A stretch of DNA of 64,000 nucleotides from Sorangium aterium (GTDB lineage Bacteria; Myxococcota_A; Polyangia; Polyangiales; Polyangiaceae). Location: assembly GCF_028368935.1 (NCBI RefSeq), contig NZ_JAQNDK010000006.1, positions 649,001 to 713,000 on the forward strand, written 5' to 3'. Positions 1 through 64,000 of this stretch are shown in pieces (the first letter of the stretch is position 1; each line of letters starts with the position of its first letter). The notes beneath the pieces are model-generated. The model did no database searches, was not told the DNA's origin, and worked only from the letters and a program-made list of their open reading frames with translations. The position numbers and the translations under genes are program-made.

Positions 1-727
1 TCACCTTGGCCTCGTCGAACTTCTCCCACTTCGCGGAGGCCGCGCCCAGCTTGCCGCCCTTGTCGCGCTGGGCGAACGTGCCGGCCCACTTGTCGCCGTT
101 CTTCGAGAAGCTGAACAGGCCGTTCTTGTTCTCGACCGAGACCTGGATGGCGTTCTCGTCCTCGAACTTGAGGATCGACGTCTCGCGCCAGTTCTTCGGC
201 TCCCGCGTGTAGAGGTAGCTCGAGTAGCCGCCCGCGACGAAGACGCCGTCCTTCCCGTCGACGCGCGCCATCTGGCCGCGCGAGCCGCTCTTGCCGAGGT
301 ACAGGTCGAGCGCCTTCTCCTCACCCTTGTACGCGACGACGTGGACCGCCTTCTCGTTGGTGAGCTCGTACTGAGGGTACGTGCCGTTCGTCCGGTCGAT
401 GACCTCCTTCAGCTTGAGCTCCTTCAGGTTGTCGAGGAGGCTCCGCACGTTCGCCGCGTTCGCCTTGGCGTTGACGGGCTTCGTGACCTCCCACGTGTCG
501 CCCTTCTTCTCGAGCGTCACGTCGGACTTGTCGGCGTTCTTGATCGCGATCTTCGTGACCTTCTCGACGTCTTCCTTCGAGACGCCCACCTTCGGCAGAT
601 CCGCCGTGGCGGCGGTCGCCGAGTGCGCGGCGAGCTCGTCCTTCTGCTTCTTCTGCGTGAAGTACACGCCGAGGCCGAGGAGCGCGAGGACGGCGAGGGC
701 GATGTAGATTCTGTGCTCGGTCTTCAT
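1..727 (-). CDS. DUF4340-domain protein, partial (C-terminus beyond the left edge)
   Basis: The frame reads from an ATG at 727 to the window edge, about 242 codons. The N-terminus has a Lys/Glu/His start (MKTEHRIY) and one hydrophobic segment at residues 7-22, consistent with a membrane anchor. The rest is a lysine/aspartate-rich extracytoplasmic region with repeated blocks such as KVTKIAIKN and GTYPQYELTNEK, typical of DUF4340. This family is usually encoded last in gliding/auxiliary ABC transporter operons, as here: it starts 27 bp after the GldG-like gene. Its molecular role is unknown. The Shine-Dalgarno is weak (GAAAGAG). Family assignment is from pattern recognition. Confidence 0.8.
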   Translation of the reverse strand, partial: MKTEHRIYIALAVLALLGLGVYFTQKKQKDELAAHSATAATADLPKVGVSKEDVEKVTKIAIKNADKSDVTLEKKGDTWEVTKPVNAKANAANVRSLLDNLKELKLKEVIDRTNGTYPQYELTNEKAVHVVAYKGEEKALDLYLGKSGSRGQMARVDGKDGVFVAGGYSSYLYTREPKNWRETSILKFEDENAIQVSVENKNGLFSFSKNGDKWAGTFAQRDKGGKLGAASAKWEKFDEAKV

Positions 728-754
728 GGCTCTTTCACCCGATGGGGCTCTGGC

Positions 755-2599
755 TCAGTCGAGCGTGATGTTCTCGCGGGCGCTCTCGCGACGCCGCCAC
801 CGGATGAGGCCGAACACGGCGAAGAGGGCCGCCGGCAAGAGCGTCAGCGACCACTGCACGCGCTGCTGCACGGTCTTGCGCTCCGCCCGGTACTCCTCGG
901 CCTTCTTGGCCAGGGTGGCCTCGTCGTCCGTGGCCTCCTGCTTCGGCTTCTCGATGCCCGCGTAGGTCAGGTTCGTGTCGCCGAACATCTTCGCGGTCGC
1001 GGCGAGCAGCGTGCTGTCCCCCGCCATCCAGTCGAGGGTGTTCTTGAACGCCAGGATGGTGGCGGTCAGGTACTTCTGCGCGTACGGCTGCGAGAGCATC
1101 AGGAGATCCTCGTCGCCGCCCATCCCGCCCATCATCGCCATCTGAGGCGGCATGGGGGGCGGGTTGCCGGCCCGCGCGAACGGGTTCGCGAGGAACTGCG
1201 ACGCCGACAGCACGAGGATGCGGCCCTTGTCAGCGCTCTCCGCGGGAGCGCTGATCCCGAGCCCCTCCTGGCCCCCGAAGGCGCTCTTGAGCTTGCCCTC
1301 GATGGTCACGGCGATCGCGCGCTGCGCGTACTCGCCCTTCGGCTTCCAGTCGGCCGAGAACTTCATGTCGATGGCCTCGGACACGTCGACCGTCGTCTTC
1401 GGCGTCGAGCGCGCGACGACCTTCATCGTCGCCTCGGGCTGCTTCTCCGGGTGCGGCACGAGGGTCGACGGGAAGGGGAAGGAGAGCTCGGGGAGGCGGA
1501 AGAAGCCGGGGAACGACGAGTCGAGGATCTGCTCCTTCTCGTCGAAGCGGCTGTCCTCCTGGAGCTGGAGGATGCCCGGCGCGCGGAACCACATCATCTG
1601 GCCCGACTGCGTCTGCACCGGGATGGCCATCGAGCGGCTCCAGTCGAGGATCGCCTCCTTCTTCATCTCGACGCCGTAGCCGTCGAGCAGCTTCTCGAGG
1701 CCCCAGGTGTTGAGCGAAGCCTTCATCGCCGGATCGGACGCCTTGAGGTTCACCGCGCCGGCGAACACGGCGAGCGCCTTGTTGCCCAGCATCATGAACT
1801 GGTCGATGCGGCGCAGCTCCTTCTCGGTGAACTCCTTGCCCGGCTGCGTGATGACGAGGCCGGCGAGCTCCTTGTTGATCTCGCTGTCGCCGCCCTTCAG
1901 GTCGACGTCCTCGAACTTGTAGAACGGGAAGTGGTGCTCGAGCAGCGCGCGCATCGACGGGCCGCCCCCCCGGCCGCCCTGGGCCGCGACGAGGTTCGCG
2001 TCCGTCAGCTTGATCTCGTCCTTGCCGGTCACGATGCCGATCTTGGTGTCGATGGCGTCCGCCTTGTCGCGGATCTCGCGGATCGTGTTCGTGATCCAGA
2101 ACTCGAGGCCCTGCGCCTGGTCCGGCGAGAGCATCGGGATCGCCTCCTTCTCGCTGCCGTACTTGAAGGCGATGCCCATGAACCCGCGGGTGATCGTGGC
2201 CTGATCCTGGCCGGTCTCGCTCCCCTCGCCGAACGCGGCCTCCTGCAGGCCCGCCTCCTTGGCGGCGGCGCGCTGCTCGTCCGTCTTCGCCTCGATGATC
2301 GCGTAGTGGAGCTTGCCGTTCGAGGCCTGCTCGTACTCGTTCATGAGGTCGGTGAGGTCCTGGATGAACGCCTCGTGCTTCGGGAGCCCCCGGGTGACGT
2401 AGACGTCGATCTGGAGATCCTGCTTGAGCCCCTCGCGGACGAGGTGGGCCGAGCCCTTCGAGAGGGTGAACCTCTCGGTCTTCGTCATGTCGAAGCGCTT
2501 GTAGGCGCCGTACGAGATGACGTTGGCCACCACGAGGATGGCGGCCACGATGGCCAGGTAGACGCCTGTCTGCGTCGCGGCTTTGGCTTTCCGTTCCAT
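755..2599 (-). CDS. GldG-family ABC transporter auxiliary substrate-binding-like protein
   Basis: A 614-aa protein with an N-terminal transmembrane helix (residues about 12-32), a large extracytoplasmic region and a second transmembrane helix close to the C-terminus (about 580-600), followed by basic residues. This is the layout of GldG / ABC-type auxiliary proteins (PF09822-like). The motif ERFTLSKGS just after the first helix is typical of the family. It starts 9 bp after the permease gene and ends 27 bp before the DUF4340 gene. In Bacteroidetes GldG works with GldA and GldF. In myxobacteria related sets exist, but the cargo here is unknown, so I give no gliding function. Proline, methionine and glycine are clustered near residues 480-500. 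Confidence 0.85.
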   Translation of the reverse strand: MERKAKAATQTGVYLAIVAAILVVANVISYGAYKRFDMTKTERFTLSKGSAHLVREGLKQDLQIDVYVTRGLPKHEAFIQDLTDLMNEYEQASNGKLHYAIIEAKTDEQRAAAKEAGLQEAAFGEGSETGQDQATITRGFMGIAFKYGSEKEAIPMLSPDQAQGLEFWITNTIREIRDKADAIDTKIGIVTGKDEIKLTDANLVAAQGGRGGGPSMRALLEHHFPFYKFEDVDLKGGDSEINKELAGLVITQPGKEFTEKELRRIDQFMMLGNKALAVFAGAVNLKASDPAMKASLNTWGLEKLLDGYGVEMKKEAILDWSRSMAIPVQTQSGQMMWFRAPGILQLQEDSRFDEKEQILDSSFPGFFRLPELSFPFPSTLVPHPEKQPEATMKVVARSTPKTTVDVSEAIDMKFSADWKPKGEYAQRAIAVTIEGKLKSAFGGQEGLGISAPAESADKGRILVLSASQFLANPFARAGNPPPMPPQMAMMGGMGGDEDLLMLSQPYAQKYLTATILAFKNTLDWMAGDSTLLAATAKMFGDTNLTYAGIEKPKQEATDDEATLAKKAEEYRAERKTVQQRVQWSLTLLPAALFAVFGLIRWRRRESARENITLD

Positions 2600-2608
2600 G
2601 GTTGGTCC

Positions 2609-3343
2609 TTACGCCCACTTCCTGCGCTCGAGCGCCCTGAACGCGGCCATGAGGCTGCCCGCGGTGACCGAGAGGAAGAAGACGATGTCTCGAGTGGACA
2701 CCATGCCGCGCGCGAACGGCGTGAGGCGGGTGTCGAAGCTGATGAAGGAGAGGAAGTCGCGGAGGAACGACGGGGCGTAGTCGGCGAAGTTGTCCACGCC
2801 GTGCAGGAACCCGAGCACCAGGAAGGTGATGAAGAACGCGATCACCTGGCTGTCGGTCAGCGACGAGATGAGGAGGCCGATCGAGACCGCCGCCGCGCTG
2901 TAGAGCACGAGGCCGATGTAGCCCGAGAGCACGGGCCCGCTGTCGAGCGCGCCGAGGTGCCAGGGCCACACGAACATCATGATCGGATAGAGGATCGTCG
3001 AGAAGACGAGCACGAGGACGAGCCCCCACGCGCCGAGGAACTTGCCGAGGACGACCTCGTGGTCCTGCACGGGCAGCGTGATCAGCATCTCGAGCGTGCC
3101 GCTCCGCTTCTCCTCCGCGAGGAGCCGCATCGTGATGACGGGGACGATCAAGAAGGAGAGCCCTATCGGCGCCCAGCTGAACAGCTGCACGAGCGAGGCG
3201 CGATCCGCCTGCCAGAAGCCGCCGTTCATGAAGAAGAAGATGAGGCCGAGCGCGATCAGCCCGAAGCAGATCACGACGTAGGCCAGTGGGGAATCGAAGT
3301 TGGAGCGGAACTCCCGCTTCGCGATGGTCAGGGTGGTGCTCAT
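2609..3343 (-). CDS. ABC-2 type permease, GldF-like
   Basis: A 244-aa integral membrane protein with about six hydrophobic segments. The start MSTTLTIAKREF and the cytoplasmic motif LLAEEKRSGTLEMLITLPV after the second helix are hallmarks of ABC-2 permeases (NatB/GldF type). It lies 5 bp after the ATPase gene and 9 bp before the GldG-like gene, so the three are surely one transcript. It would form the membrane channel driven by the upstream ATPase. The substrate cannot be read from the sequence. Confidence 0.88.
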   Translation of the reverse strand: MSTTLTIAKREFRSNFDSPLAYVVICFGLIALGLIFFFMNGGFWQADRASLVQLFSWAPIGLSFLIVPVITMRLLAEEKRSGTLEMLITLPVQDHEVVLGKFLGAWGLVLVLVFSTILYPIMMFVWPWHLGALDSGPVLSGYIGLVLYSAAAVSIGLLISSLTDSQVIAFFITFLVLGFLHGVDNFADYAPSFLRDFLSFISFDTRLTPFARGMVSTRDIVFFLSVTAGSLMAAFRALERRKWA

Positions 3344-3348
3344 ACCGT

Positions 3349-4542
3349 TCAGCCCTTCTTCTTGCCGGGCGCTTCTTCCTCCGCGCCTTCGTCCTCGCCG
3401 CCGTCGCTGCCGTCCTTGGCCTCGTCGCCGGCGCTGTCGTCGTCCTCGTCGTCCTCGTCGTCCTCGTCGTCGTCGGCCGCCGCGCTCGCCTCGTCCTCGT
3501 CGTCAAGGTCGTCGGTGATCAGCTTGCGGCCGCGGTCCTTGCGCTCGTCGCCGCGCGTGAGCGCCTTGAACACGTCCTCGAGGCTCTGCGAGTCGCGCCG
3601 CATCTCGAGGAGGAGCCAGCCCTTCTGCACGACGAGCTGGAAGAGCTCGGGCCGGATGTCGCCGCCGAGCGCGCCGAGGAGCTGGAAGCTGTGGGCGCTG
3701 TCGCCGGTCGGCAGCTCGGTGACGCTGGTGACCCCGGGCAGACCGGAGAGCGCCTCCTGGACCTCCTGGGCCGTCGGCGGCTTGCGCGCGCCCGACCGGT
3801 AGCCGTCGCCGCCCTCGAAGACCTTCTTCTCGTGGACGGTGACGACGTAGCGGACCTTGCCGCTCTTGGCGCGGATGTCGTCGAGCGGGCCGTCGGCGAC
3901 GACGCGCCCCTTGGAGACGACGATGGCGCGGGCGCAGGCGGCCTCGACCTCGGAGAGGTTGTGGGTGGAGAGGAGGATCGTCCGCTCCTTGCCGATCTCC
4001 TTGATGTAACGGATGACCTCCGCCTTCTCGTTCGGGTCGAGATCGCTCGTCGGCTCGTCGAGGATGAGGATCGGGGGATCGTGGACGAGCGCCTGGCCGA
4101 GGCCGACGCGCTGGCGATAGCCGTGGGACAGCGTGCCGATGTCCTTACCGAGCACCTGGGCGAGGCCGCATACCTCGACGATCCCCTTCATCCGCTTCTT
4201 GAAGAGCGAATGATCGAGGCCGCGCATGTCGGCGACGAACGAGAGGTATTCCCACACGTTCATCTCGCCGTAGAGCGGGGCGCGCTGGGGCAGGTACCCG
4301 AGCTTGCGCCGGACATCGAGCGGGTCGTCGAAGACGTCGTACCCGTGGACCCGCGCCGTCCCGGCCGACGCCGAGAGGAAGCAGGTGAGGATGCGCATCG
4401 TCGTCGACTTGCCGGCCCCGTTCGGTCCCAGGAAGCCGACGACCTCGCCGCGATGGACCTCGAAGCTCACCTTGTCGAGCGCGCGCAGCGACCCATAGCG
4501 CTTGGTCAGCGAGCTCGCCTCGATCATCACATCGCTAGCCAA
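3349..4542 (-). CDS. ABC transporter ATP-binding protein, GldA-like, with acidic C-terminal tail
   Basis: The intact ABC ATPase core has Walker A GPNGAGKSTT, a signature region (LSHGYRQRVGLGQAL), Walker B (ILILDEPTSDLDP) and the switch His (LSTHNLSE). The open frame runs up to 4914, but a strong Shine-Dalgarno (AAGGAGGT) lies five bases before a TTG at 4542, and the first ATG (4527) is about 20 bases away. I therefore choose the TTG start, giving 397 aa. After the core there is a C-terminal extension, then a very acidic Asp/Glu run and a basic GKKKG end. This is the first gene of the GldA-F-G-DUF4340 operon. The acidic tail is unusual for the family. Confidence 0.9.
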   Translation of the reverse strand: MASDVMIEASSLTKRYGSLRALDKVSFEVHRGEVVGFLGPNGAGKSTTMRILTCFLSASAGTARVHGYDVFDDPLDVRRKLGYLPQRAPLYGEMNVWEYLSFVADMRGLDHSLFKKRMKGIVEVCGLAQVLGKDIGTLSHGYRQRVGLGQALVHDPPILILDEPTSDLDPNEKAEVIRYIKEIGKERTILLSTHNLSEVEAACARAIVVSKGRVVADGPLDDIRAKSGKVRYVVTVHEKKVFEGGDGYRSGARKPPTAQEVQEALSGLPGVTSVTELPTGDSAHSFQLLGALGGDIRPELFQLVVQKGWLLLEMRRDSQSLEDVFKALTRGDERKDRGRKLITDDLDDEDEASAAADDDEDDEDDEDDDSAGDEAKDGSDGGEDEGAEEEAPGKKKG

Positions 4543-4904
4543 AATGACCTCCTTAGATGGTTCCTTGAGAAGCGGAGCGCCCTGCTCCGTCGTTCGCCCC
4601 TGGCGATCCCCCCCGCCTTGGCCGGCGGGCGCGCCGTTGGGACACCCTGGATCACCCATTACCCAGGCGAAAGGCGGCGCCATCGTAGCGGCGGGTGGAT
4701 CTCTGTCAACAGCGCCGACCCGAAGCGGCTGAACCTGGTGTTTATTCCCGGCGATCGGGGCTGCACCCGGCGCGGTTGTCCGGGCTATCCCCGGATTGGC
4801 GGGGTGGCGGCGGCGCCTCCGCGACGGGTCGCGCGTGGGACGGGCTCGCCTGGCGCGCGCGGCTGCGGAATTTCTCCTTGACCCGAGTGTCTGTGTTGGA
4901 CTAG
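4543..4904. other. divergent intergenic region between the ABC operon and lysC
   Basis: No coding sequence is supported here. It holds the minus-strand promoter at 4682-4709 and the Shine-Dalgarno of the ATPase gene (about 4546-4553). On the plus strand a TTGACC box at 4878-4883 lies a short way before lysC and could be a -35 element, but the matching -10 (around 4901-4907) is poor. Confidence 0.5.
4682..4709 (-). promoter_or_regulatory. sigma70-type promoter of the ABC operon
   Basis: On the minus strand TTGACA (4709-4704) is followed after 16 bases by TACGAT (4687-4682). This is a perfect -35 and a four-of-six -10. Transcription would start near 4675, giving a leader of about 130 nt before the TTG start at 4542. 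The position and direction fit the ATPase-permease-GldG operon. Confidence 0.6.
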
Positions 4905-4919
4905 TTGGCCACACCTCGC

Positions 4920-6167
4920 GTGAGCCTCATCGTCCAGAAGTTCGGCGGCACGTCCGTCGGGTCCATCGAGCGCATCCAGCGGGCGGCCGCGCGGGCGCTC
5001 GCCACACAGCAGGCCGGTCATGACGTCGTGGTCATCGTCAGCGCGATGTCCGGCGAGACGAACCGGCTGCTCAAGCTGGCGTCGGACATCGCCCCCGTGC
5101 CCGACGCGCGGGAGATGGACGCGCTCGCGGCGACCGGCGAGCAGGTCTCGGCCGCGCTGATGGCGATCGCGATCCAGGCGCAGGGGGGCAAGGCGCGGAG
5201 CTTCCTCGGCCACCAGCTGAAGATCCTGACGGACAGCGCCTATACGAAGGCGCGGATCAAGGCGATCGACGCCCAGCGGCTGCACGAGGCGCTGGCCGGG
5301 GGGAAGATCGCGGTGGTCGCCGGGTTCCAGGGCGTGGACGACGCGGGCAACATCACGACGCTCGGCCGAGGCGGCAGCGACACGAGCGCCGTGGCGATCG
5401 CGGCGGCGGTGGGCGCCGAGTGCGAGATCTACACGGACGTCGACGGCGTTTACACAACGGACCCGAACATCTGCAAGACGGCGCGGAAGATCGAGCGGAT
5501 CAGCTACGAAGAGATGCTGGAGCTCGCCTCGCTGGGAGCGAAGGTCCTTCAGATACGGAGCGTGGAGGTTGCGATGAAGTACGGTGTCCCGGTGCATGTG
5601 CGGTCGTCGTTCTCGGACGTGCCGGGCACGTGGGTCGTCAGCGAGGAGCAGTCTCTCGAGAGCGTGACGGTGACGGGCGTGGCGCTCGACCGGAACGAGG
5701 CGCGGGTCATGCTCGTCGGCGTCGACGACAAGCCGGGCGTGGTGGCGCAGATCTTCGGCGCGCTGGCCGAGGAGAACATCAGCGTCGACATGATCATCCA
5801 GAACGCGCCGAGCTACGGCCTGGAGACGCGCGGCACGTCCGGCGAGGTGAAGGCCGACGTCACGTTCACCGTCGGCAAGGCGGATCTCCCGCGGGCGAAG
5901 CTCGTGATGGAGAAGATCTCCAGCGGCGTGCGCGCGATGAGCGTCCGCTACGAGGAGGACATCGTGAAGGTGTCGATCGTCGGCCTCGGGATGCGGACGC
6001 ACGCGGGCGTGGCGGCGCGGATGTTCCAGCTGCTCGCGGCGGAGGGGATCAACATCCAGGCGATCTCCACGAGCGAGATCAAGATCTCGTGCCTCGTCTC
6101 GACGAAGTATGCCGAGCTCGCCGTCCGCGCGCTGCACGATGGCTTCGGGCTCGGCGGCAAGGCCTGA
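4920..6167 (+). CDS. lysC: aspartate kinase
   Basis: Phosphorylates aspartate, the first step to lysine, threonine and methionine. The N-terminal kinase domain shows [10 protein letters not shown] and [15 protein letters not shown]. Two ACT regulatory domains follow (about residues 265-340 and 345-410), with [20 protein letters not shown] and [19 protein letters not shown], so allosteric feedback is likely. Length is about 415 aa, normal for the family. The frame is open to a TTG at 4905. I prefer the GTG at 4920 because it gives the usual N-terminus ([10 protein letters not shown]) and because a possible -10 overlaps 4905. Neither start has a clear Shine-Dalgarno. The gene converges on the TROVE gene. 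Confidence 0.93.
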
Positions 6168-6197
6168 CCGAACCCGTTTTACCGTCGTGATGCGCTC

Positions 6198-6239
6198 GCC
6201 GTGAGCGGCCCCGACCCGGTCGGTGAGGCCGCTCGCGGC
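6198..6239. terminator. bidirectional hairpin between lysC and the Ro60 gene
   Basis: A 13-bp stem (6198-6210 with 6227-6239, one T-G pair) closes a 16-base segment that itself pairs (CCGA/TCGG). It lies 30 bp after the lysC stop and about 100 bp beyond the stop of the convergent TROVE gene. There is no U-tract, so it is a terminator candidate by position and stability only. Confidence 0.5.
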
Positions 6240-6335
6240 GTGTCGCATTGTGGCGTCGAGCGCACGGACATCGCTCCGCGGAGCGGGGATCGCGCCGCGG
6301 CCAGTCCGATGCGCCCCTGATGCGGCCCGGCGCGC

Positions 6336-7973
6336 CTACTGCTGCTCCTGCGCCATCGCCGCGGCGAAGCGCAGCAGCCCCTCGCCCCAGCCGCCGAGGA
6401 TGTACGTGCGGTCATAGAACTCGGGCACGAGCGTGTCCTGGTACCCGGCGACCTGGACAAGGAACACGCGCACGTCGCGGTTCACCCGCGCGCGGTACGT
6501 CGCCACGAGCTTCGCCACGTCGATGTAGTGCCCGTTCCAGGCGAAGTCCGCGTAGTCCTTCGGCCGCGTACCGTACAGGCCGCCGTGGCCGGCCTGCATG
6601 TCGCTCATCACGAACACCGAGTCCCAGCGCTGCCGCTCGCGGATCGCGCGATCCCAGAAGAGCCACACGCCGTTCTCGGTCGCCGTCCCGATCGTGCGGG
6701 CGATGTGCTCCGCCTTCTCGAGCTGCGAGAACACGCTCTCCTGCTTGCGCACCGCGAACGTCTCCAGCCGGTCGCCGAACACGCCGAGGTGCCCGTCGCT
6801 CGCGCGCATCCCGGCCACGACCCCCGTGAGGTTCGCGATCGTGGAGATCTGCATCGTCCCGAGGCTGCTCGTGGTCGTGCCCTGCGCGGAGCCGCTGTTG
6901 TCGCAGAGCACCATCACGCGGCCGGGGAAGTACGGCACCTGGCCGAGCGAGCGGTCCAGGCACTTCTCCACCGCGTCGAGCACGGCGCCCGGCGCGCAGC
7001 CCTTCACGGCGCGGTAGGCGCTGTAGTACCGGAACGGCAGCTGCTTCCCCTCCGCGGCCGTCTCGACGAGCTTCGGCAGGAACTGGTCGAACGGCACGCC
7101 CGCCTCGATCAGGTTGCGCAGGTTGCGCAGCAGGGCCATGTGGCCCATGACCGGCAGCGCCTTGCGCCACGCGCACCGGTTCGAGCCGCGCGCCGAGACG
7201 ATCGCCTCCCAGGTGCGGCCGGTCGCGCGGAGCGCGCCCTTCGCGAGGCGGTCCACGCTGGGGCTCTTCGGGTGCACGAGGTTCATGACGTCCACGGTCT
7301 TGCTCCCCTTGCCCTCGAGCCGGTACTTCGCGAGGGCGTGATCGTCGAACCGCTCGAGCGCGTCGCGCAGCGCGCGCTTCAGCGCGTTCGGCACCGGCTT
7401 GCCGAAGCGGTAGAGCTGGTACGCGAGGGCGACCGCCGGCTCGTCCGCGCGCTTCAGGATGCGCGGCGCGTAGCTGCGCACGAGGCCCGTCCCGCGCACG
7501 GACGCGGTGTTCGCCGCGCGCACAAGGATGACCTGGGGCGTCGTGCGCATGTGCTCCTCCTCGCGCAGCCGCGCCGCCTCGGCGAGCGTCGCCTCCGGAT
7601 CGGCCGCGAGCGCCTCGTCGATGGCCTTCTCGATCAGCGCCGCCGGCGAGAGCTTGCGCCACTCGGCCGGGTCCACCGCGCCCAGCGTCTCGCGCAGGCG
7701 CCGCACCTCGGCGTCCGAGAGGCGCGCGCGGGCGGCCGCCTTCTTCGCCGCCTTCACCGACGCCTTCGCCTTCGCCGCATTGACGGTCTTCGCCGGGCGC
7801 GGATCCGCGGGATCGAGATGGTAGTACATCGGCTCGCCGAAGAAGCACGACGAGGCCGCGAGGCGGAGGCGCTTCAGCGGATCGGTGATGTCGTAGGAGC
7901 GGCCGCCCATCCAGTTCAGGTGCGAGTCGGCGCTGCGCTTGTCCTGACGCTTGAGATGCTGAAAGAACGCCAT
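6336..7973 (-). CDS. Ro60/TROVE-domain RNA-binding protein (Rsr homologue)
   Basis: A 545-aa protein, close to the size of vertebrate Ro60 and Deinococcus Rsr. The N-terminal TROVE (HEAT-repeat ring) region covers about residues 20-340. The C-terminal von Willebrand A domain begins with VMVLCDNSGSAQG, giving a DxSGS metal site. Family members bind noncoding Y RNAs and misfolded or structured RNA, and can partner the exoribonuclease PNPase. The frame is open further upstream, but the ATG at 7973 has a clear Shine-Dalgarno (GGAGGTGG) eight bases away, so I start there. A tRNA-like RNA gene lies 166 bp upstream on the same strand, the arrangement expected for a Y RNA and its Ro partner. Confidence 0.9.
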   Translation of the reverse strand: MAFFQHLKRQDKRSADSHLNWMGGRSYDITDPLKRLRLAASSCFFGEPMYYHLDPADPRPAKTVNAAKAKASVKAAKKAAARARLSDAEVRRLRETLGAVDPAEWRKLSPAALIEKAIDEALAADPEATLAEAARLREEEHMRTTPQVILVRAANTASVRGTGLVRSYAPRILKRADEPAVALAYQLYRFGKPVPNALKRALRDALERFDDHALAKYRLEGKGSKTVDVMNLVHPKSPSVDRLAKGALRATGRTWEAIVSARGSNRCAWRKALPVMGHMALLRNLRNLIEAGVPFDQFLPKLVETAAEGKQLPFRYYSAYRAVKGCAPGAVLDAVEKCLDRSLGQVPYFPGRVMVLCDNSGSAQGTTTSSLGTMQISTIANLTGVVAGMRASDGHLGVFGDRLETFAVRKQESVFSQLEKAEHIARTIGTATENGVWLFWDRAIRERQRWDSVFVMSDMQAGHGGLYGTRPKDYADFAWNGHYIDVAKLVATYRARVNRDVRVFLVQVAGYQDTLVPEFYDRTYILGGWGEGLLRFAAAMAQEQQ

Positions 7974-8057
7974 GATGCCACCTCCATCCTCGACGCATGC
8001 GCGGCGAGGGATCGAAAGCGGGGTGCAGATTCGATGTGCGCACCGCTCGTAGAAAAC

Positions 8058-8138
8058 GGGCGCAGCGCGGAGGATGGTGATCACGGGGTTGGTCGTGTCA
8101 AAACGAAGGAACCGTGATCTCACTGCCGCGCTGCGCCC
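8058..8138 (-). other. nested stem-loop between the tRNA-like RNA and the Ro60 gene
   Basis: A perfect 13-bp stem (8058-8070 with 8126-8138) encloses a perfect 8-bp stem (8079-8086 with 8112-8119). Internal loops of 8 and 6 bases separate them, and the apical loop is 25 bases. On the minus-strand RNA it begins directly after the CCA of the tRNA-like gene and is followed by GUUUUCUA. It could be a second Ro-binding RNA module, the 3' half of one bipartite Y RNA, or a terminator/attenuator ahead of the Ro60 mRNA. The two perfect helices are direct observation; the role is inference. Confidence 0.6.
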
Positions 8139-8276
8139 TGGTGCCAGAGGCGGGACTCGAACCCGCGACCTCGTCCTGAGAAGGGAAGTAACCCCGGAGC
8201 TCACTGCCGGCGCTCATCGCGCCGGAGAACACCGTCCGGAGTTGTTTTCGCGCTCTAACCGCTGAGCTACTCTGGC
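8139..8276 (-). ncRNA. tRNA-mimicking Y RNA candidate (YrlA-like)
   Basis: Read on the minus strand, this 138-nt gene has a perfect 7-bp acceptor stem (GCCAGAG/CTCTGGC), discriminator A, an encoded CCA, a 4-bp D stem with loop AGCGGTTA, and a 5-bp T stem with loop TTCGAGT. The tertiary-core bases U8, A14, G15, G18, G19, A21, U54, U55, C56, A58 and C48 are all in place. The anticodon arm is not normal. After two pairs (8250/8172, 8249/8173) comes an internal loop, then a 9-bp helix (8243-8235 with 8198-8190, one G-U pair), another internal loop, and a 7-bp helix (8225-8219 with 8213-8207) closed by GATGA. YrlA-class bacterial Y RNAs are known to contain a tRNA-like domain and to lie near Ro60 genes. 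The alternative, a real tRNA with an insertion, is less likely because no anticodon stem-loop forms. Confidence 0.72.
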
Positions 8277-8397
8277 GTGGACGCTGGGGGGTATTGCAGG
8301 GCGGATGCCAAGTCGGTCTCCGCGGGTGCCGACCGCAGAAACCCCGGGGGAACGGCCGAGAGCGAGGGTCGCTGACGTCTCCCGCCGGTCCGTTGTC

Positions 8398-8411
8398 TAT
8401 CCCATGGGATA
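8398..8411. promoter_or_regulatory. perfect 14-bp palindrome, possible operator
   Basis: TATCCCATGGGATA is a perfect palindrome followed by an A-rich stretch in otherwise very GC-rich DNA. It lies about 120 bp upstream of the tRNA-like RNA on that gene's strand. A dimeric regulator site controlling the Y RNA-Ro60 transcript is possible. Only the palindrome itself is certain. Confidence 0.35.
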
Positions 8412-8771
8412 AAAACCTAGATGAACTGATAGATCGGGCCAATCGCCGCGGTCGATGCGCCACCACCGTCGACGATCGTCTCCGCGGAACGATGTCGGGT
8501 TCAGCCGTTGCGCGCGGGTCTCGCTCGCGGGGAACCCCGGTGAAGGCTCGTTCGACAGCGCGCCGGACGCGCTCTGCGCGAGGGCGGGCGCGCGCGTTCA
8601 TCACCGTGGAGGTGCGGGGGACACGATCTGGGGTTTGGTAGAATTTTGAACCAACGCCCAGATCCGGACCTGGGAGCTGCGTCGTGACGCGTGCCCTGGG
8701 GAGGTCGAGACCTTCCGGGCGAGTCCGAGGGGAGATTTCCGCGAGGACGAGACCTTGGCGGAAGGTGCGCA

Positions 8772-9023
8772 GAGGAGGGCTCGGCCAGATCGCGGCCTCG
8801 GCGGCGGGCGGCAGAGGAGGGTTCGGCCAGATCGCGGCCTCGGCGGCGGGCGGCAGAGGAGGGCTCGGCCAGATCGCGGCCTCGGCGGCGGGCGGCAGAG
8901 GAGGGCTCGGCCAGATCGCGATCTCGACGGCAGGTGGGACACGAGGGGCTGGTCAGGTCGAGGCCTCCGGGGCAGGGGAGCGACGAGGGCTCGGCCAGAT
9001 CGAGACCTTGGCGGCTGCCGTGA
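8772..9023. repeat. six 42-bp tandem repeats
   Basis: Six consecutive 42-bp units start at 8772, 8814, 8856, 8898, 8940 and 8982. The core is GAGGAGGGCTCGGCCAGATC. Units 1-3 are nearly identical, unit 4 differs in its last third, and units 5-6 are diverged. Period 42 keeps frame, so each frame would give a 14-residue repeat. One frame from a GTG at 8684 gives GGLGQIAASAAGGR-like units and stops at 9085. I cannot tell a small repeat protein from non-coding repeats. Confidence 0.75.
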
Positions 9024-9358
9024 TCGGATCGATGGTCGAGCGACGGGTGGCGTCAGCCGCTGCGAGCCGGAGGCGCGCTCCGTGACGGGGCGCGCGCCGC
9101 GAGCGTCTCCGGGTCCGCCGCGCGATCGTCACCGCCGGCGCGCCGAGAGGAAACCGGCGGCGATCTCGGTTGTGTAGAGTGCGAGATGACGGCGCTCGTG
9201 GTCGGCTCATGGTGCATCGCGGCGGACGGATCCCTCGCGCCGAGGCTGCCGTGAACCTCGCCGCGCGATCCCGGCTCGGCCCGCAGGCCAGGGCCGAGGA
9301 GCTGCTCCCTCGTCCCGGCGACGGCGAGCGGTACGACCCGCCTGAGCAACTCGTTCCC

Positions 9359-9916
9359 ATGTCGTCCTCGGGCCTCCCGGCGTCCGGGGTGCGGATCTCG
9401 AGCGCAGCGGCCCTGGACGCGGAGGCGCTTTACCGCCGCCACCATCACCTCGTGTACCGACTCGCCCTCCGTTACGGCCGCGGCAACGTGGCCTGGGCAG
9501 AGGATGTGACGCAGGACGTATTTCTCGATCTGATGAAGGCGCTCGCGACGCTGACCGATCGAGACAACCTCGAAGGATGGCTGTACCGGGCGACCTCGAA
9601 TCGCTGCCTGAACCGCCTGCGGCGGGACCGGTTCCTCGATCTCGCGCCCATCCGCTGGCTGCTCGGGCAGGACGAGGCCGACCCGCGCCCGATGCTGGAG
9701 GAGGTGGCCATCGCGCGCGACGATCTGCGCCGGGCGTTCGAGGCGCTGGGGAAGCTGCCTCCCAAGGAGCAGATCGCGTTCTCGATGTTCTATCTCGACG
9801 GCAAGGAGCAGGAGGAGATCGGGAGCGTCCTTGGCCACTCCAAAAGCTACGTGTGCAAGCTGATTCAAAAGGCCGTCGCGCGGCTCCGCGAGGCCGGGTG
9901 GGAGGTGGGGCAATGA
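9359..9916 (+). CDS. ECF-type RNA polymerase sigma factor
   Basis: 185 aa. Region 2 (about residues 22-90) includes AEDVTQDVFLDLMKAL and LEGWLYRATSNRCLNRLRR, the core-binding and -10 recognition segment. Region 4 (about 125-180) has LPPKEQIAFSMFYLDGKEQ and the helix-turn-helix IGSVLGHSKSYVCKLIQKA. The frame is open to 9170; the ATG at 9359 gives a family-like N-terminus and I choose it, although the Shine-Dalgarno is weak. The stop overlaps the next start by ATGA (9913-9916), so the two genes are translationally coupled. This coupling is usual for an ECF factor and its anti-sigma. Confidence 0.9.
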   Translation: MSSSGLPASGVRISSAAALDAEALYRRHHHLVYRLALRYGRGNVAWAEDVTQDVFLDLMKALATLTDRDNLEGWLYRATSNRCLNRLRRDRFLDLAPIRWLLGQDEADPRPMLEEVAIARDDLRRAFEALGKLPPKEQIAFSMFYLDGKEQEEIGSVLGHSKSYVCKLIQKAVARLREAGWEVGQ

Positions 9917-11202
9917 CGCGAGACCGCGACCTGCTCGCGCTGCTGCACGAGGTCGACGAGCGGCTCGCGGCGGCGACGCCGTCACCCCGGCTCGCGGCGC
10001 GCCTCGGCGCGCGGTTGCGCGGGGCGCGCCCGTCCCTCGCCGGGCGCGCGGGGCGCCCGCTCGCGCTGGCCCTCGCCGCCGGAACGGCCGCGGTCGCCCT
10101 CGCCGCCGCCCTCCAGCGCCCCGCGTCCCCCGAGGTCTCCGCGCGCAGCCCCGCCGTCGAGCCCGCGGTCGGCATCGTCGGCGATCGCCCCCACGCGGAC
10201 GGCGGGATCCCGGAGCGCACGCCGGCAGACGGCCACCCGCCGGCGCCGCCCCGGATCTACGCCCCGCTCCTCCGGGAGCCGCCCCGCCGGCTCGCTCCGC
10301 CGCCGAGGACCTCGCCGCCTGCGCCTCACGGCTCGGCAGCGCCGCCGGACGCGCGCGACGCGCCCGTAGGCCAGCGCCACAGCGAGCTCCCCGAGAGCCG
10401 CGCCCCGGTCCCGCCGTCGCGCGCGCGCGCCCTGCCGCCGGCCGTCGCGCTCCCGTCGAGCCCGGGGTGGGTCGACGCCCTGGAACGTCCGCCTGTCCAC
10501 GCGTCGCCATCGCGCGGCCAGCTCCCCTCGTCGAGCCGAGGCACCGGCGGCGCCAGCGCTCCGGCGGAGGTCGCTGGGCAAAAGGGCGATCGAAGCGCCG
10601 AGGGGGCGGACCGCGCGACGACCGCGGAGCCCCACGAGAAGCCGGCGGGTCCGCAGGAAGAGGCGGGCTGCCGGACGGCGGAGGATCTGACGAGCGAGGT
10701 CGAGGCGATGTGCGACGCGCAGGGCCTCGTCCTCGCCGACGTCAGGCTGCTCGATCCGTGCAGAGACGGCGGCTACCGCAGCGTCGAGCACACGTGCGTC
10801 GACGACGAGCCGACCGAGTGCTGGCGCGGCCAGCTCGGCGACGGCCTCACCTGCCATGACAGCGGCGATCTGAAGGATCAGGCCTACATCACGTGCCGCA
10901 ACCAGGGCGCGGATCTCACCGAGTTCACTTACGACCGGGGCGTCCCTGGATGCAGCGGCAGCGAGACGACGGGGGCCGTCTATGCGTGTTGCCCGGCGGC
11001 GGAGCCGCTTCCGTCGCGCCTGTGCTGGACGACCAAGATCGACCACGGGGACGTGTGCCAGGCGCAGTCGACGCTCGGTGACGAGGCCAGCGCCATGTGC
11101 GCGGACGCCGGGCAGCAGATCTTCCACATCTGGTACAACTCCGGCACCGCGAGCTGCCCCGAGGCGCACGACACGAGCGCGCTCTTCACCTGCTGCCCGT
11201 GA
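9913..11202 (+). CDS. candidate membrane anti-sigma factor with cysteine-rich C-terminal modules
   Basis: 429 aa. A short cytoplasmic N-terminus (about 46 residues, starting [20 protein letters not shown]) is followed by one transmembrane helix (about 47-66), then a long Pro/Ala/Arg linker (about 67-250). The C-terminal region outside the membrane is cysteine-rich, with one degenerate and two clear modules. These run from CW through GDGLTC or HGDVC to a terminal ACCP or TCCP, about 60 residues each. Start-codon overlap with the sigma factor and single-helix topology suggest an anti-sigma. No zinc anti-sigma motif is visible, so this is inference. The two C-terminal modules are close paralogues of those in the next gene. 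Confidence 0.65.
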
Positions 11203-11353
11203 GCCGCGATCGCGAGGTGGCCTGACGGAGGAAACCGGCAGGCCCGCCGCGGTTGATGAAGAGCGGAACGACGAGGAGAGCGCGCCGACCGGGGCTCCGG
11301 CGGCGCGCGCGTCGAAGCTGTCCCGGGCTGGGCCGGGCTTGATGGAGGACTCC

Positions 11354-12019
11354 ATGCGATTTTTCGTTGCGACCGGTCTCTCGCTCTGTCTCTCGATCTC
11401 GGGTCTTCTCGCCGGCGCGGGCTGCATCAGCGCCGAGGTGCCGGACCCTGACAGCGGAACGGACTCCGCGGGCGTGAAGAGCGCGAAGAGCGACGGCGTG
11501 GAGGACGGTTCGAGCGGCGATGGCGAGGCGAAGCCGCCGCCCCCGCCGTCCGACGATGGCGAGGCGACGCCCGCGCCGCCCCCGTCGCTCCCGCCCCCGC
11601 CGGCCCTGCCCCCTCCGCCGCCCCTGCCGGAGACGTGCTGGAGCGGCGAGCTGGGCGATGGCGTCACATGCAGTGACAGCAGCGATCTGAAGGACGAGGC
11701 CTACATCACCTGCAGGAACCAGGGCGCGGATCTCGCCGAGTTCACTTACGAGCGGGAACTCCCTGGATGCAGCGGCAGCGAGACGACAGGGGCCGTCTAT
11801 GCGTGTTGCCCGGCGGCGGAGCCGCTGCCGTCGCCCACGTGCTGGACGACCAAGATCGACCACGGGGACGAGTGCCAGGCGCACTCGACGCTCGATGCAG
11901 AGGCCAGCGCCCTGTGCGGAGAGACGGGCCAGCAGATCTTCCACATCTGGCACAACTCCAGCGGCACGATCTGCCCCGAGGCGTACGACACGAGCGCGCT
12001 CCTCACCTGCTGCCCGTGA
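11354..12019 (+). CDS. secreted or lipoprotein-like cysteine-rich protein, paralogous to the preceding C-terminus
   Basis: 221 aa. The start MRFFVATGLSLCLS has a Shine-Dalgarno GGAGG five bases before the ATG at 11354; an in-frame ATG at 11342 is less favoured. A signal peptide ends at LLAGAGC, a non-ideal lipobox. Then comes a low-complexity Asp/Ser region, a proline run (about residues 58-88) and two cysteine-rich modules ending YACCP and LTCCP. The DNA of the modules is nearly identical to 10820-11200, which indicates a recent duplication. It may be a ligand or decoy for the same sensing pathway as the upstream membrane protein, but no function is known to me. Confidence 0.7.
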   Translation: MRFFVATGLSLCLSISGLLAGAGCISAEVPDPDSGTDSAGVKSAKSDGVEDGSSGDGEAKPPPPPSDDGEATPAPPPSLPPPPALPPPPPLPETCWSGELGDGVTCSDSSDLKDEAYITCRNQGADLAEFTYERELPGCSGSETTGAVYACCPAAEPLPSPTCWTTKIDHGDECQAHSTLDAEASALCGETGQQIFHIWHNSSGTICPEAYDTSALLTCCP

Positions 12020-12151
12020 GCAGCGGTCGCGGGCCTGCCTGGCGGAGGGAGACCGGCAGGCAGGCCAGCGCGACGGCTCCTTTCGTCGACGCCGGCGATG
12101 GGTATCATGGCGCCCGCCCTGAACGCGCCCGCGCGCGGTGGAGTCGCTCCC

Positions 12152-12877
12152 ATGCCCGATCCCTACATCTACCAGCGTGACATCGAGACGTACGGCCGCC
12201 TCACCGCGTCGCAGATCCAGAAGCTCGTCCTGCCGGTCGATGCGGGGTTCGGGAGCGCGCTGCGCACCGTCACGGCGCGCCTCGACGCCGCGACCGAGGC
12301 CCTGCGCAAGGCGACGCTGGACGCGACGGCCGCTCCTGGGTCTCCCGGCGCGTCCCGCGGATCGAGGGGCGCCCGGGCCAATCCGGTCGCTGCGGGCCGC
12401 GGCCTGCTGCGCCGCCTCGTGGAGCACGCCGCCTCGCGGCCCAACGGGGCCGCGCTGGCCCGAGAGCTCCTCCAGGGCCAGACGCTCGCCACCGTGCTGC
12501 GCCGCCGCCCCGCGGCGCTCGCCGCGGCGCTGACGCACGCGATCGAGGTGCTCGAGCAGCACGAGGGGCAGCTGCCCGAGCGCGAGGCGTGGACGGCCGA
12601 CCTCGAGCGCTCCCGGGATGCCCTCGAGCCGCTCATCAGGAGCGTGCGCAAGACCCGGCTCGCGCGCCGCACGATGACCCCGGAGATGAAGGCCGCGCGC
12701 GACGAGTGGATCACCACCTACGGCGCGGCGAAGCTCCTCGTGGAGTGCGTGCTCCGGCTCCACGGCAAGACGTCGTTGATGCCGGAGATCTTCGGCGATC
12801 TCCCGCGCGCACCCCGCGCCGCCGCGGGGACGAGCGCAGCGCGACGCCCGCCGGCGAGCGCGTCTGCGCTCGCGTGA
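12152..12877 (+). CDS. hypothetical protein, alpha-helical
   Basis: 241 aa from the ATG at 12152 (GGTGGAG about eight bases upstream); the frame is open to 12098 with other ATGs. The start is MPDPYIYQRDIETYGRLTAS. No signal peptide or membrane helix is seen. The protein is rich in Ala, Arg and Leu with long predicted helices, and has an Ala/Arg/Ser-rich tail. It may be a structural or regulatory protein, but I recognise no family. It ends about 140 bp before the hexamer inverted repeat. Confidence 0.6.
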   Translation: MPDPYIYQRDIETYGRLTASQIQKLVLPVDAGFGSALRTVTARLDAATEALRKATLDATAAPGSPGASRGSRGARANPVAAGRGLLRRLVEHAASRPNGAALARELLQGQTLATVLRRRPAALAAALTHAIEVLEQHEGQLPEREAWTADLERSRDALEPLIRSVRKTRLARRTMTPEMKAARDEWITTYGAAKLLVECVLRLHGKTSLMPEIFGDLPRAPRAAAGTSAARRPPASASALA

Positions 12878-13296
<419 letters not shown>

Positions 13297-15408
13297 CTAC
13301 GTACCGCCCCCGCCCCCGAGGTGCGTCCGGAAGAACCTCACGAGGTGCCCATACTGGAGCACCTGGTTGTCCCGCTTCTGCGCGCCGTGCCCTTCGTCGG
13401 CGAACAGGATGAGCTCGGACGGGATCTTCCTTGCCTCCAGCGCCTGCTGGATCTGCACCGACTCGCCTGCAGGGACCCGCGGATCCGACGCCCCCTGCAC
13501 GATCAGCAGAGGCGCCTTCACCCGATCGAGGTACGTGATCGGCGAGAGCTTGAGCAACGCGTCCCGATCCTTCTCGGGATCGCCGTACTCGGAGATCCGG
13601 AGGATTCGCCGGTAAGGCGCCGTGTTCTGGAGGAACGTCACGAGGTTGCTCATGCCGACGACGGCGGCGCCCGCATCGTAGGCGCCGGCGAACATGGTCA
13701 TGCCGATCAGCGCAGAATAGCCGCCGTAGCTGCCGCCGAAGATGCCGACCCTCGGCGGCCGGCCCTCGTGGCCGAAGCTCGCCTTGACGAACTTCGCGGC
13801 GTCCTCGATGTCCGTGATGACGTCGAGCCGCTTCGCGCCGTCGTCGGCGTGCAGCCATGTCTTGCCGTAACCGTCGCTCCCGCGGACGTTCGGCTCGACG
13901 AACACGAACCCCGCGTCCACGAAGAGCTGCGCCCGCGCGCTGAACCCAGCCCTCGCCTGGGCCTCCGGGCCGCCGTGGAAATGGACGATCACAGGACACG
14001 GCCGCTCGCACCGCGCAGGGCGCCGCACGAACATCGGGATCTGCGCGCCGTCGCGCGCGGGATAGGACTCCAGCGTGGTCGCCGAGAACGCGCCCGGCGC
14101 CATCTCGGGCATGCTCGGAGCGTGCCACTGCGAGAGCTTGCCAGTCGTCCAGTCGAGGACATGCGCCGTCGCCGGCGATGTCGAGGTCTCCAGGAGCAGC
14201 GTCGTGAACCGGCCGTCCCACGTCGTCGAGACCGGGGTCACGTGATCCGCCGCCGGGAGCGCAGGCAGCTTGATCTCGCGGTGCGACCTCGCGTCGAGCG
14301 CGCGGAGCCGCGTGTAGCCGCGCTCGTTCACCGTGTAGAGGATCCTCTTCCTCGCCCGATCGATGGAGAACGCGCTGACGTCGAACGGGATCTCCGGCGA
14401 GATCGGCGTGAGCTTCCCCGCCTTCCAGCTGTAGAGCCGGCGGTGCTCCCCGAGGCGCGGCGTGAGCACGAGGACCTCGCCGGGCGCGGCGCCGTACTTG
14501 GCCTCGTAGTCCTCGCGCTCGCCCTGCCCGAAGAGGGGAGTCGGCGCGTCGGCGCCCGGAGCGGCCTTCGCGCCGGGCGCCCACTCGAAGAGCTCGCTCA
14601 TGTTGGAGCCCACGTCCTTCGCGAGCAGCAGGCGGCCGTCGCCCGCGGCGTCCACGGCGCGCCAGATGCCCTCGCGATCGAACACGACCTCTCGCTGCCT
14701 CGACGCGATGTCGTACCGGTAGATGACGTACGCGTCCTTCTTGACGTCGTTGGCCCGATAGTAAACGTGCCTCCCATCGTCGGAGACGAACTGGAGCTGC
14801 GTCTGCACGCCGGGCGCGTGCTGGATGGCGACGAGCGGGCCGCCCTTCGCGTCCTGCAGGTAGAGCCCTGGGTTCTCCTCGCCCTTGCGGTCGCGCGAGA
14901 GGACGAGGCGCGCGCCGTCCGGCGTGACGGCCTCGACCACGGTCGGATCCTCGCCGCCGGTGAGCTGCAGCGGGAAGCGCTGCGGCCCGTCGAGCCGGAA
15001 GACCTGCCTCGTCCCCGTGATCGTCCAGGTGAAGTAGAGCGCCTTGCCATCCGGCCCTAGGACGCCTCCGGAAGGAGCGCGCACGTCGAGCATGGCCTGG
15101 ATGCGGCGCGAGACGTCGTCCGGGAGCGGAGGCGCCGCGTAGCGAGCCAGGATCTCCGGGGAGACGCTCGCCGCGCCGTGCCCCTCGTACCCGGGCCGCT
15201 CCGGCGCGGGCGCAGGCCGCGGCGGTCCGGCGGGCGAAGGCGGCGCTGGCGGCGCGGACGCGGCAGGCCGGGGCGCAGCCGCCGGGGGCCCCGGCGGGGC
15301 CGGCGCGCACGCCGCCGCGAGGGCGAGGGGGCCGAGCAAGCCGAGCAAGGAGCGCCGCGCGGCGCCGTGGCGCCCGCGCGGCGTCGAGGAGGACGACATG
15401 CGGCGCAT
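13297..15408 (-). CDS. S9 family prolyl-oligopeptidase-like lipoprotein
   Basis: About 703 aa. The N-terminus has a twin-arginine/hydrophobic signal ending LALAAAC, a lipobox, so it is likely a secreted lipoprotein. Residues about 60-430 form a WD/beta-propeller (LSRDRKGEENPGLYLQD and similar). The C-terminal alpha/beta hydrolase has nucleophile GGSYGGYSAL, a following Asp in ASDPRVPAGES and a His in DEGHG. Family members cleave short peptides, often after Pro or acyl-amino acids. Starts at 15408, 15399 or further upstream are all possible, with no clear Shine-Dalgarno. It stands alone, convergent with the repeat region. Confidence 0.88.
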   Translation of the reverse strand: MRRMSSSSTPRGRHGAARRSLLGLLGPLALAAACAPAPPGPPAAAPRPAASAPPAPPSPAGPPRPAPAPERPGYEGHGAASVSPEILARYAAPPLPDDVSRRIQAMLDVRAPSGGVLGPDGKALYFTWTITGTRQVFRLDGPQRFPLQLTGGEDPTVVEAVTPDGARLVLSRDRKGEENPGLYLQDAKGGPLVAIQHAPGVQTQLQFVSDDGRHVYYRANDVKKDAYVIYRYDIASRQREVVFDREGIWRAVDAAGDGRLLLAKDVGSNMSELFEWAPGAKAAPGADAPTPLFGQGEREDYEAKYGAAPGEVLVLTPRLGEHRRLYSWKAGKLTPISPEIPFDVSAFSIDRARKRILYTVNERGYTRLRALDARSHREIKLPALPAADHVTPVSTTWDGRFTTLLLETSTSPATAHVLDWTTGKLSQWHAPSMPEMAPGAFSATTLESYPARDGAQIPMFVRRPARCERPCPVIVHFHGGPEAQARAGFSARAQLFVDAGFVFVEPNVRGSDGYGKTWLHADDGAKRLDVITDIEDAAKFVKASFGHEGRPPRVGIFGGSYGGYSALIGMTMFAGAYDAGAAVVGMSNLVTFLQNTAPYRRILRISEYGDPEKDRDALLKLSPITYLDRVKAPLLIVQGASDPRVPAGESVQIQQALEARKIPSELILFADEGHGAQKRDNQVLQYGHLVRFFRTHLGGGGGT

Positions 15409-15435
15409 TTCGCCGGAGCGGGCATACGCCGGCAA

Positions 15436-15539
15436 GGTCAAAGGCGGTGCGGCGCGGGCGGGGTCAAAGGCCGCGCGGCGCGAACAGGGTCAAAGGCGGT
15501 GCGGCGCGAACAGGGTCAAAGGCCGCGCGGCGCGGGCGA
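15436..15539. repeat. four 26-bp tandem repeats
   Basis: Units start at 15436, 15462, 15488 and 15514, each GGTCAAAGGCNGNGCGGCGC plus six bases. Units 1 and 3 share GGCGGTGCGG and units 2 and 4 share GGCCGCGCGG, an ABAB pattern suggesting duplication of a 52-bp pair. It lies just upstream of the peptidase start on that gene's strand and after the stop of the TPR protein gene. Confidence 0.85.
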
Positions 15540-15560
15540 GGGCGCCGGCGCGGGCCCGCC

Positions 15561-18560
15561 TCAGTCGGGCTCGCCGGGGAGCTTCGCGCGGCCGAGGGCC
15601 GCCTCCGCCGCCGCCAGCTGCGCCGCGAGCTTCCTCAGCTCCTCGGCTTCCTCGCCCTGGAGCGAGATATTCGGGACGAGCGCGTTCAGGGCGCGGCGGT
15701 TGTACGCGAGCCCGAGCGGCGAGCCCTTCTCGAGGTTCATCACCATCGACTCGGCCAGCACCGCCAGCGCCTCCCGGTGCAGCCCCTTCGCCGAGAGCAC
15801 CTCCGCGAGCGCGGCCGTCGAGCGGGCCAGGCCGAGGAGGTCGCCGTGCGCCTCCTCGGCCTCGATCGCCGCGGTCAGGCGCTGCGTGGCGCGGTCGAGG
15901 CGGCCGTTGCGGAGCTCCAGCCGGCCGATCGTCTCCCACACCCGGGCGAGCTCCCGGGTGTCGCCGAGCTGCTTGTAGGCGCGCTCCGCGGCGAGCGCGT
16001 GGTCGAGGCCCATCGACAGCGCGTCGGACTCGCGCCCGGGGCGGGCGGGGACGTGGAGCGGGATCCGCGCGAAGAGGTGGTCGGTCTCGGCGAGCTCGAC
16101 GCGCGCCGATGGATCGACCCGGGCCCGCTCCTCGAAGGTCCGGCGCGACTCGATCAGGAGGTGCGTCGCGCGGACGGGATCGCCCATGCGCACGTGGACC
16201 GCCGCCTGATCGTTGAGCAGCCGGGCCGCGCCGAGCGCGTCCCCGGCGTCGAGCAGCAGGCGGCTCGCGATCGCGAGCTCCTCCAGCGCGCGCTCCAGCG
16301 ATCGCGCGTCGCCCATGTCGTAACAGACGCCCGCGATGAGCGCGGCGACCTCGGCGTGCAGCTCCGGCGGGTCGCCCTGCGCGAGGAGCGCGCGCGCGGC
16401 GTCGAGCACCTCGAGCGCGCCCGAGAGCGTGCTGGCGGGGTCCGGGCCGGCGGCTTGCCACTGCGCCCGGGCGATGCCCGAGAGCGCGCCGATGCGGAGC
16501 CGGCGGCGCGCGGGCGTGGCCGGCATGCCGTCGAGCAGCGAGAGCGCCTTCCGCGCGTAGCTCAGCGCCTGGGCGTACGCTCCCATGGCCGCTGCCTCGA
16601 CCGCGGCCGCGCAGTAGCGCTGCGCCGCTTCCTCGTGCTCACCCGCCTCGGTCAGGTGCGCCGCCGCGCGCACGTCGTGGAGGTGGCGCCCGGCGCCGTG
16701 CGCCGCCGCGCTCGCGGCGCCCGCTGCCTCGGCGCGATCGGGCGCCGGGTACATGGACACGCCGAGCGGCGCCGCGGCGCGCAGGGACTCGGCCGCGCGC
16801 CCGGCGACGGAGTCGGCCGGCGCCGGCCAGGAGAAGGAGTGGCGGGATCCAGAAGACGCTCGCTCGGACAGCGCGGCCGGGACGCGCAGCGAGGCCCCGC
16901 GGGCCGAGCGGCTCGGCTCGTCCAGGAAGGCGCCGCCGATGGACGCGAGATCGCGGGGCACCCGCATCGGCCCCGGGATGGGCGCGTCGAGCGAGTCGGG
17001 CGGGGCGTCGAACAGGATGGACTCGGGCGGCTCCGAGACGCGGCGGCTCTCGGGGCCGCGGTGGAACAGATCGGCGTAGGGCCACGCGGGATTGCCGGGC
17101 CCGGCGGGGGCCATCGGCGCGGGCCCGTCCTGGGTGACGCGCGGCGGCGCGCGGCGCGAGTTGCTCGTGGATCCACCGCCCATGTAGGCCATGGCTGGCG
17201 GCGGCCTCAGCGTCTCGGCCGCCCGCGGCACCCCGCCGCGCGCCCCCGAGAGCGTGGCGTCTGCAGTCTTCTCCCGCTCGTCGGCGGTCGCCGCGCCGCC
17301 GGCCTCGGGGGTCGGCCCGCCCGCGATGGGCGCGCCGGGCAAAGCGGCCGCCGGTGATGCCGGCGCCGGCGACGGGCCTGCCGGCGGGGGCGCGGCGGTC
17401 ATCGTGCGCGGCGTCGCCATGGCGGGTAACGACGCGGACGGCGGCGCGGTCGAGAGCGGCGGCGCCCCGGCCTTCGTCTGCGCGGCGGCGGCCCTCGTGG
17501 TCGGGTCGTCGCCGCGAGGCACGCCAAGGTTCGCTCCGCCGATGACGTGCCGCTCGACGGCCGACGCGAGGATGGCCGCGCTCTGGGTCGGCGGCGCGGC
17601 GTGGGCTTGCGCCGCCGCGGCGTGGCTCGCCTGGTGATCGGCCGCGACGGCGCTCGACGCAGCGCGCGGCTCGCGCGCGGCCGGGGCGTCCAGCTCGGTC
17701 CGCTCCTCGCTGAGCAGCGTCGCGAGCCGCCGGTGCCACACGCGGGCGAGCGACGGGAGGATCGAGCCGCGGAGCGCCTCGACGGTCTCCTGCGGGAGAT
17801 GGAAGCGCCCGTCGCCGCGGTCCTCGACCGGAACGCCCGCGTCCGCGGCGCGCTGCAGCGCCTCGAGCACGTCGAGCGCGTCGACACGGAGGAGCGCGGC
17901 GACGAGCTCGCTCTCGAACCCCGAGCCGACGATCGCGCCGGCCCGGAGCACCCGGAGCACCTCGCCAGGCAGCTCGCGCACCGCGACCTGCGGCGGCGGC
18001 GGGGGGGGCGTGGTCGCGCTGGTCAGCGTGGTCGCGCCGTCGGCCGGCCGGAGGATCGCGTCGGCCCCGCAGGCGGCGCGCACCGCGTCGACCAGGCCGC
18101 CGGCGGGGCCGGTCGGCGCGTGCAGGCGGAAGGAGAGGACGAGCGCGACGCGGAGCGCGTCGGGGCGGGACACCACCCGGCGCAGCACGTCGAGCGTGGC
18201 AGGATCGGCGTGCTCGACCGCGTCGAACACGATCGCCCACGCGCGATCGGCCTGCTGCGTGAGGCGGTTGGCGGTCTCGATGAACTCGGCGTCCACCATC
18301 AGCTCGTGCACGTCGCCGAGGAGGCGGCGCCGGAGCCCCGCGGCGGCGCGGCTGCGCGCCTGCTCGACCGTCGGCTGCGCCCCGCCGGCGAGGCGCTCGA
18401 TCTGGGTCCGCGCGTCGCGCAGCGGCCCGAGCGTCATCTCGGGGACGTCGCAGCGCACGCGCACGATCCGCAGGCCGAGCCGCGCCGGCGGATCCCCGGG
18501 GACGATGTTCAGCAAGGCCGTGTGCCGGCCCTCGGAAATGCGCTGCCAGAGCTGTTCCAC
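15561..18560 (-). CDS. large STAND-like protein with TPR repeats, P-loop absent
   Basis: 999 aa from a GTG at 18560, preceded by AGAGGAGCGGACC; the longer frame to 18590 lacks this signal. Residues about 1-250 resemble the ATPase/winged-helix part of LuxR/AfsR-like STAND regulators, with a Walker-B-like stretch (AWAIVFDAVEHAD) and the helical block GAIVGSGFESELVAALL. The expected GxxGxGKT site is missing (sequence there: LLNIVPGDPPARLG). About 260-590 is low-complexity Ala/Pro/Ser. About 610-985 has TPR-like helices (AYAQALSYARKALSLLDG, ALGAARLLNDQAAVHVRMGD). It is probably a protein-interaction scaffold or a degenerate regulator. No DNA-binding domain is seen. Confidence 0.7.
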   Translation of the reverse strand: MEQLWQRISEGRHTALLNIVPGDPPARLGLRIVRVRCDVPEMTLGPLRDARTQIERLAGGAQPTVEQARSRAAAGLRRRLLGDVHELMVDAEFIETANRLTQQADRAWAIVFDAVEHADPATLDVLRRVVSRPDALRVALVLSFRLHAPTGPAGGLVDAVRAACGADAILRPADGATTLTSATTPPPPPPQVAVRELPGEVLRVLRAGAIVGSGFESELVAALLRVDALDVLEALQRAADAGVPVEDRGDGRFHLPQETVEALRGSILPSLARVWHRRLATLLSEERTELDAPAAREPRAASSAVAADHQASHAAAAQAHAAPPTQSAAILASAVERHVIGGANLGVPRGDDPTTRAAAAQTKAGAPPLSTAPPSASLPAMATPRTMTAAPPPAGPSPAPASPAAALPGAPIAGGPTPEAGGAATADEREKTADATLSGARGGVPRAAETLRPPPAMAYMGGGSTSNSRRAPPRVTQDGPAPMAPAGPGNPAWPYADLFHRGPESRRVSEPPESILFDAPPDSLDAPIPGPMRVPRDLASIGGAFLDEPSRSARGASLRVPAALSERASSGSRHSFSWPAPADSVAGRAAESLRAAAPLGVSMYPAPDRAEAAGAASAAAHGAGRHLHDVRAAAHLTEAGEHEEAAQRYCAAAVEAAAMGAYAQALSYARKALSLLDGMPATPARRRLRIGALSGIARAQWQAAGPDPASTLSGALEVLDAARALLAQGDPPELHAEVAALIAGVCYDMGDARSLERALEELAIASRLLLDAGDALGAARLLNDQAAVHVRMGDPVRATHLLIESRRTFEERARVDPSARVELAETDHLFARIPLHVPARPGRESDALSMGLDHALAAERAYKQLGDTRELARVWETIGRLELRNGRLDRATQRLTAAIEAEEAHGDLLGLARSTAALAEVLSAKGLHREALAVLAESMVMNLEKGSPLGLAYNRRALNALVPNISLQGEEAEELRKLAAQLAAAEAALGRAKLPGEPD

Positions 18561-18619
18561 GGTCCGCTCCTCTTCTCTCCAGGCGCGCACGGCCCAGAGC
18601 GGGGCGCATCGTCGTGCGC

Positions 18620-18699
18620 TACGGGCTCATCCGCCCCGTTCGGCTCGCTGCGGCGTACTTTCGCGCGCCCCACTCGCCTGCCTGGCGGCTGAGCCCGTA
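18620..18699. repeat. 16-bp inverted repeat
   Basis: 18620-18635 is the reverse complement of 18684-18699 with one mismatch, spaced by 48 bases. It lies between the stop of the outer membrane protein gene and the start of the TPR protein gene, both on the minus strand. It may be a terminator or attenuator, or an operator pair for the TPR gene. Confidence 0.55.
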
Positions 18700-18721
18700 T
18701 CCCACGAATCTGCCCCCCGCT

Positions 18722-19273
18722 CTAGTATCCCCAGAGGAACTCCGCGCGGGCGAACGCCGTGAAATAGCTCCCCGGACCGTCGCCCGCGCCAGGGAGGAGC
18801 AGCGTGTACTTGCCGGCGAAGCCGGCGGCGAACTCGCGGTTGAACGCGTAGTCGATGCCGAACGGGATGGAGACCCCGAACTGCCCCCGGTGGCAGCCCG
18901 GCTGGCCAGACGAGCCGCAGGGCGCGAGGCGCACACTGTCGTATGCGCCGGTCATGAGGCCGACGTAGGGGACCCACTGCAGGATATCGATGACGTACGT
19001 GGCGCCGGCCGATGCGCCGAGGAGCATGAGATCGCCCCCCGGATGGGACGCGGTGTTGACCTCGGCGACCGCGTTGAAGGCGTCCGTGAGCCCGTAGGCG
19101 AGGTGCAGGCTGCCGCCGATCCCCGGGTACGTCCCGCCGTCGGCGAGGAGCGCGTACCCGACGCTGGCGCCGGCGTGCCATTGCCGTTCAAAGGCGTCGG
19201 CCCGCGAGGGGGCCAGGAGCGCGAGGAGCGCGATCGCGGCGGAGGTCAGCAGGGCGACAGGGGAGCATCTCAT
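18722..19273 (-). CDS. outer membrane beta-barrel-like protein
   Basis: 183 aa from the ATG at 19273. A signal peptide (MRCSPVALLTSAAIALLALL...ADA) is cleaved near residue 26. The mature part has alternating Gly and aromatic residues typical of small 8-strand barrels, and ends ARAEFLWGY, with an aromatic at the C-terminus as in outer membrane proteins. Two Cys (PCGSSGQPGC) could form a loop disulfide. The partner and function are unknown. Confidence 0.7.
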   Translation of the reverse strand: MRCSPVALLTSAAIALLALLAPSRADAFERQWHAGASVGYALLADGGTYPGIGGSLHLAYGLTDAFNAVAEVNTASHPGGDLMLLGASAGATYVIDILQWVPYVGLMTGAYDSVRLAPCGSSGQPGCHRGQFGVSIPFGIDYAFNREFAAGFAGKYTLLLPGAGDGPGSYFTAFARAEFLWGY

Positions 19274-19400
19274 GGTCGGTTGCGATGAGCAGCCCGGAGC
19301 GTCCCCGCGACGAACCATGGGATCGAGGGCGACGACGGCGCGCGCCGGGCGCTCGATGGGCGCGCGCGGCCGAGGCTAGCACGCGCGCCGCAGGACATGT

Positions 19401-20099
19401 TCAGCGGAGCTGCTCGCGGCGACGGGGGGCCCGCGACGCTCCTGCATCCTCGTCCTCGAGCTCGTCGGCGTAGATGCGCGCCGCGGGGTCGGCCGCGCCC
19501 TCGCTCGGATCGATGCGGAGCGACGGCTGGGGGAAGCGGACGGCGGCCGCCCCCGAGATCCCGGGGAAGGTGTAGAGGATCTCGCCGCGCTCGCCGATCT
19601 CGACGCCGACGTCGCCGGGCCGCTCCTTGGCGAGCTCGGTGAGCAGGGCGTCCGCCTCCGGGGCCGGCAGGTCGAGCGCGACGCCGACCTCCTGCGCCGT
19701 GAGCGGGCGCCGGCGGTGCGACGCGAGCGAGAAGATCGCCTGCACCTGGGCGTCGCGCGAGGCCTTCGCCCCGGAGCGCGAGAGCTTCCGCCCGCCCAGC
19801 AGGAGGAGCAGGCCGAGGGTGAGGGCGAGGAACCCGATCGGCAGGCCGATCGCGAGGCCGGCGATCGACCCCGGAAACAGCGCGGCCGCGCCCAGCCCGA
19901 GGAGGAGCGCCAGCGCGGTCCCGCCGATGAGGACCAGCCAGCCGAGCACGCCGGCGACGGCGCCGCCCACCCTGGACGGCTGCCCCGCCAGGCTGACCGA
20001 TTTCCCCGCGAACGGTAGGCGCTCCCGACCGCACGCGGTGCAGTACGCGGCGAGCCCGCGGTGGATGACGGGCGCGTTCTTTCCGCAATGAGGACACAT
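19401..20099 (-). CDS. zinc-ribbon membrane protein with winged-helix-like C-terminal part
   Basis: 232 aa. The ATG at 20099 is preceded by GGGGGAG five bases away. The N-terminus has two Cys pairs, CPHC and CTAC (residues 2-22), a zinc ribbon. Two hydrophobic helices follow (about 45-70 and 76-98). The soluble remainder (LTAQEVGVALDLPAPEADALL) looks like a small helix-turn-helix and ends with an acidic/Arg tail. Family not recognised. It may sense or assemble at the membrane. Confidence 0.7.
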   Translation of the reverse strand: MCPHCGKNAPVIHRGLAAYCTACGRERLPFAGKSVSLAGQPSRVGGAVAGVLGWLVLIGGTALALLLGLGAAALFPGSIAGLAIGLPIGFLALTLGLLLLLGGRKLSRSGAKASRDAQVQAIFSLASHRRRPLTAQEVGVALDLPAPEADALLTELAKERPGDVGVEIGERGEILYTFPGISGAAAVRFPQPSLRIDPSEGAADPAARIYADELEDEDAGASRAPRRREQLR

Positions 20100-20243
20100 G
20101 AGGACTCCCCCGCGAGCAGATCTTCGCGAGCCAGGCTGTAGCGTAGGAATGAAGGCCCTCCGCCGCCAGGTGTGCGGCCGCGGGATCTCCAGGTTTTTCA
20201 CGCTCACGTCGCGCAGGTCGGCGTCGGTCGGCGTCCGTCAGCG

Positions 20244-22580
20244 TCAGATGCCGAGATAGCGCGCGATCTCGGCGCGGGACGGGTCGGAGGCCAGGGCGCG
20301 CAGGGCGTCGTACCGGCGTTGCCATGCGGCCGCGCTGCCTTCGTCTCCGCGCCATCGCGCCGCCTCGGCGCGGGCGAAGGCGTGGTGCCGGAGCGAGAAG
20401 CGCGAGGCGTCGAGCGCGAGGAAGGCGTCGAGCCACACCTCGGGATCGCCCTCGCCGTCGCCGAGCAGCTGGGCCGACAGCGCGGCGTACGGGACGAGCG
20501 CGGGCGGCGCGTCGCCGCGCCGGCGGAGGGCGGCGTAGCGGAGCGCGCGGCGCGTGGGCGGCGGCGCGTCGCGCGCGGCGCTCCAGGCGGCGAGCGCGCG
20601 CGAGAGCGCCGGCTGGCCGTCGCGCGCCCAGGGCGCGTCGAGGCTCGCGAAGCCGACCCACGGCCAGGCGGCGGCGTGGTCCGCGGGCAGCTGGGCGGGC
20701 GGGCTGCCCTGGCGGAGCGCCGCGTCGCCCGGAGGGAGGGCGAGGGAGAGCCGGGTCCACCGCGATCGCGCGTCGAGGACGGCGAGCTCCGCGCGGGAAG
20801 GCGGCGCTTCGCCGGCGGGCGCCGGCGCGACGCCGCGCGCGGCGGCGACCTCCTCGTCGGCGAGCACGGCCGCGCGCGCGGCGTCGCGCCGGCGCCCGCG
20901 CGAGGCGAGGAGCTCGGCGCGCTGCAGGAGCACGGCCGCGCGGAGCGCCGGCGGCGCGGCGGAGAGGTCGACGCGCTCGACGAGATCGAGCGCGCGATCG
21001 CGCTCGCCGACGAGGGCCCACGCGCTCGATCGCGCGAGCGCGCGGGCCGCCTCCGGCGCGAGCTCCGGGGCGAGCGGGCCAAGGCGATCCAGCACGTCGA
21101 CCGCCCGGGGCGCGTCGCCTTCGAGCGCGAGCTCGCGGGCGGCGCGCAGCGCGAGCGCTCCGGCGGCGGCGCGCAGCGCGTCGGCCTGGGACGGCGAGAG
21201 CTGGGGGGCGGCGGCCAGCTCGGCGGCGCGCGCGGCGGCGCGCGCGCGCAACGACCCGGCGATCACGGGCCTCGCGAGCCCGCGCTCCGGGAGCCAGTCG
21301 AGCGCGCGCAGAGAGCCCGCAGGCAGCGCCGTCGGCGCGCGGGGCTCCGCGCGCGCCGGGGCGCGCGGGGCGCCTGCCTCTCCGGCCGCGGATTCGTCGC
21401 CATCATCTTCCGGTTCCGGCCGCGCGAGCGCGGCGGCTTCGGCCGCGTCGAGCGTCTCGTCCTCCGCCAGCACGACGGCGAGCAGATCGCCGCGGACCTC
21501 GGGATCGAGCGCGGCCGAGGCGCCGAGCAGGTCGCGGATCGCGCGCGTCGCGCGCCGCGTCGCCTCGGCGGCGTCCTTCCGGGCGGCGGCGAGGCGGGCG
21601 CGCTGCGCGAGCCGCACCTCCACGGCGTCGGCGACGCCGGCCTCCGGGTCTTCTGGCATCGGCGGAGGCTCCACGCCGGCGCGGGCGGCGCAGGCGACGA
21701 GGACGGCGCGGACCTCGCCCCAGTTGCGCGCCATGCCGGCGTAGCGCCTCGACGCCCGGTCGTCCTGGTTGAGGGTCAGGAGTTCGACGCCGCGCTTCGC
21801 CTCGGCGCTTGCGCCGAGGCAGAGGATCGCGCCGGTGGTCGTGCGCAGATCCTCGTCGCGGGGCTCCATCGCCGCGTACCCCCTGGCGATCGCGAGCGCG
21901 CGCTGCAGGTCGCCCTCGGTGAGCGCCGCGCGGAGGGTGTGCACCCGCACGTGCCAGTCGGTCCAGCGGTCCGGCTGCGAGAGGAGCGCGCGGCGATCAC
22001 CGAGCCTCGCCGCCTCGCGGCCGAGGCTCGGCGCGCCGCAGGCGGGCCCGAGCTCATCGAAGGTGATGCGCCCTGTCCCGGCGGCGACCATGGCCTGGGC
22101 CGTCGCCACCGCCTCGGTCGCGCCGGCGAGCGCCGCGGGATCCGGCCGGCCGACCGCGGCGTCGGTGTAGTCGGCGACCGCTGCGCGCACGCCGAGCTCC
22201 TCGGCCAGCGCGCTCGCCGTCCTGTAGGTCCAGGGCAGCCGCGACGGCAGCGCGAACCAGCGGATCTCGGGCCTGCAGTCGGGCAGGGCCGGGCCGCGCG
22301 GCGCCTCGATCGAGGCGAGGCACGCGGCGGCGGTGCGCGTGCCCACGAGGACCGCCGCCACGGGGCCAAGGAGCGCGAGCGCGGGCACGGCCACGGCCGC
22401 CGCGGCGAGCGCCAGGGCGAGGGGCCGCCGCCAGGGCGGCCGCGCGGGCGAGGCGTCGCGGTGGAGGGGGGAGCTCCCGTCGCGCTCGCGGGGCCGTGGG
22501 GTGGGCTGCGCGCACACGGGACGGCTTTTAGCCCACGCCACGGCCGAGCGACACTGCCTCCGCGACGCGGCGTGTTCCAC
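20244..22580 (-). CDS. Ala-rich membrane-anchored protein, TPR-like, unknown function
   Basis: Up to 778 aa; the true start is unclear because the first 50 residues are Arg/Pro-rich with several possible ATG/GTG codons and no Shine-Dalgarno. One transmembrane helix lies at about 53-78. The rest is a long alpha-helical Ala/Arg/Leu region with repeated helix pairs (ALRAAVLLQRAELLASRGR, DLQRALAIARGYAAMEP) that resemble TPRs. An acidic low-complexity region occurs near residue 390-420. The C-terminus (SRFSLRHHAFARAEAARWRGD) is more conserved-looking. No catalytic motif is visible. It is preceded by lipB on the same strand. Confidence 0.6.
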   Translation of the reverse strand: MEHAASRRQCRSAVAWAKSRPVCAQPTPRPRERDGSSPLHRDASPARPPWRRPLALALAAAAVAVPALALLGPVAAVLVGTRTAAACLASIEAPRGPALPDCRPEIRWFALPSRLPWTYRTASALAEELGVRAAVADYTDAAVGRPDPAALAGATEAVATAQAMVAAGTGRITFDELGPACGAPSLGREAARLGDRRALLSQPDRWTDWHVRVHTLRAALTEGDLQRALAIARGYAAMEPRDEDLRTTTGAILCLGASAEAKRGVELLTLNQDDRASRRYAGMARNWGEVRAVLVACAARAGVEPPPMPEDPEAGVADAVEVRLAQRARLAAARKDAAEATRRATRAIRDLLGASAALDPEVRGDLLAVVLAEDETLDAAEAAALARPEPEDDGDESAAGEAGAPRAPARAEPRAPTALPAGSLRALDWLPERGLARPVIAGSLRARAAARAAELAAAPQLSPSQADALRAAAGALALRAARELALEGDAPRAVDVLDRLGPLAPELAPEAARALARSSAWALVGERDRALDLVERVDLSAAPPALRAAVLLQRAELLASRGRRRDAARAAVLADEEVAAARGVAPAPAGEAPPSRAELAVLDARSRWTRLSLALPPGDAALRQGSPPAQLPADHAAAWPWVGFASLDAPWARDGQPALSRALAAWSAARDAPPPTRRALRYAALRRRGDAPPALVPYAALSAQLLGDGEGDPEVWLDAFLALDASRFSLRHHAFARAEAARWRGDEGSAAAWQRRYDALRALASDPSRAEIARYLGI

Positions 22581-22625
22581 ATCCCGGAAGCCGGCGTCGC
22601 CCGCGGAGCGCGCGCCGTGCGACGT

Positions 22626-22653
22626 GCGATGTGCGATGTGCGATGTGCGATGT
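22626..22653. repeat. four 7-bp repeats (GCGATGT)
   Basis: Perfect heptamer array of four copies between the lipB stop and the start region of the Ala-rich protein gene, with a near copy (GCGACGT) just before it. It could cause slippage and affect expression of the downstream minus-strand gene. Confidence 0.7.
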
Positions 22654-22680
22654 CGACGCGCGCCGAGCCGGCGCGCGCGG

Positions 22681-23529
22681 CTAGGGCGCGCTCCGGCCCT
22701 CGGCGGCGGCGACCTCCGGGGTGAGGAGCGCGCCCGCGAGATCCGTGACCGCCGACAGATCCTCGACGCAGGCGACCTCGAGATCGAGCCCGCGGGCGAG
22801 CTGCGGCGCGCTGGCGAGGGCGACCTCGGCGACGGTGAGCTTCCGCCCGGTGAGCTGGTGGAGCGACGTCACGCCGTGATCTCGGATGCCGCAGGGCACG
22901 ATCAGCTCGAACGCCTTGAGGTCCACCGCGATGTTGAAGGCGAAGCCGTGCATCGTGAGCCACCGCGACAGGCGCACGCCGATCGCGCCGAGCTTCGCGA
23001 TCTCGCGCGCCCACTCGGCGCCGCCCCACGCCTCTGGGGCGGCGCGATCGACCCAGACGCCGATCATGCCGTCGACGACGCCGGCCTCGACGTGGTGCTC
23101 GCGCGCGAGCAGGATCATCACCTCCGCGAGCGAGCGCACGTACCTGCGCACGTCGCAGCGGTCCGGCCTGAGATCGAGCAGCGGGTAGCACACGAGCTGG
23201 CCGGGGCCGTGGTAGGTGACGTCGCCCCCGCGCCCCGTCGCGACGAGGTCGATGTCGCGCTCGTCGAGCGCGCGGGCGTCGAGGAGCACGTTCTCGGGGT
23301 TCGCGCGCGGGCCGAGCGTGATCACGGGATCGTGCTCGAGGAGCAGGATCGTGTCGCCCATCCGCCCCTGCGCCCGCGCCTCGACGAGCTGCTTCTGCAG
23401 ATCGTGGATCGGGGCGTAGCGGCGCCGGCCGATCCACACGGCGCGCGCTCGCCTCGGCCGGGGCGCCTCGGTGGTCGTCGTCGGGCCCTTCGCGGGCTGA
23501 AGGAGGTCGCGGAGCGAGGTGTTCGGCAT
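22681..23529 (-). CDS. lipB: lipoyl(octanoyl) transferase LipB
   Basis: 282 aa. Transfers octanoyl from acyl carrier protein to lipoyl domains. Motifs: GRGGDVTYHGPGQLVCYPLLD (His and the RGG..YHGPGQ signature), the active-site Lys region (AKLGAIGVRLS) and catalytic Cys in IVPCGI. A 30-residue N-terminal extension (TTTTEAPRPRRARA) is longer than in E. coli LipB. The ATG at 23529 lies 2 bp after the stop of the HD-GYP gene, so they are co-transcribed. No lipA is in the window. Confidence 0.95.
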   Translation of the reverse strand: MPNTSLRDLLQPAKGPTTTTEAPRPRRARAVWIGRRRYAPIHDLQKQLVEARAQGRMGDTILLLEHDPVITLGPRANPENVLLDARALDERDIDLVATGRGGDVTYHGPGQLVCYPLLDLRPDRCDVRRYVRSLAEVMILLAREHHVEAGVVDGMIGVWVDRAAPEAWGGAEWAREIAKLGAIGVRLSRWLTMHGFAFNIAVDLKAFELIVPCGIRDHGVTSLHQLTGRKLTVAEVALASAPQLARGLDLEVACVEDLSAVTDLAGALLTPEVAAAEGRSAP

Positions 23530-23531
23530 GG

Positions 23532-25019
23532 CTACTCCGGGACCTTGTCGCCCCGCGCCCGCCGCTCGTCGCGGTAGGCCTCGATGTGCGTCGTGAAGGT
23601 GGCCGCGACCTCGGGGTCGAACTGCGAGCCCGAGCACCGCTCGATCTCGGTCACCGCGACCTCGTGGGGGAGCGCGCGTCGGTACGAGCGGTCGCTCGTC
23701 ATGGCGTCGTACGTGTCGGCCACGGAGATGATGCGCGCGATGATCGGGATCTCGTTGCCCCGCATCCGGAGCGGGTAGCCGCGCCCGTCCCAGCGCTCGT
23801 GGTGCAGGTGCACGCCGGGGATGAGCGGGTGCAGGAACTTGATCGGGTCGAGGATGTCCCGCCCGTAGGCGGGGTGCCGCTTGAACACCTCGTACTCGTC
23901 GTTCGTGAGCTTGCCCGGCTTGTTCAGGTTGAGCACGCACCCGATCTTGCCGATGTCGTGCATGAGCGCGCTCTGCCGGACGATCTCGATCTCGTGCGGG
24001 CCGAGGCCGAGCCGCTGCGCCAGCATCACGGCGTAGACGGCGACCCGATCCGAGTGGCCCGACGTGTAGCGGTCCATCTTGTCGATCGCCTTGGCGAGGC
24101 CCTCGATCGTCTGCTGGAACGTCGCCTGGAGATCCTGGTAGAGGCGCGCGTTCTCGATCGCCGCCGCGGCGCGCGAGCCGATGATGCTGAGCAGCTTGCG
24201 CTGCCCCTCGTCGAAGCGCCTCGTCCGCGTGAACGACGCGACGGCGAGGAAGCCCATGAGCCGCTTCTGGATGCGGAGCGGCACGGCGACGAGCGACTGG
24301 AGCGGGAGCGCCGGATCCGCCGCGAAGAACCTGAGCCCCTTCATGCCCTGCTCCAGGAGCTGCGCGTCGGGGCGAAAGTGCTCGATCACGAGCGTCGGGT
24401 CGAGCCGCCCGAGGTCGGTGCCCGCCGGGATGGACGGGCCGCGGAGGTGCTGGCGCTCGAAGAAGCCCCCCTCGCCGTCGTCGAGCCAGGTCGAGATGAG
24501 GTCGCCGCACACCTCGTGGAGGCAGCTGTCGGCGACGGTCTCCAGCACCTGGTCGAGCGAGAGGCTCGCCGCGATGGCCTCGCTCACCTTGTAGAGCGAC
24601 ACCGCCTCGCGCAGCCGGATGTTCTCGGCGGCCATCCGTTGCTTCTCGATCCCGCGCTGGACGACGTGCACCACCTCGTCCAGCTTGAACGGCTTGAGCA
24701 CGTAGTCGTAGGCGCCGCGCTTCATCGCGTCGATCGCGGTCTCGACGGTGCCGAAGCCCGTCATGATGACCGTGAGCGCGTTCGGCGCCGTCTTGCCGAT
24801 CTCGTCCAGCAGCGCGATGCCGCCCATCCGAGGCATCTTGAGGTCGCTGATCACGAGGTCGTAGTGGCCCTTCGTGAGCTCGCTCAGCGCGCTGGTGCCG
24901 TCCTCCGCCGTGCGGACGTAGTAGCCCTCCATGCCGAGGAAGTCGGCCAGCATGTCGCGGATGACCTTCTCGTCGTCCACGACGAGGATGCGAGGGCGGT
25001 CTTCTGGAAACGTGGACAT
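23532..25019 (-). CDS. response regulator with GAF and HD-GYP phosphodiesterase domains
   Basis: 495 aa. The receiver domain (residues about 10-125) has VVDDE and phospho-acceptor Asp in DLVISDLKMP. A GAF domain follows (about 150-310). The HD-GYP domain (about 315-480) has ALMHDIGKIG (HD) and HHERWDGRGYP (GYP), so c-di-GMP hydrolysis is expected. The start MSTFPEDRPRILVVDDE at 25019 is family-like. The next gene, lipB, follows after 2 bp. No partner kinase is adjacent. Confidence 0.93.
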   Translation of the reverse strand: MSTFPEDRPRILVVDDEKVIRDMLADFLGMEGYYVRTAEDGTSALSELTKGHYDLVISDLKMPRMGGIALLDEIGKTAPNALTVIMTGFGTVETAIDAMKRGAYDYVLKPFKLDEVVHVVQRGIEKQRMAAENIRLREAVSLYKVSEAIAASLSLDQVLETVADSCLHEVCGDLISTWLDDGEGGFFERQHLRGPSIPAGTDLGRLDPTLVIEHFRPDAQLLEQGMKGLRFFAADPALPLQSLVAVPLRIQKRLMGFLAVASFTRTRRFDEGQRKLLSIIGSRAAAAIENARLYQDLQATFQQTIEGLAKAIDKMDRYTSGHSDRVAVYAVMLAQRLGLGPHEIEIVRQSALMHDIGKIGCVLNLNKPGKLTNDEYEVFKRHPAYGRDILDPIKFLHPLIPGVHLHHERWDGRGYPLRMRGNEIPIIARIISVADTYDAMTSDRSYRRALPHEVAVTEIERCSGSQFDPEVAATFTTHIEAYRDERRARGDKVPE

Positions 25020-25130
25020 GCGGCCGGTAAGCCTACCAGATCCGCTCGCAGCGCATCGCCCCAAGGTGGGCGGGTCGGGCACAGGAGCCGACCCGCCTCG
25101 CAGGGGTGGCCGCGCGGCGGCGGGGGCCGC

Positions 25131-27428
25131 TCAGTCCTCGTCGCCGGTCGAGATGATGGGGTGCCGGATGGTCCGGGGCGACTCGTCCAGATCCGGGACG
25201 CGGATCGAGATGGGCCCGGGGCTGCGGATGGAGGGGGGAGGCGCGGACTCCGCGTCCTCGGGGCGCAGCGGGATCATCCTGCTGCTCGGCGCGGGCTCGT
25301 CGCTCGTGGTCGTCAGGACGGGCACGGCGCGCTGCTCGCCGAGGGCGTGCTTCTGCTCGAGGAAGCGGAGGACCGAGGGGCCCGTCGAGCGCTCCAGCGC
25401 GGAGCGCAGATCCCCGGGCAGCGTCGACTCGATGATCATCTTCACCCCGGTGCGGGGGTGCTCGATCTCGATGCGCACGAGGTGCACGAACGAGCGATCG
25501 AGCCCGTGCTTCTCCTCGAAGTACCGGTTCGTGGGCACGTGGCCGTAGCGCTCGTCGCCGAGGATCGGGTGCCCGATCGCGGCGAGGTGCCGCCGGATCT
25601 GGTGCGTGCGCCCGCCGTCCGGGATGACGCGGAGGATCGAGTGGCCCGAGGCGACAGCGAGGCGGCGGTACCGCGTGCGCGCCGTGTACGTGCGCGTCCC
25701 TTCGCGGAGATCGCGGGTGATCGCGCCCTTGCCCGGGGTGACGCCCTTGGCCGCGGCGAGGTAGATGAGGCGCCCCGTCTTCGTGAGCGCCTCGCCCCAG
25801 CGCGCGGCCGCCTCCTCGCTCCGCGCGAGCATGACCAGGCCGCTCGTGCCCGGATCCAGCGGGTGCACGATGATGGGCGTCGTCGTGCTGCCCGGGATGC
25901 GGGCGCACCGGGCGAGCAGCGAGCCGAGGTACTCCGGCTGCGTCGCCACCGGCTCGTGGGGGCCCTTCTCGACGACCAGCACGCCGTCGTCGTCGTAGAT
26001 GACCTTCGGCGCGGGCGGGGGCGTCCGGCGGAGCGCGGCGATCGTCTCGATCTCCTCCGTGAGCGGGATCATGTCGAGCGGGGTGAGCTCCGTCGACGAG
26101 TACCCGAGGCGGCAGAAGTGATCGAGGTCGCGCGCGAGCGTGTCGGGATCGCACGAGACGTAGACGAGCAGCGGCGCGCCGAGGCGCGCGATCGCCTCGC
26201 GCGCCGTCGGGGAGACGCCGCGGCGCGGCGGGTTCACCACGATGCCGTCGAACTTCTCCGAGCTGTTGACGAGGGAGCCGACGATCTCCGCGACGTCGCC
26301 GGTGCGCACCTCCACGCGCTGGCTCAGGCCCTGGGCCTCGGCCGCGGCGCGAGCGTTCGCCGCCGCGGGCGCGAAGGACTCGACCATCAGGACGCGGTTA
26401 CCGCCCTGTGCCAGGGCGAGCGAGATCGCGCCCGAGCCCCCGTACAGATCGAGGATGCGCGGCGGCTCCTTGCGCCGGGAGGCGGGGCCGAGCGCGGCCT
26501 CTCCCTCGATGACGGGCCCGTCGTTCTCGAGCGACGCGATCTCGCGGAGCAGGAGGGCGTGCACGCGCGCGGCCTGCGCGCGGTGCGCCTGCACGAACGA
26601 GCCGAACGCGGCGATGTGGTAGGTCTGCCCGATCCGGTCCTCCGCGTGCGCGGTGCCGTCGAGCACGGTCGTCTCCGGCCCGAGGATCTGCGGCGCCTCC
26701 GCGTCGTGGAAGTTCGCCGCGACGCCGATGACGCGCGGGAGCATCGGGCGGATGGCGCGGCCGGCCTCCCGCAGCTCGTCGCGCGTGCACGCGCGCTCGC
26801 GCTGCAGGACGAACGTGACCAGCACGAACGCCGGGTTGTCCTCCGTCGCTCCCACCTCCGCGAAGAGCGGCGTCCCGGGCGCGAGGTGGACCTCGCGCAG
26901 ATCGAGGGCGCGGAGCACGCCGCCCCTCGCTGGATCGTACGGGAGGAGCAGCGGCCGGACCTCCGGCGGCGGCGACGCGATCAGCTCGCGCAGCCGCGAG
27001 GTGACCGCGGCGAGGGCCGGGGTGAGGACCCGGCAGCCCGGGATGTCGACGACCTCGTGATGCCCCGTGCGGCCGTACAGCCCGATCGCGCCGGAGGCGG
27101 CGACGATGAGCTTCGCTCGACCGCGGTAGCCGGTGATCGGATCGGCCGGGATGACCGAGCTCGTCTGGACCAGCCCGAGCGATGGGTAGTGCGCGGCTGC
27201 GGACACGACCCGCGCACGCTTGGTGCCGAGCTGCTCCGCGTAATCACCCGCGATGAGCGGACAGCCCGCGCACTCGACCGAGTGCGTGCACTCGATCAGC
27301 GTGTTCGGGATCTCGCCTGCCTTCAATGTTCGTCGCACGGGCCCGGACAAAACACCGCCGCCCGATCCCTCTGCGCTGGTGCTCTCGCCCAGCCCGTGCG
27401 GTCCTTCGATACCTGCGCCGGAAGCCAT
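25131..27428 (-). CDS. fused RNA m5U methyltransferase (TrmA/RlmD type) and RluA-type pseudouridine synthase
   Basis: About 765 aa. The N-terminal half (about 30-420) is a RlmD/TrmA-like enzyme: an Fe-S cysteine set (ECTHSVECAGC and a Cys in DIPGCRVL), SAM site LDLYGGSGAISLALAQ, NPPRRG and catalytic Cys in VSCDPDTLARDL. The C-terminal half (about 440-670) is RluA-like: HPLDPGTSGLVML with the catalytic Asp and GRTHQIRRHLAAIGHPILGD. The usual HRLD is HPLD here. A tail of about 90 residues follows. The fusion should modify rRNA or tRNA at two sites, substrates unknown. The ATG at 27428 has no good Shine-Dalgarno, so a slightly longer N-terminus is possible. Confidence 0.88.
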   Translation of the reverse strand: MASGAGIEGPHGLGESTSAEGSGGGVLSGPVRRTLKAGEIPNTLIECTHSVECAGCPLIAGDYAEQLGTKRARVVSAAAHYPSLGLVQTSSVIPADPITGYRGRAKLIVAASGAIGLYGRTGHHEVVDIPGCRVLTPALAAVTSRLRELIASPPPEVRPLLLPYDPARGGVLRALDLREVHLAPGTPLFAEVGATEDNPAFVLVTFVLQRERACTRDELREAGRAIRPMLPRVIGVAANFHDAEAPQILGPETTVLDGTAHAEDRIGQTYHIAAFGSFVQAHRAQAARVHALLLREIASLENDGPVIEGEAALGPASRRKEPPRILDLYGGSGAISLALAQGGNRVLMVESFAPAAANARAAAEAQGLSQRVEVRTGDVAEIVGSLVNSSEKFDGIVVNPPRRGVSPTAREAIARLGAPLLVYVSCDPDTLARDLDHFCRLGYSSTELTPLDMIPLTEEIETIAALRRTPPPAPKVIYDDDGVLVVEKGPHEPVATQPEYLGSLLARCARIPGSTTTPIIVHPLDPGTSGLVMLARSEEAAARWGEALTKTGRLIYLAAAKGVTPGKGAITRDLREGTRTYTARTRYRRLAVASGHSILRVIPDGGRTHQIRRHLAAIGHPILGDERYGHVPTNRYFEEKHGLDRSFVHLVRIEIEHPRTGVKMIIESTLPGDLRSALERSTGPSVLRFLEQKHALGEQRAVPVLTTTSDEPAPSSRMIPLRPEDAESAPPPSIRSPGPISIRVPDLDESPRTIRHPIISTGDED

Positions 27429-27759
27429 TCCGGGGGAGCTTACAGGGGCTCTCGGCCAGCGTCGAAGGTGTAAAGAGGAAACCGTCGAGCTTTTCGTCTG
27501 CGGCGCTCGGCGCGCCGGGGAGCGCTTTCGGATCCTGACGAGGCCCCGCGCTTTCGCCGGGGCCGCGGTATCTGCCCGGACGGTGGGCGATCCAGGCCCC
27601 GCTCGCTCCGTCGAGCCAGCCGCCAGGCGACGCAGGGGCCAATGTGGGCGATCCCTGGCGCTGCTCCTTACCTCGGGCCGCGCCGTTCGCGACATCCGTG
27701 ATCGCAGCGCCCGGTCCGCCCCGCGCGCCTCGTGGGGGCGATGGTAGACTGAGCGCCTC
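27429..27759. other. divergent intergenic region
   Basis: Lies between the RNA-modification fusion gene (minus) and the PEGA-domain gene (plus), so it must contain both promoters. I see a TAGACT at 27745-27750 that could be a -10 element for the plus-strand gene, with no clear -35. No gene, repeat or hairpin is evident. Confidence 0.4.
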
Positions 27760-29430
27760 TTGCGTCTTCCGATCGCTTTTCTCTTCGGCCTCCTGGCTGT
27801 GCTGTTCGCCCCTCCGGTGTTCGCCGGACCAGGCGACAAGGAGGCGAACCAGGGCATCAACGCGGCCAGAGGCGGCTTCTGCAAGCGGGCGATCCCGCTG
27901 CTCGAGTCCGCCGAGAGCCAGCGGCATCGCCCGAGCTCGGCGGTTCCGCTCGCCGACTGCTACGTCAAGACGGGCGAGCTGCTGAAGGCCAGCGAGATCT
28001 ATCACAAGGTCGCGAGCGAGAAGAAGGCGCCCGGCTACAACGCGCGGGATGTCGCGGCCATCACATCGGCCAAGAAGAAGGCAACTCAGCTCGATGCGCG
28101 CATCCCGACGCTCGTCGTCACGCCGGCGGAGCCGTACGAGGGGCTCGTGGTCGAGGTCGACGGTGAGGTGATCAGCGAGCCGTCGACGCCGCACCGGTTC
28201 GATCCGGGCAAGGTGCTGGTGATCGTCGCCAGGGCCGAGGGCCACGAGGAGGCGTCGCAGAAGATCACGCTGAAAGAGAAGCAGCGGCGCGAGATCAAGC
28301 TGCGCCTCAAGCCGAAGCCCGGCGCGAAGAAGCCGCCGGAGAAGCCGGTCGAGAAGAAGCCGCCGGAGAAGCCGGTCGCGGAGACGCCGGTCGAGAAGAA
28401 GCCGCCGGAGAAGCCGGTCGCGAAGAAGCCACCGGGGAAGAAGCCGCCGGAGAAGCCGGTCGCGAAGAAGCCGCCGGGGAAGAAGCCGCCGGAGAAGCCG
28501 GTCGCGAAGAAGCCGCCGGGGAAGAAGCCGCCGGAGAAGCCGGTCGCGAAGAAGCCGCCGGAGAAGCCGGTCGCGGAGAAGCCGCCCACGAAAAAGCCGC
28601 CTCGCGCCGCCGAGAAGCCGGGCGAGGAGAAGCCGCGTGTCGCGACGGGCCCCGAGGAGAAGCCGAAGCCCGCCGTCGAGATGCCCGAGCCCACGCCGCC
28701 CAGCCCGCGCAGGCAGCGCGACGTGTGGCTCGGCGTAGGCTTCCAGGGCTTCTTCATCCCTCAGCTCATGTTCGAGCTCCTCGGAGAAGGGGGGCGGGAC
28801 GTCCTCGTCCCGGGCGGAGACATCTCGCTGTCCACGCGGCTCGGGCGGCGGTTCGATCTCGTCTTCTCGGTCGCTTACGCGCGCTTCCGGATGCAAGAGA
28901 CGCCGTTCAAGCCGAAGGGACACCCGGACACCGACTACGAGATCGTCGAGAGCGATCTCCAGGCGCTCCAGGCGGGCGTCCGCCTGGTCTGGAACATCCC
29001 GCTCGATCGGGACGAGCTGTTCGCCTTCCGCGTCGGCGCCGGCCTTGGCGTGGGCTGGACGTTCATGGGCGACCTCTACCGGACGCAGGCCTATCCCGGG
29101 GACGCGGTGCCCGGCGACGCGGGCTCCTTCGTGCCGGGGGACCCGTACCGCTATGTGAAATGCCGCGGGCCCAACAACCCGATCGGGAGCTTCCGGTACT
29201 GCAACCAGCTCGATTACGACGCCGAACACTACCCCGGCTATGTCGAGCCGAGCTGGTTCACCCGCCCCAAGGGGCGGCCTCAAGGCCTGCGGCCGCTCGT
29301 CTATCCGTGGCTCGTCCTGCCCGAGATCGGGCTCGCGCTCCGCCCGTGGGACCGCGTCGCGTTCGACCTCCGGGTCGGCGCCTCCGTGACGGGCCTGCTC
29401 GGAGGGCTCGGCATACGCTTCGCCCTGTGA
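27760..29430 (+). CDS. secreted TPR/PEGA protein with Lys-Pro repeats and C-terminal barrel-like domain
   Basis: 556 aa from a TTG at 27760 that begins a clear signal peptide (MRLPIAFLFGLLAVLFAPPV). Residues about 25-110 look like a TPR-type region (ASEIYHKVASEKKAPGY), and about 110-185 is a PEGA-like carbohydrate/cell-wall domain (LVVEVDGEVISEPSTPHR). About 186-285 is a Lys/Pro repeat of 14-residue units (AKKPPGKKPPEKPV), likely spanning or binding peptidoglycan. The rest has alternating hydrophobic residues and ends GIRFAL, typical of an outer membrane barrel. I infer a cell-envelope linking role. The start is the weakest part of the call. Confidence 0.72.
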   Translation: MRLPIAFLFGLLAVLFAPPVFAGPGDKEANQGINAARGGFCKRAIPLLESAESQRHRPSSAVPLADCYVKTGELLKASEIYHKVASEKKAPGYNARDVAAITSAKKKATQLDARIPTLVVTPAEPYEGLVVEVDGEVISEPSTPHRFDPGKVLVIVARAEGHEEASQKITLKEKQRREIKLRLKPKPGAKKPPEKPVEKKPPEKPVAETPVEKKPPEKPVAKKPPGKKPPEKPVAKKPPGKKPPEKPVAKKPPGKKPPEKPVAKKPPEKPVAEKPPTKKPPRAAEKPGEEKPRVATGPEEKPKPAVEMPEPTPPSPRRQRDVWLGVGFQGFFIPQLMFELLGEGGRDVLVPGGDISLSTRLGRRFDLVFSVAYARFRMQETPFKPKGHPDTDYEIVESDLQALQAGVRLVWNIPLDRDELFAFRVGAGLGVGWTFMGDLYRTQAYPGDAVPGDAGSFVPGDPYRYVKCRGPNNPIGSFRYCNQLDYDAEHYPGYVEPSWFTRPKGRPQGLRPLVYPWLVLPEIGLALRPWDRVAFDLRVGASVTGLLGGLGIRFAL

Positions 29431-29457
29431 TGCGCGTCGCCCCGCGGGCCGCGCGGC

Positions 29458-29796
29458 TCAGCGAGCGAGCTTCACGGCGCGGCCGAGCTTCCGGGACAGC
29501 ACGGTCTCGAGCGTGCTCCAGAGCTCGTCGCCCGACTTCTGGGCCACCCAGCGGCCCTCGGACGGCCGGTAGTCGAAGTGCCACGCGGCCCGCTCGGCGG
29601 CCATCCAGACCTGCCGCGCCGCGCGGTGGCTGTTGACGACGTACTTGATGCCGTCCTCGAACTCCAGGGTGAGGATGCCGCTCTGCAGGTCGGCCTCGAC
29701 GCCGTCGGGGATCTCGTTGATCGCTCGATCCAGCGCGCGCAGCGACCGATCGGCCACGTCGTCGAACTCTCGCTCCGATAGGGGCTCTCCGCTCAT
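29458..29796 (-). CDS. cyaY: frataxin-like iron donor CyaY
   Basis: 112 aa, the usual frataxin length. The acidic first helix (SEREFDDVADRSLRALDRAI) for iron binding and the core strand motif YVVNSHRAARQVWMA followed by HFDY are characteristic. It acts in Fe-S cluster assembly with IscS/IscU and is cytoplasmic. It begins 57 bp after the phnY stop on the same strand, but a functional link is not obvious. Confidence 0.92.
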   Translation of the reverse strand: MSGEPLSEREFDDVADRSLRALDRAINEIPDGVEADLQSGILTLEFEDGIKYVVNSHRAARQVWMAAERAAWHFDYRPSEGRWVAQKSGDELWSTLETVLSRKLGRAVKLAR

Positions 29797-29853
29797 GCCG
29801 ATCCGCTTACAACGGCGCGCGCCGAGGCGGTACGGGGAAGCGCCGGCACCCCC

Positions 29854-31302
29854 TCACTCCCAGGGGACGGTGTAGAGCTTCACGTTGGTCATCGCCTTCA
29901 TCGCCTCGACGACGCCCTCCTTGATCCCGATGCCGCTGTCCTTGATCCCTCCGAACGGCGACAGCTCGGACCGGTACCCCGGCACCTCGCGCACGTTCAC
30001 CGTGCCGCAGCGGAGCTCCCGCACGAGCCGGTGGACGCGCCCCATGTCGTTCGTGCAGACGCCGGCCGAGAGGCCGTAGCTCGTCCCGTTCGCCACCGCG
30101 ATCGCCTCGTCGATGTCCCTCACCCGCAGGATGGGCGCGTGCGGGCCGAACGTCTCGCGCTGCACGGAGGGGGCGTCCCGCGGGACGTGATCCATGACGG
30201 TGGGGCCGTACAGGGCCCCGCGGCGCTCGTTCCCGAACAGCAGCCGGGCGCCCCGCGCGAGCGTGTCCTCGGCCGCCGCCTCGAGCTGCCGCGCCGCGGC
30301 CTCGGAGATCACCGTCCCCATGTCGGTCGCCGGATCGAGCGGATCGCCCACCTTGATCTGCGCCGACGCGGCGGCGAGGCGCCCGGCGAGCTCGTCGGCG
30401 ACGCGCTCGCTCACGATGAGCCGCTTCACCGCCGTGCAGCGCTGCCCCGAGTTCTTGTAGCAGCCGTACGCCGCGAGCCGCACGGCCTCGTCGAGATCCG
30501 CGTCGTCGAGCACGATGAGCGGGTCGTTGCCGCCGAGCTCGAGCACCGCGCGCCGGTAGCCGAGCAGGCCGGCGATGCGCTTGCCGATCTCGACCCCGCC
30601 GGTGAAGCTCACGAGCTCCACCGCCGGGTGGGTCACGAGCGCCCGCCCGATCTCGGCCGGATCGCCGGTCACGACGCTGAGCATGCCGGGCGGCAGCCCC
30701 GACTCGTAGAGCACGGACGCGAGGTAGATCGCGGAGAGGGGCGTCTTCTCCGACGGCTTGAGCACCATGGAGCTGCCGCTCGCGACGCTCGGCGCGACCT
30801 TGTGGGCGACCTGGTTGAGCGGGTGGTTGAACGGGGTGATCGCCGTCACCAGGCGGAGCGGCTCGCGCAGCGTGTAGCCCCGCCGGGGCTTGCCGTTCGC
30901 CGAGATGTCGAACGCGAGGCACTGGCCGTCGTCGCGGAGCGCCTCGTACGCGGAGAAGCGGAGCACGTCGACCGCGCGACGCACCTCGTAGGCCGTGTCC
31001 TTGAGGCAGAGCCCGCTCTCCCACGTGATGAGCCGCGCCACCGCCCCCGCCTGCGCCTCGATGTGCGCCGCGGCGCGGAGCAGGATCTCGCTGCGCTCGT
31101 GGCGAGAGAGCCGCGGCGGGCCGGAGGACGCGCTCGCGAGCGCCTCCAGCACCGCCTCCTCGTCGAGCCTCGGCACGCTGCCGATCACCTCGCCCGTGAA
31201 CGGGTAGCGCACGAGGATGCGCTCGTCCCGGCTCACCGGTCTTCCCCCGATCAGGCACGGAAAATGGAACGCTGGTCGATCGATTGAGAGCATCGAGCCC
31301 AT
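29854..31302 (-). CDS. phnY: phosphonoacetaldehyde dehydrogenase (aldehyde dehydrogenase family)
   Basis: 482 aa. Aldehyde dehydrogenase with general base in LELGGNDPL, catalytic Cys in KNSGQRCTAVKR and the NAD-binding motif FTGGVEIGKRI. It is placed in the phnY group because the next gene upstream encodes phosphonoacetate hydrolase, 34 bp away. The pair would oxidise phosphonoacetaldehyde to phosphonoacetate and then cleave it. The start ATG at 31302 has AAGGGGGG seven bases upstream. The general aldehyde dehydrogenase assignment is firm; the exact substrate rests on context. Confidence 0.88.
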   Translation of the reverse strand: MGSMLSIDRPAFHFPCLIGGRPVSRDERILVRYPFTGEVIGSVPRLDEEAVLEALASASSGPPRLSRHERSEILLRAAAHIEAQAGAVARLITWESGLCLKDTAYEVRRAVDVLRFSAYEALRDDGQCLAFDISANGKPRRGYTLREPLRLVTAITPFNHPLNQVAHKVAPSVASGSSMVLKPSEKTPLSAIYLASVLYESGLPPGMLSVVTGDPAEIGRALVTHPAVELVSFTGGVEIGKRIAGLLGYRRAVLELGGNDPLIVLDDADLDEAVRLAAYGCYKNSGQRCTAVKRLIVSERVADELAGRLAAASAQIKVGDPLDPATDMGTVISEAAARQLEAAAEDTLARGARLLFGNERRGALYGPTVMDHVPRDAPSVQRETFGPHAPILRVRDIDEAIAVANGTSYGLSAGVCTNDMGRVHRLVRELRCGTVNVREVPGYRSELSPFGGIKDSGIGIKEGVVEAMKAMTNVKLYTVPWE

Positions 31303-31336
31303 CCCTGTCCCCCCTTCAGGCGCTCGATCGTCGGCG

Positions 31337-32647
31337 CTAGGCCATGGCGGTCGAGAGTCGGTTGAGCACCAGATCGAAGACGTCCGCGTTCGACAGCGCG
31401 CTCGGCCGGCCGCGCGCGGCGTCCTCGTCCTCCTTGGCCGCTTCAGCGCCGAGGAGCCACGCGCGCTCTCCGGGCCGGAGCGGGTGGCTCGCGAGGATCG
31501 GCACCTCCGCCTCGTGCAGGCCGCCGTGCGACCTGAGCCCGCGCTGCACGGCGGAGAGGTCGTGGTAGGCCGCGCTCTTGCCGAGCACCGTGTGCCGATC
31601 GCCGAGGATCACGAGGTCGCCGATCCGATCCGGCGGCAGCGCGAAGCGCTGCGCGGCCTCCTCCCGGCTCAGGACGAGCTCCAGGCCCGGGATCAGCGCC
31701 AGGATCTGAGCGGCGCGCGCGCCGTCGTCCGGCGCGCCGAGGTACACGGTCGCGTAGGACCCGAGCGCGCCGTGGTGCACGACGTACGGGTCGGTGATCG
31801 GCAGGATCACGCGGAAGCCCGAGAGGCCGGCCTCGCGCAGCGCGTCGTCCAGGTAGCGCACGTTCGGCGAGCCGTCCTCCGCGGTCTTGTCGTTCATGCC
31901 GTGATCCGCGGTGATGCCGCAGACGAAGCCGGCGTCGAGGTACTCGCCGAAGAGGGCGTCGAAGCGGGCGTAGAACCGATCGGACATCGGTCCGCGCGGC
32001 GGCTCCTTGTGCTGCACGTAGTCGGTCAGCGACACGTAGAGCAGCGTGGCCGAGAGCCGCTCGTGGAGCGCGAGGCCCATTTCCATGGCGTAGTGGGAGA
32101 TGTCCCAGTCGTAGATCGACGGGTTCTCGCGGCCGACCGCGGCGGTGATCGAGCCGATCCCGTGCTCCGGGATGGCCTGCTCGTGCGCCTTCTCCGCCGA
32201 CAGCGAGATCGGGCGAGGGCCCCCCTCGCGGCACGCGCCGAGGAGCGCGCGGAGCTTGTCCTTGGCCGTGACGCAGAGGGTCCTGACGCCCGCCTGCTCC
32301 ATCTTCTCGAAGAGCGTCGGCACCCGCAGGAACCGGGGATCGTTCATCGGCACCTCCTCCCCCGTGGCGGCGTCGAGGTAGTAGTTGCCCGAGATGCCGT
32401 GCACGCACGGCGGCTGGCCGGTCACGATGGACACGTTGTTCGGGTTCGTGAAGCTGGGGACCTGGCCTCGGCCGCGCACGTACAGGCCGCCGGCGGCGAG
32501 CGTGCCCGCGAGCCGCGGCATCAGCCCGTCCGCGAGCGCCTGGTCGAGGTACTCCGGCCCGCAGCCGTCGACGCAGAACACCACCGTCTTGCGCGCGGGC
32601 AGCGCGTAGCGCCGATCGCCGAGTTCGATCATGCCGAACGCTGACAC
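31337..32647 (-). CDS. phnA: phosphonoacetate hydrolase
   Basis: 436 aa, alkaline-phosphatase superfamily. Metal and nucleophile residues are visible: Asp in VVFCVDGCGPEYLDQAL, nucleophile Thr in SFTNPNN, Asp/His in LTDYVQHK, Asp-His in TADHGMNDK and His in HGGLHE. It hydrolyses the C-P bond of phosphonoacetate to acetate and phosphate. The GTG at 32647 is the longest start and an ATG at 32632 is possible; neither has a good Shine-Dalgarno. PhnW, the usual first enzyme for aminoethylphosphonate, is not in this window. Confidence 0.92.
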   Translation of the reverse strand: MSAFGMIELGDRRYALPARKTVVFCVDGCGPEYLDQALADGLMPRLAGTLAAGGLYVRGRGQVPSFTNPNNVSIVTGQPPCVHGISGNYYLDAATGEEVPMNDPRFLRVPTLFEKMEQAGVRTLCVTAKDKLRALLGACREGGPRPISLSAEKAHEQAIPEHGIGSITAAVGRENPSIYDWDISHYAMEMGLALHERLSATLLYVSLTDYVQHKEPPRGPMSDRFYARFDALFGEYLDAGFVCGITADHGMNDKTAEDGSPNVRYLDDALREAGLSGFRVILPITDPYVVHHGALGSYATVYLGAPDDGARAAQILALIPGLELVLSREEAAQRFALPPDRIGDLVILGDRHTVLGKSAAYHDLSAVQRGLRSHGGLHEAEVPILASHPLRPGERAWLLGAEAAKEDEDAARGRPSALSNADVFDLVLNRLSTAMA

Positions 32648-32731
32648 GCAGCGCGCGGGCCGAGAAGGGCCGACGCTGCGCCGCCACGGGCGCTCCTCCG
32701 CCTCGAACGGCGGGCAGGGGGCGGCGATGCG

Positions 32732-33013
32732 TCAGTAGCCCGGCCAGGGATCGGCCGGCTTCGGAGGCGCCGGGACCGGCCGCTTGAAGCACATCACGCC
32801 TGCGTCGAGCGCCACGAGCTCCCAGCCGCCCTCGCCCCGCGCCTTGGCGATGGCGCGGGCTTCGTCCACGCCGTGCGTCTGCTCGCAGTCCTGCTCCCAC
32901 CGCGGCGGGGGGACGCTCGGCATAAGCACCTGGGCGCGCACTCGCCCCGTCGCGAGCGCGACGGCCGCTCCCACCACCAGACCGCCCAGCACGAGCACGA
33001 CCCTCTTGTCCAT
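32732..33013 (-). CDS. small membrane or secreted protein, DUF4177-like
   Basis: 93 aa from the ATG at 33013. The N-terminus MDKRVVLVLGGLVVGAAVAL is a signal or membrane anchor. The remaining 65 residues include GWELVALDAGVMCFKRP, which resembles the DUF4177 end (GWELV...FKR). The frame is open to 33055. It lies 84 bp upstream of phnA on the same strand. Function unknown. Confidence 0.65.
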   Translation of the reverse strand: MDKRVVLVLGGLVVGAAVALATGRVRAQVLMPSVPPPRWEQDCEQTHGVDEARAIAKARGEGGWELVALDAGVMCFKRPVPAPPKPADPWPGY

Positions 33014-33077
33014 GGCGTCGGGGACATCGTGGTCCGCGCCGGGCAGGAGCGTCAAGCGACGCTCCGAGGACGTTCGG

Positions 33078-33151
33078 CACGCCCGGCAGGATTCGAACCT
33101 GCGACCCGCGGCTTAGAAGGCCGCTGCTCTATCCAGCTGAGCTACGGGCGC
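33078..33151 (-). tRNA. tRNA-Arg (anticodon UCU)
   Basis: 74-nt cloverleaf on the minus strand: acceptor GCGCCCG with CGGGCGT (one G-U), D arm GCTCAGCTGGATAGAGC, anticodon loop CTTCTAA with anticodon TCT, T arm GCAGGTTCGAATCCTGC, discriminator G. CCA is not encoded (the sequence goes on CCG), in contrast with the tRNA-like RNA at 8139-8276. Confidence 0.95.
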
Positions 33152-33200
33152 TTGGACGACAAGCGCATCTCTCGTACTGCATCGCGGACGCGGAATCGAG

Positions 33201-33227
33201 CGTTACGAGCGTTACGAGCGTTACGAG
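33201..33227. repeat. three 9-bp repeats (CGTTACGAG)
   Basis: Three direct copies of CGTTACGAG, flanked by partial copies, lie between tRNA-Arg and the stop of uppS. Its AT content is higher than that of its surroundings. Possible transcription or processing effect on the minus strand, not proven. Confidence 0.7.
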
Positions 33228-33264
33228 CGCCGGTGGGCGCGGGGAACCCCCACGCGACGTCCGC

Positions 33265-34005
33265 TCAGGTCGACGCATCGAGGCGTCGGACCTGCTCGCC
33301 GGTCCGGCCGTAACGCCGCTGTCGCCGGCTGTAGGTCGCGACCGCCTCATCGAACGTCGCCTCGGTGAAATCGGGCCAGAGCGTGTCGGTGAAGAACAGC
33401 TCCGCGTACGCGGCCTCGAAGAGCAGGAAGTCGCTGAGCCGCTTCTCTCCGCCGGTGCGGATGATGAGATCGGGATCCGGCATCGAGCTGGTCGTCAGGA
33501 AGTTCCGGAGCGACTTCTCGTTGATCTCCTCCGGGATGACCAGCCCGGCCCGCGCGCGGACCGCGAGCGCGCGCATGGCGTTCGCCATGTCGCGGCGACC
33601 GCCGTAGCTCAGCGCGAGCGCCAGGGTCATCTCGGTGCCCCCGGCGGTGTCCTCCACGAGCTTCTCCATCGCGCGTCGCGTCGGCGTCGGGATGTCCTCG
33701 AGATCGCCGACCACCTGCACCGCGATCCCTCGACGGATCAGCTCGTCGTGCTCCCCCTCGGCGAACTCCTGGCAGATGCGCATCAGCGCGTCGATCTCGT
33801 CCTTGGGCCTCGACCAGTTCGCCACGCTGAACGCGTAGAGCGTGAGGTACGGGATGCCGCGATCGCGGCAGGCGCGCACCGAGAGGCGCACGGCCTGCGC
33901 CCCGTGCCGGTGCCCCTGCATGCGGGGCAGCCCCCGCGCCGCCGCCCAGCGGCCATTGCCATCGAGGATGATCGCGACGTGCTTGGGGAGATTGCTGGAC
34001 GTCAT
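33265..34005 (-). CDS. uppS: undecaprenyl diphosphate synthase (cis-prenyltransferase)
   Basis: 246 aa. Motifs are complete: HVAIILDGNGRWA (catalytic Asp), GHRHGA, LYAFSVANWSRP, LSYGGRRDMANA and RTGGEKRLSDFLLFEAAYAE. It makes the C55 lipid carrier for peptidoglycan. The ATG at 34005 follows AGGA. The frame extends to 34215 without support. tRNA-Arg follows downstream on the same strand. Confidence 0.95.
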   Translation of the reverse strand: MTSSNLPKHVAIILDGNGRWAAARGLPRMQGHRHGAQAVRLSVRACRDRGIPYLTLYAFSVANWSRPKDEIDALMRICQEFAEGEHDELIRRGIAVQVVGDLEDIPTPTRRAMEKLVEDTAGGTEMTLALALSYGGRRDMANAMRALAVRARAGLVIPEEINEKSLRNFLTTSSMPDPDLIIRTGGEKRLSDFLLFEAAYAELFFTDTLWPDFTEATFDEAVATYSRRQRRYGRTGEQVRRLDAST

Positions 34006-34310
34006 GGGCTTTCCTGGGTGGGGACGACGAAAGACTCTGCGCCGAGCATGGGCGCGGTAGGGGGGCCGACGGTGATGCGATTGTGGAGGTTCTGTGGAGG
34101 ATGACGCAGGGGAGCTCAAGGCGCTCCGCCGACTCTGACAGTAGCGCGAGCGCTTTGACACGCGCACGCGCACGCGCTCGCTCGCCCGAAGACCACCGGC
34201 GCGCCTTCGCACCATCGATCCGGCGCGCTGTCAAACCGAGGAAACCTCCCGGAAACCAAAAGGGTTGCCGGGGAGGGCAGCATGGCGAGAGAGCTCATCC
34301 TTTCACAGGA
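34006..34310. other. intergenic region upstream of uppS
   Basis: About 300 bp, no gene supported. It has a run of alternating CGCGCACGCGCACGCG near 34160 (Z-DNA-prone) and TTGACA on the minus strand at 34234-34229 with no convincing -10. It must hold the uppS promoter, and possibly a terminator for the histidine kinase gene. Confidence 0.4.
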
Positions 34311-35687
34311 TCAGGCCCCCGGCAGCGAGAGCTTGAACTCGACCTCGGGCGGCCCGCGGTGGGTGCACTCGGCCGAGCCGCTGTGGGCCTCGGCGATCGC
34401 CTTCACGATCGCGAGGCCGAGGCCGGTGCCGCCCCGGTCGGCGCGGGTCGTCACGAAGCGGCGGAAGAGGCGGCCCGCGACGTGTCGCCCGATCTCGCCG
34501 CGGTTGCGGATCGAGATGGCGACCTGTCCGCCCACGCGAGACACGGCGATCTGGACGGGGGCCGCGGCGTCGCCGTGTGTGCGCGCGTTGTCGAGCAGGT
34601 TGTCGAGGGCGCGCGACAGCCACTGCTCGTCGCCGCGCACCGCCGCCGAGCTCGGCGCGTCGAGCTCGACGCGGCTGCCGCGCTCTCGCGCCCGCGCCGC
34701 GGCGGCCTCCGCGATCGCGACCAGGTCGACCACCGCGGCCTGCTCCACGCCGCGCGCCTCGAGGCGCGCGAGCGACAGGAGCTCCCCGAGGAGCGCCTCG
34801 ATCCGCGTGGTCGCCTCGCGGATGCGCGCGACGAAGCGGGCGGCCTCCTCGGGGTCGTCGAGCGCGCCCTCGGAGAGCACCTCGGCGCTCGCGCGGATCG
34901 CGGCGACGGGGTTCTTGAGCTCGTGCGAGAGATCCGCGGCGAACGTCTCGACGAAGGGGCGGCCCTCGATCTGCCGCCGCATCGAGTCGATGGCGCGCGT
35001 CAGCCGCTGGACCTCGCGGCCCTGGGCGGGCGGCGTCGCCGCGCGCACCTCGCCCTCGCTCACGCGCACCGCGAACTCGGTGAGCGCCTCGATCGGGGTC
35101 GCGATGGTGCGGCCGATCAGGAACGACGAGATCGCGGCCGCGGCGCCGAGCACCGTGCTGATCACGAGGATCGGCGGGGCGAAGTCGGCGACCATCCGCT
35201 GCACGACGATCGTCGGCTTCACGACCTGCACGCTGCCGACGCGCTGGCCGCCGACCTCGATGGGCGCGGTCACGAAGACGGTCCCGGGCTCGCCCGGCGA
35301 GGCGCCGCGCGCCCGGAGCACGCGGCCCTCGGGATCGAGCAGCGCGATGCTCTGGGCGGTCGGGCCCTCGGCCTCGCCGTCGAGCGCGCGCACGGCCGCG
35401 AGATCGACGCCGCGCACCTCCATCTCCATCGCGGCCACGGCGGCGAACGCGGCCGCCTCGTCGCGCGCGCTGCCCTCGGCGAGCAGCGTCGCGCGCGCCT
35501 CGATGCGATCGATGACGAGCAGCCCGAGCCCGAACGCGAACGCGCCGACGATGCCGCCGAGCGCGATGAAGATCTGCATCCGGATGCTCATCCCCGCCGT
35601 CCGGGCGCGGACGAGGCGGGAGGCGAACAGCGCGACGAGCAGGATGAGCGAGACCGCCGCCGCCGCGGTGACGACGAGGCGCAGCAT
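34311..35687 (-). CDS. sensor histidine kinase
   Basis: 458 aa. Two N-terminal hydrophobic segments (about 5-25, 40-60), a periplasmic region (about 61-170), a further helix (about 175-195) and a HAMP-like linker. The H-box is DLSHELKNPVAAIRAS with phospho-acceptor His. The ATPase has N-box NLLDNARTHG and G-box GGTGLGLAIVKAIAEAHSG. It lies 3 bp after the response regulator, so it is a two-component pair (CreBC-like in arrangement). The signal is unknown. Confidence 0.93.
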   Translation of the reverse strand: MLRLVVTAAAAVSLILLVALFASRLVRARTAGMSIRMQIFIALGGIVGAFAFGLGLLVIDRIEARATLLAEGSARDEAAAFAAVAAMEMEVRGVDLAAVRALDGEAEGPTAQSIALLDPEGRVLRARGASPGEPGTVFVTAPIEVGGQRVGSVQVVKPTIVVQRMVADFAPPILVISTVLGAAAAISSFLIGRTIATPIEALTEFAVRVSEGEVRAATPPAQGREVQRLTRAIDSMRRQIEGRPFVETFAADLSHELKNPVAAIRASAEVLSEGALDDPEEAARFVARIREATTRIEALLGELLSLARLEARGVEQAAVVDLVAIAEAAAARARERGSRVELDAPSSAAVRGDEQWLSRALDNLLDNARTHGDAAAPVQIAVSRVGGQVAISIRNRGEIGRHVAGRLFRRFVTTRADRGGTGLGLAIVKAIAEAHSGSAECTHRGPPEVEFKLSLPGA

Positions 35688-35690
35688 GCG

Positions 35691-36392
35691 TCAACCGCCG
35701 CCTTCCGCGGGGCCCGGCTTGTCCGCGACGCGGTAGCCGACGCCGCGCACCGTCTCGATGAGGTCGGCGTCGCCGCCGGCCTCGACGACCTTCTTCCGGA
35801 GCCCCTTCACGTGCGAGTCGATGGTCCGGTCGGTGATCGCGAACCCGTCGCCCCAGACGCGATCGATGAGCTGCGCGCGCGTGAAGACCCTGCCCGGCGC
35901 GGCGAGCATGCAGGCGAGCAGATCGAACTCGACGCGGGTGAGGTCGACCTTCTGGCCGCTCACGTACGCGCGCCGCGTGGCCTCGTCGACGACGAGCGGC
36001 AGCGGCGCCGGCGCGGCGGCGGACGGCGAGGGCCGCGCGGCCCGGCGCAGGACGGCCCGCACCCGCGCCACGATCTCCCGCGGTGAGAACGGCTTGGTGA
36101 CGTAGTCGTCGGCGCCGGTCTCGAGCGCGGCGACGCGGTCGGCCTCGCCGTCGCGGCTCGACAGGACGATGATCGCGGCGCGCGCCGCGCTCCGCCGCGC
36201 CTGGCCGATCAGGTCGAAGCCGCTGCCGTCGGGGAGCATGAGATCGAGGATGATGAGGTCGGCGTTGTCGATCTCCCGCTCCGCGGCCGCGAGCGTGGTG
36301 GCGACGGTGGCCGCGAACCCGTCGCGGCGCAGGAAGTAGGCGATCGACTCGGCGATGGCCGGCTCATCCTCGACGACCAGGACCTTGGCCAT
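35691..36392 (-). CDS. OmpR-family response regulator
   Basis: 233 aa. The receiver has acidic pair VVEDE, phospho-acceptor Asp in LIILDLMLPDGSG and Lys in DDYVTKPFSP. The C-terminal winged helix includes LTRVEFDLLACMLAAPGRVF and TIDSHVKGLRKKV. A Pro/Ala linker (about 120-130) joins them. Pairs with the downstream histidine kinase (3 bp gap). Probably regulates its own operon and unknown targets. Confidence 0.95.
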   Translation of the reverse strand: MAKVLVVEDEPAIAESIAYFLRRDGFAATVATTLAAAEREIDNADLIILDLMLPDGSGFDLIGQARRSAARAAIIVLSSRDGEADRVAALETGADDYVTKPFSPREIVARVRAVLRRAARPSPSAAAPAPLPLVVDEATRRAYVSGQKVDLTRVEFDLLACMLAAPGRVFTRAQLIDRVWGDGFAITDRTIDSHVKGLRKKVVEAGGDADLIETVRGVGYRVADKPGPAEGGG

Positions 36393-36512
36393 GATCGGGG
36401 AGCCTAGAACGGCGCGGCGGACGCGTCGACAGGGCTGGTCGGCGGGCCGGGCCGGGCCGGCCCCGCCCCTGCGGGCGCTCGCGGGCGTCGCGATCGCCGC
36501 GTTCGCGCGCGC

Positions 36513-37097
36513 TCAGGCGTGCGGGATCGCCGCGTTGACGAGCTCGCGCACGACGCCGAGCAGCCGCTCGTAGTGCTCGGGGATGGGCCGCAGGCCGGCG
36601 CAGTGAACGACGAGCCCGCCAGGGCGGAGCTCGAGGTGGCCCTGGAAGCCGTGGCGGGCGAGGAGCTTGCGCAGCCGCGGATGGAACGCGCCTGCGGCCT
36701 CGCGCTGGGAGGCGGCGAAGGTCGTCACGTGGGCGTCCCAGAGCGCATCGTCGAGGGTGACCCGGGGCGGGGGAGCGCTCTCGATGAAGGCGACGCGCGT
36801 CAGAAAGTGCTCGCCGACGCGCATCGAGGCGCGGCGCTGGAGCGCCGGGTGCGCCGCGAAGCCGAGCAGCGTCCGCTCGAGGGGCTCGCTTTCGCCCTCG
36901 GCGTACCAGGGCTCGGCGATCACCGCGTGCCCGGGGTTCGCCGTCCACGTGCACGCGGACAGGTAGGCGGAGGGGGGCGCGATCGTGTCGTAGGGCTCCC
37001 AGCGGCGGAACCAGGCCTCGTCAGGGTGCGCGGTGAAGGCGAGGCGGCGCCGGGCAGCCCACGCCGCGATGTGCTCGGATCCCAGCGGAGGCGGCAT
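36513..37097 (-). CDS. hypothetical protein
   Basis: 194 aa from the ATG at 37097 (MPPPLGSEHIAAWAARRRL); the frame runs to 37232 without support. No signal peptide or membrane helix. Conserved-looking blocks AWFRRWEPYDTIAPPSAYLS and HGFQGHLELRPGGLVVHCAGL suggest a soluble cytoplasmic protein. I recognise no family. It starts 11 bp before the stop of the MYXO-CTERM gene, same strand, possibly the same transcript. Confidence 0.6.
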   Translation of the reverse strand: MPPPLGSEHIAAWAARRRLAFTAHPDEAWFRRWEPYDTIAPPSAYLSACTWTANPGHAVIAEPWYAEGESEPLERTLLGFAAHPALQRRASMRVGEHFLTRVAFIESAPPPRVTLDDALWDAHVTTFAASQREAAGAFHPRLRKLLARHGFQGHLELRPGGLVVHCAGLRPIPEHYERLLGVVRELVNAAIPHA

Positions 37098-37108
37098 GGA
37101 TGGCGAGG

Positions 37109-38365
37109 TTAGTCCGCGCGGCGTCGCCTCGGAAGCCTCCGGCGCCACGCGACCGCGAGCGCTCCGGCGCCGAGCGAGAGCCAGGACAGCGCGCCAGCGG
37201 CCGCGCCGTTCCCGGGCGCGTCGCAGGAGCATCGGCCGTAGACGCCGACCGTCGTCGAGGTCGACTCGTCGTCGTCGTCGCCCAGCGGGCCGTCAGCGCC
37301 TCCGTGCCCTGCGGTCGTGATGGGCGCGCCGCCGGCGTCACCGGTGTCGCCGCCGCTCCCGTCTGCGCCGCGGCCGCCCGTGCCGCCGCCTTCACCGCCT
37401 TCACCGCCGCTCCCGCCTCGACCGCCGCCGCCGCCATCGCCGCCTGTGCCGCCGCCGCCGCCCGTCTCGCCGCCGTCGTCCGCGCAGCGCGTAAGATGGA
37501 GGGGACGCTTGCGCGTGCAGTCCGTCGGCGATGCGCAGCGGGGATCGGCGAGCGCCGGCGGCGCGCCTGTGCCGCCGATCTCGCCCAGGTCAGGGTAGGC
37601 GACCTCGGTCTTCTCCCACCGTCCCCCTGTGTGCTCCATCCAGCCGAACACCCGCTCCTGGTACGGAACGGCGCCGCCGATCGCCGGGTCGTAGACGCCG
37701 CGGCCCGCGTCGTAGTTGGGGTTGTTCGGGTTGTTGACGTACGCGAGCCCGTTGTAGGCCCACACGGCGCTGTACCAGTGCTCGATGAACGCGGGTTGCC
37801 GGTCGCCGATGCAGCGCGTGGCCCTCCACTTCATGGCCAGGATCTGGGTGCCGGTGGCCGCGTTGTAGGTCGGCTCCGCGGCCACGCGGCGCGGATCGAA
37901 ATCCGGGCTGTCGCCGCTCCGCATGCCGCTCGTGATCTGCGAGGCGCCGTAGCCGCAGTCGAAGGAGATGATCGTCCTCGAGCTCCCCCCCGCCTGGTCC
38001 ATGGGCCGGTCCGGCGCGCAGAACTGCTGCCACCCCGACTCCTGCATGGCGATCGCCTTGATCAGCTCGCAGGGGAACGTGGCGGGAACGTCGCGCCGCG
38101 CCTCGGGCAGATCGCAGCCCTGACCGAGGTTGAAGGCCGCCGGGCCGGCGTCGCCCCAGCCCGCGGGGCCCCGCGAGACGCGGTCGAAGATGGCGTTCCA
38201 CTCCGCGACGGAGGGGTTGATCCCGGGCACGGCCTCGATCGCGCAGCCGCGATCGTTGTACGCGCTCGACGCCGTGAAGCAGGGGCAGTACGCGGCGCGC
38301 GCGGCCGGCGCGACCAGCGCGGCCGCGGAGAGCGCCGCGGGGATCAGGAGAAGGCGGCCCGTCAC
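37109..38365 (-). CDS. secreted transglycosylase-like protein with MYXO-CTERM-type sorting tail
   Basis: 418 aa from a GTG at 38365 with GGAGGAGCC just upstream; it overlaps the upstream gene by GTGA. A signal peptide (residues 1-24) precedes a Cys-rich domain with ELIKAIAMQESGWQQF and GYGASQITSGM, like an SLT lytic transglycosylase with the catalytic Glu. Then comes a Gly-rich linker (about 300-365) and a tail with CSC, a hydrophobic helix and a RRR-rich end, the pattern of MYXO-CTERM surface anchoring. Cell-wall hydrolysis or binding at the cell surface is inferred. Substrate unknown. Confidence 0.78.
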   Translation of the reverse strand: MTGRLLLIPAALSAAALVAPAARAAYCPCFTASSAYNDRGCAIEAVPGINPSVAEWNAIFDRVSRGPAGWGDAGPAAFNLGQGCDLPEARRDVPATFPCELIKAIAMQESGWQQFCAPDRPMDQAGGSSRTIISFDCGYGASQITSGMRSGDSPDFDPRRVAAEPTYNAATGTQILAMKWRATRCIGDRQPAFIEHWYSAVWAYNGLAYVNNPNNPNYDAGRGVYDPAIGGAVPYQERVFGWMEHTGGRWEKTEVAYPDLGEIGGTGAPPALADPRCASPTDCTRKRPLHLTRCADDGGETGGGGGTGGDGGGGGRGGSGGEGGEGGGTGGRGADGSGGDTGDAGGAPITTAGHGGADGPLGDDDDESTSTTVGVYGRCSCDAPGNGAAAGALSWLSLGAGALAVAWRRRLPRRRRAD

Positions 38366-39585
38366 GGCTCCTCCTTCGCGGAGGTGAAGCCGGCGACGGC
38401 GATGCGCGCTCCGGGGGGCGCAGGGATCGTGGCGACCTCGCCGCTCTCCACGCGGATCGCGAAGGGGACGGCGAACGCGGACGGGTTCGTGTGCAGCGCC
38501 GCCACCCACGCCGCGTCCTGCGAGACGGCCTGGATGGCGTCGATGCCGGGGCCGAGCGGGCTGCGGACCGTGGCGCGCGCGCCGATGACGAATAAGCCGG
38601 TGGCGCGCTCGGGCGTGTACGCGAGCCCTCCGCCCGGCCAGGCATACGGTGCGAGGCCGTGGCTCGCGCTCGCCTCGAGCCGGGTGCGCTTGCCATAGGT
38701 GAGATCGAGCCGATCGATGACCCACGTGCCGGGGTCGGTCTCGTGCCGCTCCTGGAACACGAGCGCGCCCGCCGCGGCGTCGATCGAGAAATCCCGAGCG
38801 AACGGCGGGATCGACGGGGCGATCACCCGCGCCGCGCCGGAGTCGGGGTCCACGAGGACGATGTCGGCCGACGCCGGGGAGACGCGGTAGAGGACGAGCT
38901 CGCCCTTCCACTCGCCGGCGAGGAAGGCGAGGTGGCCCGTGTATCGGTGCACGGCGCGGATCGCGCCGGTGGCGAGGTCGACCTCGTCGATGGTGAGCGC
39001 GTCGACCCGGAGCTGCGCGGGGTCGTTGTCGGGCTGCGGCTCCGGGCCGGCGACGCCGCGCGAGACGAAGACGCGCCCCGCGGCGGTGACGAGCGGGCGG
39101 CTCGCGTGGACCACGCCGTCGCAGAGCGCGACGGGCTCTGCGCCCGGCTGGATCCGGAAGAGGGTCGCGTTGAACGAGCGGTCGCGGGACGGGCTCGTCT
39201 CGGCGGTCGCGACCACGAGCCGCGTTCGCGGGACGACGCGGGCCCGGACCACGGCGTCGCTCAGGTGCCGGAGCGTGGCGAGCGCGGGACCGGCCTTGGC
39301 GCCGCCGACCGGCGCGATGTGGAGCGTGGTCCGGGACGCCCCCGGAGGCGTCGCGAGGATCGCAACGCTGGGGGGAGAGGAGGGAGCAGTGGGCGCGGCG
39401 GGCGCCGCGACGGCCGTGGGCACGAGGAGACGGCCGACCCGCGAGATCGCGGGCGCAGGGGCACCGCCATCGGCGAGCACCGCCGTCATCGTACCCGTGA
39501 GCGCGGCGAGCAGCGCGCAGGGGAGCGCGATCCTGTTCAGGCGGCGCCGAGTCAGGGGCGAGCGGGCGTAGGAGCTGAAACGCAC
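38362..39585 (-). CDS. secreted beta-propeller-like protein
   Basis: 407 aa. The N-terminal segment has a hydrophobic helix (about 18-40), probably a signal peptide. The remainder has repeated short strand blocks (DVVLVDPDSGAARVI-like, GTWVIDRLDLTYGKR) as in TolB/WD-type propellers. There is no catalytic motif. The stop overlaps the start of the transglycosylase-like gene (GTGA), so both products are made together and may act together outside the cell. Family assignment is tentative. Confidence 0.65.
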   Translation of the reverse strand: MRFSSYARSPLTRRRLNRIALPCALLAALTGTMTAVLADGGAPAPAISRVGRLLVPTAVAAPAAPTAPSSPPSVAILATPPGASRTTLHIAPVGGAKAGPALATLRHLSDAVVRARVVPRTRLVVATAETSPSRDRSFNATLFRIQPGAEPVALCDGVVHASRPLVTAAGRVFVSRGVAGPEPQPDNDPAQLRVDALTIDEVDLATGAIRAVHRYTGHLAFLAGEWKGELVLYRVSPASADIVLVDPDSGAARVIAPSIPPFARDFSIDAAAGALVFQERHETDPGTWVIDRLDLTYGKRTRLEASASHGLAPYAWPGGGLAYTPERATGLFVIGARATVRSPLGPGIDAIQAVSQDAAWVAALHTNPSAFAVPFAIRVESGEVATIPAPPGARIAVAGFTSAKEEP

Positions 39586-39739
39586 GACAGGAGAGTAGAC
39601 GATGCGCCGGTGAGCGCCCGCTCGCGGGGCGGCGCTCGCTCGCCAGCCTCAGCCTTCTCGCCGTCGCGTGCGGCCGATGCGCCCGGTCACGCCGCCGTCG
39701 CGCCCAGCCGGAGGCGACGGCTCGCCAGGGAGCAGGCCC

Positions 39740-40579
39740 TCAGAAGCGGCCGGCCATGCCGAGCCCGGCCGCGCCTGGTCCAGCGACCGGCGTCAGCTGG
39801 ATCTTGCTGGGCCACGGCTGGTTGAACCCGAGCTCCCAGATGAGGCCACCGGCGACGCCGGCGGCGCCCAACCCGAGGAGCACGCCGCCGACGGTCGCGT
39901 GCGTGCGCCCCCGATTGCCCTGCTTGGCCGTGTCCTGCGTGCAGTCCTGGCGCGACGGGCAACGGTCCTCGGCGGCGCCGATATCGGCGAAGCCGCTCGA
40001 GGTCAGGATCCCGCCGACCAGCAGCGTGACGACGCCGGCGCCCGTCGCGACCCACGGCGTATAGCCGTAGGGAGGCTGCGGCGGAGGCTCCTCCTTGGGG
40101 CGGTCCGGGATCGCCGAGGCGGTGGGGGCCGTCGGGAGCACCGGCGGCGCCGACGCGGACGCGCTCGCGCTGGCGCTCGGCGCCGGCCGGAGGGCGTTCT
40201 TGAGGTTCTGGATCTTGTCCTGGATCGTCTGCGCGTCGCTCGCGTCCGGCGTGCGGGCCAGGTACGTCTCCAGCGCCGTGATCGCCTCGCCCCGCTCGCC
40301 CTTCTTCTCGTAGGCGTTGGCGATGTTGATCAGCACGCCGTGCGCCGAGCAGTCGAGCTGGTAAGCGTCCTTCCAGTACTGGATGGCGCGATCGTAGTCA
40401 GCGCGCTCGTAGAACTGCGTGGCGGCCTTGTGCGCCCCCTTGGCGCCTTCGAGGTCGGCGGCGGTCGCCGTGCGGTAGCACTCGGGGTACTCGATGGCCG
40501 GATCTCCTGCTAAGGCCAACCCCGCGGCGAGGAATATCCCCGCGCCGAGACCGACCAGCCAAGTCCGAGACACACGCAT
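39740..40579 (-). CDS. TPR protein with C-terminal membrane helices
   Basis: 279 aa from the ATG at 40579 with a signal peptide (MRVSRTWLVGLGAGIFLAAG). TPR repeats at about 45-115 (ATQFYERADYDRAIQYWKDA, GVLINIANAYEKKGERGEA), an Ala/Ser/Pro linker, then two hydrophobic segments (about 175-195 and 228-250). The ordering resembles many myxobacterial envelope TPR proteins. Partner unknown. Confidence 0.72.
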   Translation of the reverse strand: MRVSRTWLVGLGAGIFLAAGLALAGDPAIEYPECYRTATAADLEGAKGAHKAATQFYERADYDRAIQYWKDAYQLDCSAHGVLINIANAYEKKGERGEAITALETYLARTPDASDAQTIQDKIQNLKNALRPAPSASASASASAPPVLPTAPTASAIPDRPKEEPPPQPPYGYTPWVATGAGVVTLLVGGILTSSGFADIGAAEDRCPSRQDCTQDTAKQGNRGRTHATVGGVLLGLGAAGVAGGLIWELGFNQPWPSKIQLTPVAGPGAAGLGMAGRF

Positions 40580-40856
40580 CCGAGCCGCCCTCCGCGAGAA
40601 GTGGCCGCAGCATACTGATCCGCTTCGCCGGCAGCGAGAAAAAGGAATCATTGCCGACCTCGAGGCAATGCGTTCGGCCTTGCGACCGGCGTGGCGAACG
40701 CCGGGCGAAGCGGCGGGCAGGGGAACGGGGCCAGGAGCGCCGCCCTCGCGCCTGCGCGGCGCGAGGGCGGCCGACGCGGCCGACGCGGCCGAGCGGAACG
40801 TCGAGGGACGGTCCCGGCGCTTGCTTGGTTTCCGGTTCTGCTAGTCTCGCCCGGTG

Positions 40857-42302
<1,446 letters not shown>

Positions 42303-42306
42303 GCCC

Positions 42307-43611
42307 GTGGGCCTCGGCGAGCAGCGCTCCGTCCGCGCACCGGGCCGCGCGCCAGGGGGGAAGGCCCTCGCCGCCGCCGCCTCGCTCGCCGGCCTCCTCG
42401 CGGCCTCTCCCGGCTGCGATCGCGGCGGCGCCCCGCCGGGCGCGGACGCCGATCTCGACGCCGCCCCGCCCTGGGACGTGAGCCAGAACGAGCCGGAGCC
42501 GCGCCCCGGCATGGCGTGGATCCCGAAGGGCGTGCTCATCGCGGGCACGCCGCCGGACCGGCTGCCGCGCATCGCCGACGAGGAGATGGCGGGCGCGCAG
42601 GTCGTGATGCACGGCTTCTACATCGACATCTTCTCGTACCCCAACGAGGTCGGCGCGATCCCGACCACGAACATCGCGCAGGACGAGGCGCGCGCGCTGT
42701 GCGAGGCGCAGGGCAAGCGCCTCTGCACGGAGCTCGAGATCGAGCGGGCCTGCAAGGGGCCGGACAACACCACGTACGAGTACGGCGACACGTACAAGGC
42801 GCCGGTCTGCGCGACCGGCCAGAGCCGGGTCCTGACGCCCAACGGGGTGAACGCCGGGTGCGTGAGCGCGTTCGGGGTGCACGATCTCCATGGCGGCGTG
42901 TGGACCTGGACATCGAGCCAGTGGCAGCGGGACAGCGGCAAGCCGGGGCTCGTCACGCTGCGCGGAGGCAACGGGCCGGCGGGCGAGCTCGTCGGGCGAT
43001 GCGCCCACGGGCGCGGCGCCAAGCCGGACACGCGCCGCCCCGAGGTCGGCGTCCGCTGCTGCGCCGGCGAGGTGAACAGCTTCGAGGTGGTGCTCGATGT
43101 GACGCGCGATCGTCCGCTCCGGCTGGAGCCGCTGGTCGACCCGCGCGCGGCGGCGCAGCTCGCAGAGCTCGCGCCGGAGGAGGCGCGCAACGCGCCCCGG
43201 GCCGGGTCGGCCGCGGGGGCGTTCAGCGTGGACCGCACGTGGACCTGGCACCCCCGGGGCAACGAGGAGCTCGTGCTCGGCGGCGGCTGCGCGCGGCCGG
43301 CCGGGGTGAACGGGGCGCCGCGCAGCCGTGCCAAGCGCGCGAAGCGGGCGCGCCCGGGCGACGGGACGACGTGCGGGCTCCTCGTCGCCCGGATGCGCAT
43401 GAGCGCGCCGGCGCTGCTCGCGTTCGTCCCGTCGGATCTCTGGGAGCCAACGATCGGCGAGACGGACTCGCCGCGCGAGCTCTTCCTGTACGGCGGCGAT
43501 GCGCTGGGCGCCTTCCGCCGCCGAATCACCTACGAGTGGGGCAAGATCGGCGTCGCCGACAAGGAGCGCAAGCGCAAGCACAAGGGGCGCCGCGGGCTCT
43601 CGTACGACTGA
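42307..43611 (+). CDS. SUMF1/FGE-like lipoprotein
   Basis: 434 aa from a GTG at 42307. The lipobox region is LLAASPGC. The C-type-lectin-like FGE-sulfatase fold is indicated by GKRLCTELEIERACKG, DLHGGVWTWTSSQW and GRCAHGRG...GVRCC. Real formylglycine-generating enzymes use a Cys pair; here several Cys are present but I cannot confirm the catalytic pair. The gene is 4 bp after the NtrC regulator. The C-terminal third is Arg/Lys-rich. Protein-modifying or binding function is uncertain. Confidence 0.75.
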   Translation: MGLGEQRSVRAPGRAPGGKALAAAASLAGLLAASPGCDRGGAPPGADADLDAAPPWDVSQNEPEPRPGMAWIPKGVLIAGTPPDRLPRIADEEMAGAQVVMHGFYIDIFSYPNEVGAIPTTNIAQDEARALCEAQGKRLCTELEIERACKGPDNTTYEYGDTYKAPVCATGQSRVLTPNGVNAGCVSAFGVHDLHGGVWTWTSSQWQRDSGKPGLVTLRGGNGPAGELVGRCAHGRGAKPDTRRPEVGVRCCAGEVNSFEVVLDVTRDRPLRLEPLVDPRAAAQLAELAPEEARNAPRAGSAAGAFSVDRTWTWHPRGNEELVLGGGCARPAGVNGAPRSRAKRAKRARPGDGTTCGLLVARMRMSAPALLAFVPSDLWEPTIGETDSPRELFLYGGDALGAFRRRITYEWGKIGVADKERKRKHKGRRGLSYD

Positions 43612-43796
43612 GGCCCCTCGGCCCCGCGCGGCGCGCGCCGGGGCTCGCAGTCGCGACGGCTGGCGCTGGCGCGCGGCGGCACCACATTCCGGCGGCGCGC
43701 TCCGGCCCGTGGCACATTCGGCTTGCGCCCGGGCGCCTGGAAGGGCAGCGCTAGCAGCGCGCGTCGCCGCCCCGCGCCGTCCGCGCGCTCCCTCCG

Positions 43797-44537
43797 ATGA
43801 CCAGCCCGCACGACCCCGAACCGCGCGACGCGCCGAGCAAGCGTCCGGACGATCCCGCGCGGCGGCGCGCGGCTGCGCGGCGCTCGCTGCGCGCAGCCGT
43901 GGCGCTCGGCTGCGCGCGGCTCCGCGGCGCGCGCGGCGGGCGGCTCGGCCTCGCCATGGCGGCGCTCATCTCGCTGGGGTGCGGCGTCACGGCGCTCGTG
44001 CTCCGGCTGGACGACGGGACGACCTCGCTGGAGGGGCTGCTCGGATCCGCGGCGCGCGGGCTCGCGTGGGCGGCCGCTGGCCCCATCGCCCTCGCGGCGG
44101 CGCACGATCGCCCGGGGGCCGACCGCCGCGACGGCATCGAGGCGCTCGCCGCCGCGCGGGGGATCTCGCGGGCCGTGCTCCACGGCGTCCGCAGCCTCGC
44201 CGCGATGCTCGAGGTCGCGCGCGTCGTCGCGCTCCCGCTGGCCGCGCTCTCGGTGCTCGCGGCGCTCCTCTCCGGCTCGCTGCTGCTCGGCCTCCAGCAC
44301 CTCGCGTTCGGCGCCGCGCTCGCCCTGTTCGGCGTGGTCTCCGGTGTGACGCTCGGCGGCCTCGCCGCGGCGAGCGGCCGCGTCGCCGGGGCGCGGGGGC
44401 GCGCCCTGTTCCTGGCGCTGACCCTCGTCCCCTGGGGGCTCGCCGATCTCGCCGGCGACTCGAGGTGGTCGATCCCGGGAGCGCTCGGCGCGTTCCTCTC
44501 CTTTGCGGCCCGCTCGGCCGAAGGCCCCGCAGGATGA
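43797..44537 (+). CDS. integral membrane protein, ABC permease-like
   Basis: 246 aa. A basic cytoplasmic N-terminus (about 45 residues) is followed by about six hydrophobic helices. No substrate motif. The stop overlaps the next start (ATGA, 44534-44537). It forms a module with the degenerate ATPase and another membrane protein. Placed as an ABC-2-like permease by topology and neighbours only. Confidence 0.6.
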   Translation: MTSPHDPEPRDAPSKRPDDPARRRAAARRSLRAAVALGCARLRGARGGRLGLAMAALISLGCGVTALVLRLDDGTTSLEGLLGSAARGLAWAAAGPIALAAAHDRPGADRRDGIEALAAARGISRAVLHGVRSLAAMLEVARVVALPLAALSVLAALLSGSLLLGLQHLAFGAALALFGVVSGVTLGGLAAASGRVAGARGRALFLALTLVPWGLADLAGDSRWSIPGALGAFLSFAARSAEGPAG

Positions 44538-45823
44538 GCCCGGACGCGCCCGTCGTGGTGCTCGAGGGCGTGCGCGCGCGCGACGGCGCCGGCGAGGAAG
44601 GGCGCCCTCGCGGGGGCCTCTCCGGCCTGTCGTTGGCGCTCGGCCCGGGCGTGCACGCGGTGCTCGGCGCCCCGGAGGACGGGACGCTCGCCCTCGCGGA
44701 GGTGCTCGCAGGGCGCGCGGCGCCCCTCGCCGGCCGCGTCCTCGTGGCGGGGCGCGACCCGCGCCGGAGCGCGGCGACGCGGGCGCAGATCGGCGTCCTT
44801 GCCGCCACGCCGGAGCTGCCCGACGGCGCGTCGGTGGCGTCCTGCATATCGGTCGCGCTCCGGGCCCGCGGCGCGCCCGCGATCGGCGCCGCGGCGCTCC
44901 TCGAGCCGCTCGGCGTGGCGCCGCTCCTCGCCCGCCGCGCCGCCTCGCTGAGCTTCTCCGAGGCCCGGGCGGTCGAGCTGTCGCTTGCCCTCGGGGTGCC
45001 GCGGCCGCTCCTGCTCTGCCTCGTCGAGCCGTTCGCCGACGTCGCCGTGCCGTCTCCGGAGCCGGTCCGAGAGCGCCTGCGCGCCCTCGCGGCAGCTGGC
45101 GCCTGCGTCGTGCTCGTCACGTCCTCGACCGTCGACGCGATCTCCCTCGCCGACCGCATCCACGTGCTCGATCGCGGCGTCATCGCGCGAACCGAGCCCG
45201 GCGCCGGCGAGCGCCTCGCCGCCGCCCCGGGCGCCGCCCCACCGGATGCGGGGCGGCCCGAGGTCGAGATCCACGTGCTCGTCCACGAGCGGGCGCCCGA
45301 CGCGCCCGGCGCTCGCGCGCTCGCCGCGGCGCTCGCGAGCGCTCCCGCCGTGCGCGCGGGCGCATGGGAGCAGGGGCCGGCGGAGGCGTCGTCGACGCTG
45401 CGGATCCGGGCCGCGGACAGGGATGCGGCCGCGCTCGCGATCCTGGATGCGGCCGCGAGGGAGGACGTCACGCTCATCGCGATCTCCTCGCCGCCCCCGT
45501 CGATGCACGACGTGCGGGCGGCGACCGCGCTGCACCTGGCCGCCGTTCGCTCGCGCCGGCCCTTCGGCGCACCTGCGATCGAGGGCGCTGCCCCGCTGCC
45601 GGGCGCGCCCCAGGGGCCGTTCGCCGTGGCGGCCTTCGACGCACCGGCGCCGCCCGGCCCGGCAGCGCCGCCCAGCCGGCCGTCGGACGGCCCGTCCGCG
45701 CCCGCTGGCGAGCCGTTGTCGGCGCCCGGTGATGCCGCTTTCGGCGGACGGATCGGGGCCGACCCGCCGGGGGCCGACGGTTCGCCGCGCGCCGCGGAGA
45801 CAGGACGCCACGATGGTGGGTGA
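44534..45823 (+). CDS. degenerate ABC ATPase-like protein
   Basis: 429 aa. The N-terminal 220 residues align with an ABC ATPase, but the motifs are broken: Walker A reads GAPEDGTLAL (no GKS/T), signature SFSEARAVELSLAL in place of LSGGQ, Walker B LLLCLVEPF, and TSSTVD in place of the usual H-loop. The C-terminal part has extra domains and a proline/Ala tail. ATP hydrolysis is unlikely, so a structural or regulatory subunit is more likely. The start overlaps the upstream gene and the end overlaps the downstream gene by 11 bp. Confidence 0.72.
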   Translation: MSPDAPVVVLEGVRARDGAGEEGRPRGGLSGLSLALGPGVHAVLGAPEDGTLALAEVLAGRAAPLAGRVLVAGRDPRRSAATRAQIGVLAATPELPDGASVASCISVALRARGAPAIGAAALLEPLGVAPLLARRAASLSFSEARAVELSLALGVPRPLLLCLVEPFADVAVPSPEPVRERLRALAAAGACVVLVTSSTVDAISLADRIHVLDRGVIARTEPGAGERLAAAPGAAPPDAGRPEVEIHVLVHERAPDAPGARALAAALASAPAVRAGAWEQGPAEASSTLRIRAADRDAAALAILDAAAREDVTLIAISSPPPSMHDVRAATALHLAAVRSRRPFGAPAIEGAAPLPGAPQGPFAVAAFDAPAPPGPAAPPSRPSDGPSAPAGEPLSAPGDAAFGGRIGADPPGADGSPRAAETGRHDGG

Positions 45824-46577
45824 GAGCGCATCGAGCGCCGCTGCGCGGCCGCTGCCTCCCGCGGAAGGGGGGGCCGAGCGGGGCGGGCCCGCGCTGACGG
45901 CGGTCCGCCTCGGGATGGAGATGACCCTGAGCCGCCTCCGCGCGCGGCGCCCGCTGCTGGCGTTCGGGCTCGGCGCCGCGCTCGCGCTCGCGGCCGCGGT
46001 CATCGAGGTCGCGTTCGGGTCTTCCGGGGCCGTGGACCGGGCGCTGCTCTCCACGTTCCGCCTCGCCACGCCGCTCACGATCTTCGCCCTCGCCGCCGAC
46101 GCCGCCGATCGCACAACGCTGCGCGACGCGGCCTGGCCGGTGGCCCGCTTCGGCGCCCCGTCCCACCATGTCGCGCTCGGCATCGCCCTGGCCACGGCCC
46201 TCGCTTCCGCCCTCGTGGGAGCGCTGCTCGCCGCCGTCGTCGTCGCCGTCGCCCATGGTCCCGGCGCTGCGCCATTCGTCCGAGACATGCTCGTCAGTGG
46301 GTGGATCGGCGCGCTCACCGGAGCCGCCTACGCTGGCTGGTTCTCGCTCGGCGCGACCTTTTTCCGGCGCGGCGTCGGTCGCTTCGTGCCGCTCGCGGTC
46401 GATCTCCTGCTCGGTGGCTCGGCCGGGGTGATCGGCGCACTGTTGCCCCGAGGCAACGCCGTCAACCTCCTCGGCGGCCCGTCGCCGCTCGGGCTCGGGC
46501 AGCCCGCGAGCGCCGCCCTGCTCGCGTCGAGCGCCCTCGTCCTCGCGCTCGCCGCGGCGGCTCGCTGCAGGGAATAG
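45813..46577 (+). CDS. integral membrane protein of the degenerate ABC module
   Basis: 254 aa from the ATG at 45813 (GTG 45816 possible), inside the end of the degenerate ATPase gene. About six hydrophobic helices follow a 45-residue cytoplasmic N-terminus. It resembles the first gene of the module in size and topology. Channel or assembly partner, substrate unknown. Confidence 0.65.
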   Translation: MVGESASSAAARPLPPAEGGAERGGPALTAVRLGMEMTLSRLRARRPLLAFGLGAALALAAAVIEVAFGSSGAVDRALLSTFRLATPLTIFALAADAADRTTLRDAAWPVARFGAPSHHVALGIALATALASALVGALLAAVVVAVAHGPGAAPFVRDMLVSGWIGALTGAAYAGWFSLGATFFRRGVGRFVPLAVDLLLGGSAGVIGALLPRGNAVNLLGGPSPLGLGQPASAALLASSALVLALAAAARCRE

Positions 46578-46701
46578 CGCGCGGGCCGGGGCGGCGGGGC
46601 TCAGCTCGCCTTGCCCCGACCGGCTGCTTGACGTTCACGGCGATGGCGCGAGCGGCGCAAGAGGGATGGCTTCATCCGCTCGTTCACGTACTCTTCGGGG
46701 A

Positions 46702-47121
46702 ATGACTCAGGAGCACGGGGACGACGAGGCCACCAAGGCGGTCAACGCGCCTCGATCGGTCCTGCTCGTCGGCTCGTCCGAGGCGCTGGCGGCGCGCTGC
46801 AGGGGGATGTGCCTGCGGGCTCGCGTCATGCTCATCGTCGAGAGCGACCTCGCGGCGCTGACGAACACGGCCGTGGAGCGGAAGCCGCTCGCGCTCTTGT
46901 TCCCCGACGACATCTACGCCTTCGACAGCGCGGAGTTCGACGCCTTGGCGCGCGACATCCAGGCCGCGGTGGTGACCCTCGAGCCAGGCGTCACGGACGA
47001 GGTCATCGAGGCGCGGCTCGCGGAGGCGCTGCTCCGGGCCGAGCTCCTCCGGCAGCCCGAGCCGTCGTCGAGCCGCTACGTGCTCGTGCCCGACGGCCCC
47101 CGCCGCTCCAAGCGCCGCTGA
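46702..47121 (+). CDS. hypothetical protein, receiver-like fold
   Basis: 139 aa from the ATG at 46702. RSVLLVGSSEALAARCRGM and PLALLFPDDIYAFD resemble the first strands of a response-regulator receiver, but the usual DD and phospho-Asp are not in place. It may be a pseudo-receiver or unrelated. Basic C-terminus (PRRSKRR). It is followed 41 bp later by a YceI-like gene. Confidence 0.5.
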   Translation: MTQEHGDDEATKAVNAPRSVLLVGSSEALAARCRGMCLRARVMLIVESDLAALTNTAVERKPLALLFPDDIYAFDSAEFDALARDIQAAVVTLEPGVTDEVIEARLAEALLRAELLRQPEPSSSRYVLVPDGPRRSKRR

Positions 47122-47162
47122 CCGGCGCGCCCTTGCATGACGACGAAAAGGAGCTCCATCCG

Positions 47163-47682
47163 ATGAGCGAGCTGCACCTCGATCCGAACGCGTCCCGCCT
47201 GACGATCCACACCCGAGCCGTGGGGATGCTCGCGCGCCTGGCGCACGACCTCGAGATCACGGCGTCCGAGCTGCGCGGTCGGGCGCGTCTCGACGGCGAG
47301 TCATGGACCGCCGAGCTCGAGATCCCCGTGGCCAGGCTCTCCGTCGCGGGGGTCCTGCGCGGCGATCGCGTCGATCCCGACGCGCTCTCCGCGGGAGATC
47401 GCGGCGACATCGAGCGGCGCCTGCGCGGCGAGGTGCTCGGGGGGACCGAGATCGTGACGGTGCGCGCCTCGGGAGCCACGCGTGACCGCGCCGAGGTGCG
47501 CGTCCAGGTCGCCTCGGGGAGCGCCGCCCTGGTGGCGCGGCTCTCCTCGCGCGATCGCGGCGACGGAGCGATCGGGGTGACGGGCACCTGTCAGCTGTCG
47601 ATGGCTGCGCTCGGCGTGCGGGAGGTGAAGGGGCCGCTCGGCGCCTTCAAGGTGCGGGACGAGCTCGACGTCCTCTTCGATC

Positions 47683-47705
<23 letters not shown>
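47163..47705 (+). CDS. YceI-like lipid-binding-fold protein
   Basis: 180 aa from the ATG at 47163, with AAGGAG nine bases upstream. The sequence (SRLTIHTRAVGMLARLAHDL, GTCQLSMAALGVREVKGPLG, KVRDELDVLFDLTL) matches the YceI lipocalin-like pattern, although no signal peptide is seen, so it may be cytoplasmic. Its end overlaps the convergent DUF362 gene by 23 bp. Confidence 0.65.
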
Positions 47706-49212
<1,507 letters not shown>

Positions 49213-49327
49213 AGAAAGCCAGCGTATGGGTCGCGCTGAGCCATCGCAACTCTGGCCGCCGGACGAGCCACGCCGCGTTGCCCATGCAGAACGGCGTGGC
49301 GTTCGCTGCTGGACGGATCGTCGTGGC

Positions 49328-49630
49328 TCAGCCCGTGCGTTCGCCGCCGACGAGCCGCGCCAGCTCGGCGCGGACCTCGCGCGTCGCATCGATGAGCCGG
49401 CCTTCGAGCTCGTAGGTACGCTCACCGGGCGCTGCGCCGTTGGGCTCGGTGGGTGTGCGCAGGCGGCACCGGGCGACCTTCACCCGGATCGCCGTCCCCG
49501 TCGCTTGCAGCGAGCCCTCCACGCGCGCTCCGGGCGCCGAGGAGGCGGTCGAGTGGAGCCGCACGCGATCGCCGTCGAGCTCGACGAGCTCCGCCTCGCC
49601 GCCCTTGGACCAGGTGAGGTGCGATGTCAT
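49328..49630 (-). CDS. small protein, possibly PilZ-like, coupled to smpB
   Basis: 100 aa. Its ATG (49630) overlaps the stop of smpB (ATGA). Residues EAELVELDGDRVRLHS and KVARCRLR give a beta-rich, PilZ-like pattern, but the RxxxR motif is absent. No membrane helix. Function unknown. The call as a real gene rests on coupling and codon bias. Confidence 0.55.
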   Translation of the reverse strand: MTSHLTWSKGGEAELVELDGDRVRLHSTASSAPGARVEGSLQATGTAIRVKVARCRLRTPTEPNGAAPGERTYELEGRLIDATREVRAELARLVGGERTG

Positions 49631-50151
49631 TCCGGCCTCCGCAGCCCGGCGCTCCGCCCGCGGGCGGCGCCGCCGCGGGCCCGCTCGATCGCCGCGCGGG
49701 CTTCGCGGGCGGCGTCCTTCTCTTTCAGGCTCTCGCGCTTGTCGACGGTCTTCTTCCCCTTCGCGAGGGCGATCTCGACCTTCACGCGGCCGTGCTTGAA
49801 ATAGAGGCGGGTCGCGATCACGGTCATGCCCTCCCGCTCCACGCTCTTGCGGATCGTCTCGATCTCGCTCTCGTGCAGCAGCAGCTTGCGCGGGCGCTTC
49901 GCCTCGTGCCCGAAGGCGGCGCCGGGCATCACGGGGATGTTGACCCCCTTCAGGAACGCCTCTCCGTTCTCGATGGCGCACCAGCTGTCGGTGAGCTCGG
50001 CCGCGCCTTCGCGGAGCATCTTCACCTCGCTGCCGAGCAGCACCAACCCTGCCTCGAACCGATCGTCGAGGGTGTAGTCGAACGTCGCGCGCTTGTTGCG
50101 CACGATGAGCTTCTCCCCCTCTCGCTCTTTCTCTTTGCCAGCGCGGCTCAC
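49627..50151 (-). CDS. smpB: SsrA-binding protein SmpB
   Basis: 174 aa from a GTG at 50151. Core motifs are RKRATFDYTLDD-like NKRATFDY, LVLLGSEVKMLREG, GEAFLKGVNIP, KLLLHESEI and MTVIATRLYFKHGRVKVEI; KGKKTVDKRE is followed by a basic helix. It delivers tmRNA to stalled ribosomes. The C-terminus is Arg-rich. The next gene overlaps by four bases. Confidence 0.95.
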   Translation of the reverse strand: MSRAGKEKEREGEKLIVRNKRATFDYTLDDRFEAGLVLLGSEVKMLREGAAELTDSWCAIENGEAFLKGVNIPVMPGAAFGHEAKRPRKLLLHESEIETIRKSVEREGMTVIATRLYFKHGRVKVEIALAKGKKTVDKRESLKEKDAAREARAAIERARGGAARGRSAGLRRPE

Positions 50152-50337
50152 GCGGCCGCATAGCGCGCGCGCCGCCGCCTGTCCACACCGCTTCACGGGG
50201 CGGCGCGAGCGCGCCGCGGCTGCGCGCCGCTTCGCGCGGCGCGTCCCGCTGCGGTGGCGGCGTCATCGCTTGACGCCGATCGCCGCCGCTCGTCCAATGG
50301 TCCTTTCGCACGACCTGCCGTCGGCCTGGAGGACTCA

Positions 50338-50769
50338 GTGAATCGCGGACTGCGCTTTTCGGCCTGGCTCGGGGCGATCGTGGTCAGCTCTGCGCTGCTC
50401 CCCGCGTGCAGCTGCAGCTGCGGCGTCGCCGCGGACGGCGGCACCGTGGGCGGCGATGGGGGGTGGGGCGGCGACGGGCAAGGCGGCGACGGGCGGGGCG
50501 GCGGCGACGGGCAGGGCGGCGGCGATGGGCAGGGCGGCGACGGGCGGGGCGGCGGCGATGGGCAGGGCGGCGACGGGCGGGGCGGGGGCACGCAGACTCC
50601 CAGGCGCCTCGGGGCGACCGAGACGGTGACGGCCGGCGAGGTCGCGAGGAGCTCGCGCTACCGCATGGTGTTCACGCTCGGCCAGCCGACGCAGAACCAG
50701 GGCACGTCGACCTCACCCAAGGTTCGGATGCGAGGAGGGCTCATCGGAGCCAACGGGAGCTTGCCATGA
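50338..50769 (+). CDS. glycine-rich lipoprotein
   Basis: 143 aa from a GTG at 50338 with GGAGG seven bases upstream. The lipobox is SALLPAC. A Gly/Asp/Gln-rich repeat ([12 protein letters not shown]-type units, about 50437-50587) is followed by a short conserved end ([16 protein letters not shown]). It is followed 13 bp later by the collagen-like gene; both are probably surface structural proteins. Confidence 0.7.
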
Positions 50770-50782
50770 CGAGGAGCTGGTG

Positions 50783-52462
50783 ATGCGGACGTCGATGATC
50801 GCGCGATGCATGACGGCATCCGCCCTGGCGGCGGGCGCGGTCATGGGCGCAGGGACCGCGGCTGCGGCGGTTCCGGCGACCATCACCCATCAGGGCCGGC
50901 TCTACGACGAGCGCGACGCGCCCATCAGCGCGACGCTCGATGTCGTGTTCGCCCTTTACGACGAGCGCGACGCTTCGACGCCCTTGTGGAGCGAGGTCCA
51001 CTCGATCACGTTCGAGGACGGCTTCTTCTCGGTGCGCCTCGGCTCGATCGTCCCGTTCGAGGGAGCGATCTTCGACGGCGCCGAGCGGTACCTCGGCATC
51101 ACCGTCGGTGACGATGTCGAGCTGGAGCCACGCGCGACGGTCGCGAGCGTTCCGTATGCGCTGCTTGCCGGCAATGTGAACGGCGACATCACGCCGACCT
51201 CGGTCACGGTGAACACCACGAGCGGCAACACGCTGGTGCTCGGCGAACGCGGGGTCATCGTGAACGGCGTCCTCGTGATCGACGAGAACGGCGAGTGGGT
51301 CGGCTCGCCGGCGGGGCTTCAGGGACCGCAAGGGCTGCCTGGGCCGATCGGTCCTGCCGGTGTAGCAGGCCCGCCTGGACCGACGGGCCCGGAGGGGAGG
51401 GTCGGTGCGACCGGGCCTGCGGGTGCTGCGGGTCCGACAGGGCCGGCCGGGCCGCCTGGAGCGGTCGGGCCAACGGGCGCCGCAGGTCCCATCGGGCTCA
51501 CGGGGCCGGAAGGCGCGGCTGGCCCTAGAGGGCCGGAGGGCGCGGCAGGGCCCGCAGGTCCCATCGGGCCCACGGGGCCAGCAGGTCCGATGGGACCAGA
51601 GGGCCTGGTGGGCCCGATGGGGCCAGAGGGGCCGAGGGGACCAGAGGGGCCGGAGGGCCCGATGGGGCCAGAGGGGCCGATGGGCCCGAGGGGACCAGAA
51701 GGCCCGGAGGGCGCGATGGGGCCGGAGGGGCCGATGGGCCCGAGGGGACCAGATGGCCCGGAGGGCGCGATGGGACCGGAGGGGCCGATGGGCCCGAGGG
51801 GACCAGAAGGCCCGGTGGGCGCGATGGGACCGGAGGGGCCAATGGGCCCGCTCGGGCCCGAGGGGCCGATCGGTCCGATGGGACCAGCGGGTCCTGCCGG
51901 TTCGATAGGACCAGCGGGCCCTACCGGCCCGCAGGGATCCGTGGGCCCTACCGGCCCGCAGGGACCCGTGGGCCCTACCGGTCCGCAGGGACCACGCGGG
52001 TTTACCGGTCCTGCTGGTCCGACCGGGCCCCAGGGGGTCGTGCTGACGTTGACGGTCCAGGGCGTCGGTCCGTACTCCTCCCTGCCGGCCGGGAAGCCTG
52101 TCGACTTTTTCGGACCGACAGCGTTGGTGGCGGTCTCGTCGACGAGCCAGTCCATCTACGCGACCGCGCATCGGTACCTGGGCACAGACGGCTCGCCCGC
52201 GGACACCCTCAAGCTCTACATGTGCTACCAGCGGGTTCGTTCCGGGCCGTCTGGCACGGTGCTCGACGAGGTCCAGGCGGTCGGCCTCGGTATGGCAGGC
52301 GGCCGGCTTCCCGCGGAGACCCGCGTCTCCTTCGGGCTCAGCGCCGTCATCACCGGCCTCGCCGCGGGCACCTACAACATCGGGATGTGCGGCCAGACCT
52401 TCAGCCCGAACTGGACCAGCAACGACTACGGCTACCTCTCGATCGTCCTCGTCAACGGCTAG
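50783..52462 (+). CDS. secreted collagen-like protein
   Basis: 559 aa from the ATG at 50783, with GAGGAG six bases upstream (GTG 50780 also possible). Signal peptide (residues 1-29), a globular N-terminal domain (about 30-177), then about 80 Gly-X-Y triplets (51314-52040; for example [19 protein letters not shown]) and a globular C-terminal domain (about 420-559). Pro at X/Y positions is very frequent and a triple helix is expected. No hydroxylase is needed in bacteria. It may form fibres on the cell surface or in spores. Confidence 0.9.
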
Positions 52463-52699
52463 CCGCAGCGCCTGCCGGGCGCGCCCGAGCGTCGTGCGCA
52501 CCCCGCCCCCGGGTCCCTCGCCACGTGCCCTGATAATTCGACGGCGCAGAACGCAATGCTGCGGCGCGCTCGGTCGGCGCGCCCCCCTCGTACGATCGTC
52601 CGCGACGATGGGCTGAAAGGGGGCTAAACACTCGCGGTTTTCACGCGGGCGTGTCCACTCCGGACGGCGTCCCCGCGGGTTCACCCTACCGCGCCTCCT

Positions 52700-55600
52700 A
52701 TGCACTCGATCTCTCTCCGCGGCGCCCGCACGCACAACCTCCAGGGCATCGACCTCGATTTCCGGCCCGGCGAGCTCGTGGCCATCGCTGGCGTCTCGGG
52801 CGCCGGCAAATCGTCGCTCGCGCTCGATACGCTCTATTCCGAGGGACAGCGCCGGTTCGTCGAGAGCTTCAGCCCGTACGCTCGCCAGTTCCTCGAGCGG
52901 CTCGAGCGGCCGCCGATCGACGCGCTCGAGCCGGTGGCGGCCGGCGTCGCCGTCGATCGACGCGCGCCGGTCAAGAGCTCGCGGTCGACCGTCGCCACGA
53001 TGGCCGACCTCGAGCCGTATTTCTGCGCGCTCTTCGCGCGCGAGGCGGTGCCTGTCTGCCCGTCCTGCGAGGTGCCGGCGGCGCGGACCGATCCGGCGCG
53101 CGCGGCCGACCTCGCCGCGAGCGCGCACGAGGGGGCGACCGCGCTCGTCACGTACCCGATCCCGGTCGCCGGAACCGAGCGGTTCCTCGACGTGCGCGAG
53201 TCGCTGCTCGCCGCCGGCTACCGGCGCCTCCTCGTCCGCGGCGAGGCGCGCGACATCGACACCGTGGCGCCGTCCGAGGCGATGAGCGGCGTCGACAAGG
53301 TCGAGGTCATCGTCGATCGCGTCCGGGTCGCCCCCCGAGAGCGCCGGCGCCTCGGCGCCGCCATCGAGGAGGCGTGGAAGGGCAGCGGGGGCGACGCCTC
53401 GCTCCACCTGCAGCGCAAGGCCGACGAGCAGGTCGGCCAGGGGGCGGGGCCCACGCGGCTCCGGCTCGTGCGCGGGCTCGCCTGCCCCTCGTGCGCGCGC
53501 GCCTTCGATCCGCCGCGCCCCGGGCTGTTCTCGTACCAGTCCCCGACCGGCGCGTGCCCCTCGTGCCGCGGCTTCGGCCGCACGCTCGGCATCGATTACG
53601 ACAAGGTGATCCCGGACGCCTCGAAGTCGATCGCGGGCGGCGCGATCCGGCCCTGGAACGGCCGCTCGACGACGTGGGAGCGGAAGCTGCTCCGCGCGTT
53701 CTGCGAGCGGAAGGGCATCCGCACCGACAAGCCGTGGCGCGACCTCTCCGACGCGCAGCGCGCGCTCGTGCTCGAGGGGGAGGGCTCATGGACCCAGGGG
53801 AAGTACCCCGGGGTGAAGGCCTGGTTCCGCTGGCTCGAGACGCGCACGTACAAGATGCACGTCCGCGTGCTGCTCGCGCGCTACCGCACCTACGACGTGT
53901 GCGTCGCGTGCAACGGCAAGCGGCTCTCCCCCGAGTCGCTCCTCTACCGCGTCGGCGGCCTGGATCTCGCCGCCTGGCACGAGCTCGAGCTCCGCGACGC
54001 CCGCGCGCGCCTCGAGGCCGAGCGCCCCCAGACGGGCCAGGGGGAGATGGCGCGCCGCGAGCTCATCGCGCGGCTCGGGTACCTCGAGCGGGTCGGGCTG
54101 GGCTACCTCTCGCTCGCCCGCCAGGCGCGTACGCTCTCCGGCGGCGAAGCGCAGCGCGTCGCGCTCACCGCGGCGCTCGGCACGTCGCTGACGGGCGCGC
54201 TCTTCGTGCTCGACGAGCCGACGGTCGGGCTGCACCCGACGGACATCCCGCCGCTCATCGCGGCCATGCGCGAGCTCGCCGATCGCGGCAACGCCGTGCT
54301 CGTCATCGAGCACGAGCCCCTCGTCGTCCGGGCGAGCGATCGCGTCGTCGAGCTCGGCCCCGGCGCGGGCAAGCAGGGCGGGCGCGTCACCTTCGACGGC
54401 CCGCCCGACGGGCTCGCCGCGCGCGGCCCGCTGGCGCCGGCGCGCGCGGAGCGCCGGGCGCCGAGCGGGAAGATCACGATCCACGGCGCTCGCGAGAACA
54501 ACCTCCGCGACGTCACGGTCGACGTGCCGCTCGGCGTCGTCGTGGCGATCACGGGGCCGAGCGGCTCGGGCAAGAGCACGCTGGTGAACGACGTGCTCTA
54601 CCGGCACGTCGCGAGGGCGCGCGGCTACAAGGACGTCGAGGCGCCCGGCCTGTACAGGCGCATCGAGGGCACGGCCGACATCCGCACCGTCACGCTCGTC
54701 GACCAGGCGCCGCTGGGGCGCACCTCGCGGGGCAACCCTGCCACCTACACCGGCGCGTGGAACCGGATCCGCGCGCTCTTCGCCGAGCAACCGGAGGCGT
54801 CGGCGCGGGATCTCGGGCCCGGCCACTTCTCGTTCAACGTCGCGCTCGGGCGCTGCGAGGCGTGCGCGGGCGAGGGGAGCGAGACGATCGAGATGCAGTT
54901 CCTCGCCGACGTGTCGCTGACCTGCCCGACCTGCAAGGGCAAGCGGTTCCGCGACGAGGTGCTCGAGGTGAAGCTCGACGGCCGCTCGGTCGCCGACGTG
55001 CTCGACCTCTCGATCGACGAGGCGTTCGAGGTCTTCATGGGGCAGCCCGCGGTCCGGCGGGCGCTCGCGCCGCTCAAGCAGCTCGGCCTCGGCTACCTCA
55101 CGCTCGGCCAGCCGCTCTCGACGCTCTCCGGCGGTGAGGCGCAGCGGCTGAAGATCGCGCGCGCGCTCGGCGAGCCCTGCGCGGGCGCGCTCTTCCTCCT
55201 CGACGAGCCGAGCGCCGGCCTTCACCCCGAGGAGGTGACGCACCTCAACGCCGCGCTCTCCGTGCTCGTGGCCGAGGGCGCGTCCGTGATCGTCGTCGAT
55301 CACGATCTCGACGTCATCGCCGCGGCGGATTGGGTCGTCGATCTCGGCCCGGGCGCGGGCAGCGAGGGCGGGAGCGTCGTCGCCGAGGGGACGCCCGAGG
55401 CGGTGGCCAGGACGGCGACGCGGACCGGCGTCTCGCTGGCGGAGTGGTTCGCGCAGCGGGGCGACGGCGGCGCTCGGCGTCCGCGGCGCGGTGCGGCGGC
55501 GGCCCCTGCGGCCCCGAAGCCCGGCAAGCGCGGCGGCGCCGCCGCGCGCGCGTCGCTCGACCGGGGGCGGATCGAGGTCGAGGGCGCCCGCGAGCACAAC

Positions 55601-58045
55601 CTCGCCGAGGTCTCGACCGTGATCCCGCACGGCGAGATCGTCGTCGTCACCGGCCCGAGCGGCTCTGGCAAGAGCACGCTCGCGTTCGACGTGGTCTTCG
55701 CCGAGGGCCAGCGGCGCTTCCTCGAGACGCTGACCCCCTACGCGCGCCAGTTCCTCCCCACGCTGCCGCGGCCGGACGTCGATCGCGTCACCGGCGTCCC
55801 CCCCTCGATCGCGCTCGAGCAGCGCACAACGCGCTCCGGCGCCAACTCGACCGTCGCGACCGTGACCGAGATCGCGCACTACCTGCGGCTGCTCTACGCC
55901 AAGGTCGGCGAGGCGCGCTGCCCGGACTGCGACGTGCCGATCGAGGCGCGATCGCCGGACGAGGTCTACCGCTCGCTCGTCTCGACGCGCGGCGCGCGGA
56001 CGCTCCTCGCCCCCGCCGTCGTGGCGCGCAAGGGGACGTACCTCGACGTCTTCACCGCCGCCGCCCGGGCCGGCATCACCCGCGCGCTCGCCGACGGCGA
56101 GCCGTGCGCGACCGACAGCCCTCCTCGCCTCGACAAGCGCCGCGAGCACTCGATCGATCTCGTGATGTACGAGGGGCGCATGGACGGGCTGGATCGCGCC
56201 CTCTTCGATCGCGCCCTCTCGTTCGGTCGCGGCGCGGTCAAGCTCGTCGGCGGCCGCGGCGGAGAGCAGCTGCTCTCCACGACGCGCACGTGCCCGCGCT
56301 GCGGTGTCGGTGTCCCGGAGCTCGATCCTCGCTGGTTCTCCTTCAACACGAAGCAGGGCCGCTGCGCGTCGTGCGAGGGGACGGGCGCCTCGGACTTCGA
56401 CGACGACGCGCTCGCGACGCCCGACCCGTGCGAGGACTGCGGCGGCTCGCGCCTCGCGCCGATCCCGCGCGCGGTCCGGCTCGCCGGAGAGCGTTACCAC
56501 CAGGCGTCGGGCCGCTCGGTCGCGGCCGCGGCCGCGTGGGCGAGGGGGCTACAGTTCACGGGCGATCGCGCGCTGATCGCCGAGGCGCCGCACAAGGAGC
56601 TCTGCCGCCGGCTCGACTTCGTCTGCGAGGTGGGCCTCGGCTACCTCACGCTCGATCGGCGCGCGGCCACCCTCTCGGGCGGCGAGATGCAGCGCCTGCG
56701 GCTCGCGGCGCAGCTCGGCAGCGGCCTCACCGGGGCGCTGTACGTCCTCGACGAGCCGACCATCGGCCTGCACCCGCGCGACACCGACCGGCTGCTCGGC
56801 AACCTCCGGAGGCTCGCCAGCATGGGGAGCACCGTGCTCATGGTGGAGCACGACGCCGACACGATCCGCGCGGCGGATCACCTGATCGACCTCGGCCCCT
56901 CGGGCGGGCGCAAAGGCGGCCGGATCGTCGCGGCGGGGCCGTCGCGCGCGGTGCTCGCGAACCCCGACTCGCCGACCGCCCGAGCGCTCGCCGGCGAGGA
57001 CGCGCTGCTCAGCGCGCGCCCGGCGCGCCCTCAGGTGCGCGAGCAGATCGAGCTCCTCGGCGCCCGCGCGCACAACCTCCAGGGGGACACGCTCCGCATC
57101 CCCGCGGGGCGGATGACGGTGATCGCCGGCGTGTCCGGCTCGGGGAAGAGCACGCTGATCCAGAAGGTGCTCTACCCCGCCGCGCGCCGCGCGCTGAAGC
57201 TGGAGGCGCCCGAGCCGGGACCGCACAAGGCGCTGCGGCTGCCGAAGGGCATCCTGCGGGCGGTGGCCGTCGATCAGTCGCCCATCGGGCGGACGCCGCG
57301 CTCGATCCCCGCGACGTTCCTTGGCGTCTGGGACGAGGTCCGCAAGCTCTACGCTGCCTGCCCCGACGCGCAGGTGCGCGGCTACGGCCCTGCGCGGTTC
57401 TCCTTCAACACGGCCTCCGGCGGGCGGTGCCCCGCGTGCGAGGGGCAGGGCGTCATCGCGCACGAGATGTCGTTCTTGCCGGACGTGACCACGCCGTGCG
57501 AGGCGTGCGGCGGCGCGCGCTTCGAGCCGGCGACGCTCGACGTGCGCTACCTCGGCCTGTCCGTCGGCGAGCTCCTGGATCTCACCGCGGAGGAGGCCGT
57601 CGAGGTCTTCGCGGCCCACCCGAAGATCCGCGCCCCGCTCTCGACGATGTGCGATCTCGGCGTGGGCTATCTCCACATCGGGCAGGGTTCGCACACGCTC
57701 TCGGGCGGCGAAGCCCAGCGTCTCAAGCTCGCGGCGGAGCTGACGGCCGGCGCGCGGCCGAAGCCCACGCTGTATGTGCTCGACGAGCCAACGACCGGCT
57801 TGCATCTGGCGGACGTGACGCGCCTGGTCCGCGTGCTCGATCGCCTCGTCGAGCGCGGCGACACGCTGGTGATCATCGAGCACCACCCGGCGGTCATCGC
57901 GTGCGCGGATCACGTGGTGGAGCTCGGCCCGGAGGGCGGCGCCGGCGGCGGGCGCATCGTGGCGGAGGGCACCCCGCGCGAGGTGGCGCGTCAGCCGACG
58001 GCGACGGGCGAGGTGCTAAAGCGGATCTTCGCGAAGGCTACCTGA
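52700..58045 (+). CDS. uvrA: tandem (double-length) UvrA excinuclease subunit
   Basis: 1781 aa, about twice the usual 940. Four ABC modules with Walker A at residues about 33 (GVSGAGKSS), 619, 985 (both GPSGSGKST) and 1478 (GVSGSGKST), and four LSGGE signatures at about 479, 809, 1323 and 1667. Each half has its own zinc-finger Cys sets (CPSC...CPSC, CEAC...CPTC and CPDC, CPRC...CASC, CPAC...CEAC). So two UvrA units are fused head to tail. It binds DNA damage for nucleotide excision repair with UvrB/UvrC. The first half may have lost some function. Whether a normal uvrA exists elsewhere is not visible. Confidence 0.92.
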
Positions 58046-58090
58046 GCGGGCGCGCCGCGCGAACCGGCGCGCCGTCCCAGGGAGCGCGGC

Positions 58091-58294
58091 TCAGCCGCCT
58101 GCGCGCTTCGCGTACTGGTACGCGGTGTAGGCGGAGATCACGTGGCAGATCCAGCCGAGCCAGCCGCCCGAGCCGATCCACAGGCCGGGGGTGACGATCA
58201 GCCAGAAAATGCAGCGCAGGAACGCGCCGTTGTAGAGCTGTCCAACGCCCGGAATAAGGAAAGAAAGCACGGCGGCGGTCCCGGATTTGCTCAT
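58091..58294 (-). CDS. small TM2-like membrane protein
   Basis: 67 aa, almost entirely hydrophobic: MSKSGTAAVLSFLIPGVGQL then a second segment WLIVTPGLWIGSGGW and a third near the C-terminus. Resembles TM2-type small proteins. The only nearby coding gene is uvrA, which converges 45 bp away. Role unknown. Confidence 0.7.
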   Translation of the reverse strand: MSKSGTAAVLSFLIPGVGQLYNGAFLRCIFWLIVTPGLWIGSGGWLGWICHVISAYTAYQYAKRAGG

Positions 58295-58401
58295 GGCATC
58301 GGAACCTGATCACCGTGACCGCCCTGTCAAGCGGGCTCGTGCGACCTCGGCACGGACCCGCCGCGCCGCTGCCAGCGGCACAGCGGGCGGCGCAGGACAG
58401 C

Positions 58402-59379
58402 TCAGTGGCTGCCTGGCAGGACGATCCTTCGACGACCCGTCGAGGACGTGGAAGGGGTCGGCGCAGGGGTCGTCGCTGTGGCGGTAGGCGCAGGGGTCGT
58501 CGCCGTGGCGGTGGGCGTCGGGGTCGTCGCTGTGGCGGTAGGCGCAGGGGTCGTCGCCGTGGCGGTAGGTGCAGGGGTCGTCGCCGTCGGCTTGGGTTGT
58601 GTTTGCGCCGTCGGCTTCGGGGCCGCCACGGGGGCCGGCTCCGCCGCGGGAGGCTGCGGCGCGGTCGCCGCGGGGGTGGCGGCCGTCGGCGGGGGAGGCG
58701 CCGGATCGCCGGCGACCGACGCAGGCGCCGGGGGCGCCTCGATGGGCGTCAGCGCTGCGGCATCTTCGGACGACCCTCGGCTGCGGATCACGAAGAAGGC
58801 GGTCGTCAGCCCTCCGATGAGCACGAACGCGCCGATCCCGATCAGCGCGAGCGTCGGGCCGGAGCTCTTCGCGCGAGGCCGTGCGGGGATCGGCGCCGGG
58901 TACAGCGCGCCGCCACCCGGCGGCTGGGGAGCGCCGCCGGCATGAAAGCCCGGCGGTCCGCCGGCTCCAAGGCCACTCGGGGCCCCGAACGGCGAGCCGC
59001 CGTACGGGCTGGGAGGTTGGGGCGGCTGCCCGTAAGCGCTCCCAGCTCCAGGAGGGCCGCCGTAATTCGCTGTCGCACCGGGGCCGTACGGGCCGGGTGC
59101 TCCGGGCGGCGGCGCGCCGTACGGGCCTGCGGGAGCGCCGTAAGGGCCGGGCGTTCCGGGGGGCGCGCTGTTGGTCCCGCCTTCGACGAGGGTCCGCGGG
59201 ACGGCTGCGCCAGCGGCGTTCGGATCATGCGGCGCGGTGCCGGGCGGCACGGGAAAGGCGCCCTGCGGCGAGTTGAGCCCTGCGAGCGGAGGCTCGCCGG
59301 GCACGGTCTTGCCAGGGCCGTACATGCCGCTCGGGGGCGCAGGCCATCCCGGCGGCGGACCGCTATTCTGGTTGCTCAT
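58402..59379 (-). CDS. proline-rich membrane protein with TPAPTATAT repeats
   Basis: 325 aa. The cytoplasmic N-terminal 165 residues are Gly/Pro-rich (GAPAGPYGAPPPGAPGPYGP), followed by one membrane helix (about 170-195) and an extracytoplasmic Pro/Thr/Ala tail. The tail has five 9-residue TTPAPTATA-type units, encoded by 27-bp repeats. It lies 37 bp after the kinase gene, which has a very similar layout. Possibly a kinase substrate or partner. Confidence 0.65.
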   Translation of the reverse strand: MSNQNSGPPPGWPAPPSGMYGPGKTVPGEPPLAGLNSPQGAFPVPPGTAPHDPNAAGAAVPRTLVEGGTNSAPPGTPGPYGAPAGPYGAPPPGAPGPYGPGATANYGGPPGAGSAYGQPPQPPSPYGGSPFGAPSGLGAGGPPGFHAGGAPQPPGGGALYPAPIPARPRAKSSGPTLALIGIGAFVLIGGLTTAFFVIRSRGSSEDAAALTPIEAPPAPASVAGDPAPPPPTAATPAATAPQPPAAEPAPVAAPKPTAQTQPKPTATTPAPTATATTPAPTATATTPTPTATATTPAPTATATTPAPTPSTSSTGRRRIVLPGSH

Positions 59380-59416
59380 CGAGATCGCATCCTACCTACC
59401 GTACGCGTCGGGCGCG

Positions 59417-61489
<2,073 letters not shown>

Positions 61490-61809
61490 CGATCTCCGTT
61501 GAGGGCGCTGGAGTTGCTCGGAGAGTCTCACAGGCTGGTAGACGAACGTCAGCCCCATTTGTGCGACACAGCGTCGCGATGATCGCGATCCGCCCTGCTT
61601 TTCGGCGCCGCAAGCCCCATCCATTCCCGCCCGCGTCCCGTCCAGGGCGCCCCTACGGCTGAGGTCGAACGCTCCAGCATACACGTGCCCCTGCAAGGAG
61701 CTGTGGTGACGCGATGCGTTGTCGGGGTTCGTGTGGGCGCGACAGCGCTGATGCGCGCGTGCGGGACCGAGTATACCTGGGAGCGCCGCGTGGGAGCGGC
61801 GCCGAGGAG
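61490..61809. other. divergent intergenic region between kinase and nadC
   Basis: 320 bp, no gene supported. TATACC at 61772-61777 is the best -10 candidate for nadC, with CTGATG 18 bases upstream as a weak -35. The minus strand should hold the kinase promoter, which I cannot place. Confidence 0.35.
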
Positions 61810-62667
61810 ATGCCTGTGCTGGCTGCGCCGTTGCTCGATGCCCTGATCGATCGCTCTCTCGAAGAAGACCTCGCGGGAGGCGATCTCACCACCGAGGCGT
61901 GTGTCGAGGCTTCCGCGCGCGCGACCGCGAAGGCGGTCGCGCGCAAGCCGCTCGTCGCGTGCGGGGGCGACGTGTTCCTGCGCGTCTTTCAGCGCCTGGA
62001 TCGGCAGGTGGAGGGCGAGGTGCTCGTCGCGGACGGCACGGCCGTCGGCGCCGGCACCGTGCTGTGGACGGTGCGTGGCCGCGCGCGCTCGCTCCTCAGC
62101 GCGGAGCGCACCGCGCTCAACCTCGCGCAGCGGATGAGCGGCGTCGCCTCCGAGGCGCGTCGCTACGCCGAGGCGATCCCGGCCGGGTCGGGCGTGCGGA
62201 TCACCGACACCCGCAAGACGACGCCCGGTCTCCGCGGGCTGGAGCGCTACGCGGTGCGCGTGGGCGGCGCGCACAACCACCGCGACAGCCTGGGGAGCGC
62301 CGTGCTCATCAAGGACAACCACATCGTCGCGGCGGGCGGCATCGCGACCGCCATCGCCCGCGCGCGGGCGCGCGCCCCGCACACGACGAAGGTCGAGGTC
62401 GAGGTCGCCTCGCTGCAGGAGCTCGATCAGGCGCTGGCCGCCGGCGCCGACATCATCATGCTCGACAACTTCACGCTGGCCGACGTCAAGGTCGCGTCCG
62501 CGCGCGTGCGGTCGGCGCAGCACGGCCGGCCTCTCCTCGAGGTCTCCGGCGGCATCACGCTGGAGCGCATCCCCGAGCTCGTCGCGGCGGGCATCGACGT
62601 CATCAGCGTCGGGGCGCTGACGCATTCGGCGCGCGCGGCCGACATCGCGCTGGATCTCTCGCTGTGA
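61810..62667 (+). CDS. nadC: nicotinate-nucleotide pyrophosphorylase
   Basis: 285 aa. Converts quinolinate and PRPP to nicotinate mononucleotide. Motifs: TDTRKTTPGLRGLE, GGAHNHRDSLG, VLIKDNHI, LDNF and EVSGGITLERI. GAGGAG lies directly against the ATG at 61810; GTG at 61816 has a better spacing (six) and may be the true start. The stop overlaps the birA start by GTGA. Confidence 0.95.
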   Translation: MPVLAAPLLDALIDRSLEEDLAGGDLTTEACVEASARATAKAVARKPLVACGGDVFLRVFQRLDRQVEGEVLVADGTAVGAGTVLWTVRGRARSLLSAERTALNLAQRMSGVASEARRYAEAIPAGSGVRITDTRKTTPGLRGLERYAVRVGGAHNHRDSLGSAVLIKDNHIVAAGGIATAIARARARAPHTTKVEVEVASLQELDQALAAGADIIMLDNFTLADVKVASARVRSAQHGRPLLEVSGGITLERIPELVAAGIDVISVGALTHSARAADIALDLSL

Positions 62668-63485
62668 GGCGGCTCGACGGGGAGGCGATCGAGCGCGAGC
62701 TCTCGCGGCTGGGCGCGTCGTTCGGGAAGCCGCTGGCCGTGGCGGCCGAGACCGCGTCGACGAACGACGACGCGCGGAGCGCGGCCGCTGCCGGCGCCCC
62801 GCACGGGGCTGCGTTTCTGGCCGACGCGCAGACGCAGGGTCGGGGGCGCGGCGGGCGCTCCTGGCACTCTCCGCCCGGCGAGAACCTCTACCTGTCGGTG
62901 GTGTTGCGCCCGAGCCTGCCGGCGAGCCGCGTGGCCCCCATCGCGCTCGTCATGGGGCTCGCCGTCGCGTCCGTCATCGAGCGGCGGCTCGCGCCTCTTC
63001 CGTCCCGCGGCGCATCGGCCGACGGCTCCGTCGTCGAGGTGCGGCTCAAGTGGCCCAACGACGTGCTCGCCGGGGGCCGCAAGCTGGCGGGGATCCTCGT
63101 CGAGGCCCAGCTGCGCGGCGAGTCCGTGAGCAGCGTGATCGTCGGCGTTGGGCTCAACGTCCATGCGTCGAGCTTCCCGCCGGATCTGTCGGCCCGGGCC
63201 ACGTCGCTCGCGATGCTCGGGATCGACGACGTCCCGCGCGAGCTCCTCGCCGCGGAGCTGCTCCAGGCGATCGGCGACGCGGCGGCGAGGTTCGAGGCAG
63301 GAGAGCTCGCGCCCTTCGCGGAGGATCTCGCCCGGATGGACTGGCTGCGCGGCCGTCGCGTCGAGGTCGCGGGGGTGGTCGGCGTCGCGGCGGGGATCGA
63401 TCCGGAGGGACACCTGCTCGTCCGCGGCGCGGACGGCATCCTCCGGGCGGTGGCGGCGGGCGAGGTCAGCGTCATCTCCAGCTGA
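62664..63485 (+). CDS. birA: biotin-protein ligase
   Basis: 273 aa from a GTG at 62664 overlapping nadC. No N-terminal helix-turn-helix, so a class I enzyme that does not repress. Motifs: TQGRGRGGRSWHSPPGENLY, LKWPNDVLAGGRKLAGILVE and a C-terminal SH3-like domain (RVEVAGVVGVAAGIDPEGH). It attaches biotin to carboxylase carrier domains. Confidence 0.95.
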   Translation: MRRLDGEAIERELSRLGASFGKPLAVAAETASTNDDARSAAAAGAPHGAAFLADAQTQGRGRGGRSWHSPPGENLYLSVVLRPSLPASRVAPIALVMGLAVASVIERRLAPLPSRGASADGSVVEVRLKWPNDVLAGGRKLAGILVEAQLRGESVSSVIVGVGLNVHASSFPPDLSARATSLAMLGIDDVPRELLAAELLQAIGDAAARFEAGELAPFAEDLARMDWLRGRRVEVAGVVGVAAGIDPEGHLLVRGADGILRAVAAGEVSVISS

Positions 63486-63602
63486 GCGCCCCGAGCCGCT
63501 TGCGTTGCGCGCTCGGCGCGGCCAAAGCTTCCGCCCCACCTCGGGTCGCCGGCGGCGCGGCGCCGCCGAGGCCGACCGAGGCTCCTCGGAGGCGTCGCTT
63601 CC

Positions 63603-64000
63603 TTGAAAGAAGACACCCTCGTCGTCCACGAAATCTACGCCAGCGTGCAGGGCGAATCGACGTTCGCCGGGCTGCCGTGCACCTTCGTCCGGCTCACCGG
63701 CTGCAACCTGCGCTGCGCCTGGTGCGACACGGCGCAGGCCTTCTACGGCGGCAAGCGGATCCGCCGCGGCGAGGTCCTGGAGCGCGCGCTGGCCCTCGGC
63801 ACGCCGCTCGTCGAGCTCACGGGGGGCGAGCCTCTCCTTCAGCCCGGGTCGTTCCCGCTCCTCGCGGAGCTCTGCGACGCGGGCCGGACGGTCCTCGTCG
63901 AGACCAGCGGCGAGGCAGACGTGTCGCGCGTCGATCCGCGCGTGCACAAGATCATGGACCTGAAGGCGCCTGGCTCGGGGGAATCCCACCGGAACCGCTG
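63603..64000 (+). CDS. queE: 7-carboxy-7-deazaguanine synthase, partial (C-terminus beyond the right edge)
   Basis: The first 132 codons read from a TTG at 63603 (GGAGG ten bases upstream). Radical-SAM cluster CNLRCAWC, VVHEIYASVQGESTFAGLPC at the start and LVELTGGEPLLQ are characteristic of QueE. It acts in queuosine (preQ0) synthesis. No QueD or QueC is in the window, though they may follow. Confidence 0.9.
   Translation, partial: MKEDTLVVHEIYASVQGESTFAGLPCTFVRLTGCNLRCAWCDTAQAFYGGKRIRRGEVLERALALGTPLVELTGGEPLLQPGSFPLLAELCDAGRTVLVETSGEADVSRVDPRVHKIMDLKAPGSGESHRNR

Follow-up and report, generated by a model that had tools for sequence, protein, structure and literature searches.

A linear tRNA-like RNA with a putative Ro60 docking arm precedes a divergent Ro60 gene in Sorangium aterium

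The window analysed here is a 64-kb stretch of the Sorangium aterium genome; the whole assembly (13.47 Mb) is referred to below as the own genome. A tRNA-like RNA element and a second hairpin lie upstream of a gene for a Ro60-like protein, and a sigma-54-type promoter sequence and a palindrome lie further upstream (Table 1). The start of the protein gene was placed at the ATG at 7973 according to the MAFFQ start conserved in Sorangium, and the mechanical open reading frame extends to 8204, that is, into the tRNA-like element. The preliminary description of this DNA, which was made from the letters of the window, had already noted that the TROVE gene is located on the same strand at a distance of 166 bp and that the genuine tRNA-Arg of the window (33151-33076, anticodon UCU) is without an encoded CCA, and both observations hold. 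A tandem array (8769-9015, 42-bp unit, 5.9 copies, 83% matches) sits between the RNA locus and a gene for a sigma-70-type sigma factor (9170-9916).

Table 1. Features of the tRNA-like RNA locus, with positions in the 64-kb window and the evidence for each.
Feature	Position	Strand	Evidence
tRNA-like Y-type RNA (putative), 138 nt including encoded CCA	8139..8276	-	RF00005 48.1 bits; R1 model 131 bits (the window element is one of the sequences from which R1 was built); covariation, 24 sequences
acceptor stem 5' strand, partner 8149-8143	8270..8276	-	double-sided changes in 6/7 pairs
D arm	8252..8267	-	D stem invariant, 24/24
anticodon stem 27-28, partner 8173-8172	8249..8250	-	both pairs double-sided (1 and 2 sequences; helix 3)
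62-nt side arm between positions 28/29	8187..8248	-	helices 4-6 of 24-sequence alignment; sequence
Y strand, putative Ro60 site, CGGUGUUCU	8226..8234	-	UUCUC core kept in most relatives
X strand, putative Ro60 site, CAGUGAGC, running on to GGUUACUUC	8199..8206	-	comparison of relatives
remaining anticodon arm, UCC-CUUCUCA-GGA	8174..8186	-	all 3 pairs double-sided (helix 7); loops compared
anticodon stem 42-43, variable loop, T arm, acceptor 3' strand	8143..8173	-	model search and covariation
second hairpin: same internal-loop module, opposite strand order, conserved apical loop	8058..8138	-	folding and comparison
divergent Ro60 (TROVE + vWA) gene, 545 aa, inferred start	6336..7973	-	PF05731 35.1 bits; A6 profile vs Ro60/Rsr; Foldseek
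sigma-54-type promoter sequence TGGCATCCGCCCTGCA	8295..8310	-	11/12 consensus positions
palindrome TATCCCATGGGATA, enhancer-like	8398..8411		only TATC-N6-GATA within the window

The 545-aa product gave a partial match to the TROVE family (PF05731, 35.1 bits). A profile of 19 relatives (A6) compared with solved chains matched 9l5y and 9kop (E 4e-54), human Ro60 (1e-19), the Xenopus-type Ro 1yvp (3e-17) and the Rsr protein of Deinococcus (1e-13). With the AlphaFold model of the protein (pLDDT 77, pTM 0.74), Foldseek returned 13 matches at E<=0.001, all of which are Ro60/TROVE chains; the best two entries are 9kop (TROVE domain) and 9l5y, the Ro60 of Thermus phage phiLo. The phage protein shares the fold of the window protein at 22-23% identity in the fold alignments, and the Deinococcus Rsr (2nvo) shares it at 16%. 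Pfam, profile and predicted fold agree that the neighbour is a Ro60/TROVE protein, the kind of neighbour expected for a Y RNA, and on these grounds the gene is a divergent Ro60 gene.

The Rfam tRNA model (RF00005) matches positions 8276-8142 of the minus strand with 48.1 bits (E 3.4e-7, cut-off 29), and this match carries a 75-nt unmodelled stretch. Together with the acceptor, D and T arms it bears out the earlier reading of 8139-8276 as a tRNA mimic. ARAGORN called no tRNA at 8276-8139, and tmRNA models did not match the element, neither at the gathering score nor up to E 10. In tmRNA a tRNA-like domain is part of a longer RNA, whereas the window RNA has a full cloverleaf. Compared with dinucleotide shuffles, 3 of 200 were as stable as the tRNA-like part alone (z -2.6) and none of 200 was as stable as the whole region (z -4.7). 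The preliminary description had placed a two-helix insert where the anticodon arm should be. Both helices (8243-8235/8198-8190 and 8225-8219/8213-8207) are present as given there, but the arm has not been replaced: it is retained 3' of the insert and covaries. The stem starts with C27-G43 and G28-C42, is interrupted by the insert and continues with U29-A41, C30-G40 and C31-G39, which close the loop CUUCUCA. An initial pairing of this stem had given a constant U-C mismatch, which was gone once positions 27-28 were paired with 42-43.

Covariation was analysed in 24 elements from Sorangium, Polyangium, Nannocystis, Paraliomyxa and metagenome-assembled genomes (MAGs), which were aligned by the model R1. 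In this alignment (A5), which was fitted to the model structure and includes near duplicates (L134/L136, Polyangium copies), 98.4% of the cells are paired, double-sided changes occur in 20 of the 34 pairs, and none of 500 shuffles reached the observed value on any of five measures. The insert helices, for which a search for compensatory changes had been proposed at the outset, do show such changes in the 24 elements. All five anticodon-stem pairs are double-sided, pairs 27-28 in one and two sequences only; the D stem and three of the five T-stem pairs are invariant and thus uninformative on covariation. An alignment of 17 sequences made without structure (A1) contained seven double-sided pairs, a value reached by 12 of 500 shuffles; further pair types were reached by 494 of the 500, and the other three measures beat all shuffles. 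At E<=0.001, R1 itself has matches in 182 of the order's 183 genomes, since ordinary tRNAs already reach about 50-56 bits; informative matches are those with higher scores or with long inserts read by eye. Its 17 founding elements score 127-150 bits, matching by construction.

The hairpin next to the element consists, as first described, of a 13-bp plus an 8-bp stem (8138-8058), and none of 200 dinucleotide shuffles was as stable (z -6.1). It had been proposed to be either the Ro-binding half or a terminator. We rejected the terminator, since there is no T run 3' of the hairpin in the window sequence and the hairpin carries the motif of the insert. Common to both are an X strand, GCAGUGA-helix-GGUUACUUC (most hairpins of Sorangium and Polyangium have GGUUCCUUCG instead of GGUUACUUC), and a Y strand, AACACC-helix-nnUUCUCC or a close variant. 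The strands follow each other as Y, short loop, X in the tRNA-like RNA, with the tRNA body at the open end, and as X, apical loop, Y in the hairpin. Altogether, 29 hairpins from Sorangium, Polyangium, other Myxococcota and MAGs labelled Chloroflexi, Bacilli and Actinomycetes were compared; both helices fold in 26 of them, and in the remaining three, once re-parsed, likewise by eye. Stability against base shuffles ranges across the copies from z -5.8 to about 0, and because the A+T-rich Chloroflexi copies are of weak stability, the motif alone speaks for those. The model built for the hairpin, R2 (12 pairs, from RNAalifold), performed weakly, with 3 matches in 79 viral loci. We infer that the shared module is a putative Ro60 dock; it is unlike the YrlA site sequence, so that this assignment comes from its recurrence and not from a known motif. 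The second hairpin accordingly resembles a further Ro60 site more than a terminator.

Sequences with GG and GC 12 apart that agree with at least 10 of the 12 positions of the sigma-54 consensus were scored as sigma-54-type sites. The site 19-34 nt upstream of the element (11/12) is the sole one with at least 11 positions in the 64 kb; at the threshold of at least 10 the window contains 14. Among the 24 aligned elements, 19 have a site within 80 nt upstream (16 of them with at least 11 positions), and the other five are second Polyangium tandem copies. A TATC-N6-GATA palindrome at -112 to -138 accompanies 10 of the 12 leading Sorangium and Polyangium elements and none of seven others; the form TATCCN4GGATA is found at two places in the 13.47-Mb genome. 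The palindrome is absent from the fetched rtcB-rtcR region, and an enhancer common with rtcB could not be shown. RtcR is encoded in 17 of 17 genomes searched, compared with 1 of 14 controls. In all six Polyangium genomes about 3-9 kb separate the RtcR domain from the closest tRNA-like copy, and rtcR is located beside rtcB in the one Polyangium and the one Sorangium-type genome examined, divergent from it in the one Polyangium examined by Pfam. The own genome encodes rtcA, rtcB and rtcR together on contig C7, away from the window. According to the matched passages of PMC7790460 and PMC8394870, the Salmonella operon rsr-yrlBA-rtcBA is under RtcR control and responds to tRNA fragments. With the rtcBA-rtcR genes of the own genome on another contig and the palindrome restricted to some relatives, control of the window locus by RtcR is a guess. 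If the sigma-54-type promoter works, it would tie the locus to the RNA-repair regulation known from Salmonella.

Promoters and hairpins also bear on the alternative of a cis-acting leader of the Ro60 mRNA, in which the tRNA-like part and the hairpin would serve as regulatory folds or as signals for processing, with no free RNA. Such a leader would suit the common strand, the distance of 166 bp and a hairpin that is not followed by a T run, as well as the extra copy of the hairpin that precedes the Ro60 gene itself in six of six Polyangium genomes (L082 9207 and the equivalents in L083 and L085-L088). In Polyangium, however, 5-8 kb separate the tRNA-like copies from the Ro60 gene, the copies have a sigma-54-type site of their own, and in the two loci scanned (L082, L086) a separate 12/12 site is located just upstream of the Ro60 gene and its hairpin. 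A terminator-like hairpin comes after copy b in the one locus scanned, but with 1 found against 0.9 expected in shuffles this is weak alone. We consider a leader unlikely. The kilobases between the Polyangium tRNA-like copies and the Ro60 gene are at the same time a point against a partnership of this RNA with Ro60.

Exact removal of 8248-8187 leaves a perfect 5-bp stem with a UCU loop, so that the element could also be read as a tRNA-Arg gene with a short anticodon-stem intron, for which RtcB, encoded in the genome, would be a possible ligase. In five Sorangium-type copies the five anticodon-stem pairs are perfect around the insert, and the viral relative L313 has a CUGAUAA loop on an equally perfect stem. 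The loops of the 24 elements speak against a decoding tRNA: they are seven nt long in 16, six nt in six (Polyangium first copies) and irregular in two. Their second base is U in 22 of the 24, and the 16 seven-nt loops contain seven kinds of triplets (UCU, CCU, GUC, GUU, UUC, CUU, UAU) in place of the conserved anticodon identity of a tRNA. The form of the loop is thus kept while the triplets vary, that is, the tRNA shape is conserved and a single decoding identity is not. Moreover, the insert has a conserved module of its own, which it has in common with a hairpin outside any tRNA, and a normal tRNA-Arg(UCU) is already present in the window. The preliminary description would have given way to an ordinary tRNA with an intron of known type. 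The element is indeed scored by the tRNA model, but 75 nt stay unmodelled, and the 10 Rfam matches up to E 10 in 7950-8450 include no group I, group II or other intron family. The archaeal splicing endonuclease is not known from bacteria. An intron-containing decoding tRNA was rejected as the main reading on the variation of the anticodon loops, and its probability is low. A degenerate, non-functional tRNA with a chance insert would account for the rejection by ARAGORN, the drifting loops and a tRNA-like part only moderately above shuffles, and is contradicted by the strong covariation over divergent genera with a retained core, which makes it highly improbable.

The mimicry had been called unusually complete, including the encoded CCA. 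The cloverleaf is indeed full, and the CCA is present at 8141-8139; a CCA directly 3' of the acceptor is found in two of the 24 aligned elements (the window and So ceGT47) and thus lies outside the conserved design, which makes this part of the claim incidental.

The preliminary description had assigned the RNA to the YrlA class of Y RNAs. YrlA has been described with paired 5' and 3' ends and D, T and acceptor arms, and the order in its Rfam model is Ro strand, T arm, closed acceptor hairpin, D arm, Ro strand. The window RNA reads acceptor, D arm, side arm, anticodon arm, T arm, acceptor. Both RNAs have tRNA-like D, T and acceptor elements and a two-helix arm with an asymmetric internal loop; the window RNA differs in the retained anticodon arm, the open acceptor end and the sequence of the site. 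Neither the window RNA nor its aligned relatives show the permutation that would put the RNA ends into the Ro stem: all are linear, with a short loop joining the Y and X strands, and in the window no second D arm was seen downstream. The YrlA model (RF02553) scores the element with 17.3 bits (E 0.67, model positions 27-81 only), below its cut-off of 69. The Ro motif GNCGAAN0-1G was used as a lead; in place of the YrlA Ro-site strands GCGAAUGC / CUUGUCGC the element has CAGUGA / UUCUCC. We therefore rejected membership in YrlA on score, order and site sequence, and because YrlA is a circularly permuted tRNA and the window RNA is linear, the latter is set outside this class. The location beside a Ro60 gene is shared with YrlA, which in Salmonella, according to matched passages of PMC7790460, is encoded in an operon under RtcR. 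By position, partner and tRNA mimicry the window RNA would be a Y RNA that is not a YrlA member. The titles and abstract starts found and the matched passages of PMC7790460, PMC8394870, PMC9569102, PMC7824862 and PMC8190616 contain no mention of a linear Y RNA.

Searching named genomes with the TROVE alignment yielded 24 loci; in 12 of them a linear tRNA-like element is located directly upstream of the TROVE gene on the same strand. These are four Sorangium loci, Nannocystis, Paraliomyxa, five other MAGs close to these and a Clostridiales MAG (L140), whose chain is readable both ways. In four Polyangium loci the tRNA-like element lies 5-8 kb upstream of the TROVE gene. Five loci (L139, L141, L143, L144, L145; L139 and L145 come from one MAG) have, by reading, the permuted order and a module like that of the window RNA. 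Full-length YrlA matches of 40-45 bits, under the cut-off, were obtained for L141, L143 and L144, and L139 and L145 gave no YrlA match at E<=0.05. L138 and L146 contain only hairpins, and L142 was placed in no group.

Another Ro60 gene of the own genome is located on contig C1 within a tRNA array (L001 1480-5447; 13 tRNAs called by ARAGORN). BLASTP detected no similarity between its product and the window protein (E 1.2). The array holds a tRNA frame with an insert (L001 2838-2714), and a copy of the insert motif is also found in the spacer just upstream. From 60 TROVE loci of the class and 10 other loci we obtained 63 R1 hits of at least 110 nt. Hand-made patterns, which allowed loops of up to 26 nt, sorted them into 40 of a CUUGYCCG type, 11 chains with the YrlA motif, three of the GCAGUGA type, which are the elements of L131-L133 again, and nine others. 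The 40 hits are spread over 27 of the 70 loci, so that linear Y-type RNAs in tRNA order appear to be common in the class. In this second type a short loop connects a CUUGYCCG-like with a GGGCCG strand, and the strands resemble the YrlA Ro site (CUUGUC / CGAA). The CUUGYCCG / CGGGCCGAAG frames beside canonical Ro60 genes (L001 2838-2714, L156 521-396) share the non-permuted order, the insert in the anticodon arm, the short hairpin loop and the Ro60 neighbour with the window RNA, and differ from it in a site closer to that of YrlA. The chains in L140, L233, L238 and L240 consist of alternating units in which linear and permuted readings overlap. YrlA proper scores over the cut-off in two of 106 genomes of the family. 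At E<=0.001, 23 of the 106 genomes (including these two) match, as do 7 of 14 well-known control genomes (none over the cut-off), and thus the weaker YrlA matches are unreliable. The YrlA alignment A7 was too ragged for a third model to be built from it.

Taken together, a tRNA-mimicking Y RNA as partner of a Ro60 homologue, the core of the preliminary description, is supported by the linkage, the covariation, the shared module and the Ro60 fold; the assignment to the YrlA class did not stand. The RNA is probably a Y-type RNA that mimics a tRNA in non-permuted order, with a side arm on the anticodon stem that would dock the divergent Ro60 encoded just downstream; for the binding we rely on the linkage and the shared module. 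An enhancer-binding activator, with RtcR as candidate, might turn on the promoter, probably under RNA damage. A single transcript, starting a few bases before the acceptor stem, would then comprise the tRNA mimic, the hairpin and the Ro60 mRNA. Enzymes of tRNA processing could release the mimic, and Ro60 would bind the side arm of the freed RNA. The tRNA body, with elbow and anticodon arm intact, may serve as an adaptor or decoy, either by engaging factors that handle tRNAs or by competing with tRNAs for enzymes that damage them. This role is modelled on reports for the tRNA-like domain of YrlA: in matched passages of PMC8394870, YrlA is a substrate of DusA and TruB, and a bacterial Y RNA acts as a tether to PNPase. 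The second hairpin would be a Ro60 site without a tRNA, acting as a small Y RNA or as a leader site for feedback on the Ro60 mRNA. With an anticodon loop that is tRNA-like in shape and free in sequence, the RNA may act under RNA damage as bait or sensor for enzymes that handle tRNAs, or be one of their substrates.

Such a linear RNA with a full cloverleaf would be a direct evolutionary and structural link from tRNA to Y RNA, offers a second putative Ro60 site and hints at how Y RNAs arose from tRNAs. Viral contigs contain 456 matched stretches that encode Ro60 relatives, from which 79 loci were returned (L263-L341), and this Ro60 branch may be largely phage-borne. Linear frames with long inserts were found with R1 and by reading in the viral loci L313, L276/L277, L319, L290, L309, L331 and L338, where they occupy several different tRNA frames. 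We tentatively suggest, with the odds somewhat against it, that the Ro60-docking module is portable, having been inserted into tRNA genes as a cassette and moved from one tRNA gene to another by Ro60-bearing phages. Linear forms and tandem chains in the order acceptor-D-Y-X-T (L140, L238, L240) could then link ordinary tRNAs to the permuted YrlA, because cutting such a chain in the other register gives the permuted form.

Many of the viral contigs with this Ro60 branch are longer than 100 kb, and several adjoin tRNAs. On a Verrucomicrobiales contig (L144 1-371, 887-3177), a partial GOLLD match (97.7 bits, under the cut-off of 150), a tRNA array, a YrlA-like RNA and a Ro60 of this type all adjoin. 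In L216 (1-592), near a TROVE gene, long tRNA frames of 140-285 nt carry another repeated element, GCAGUACAGCG...GGGUUUCAUC, which is perhaps a third Ro60-site sequence.
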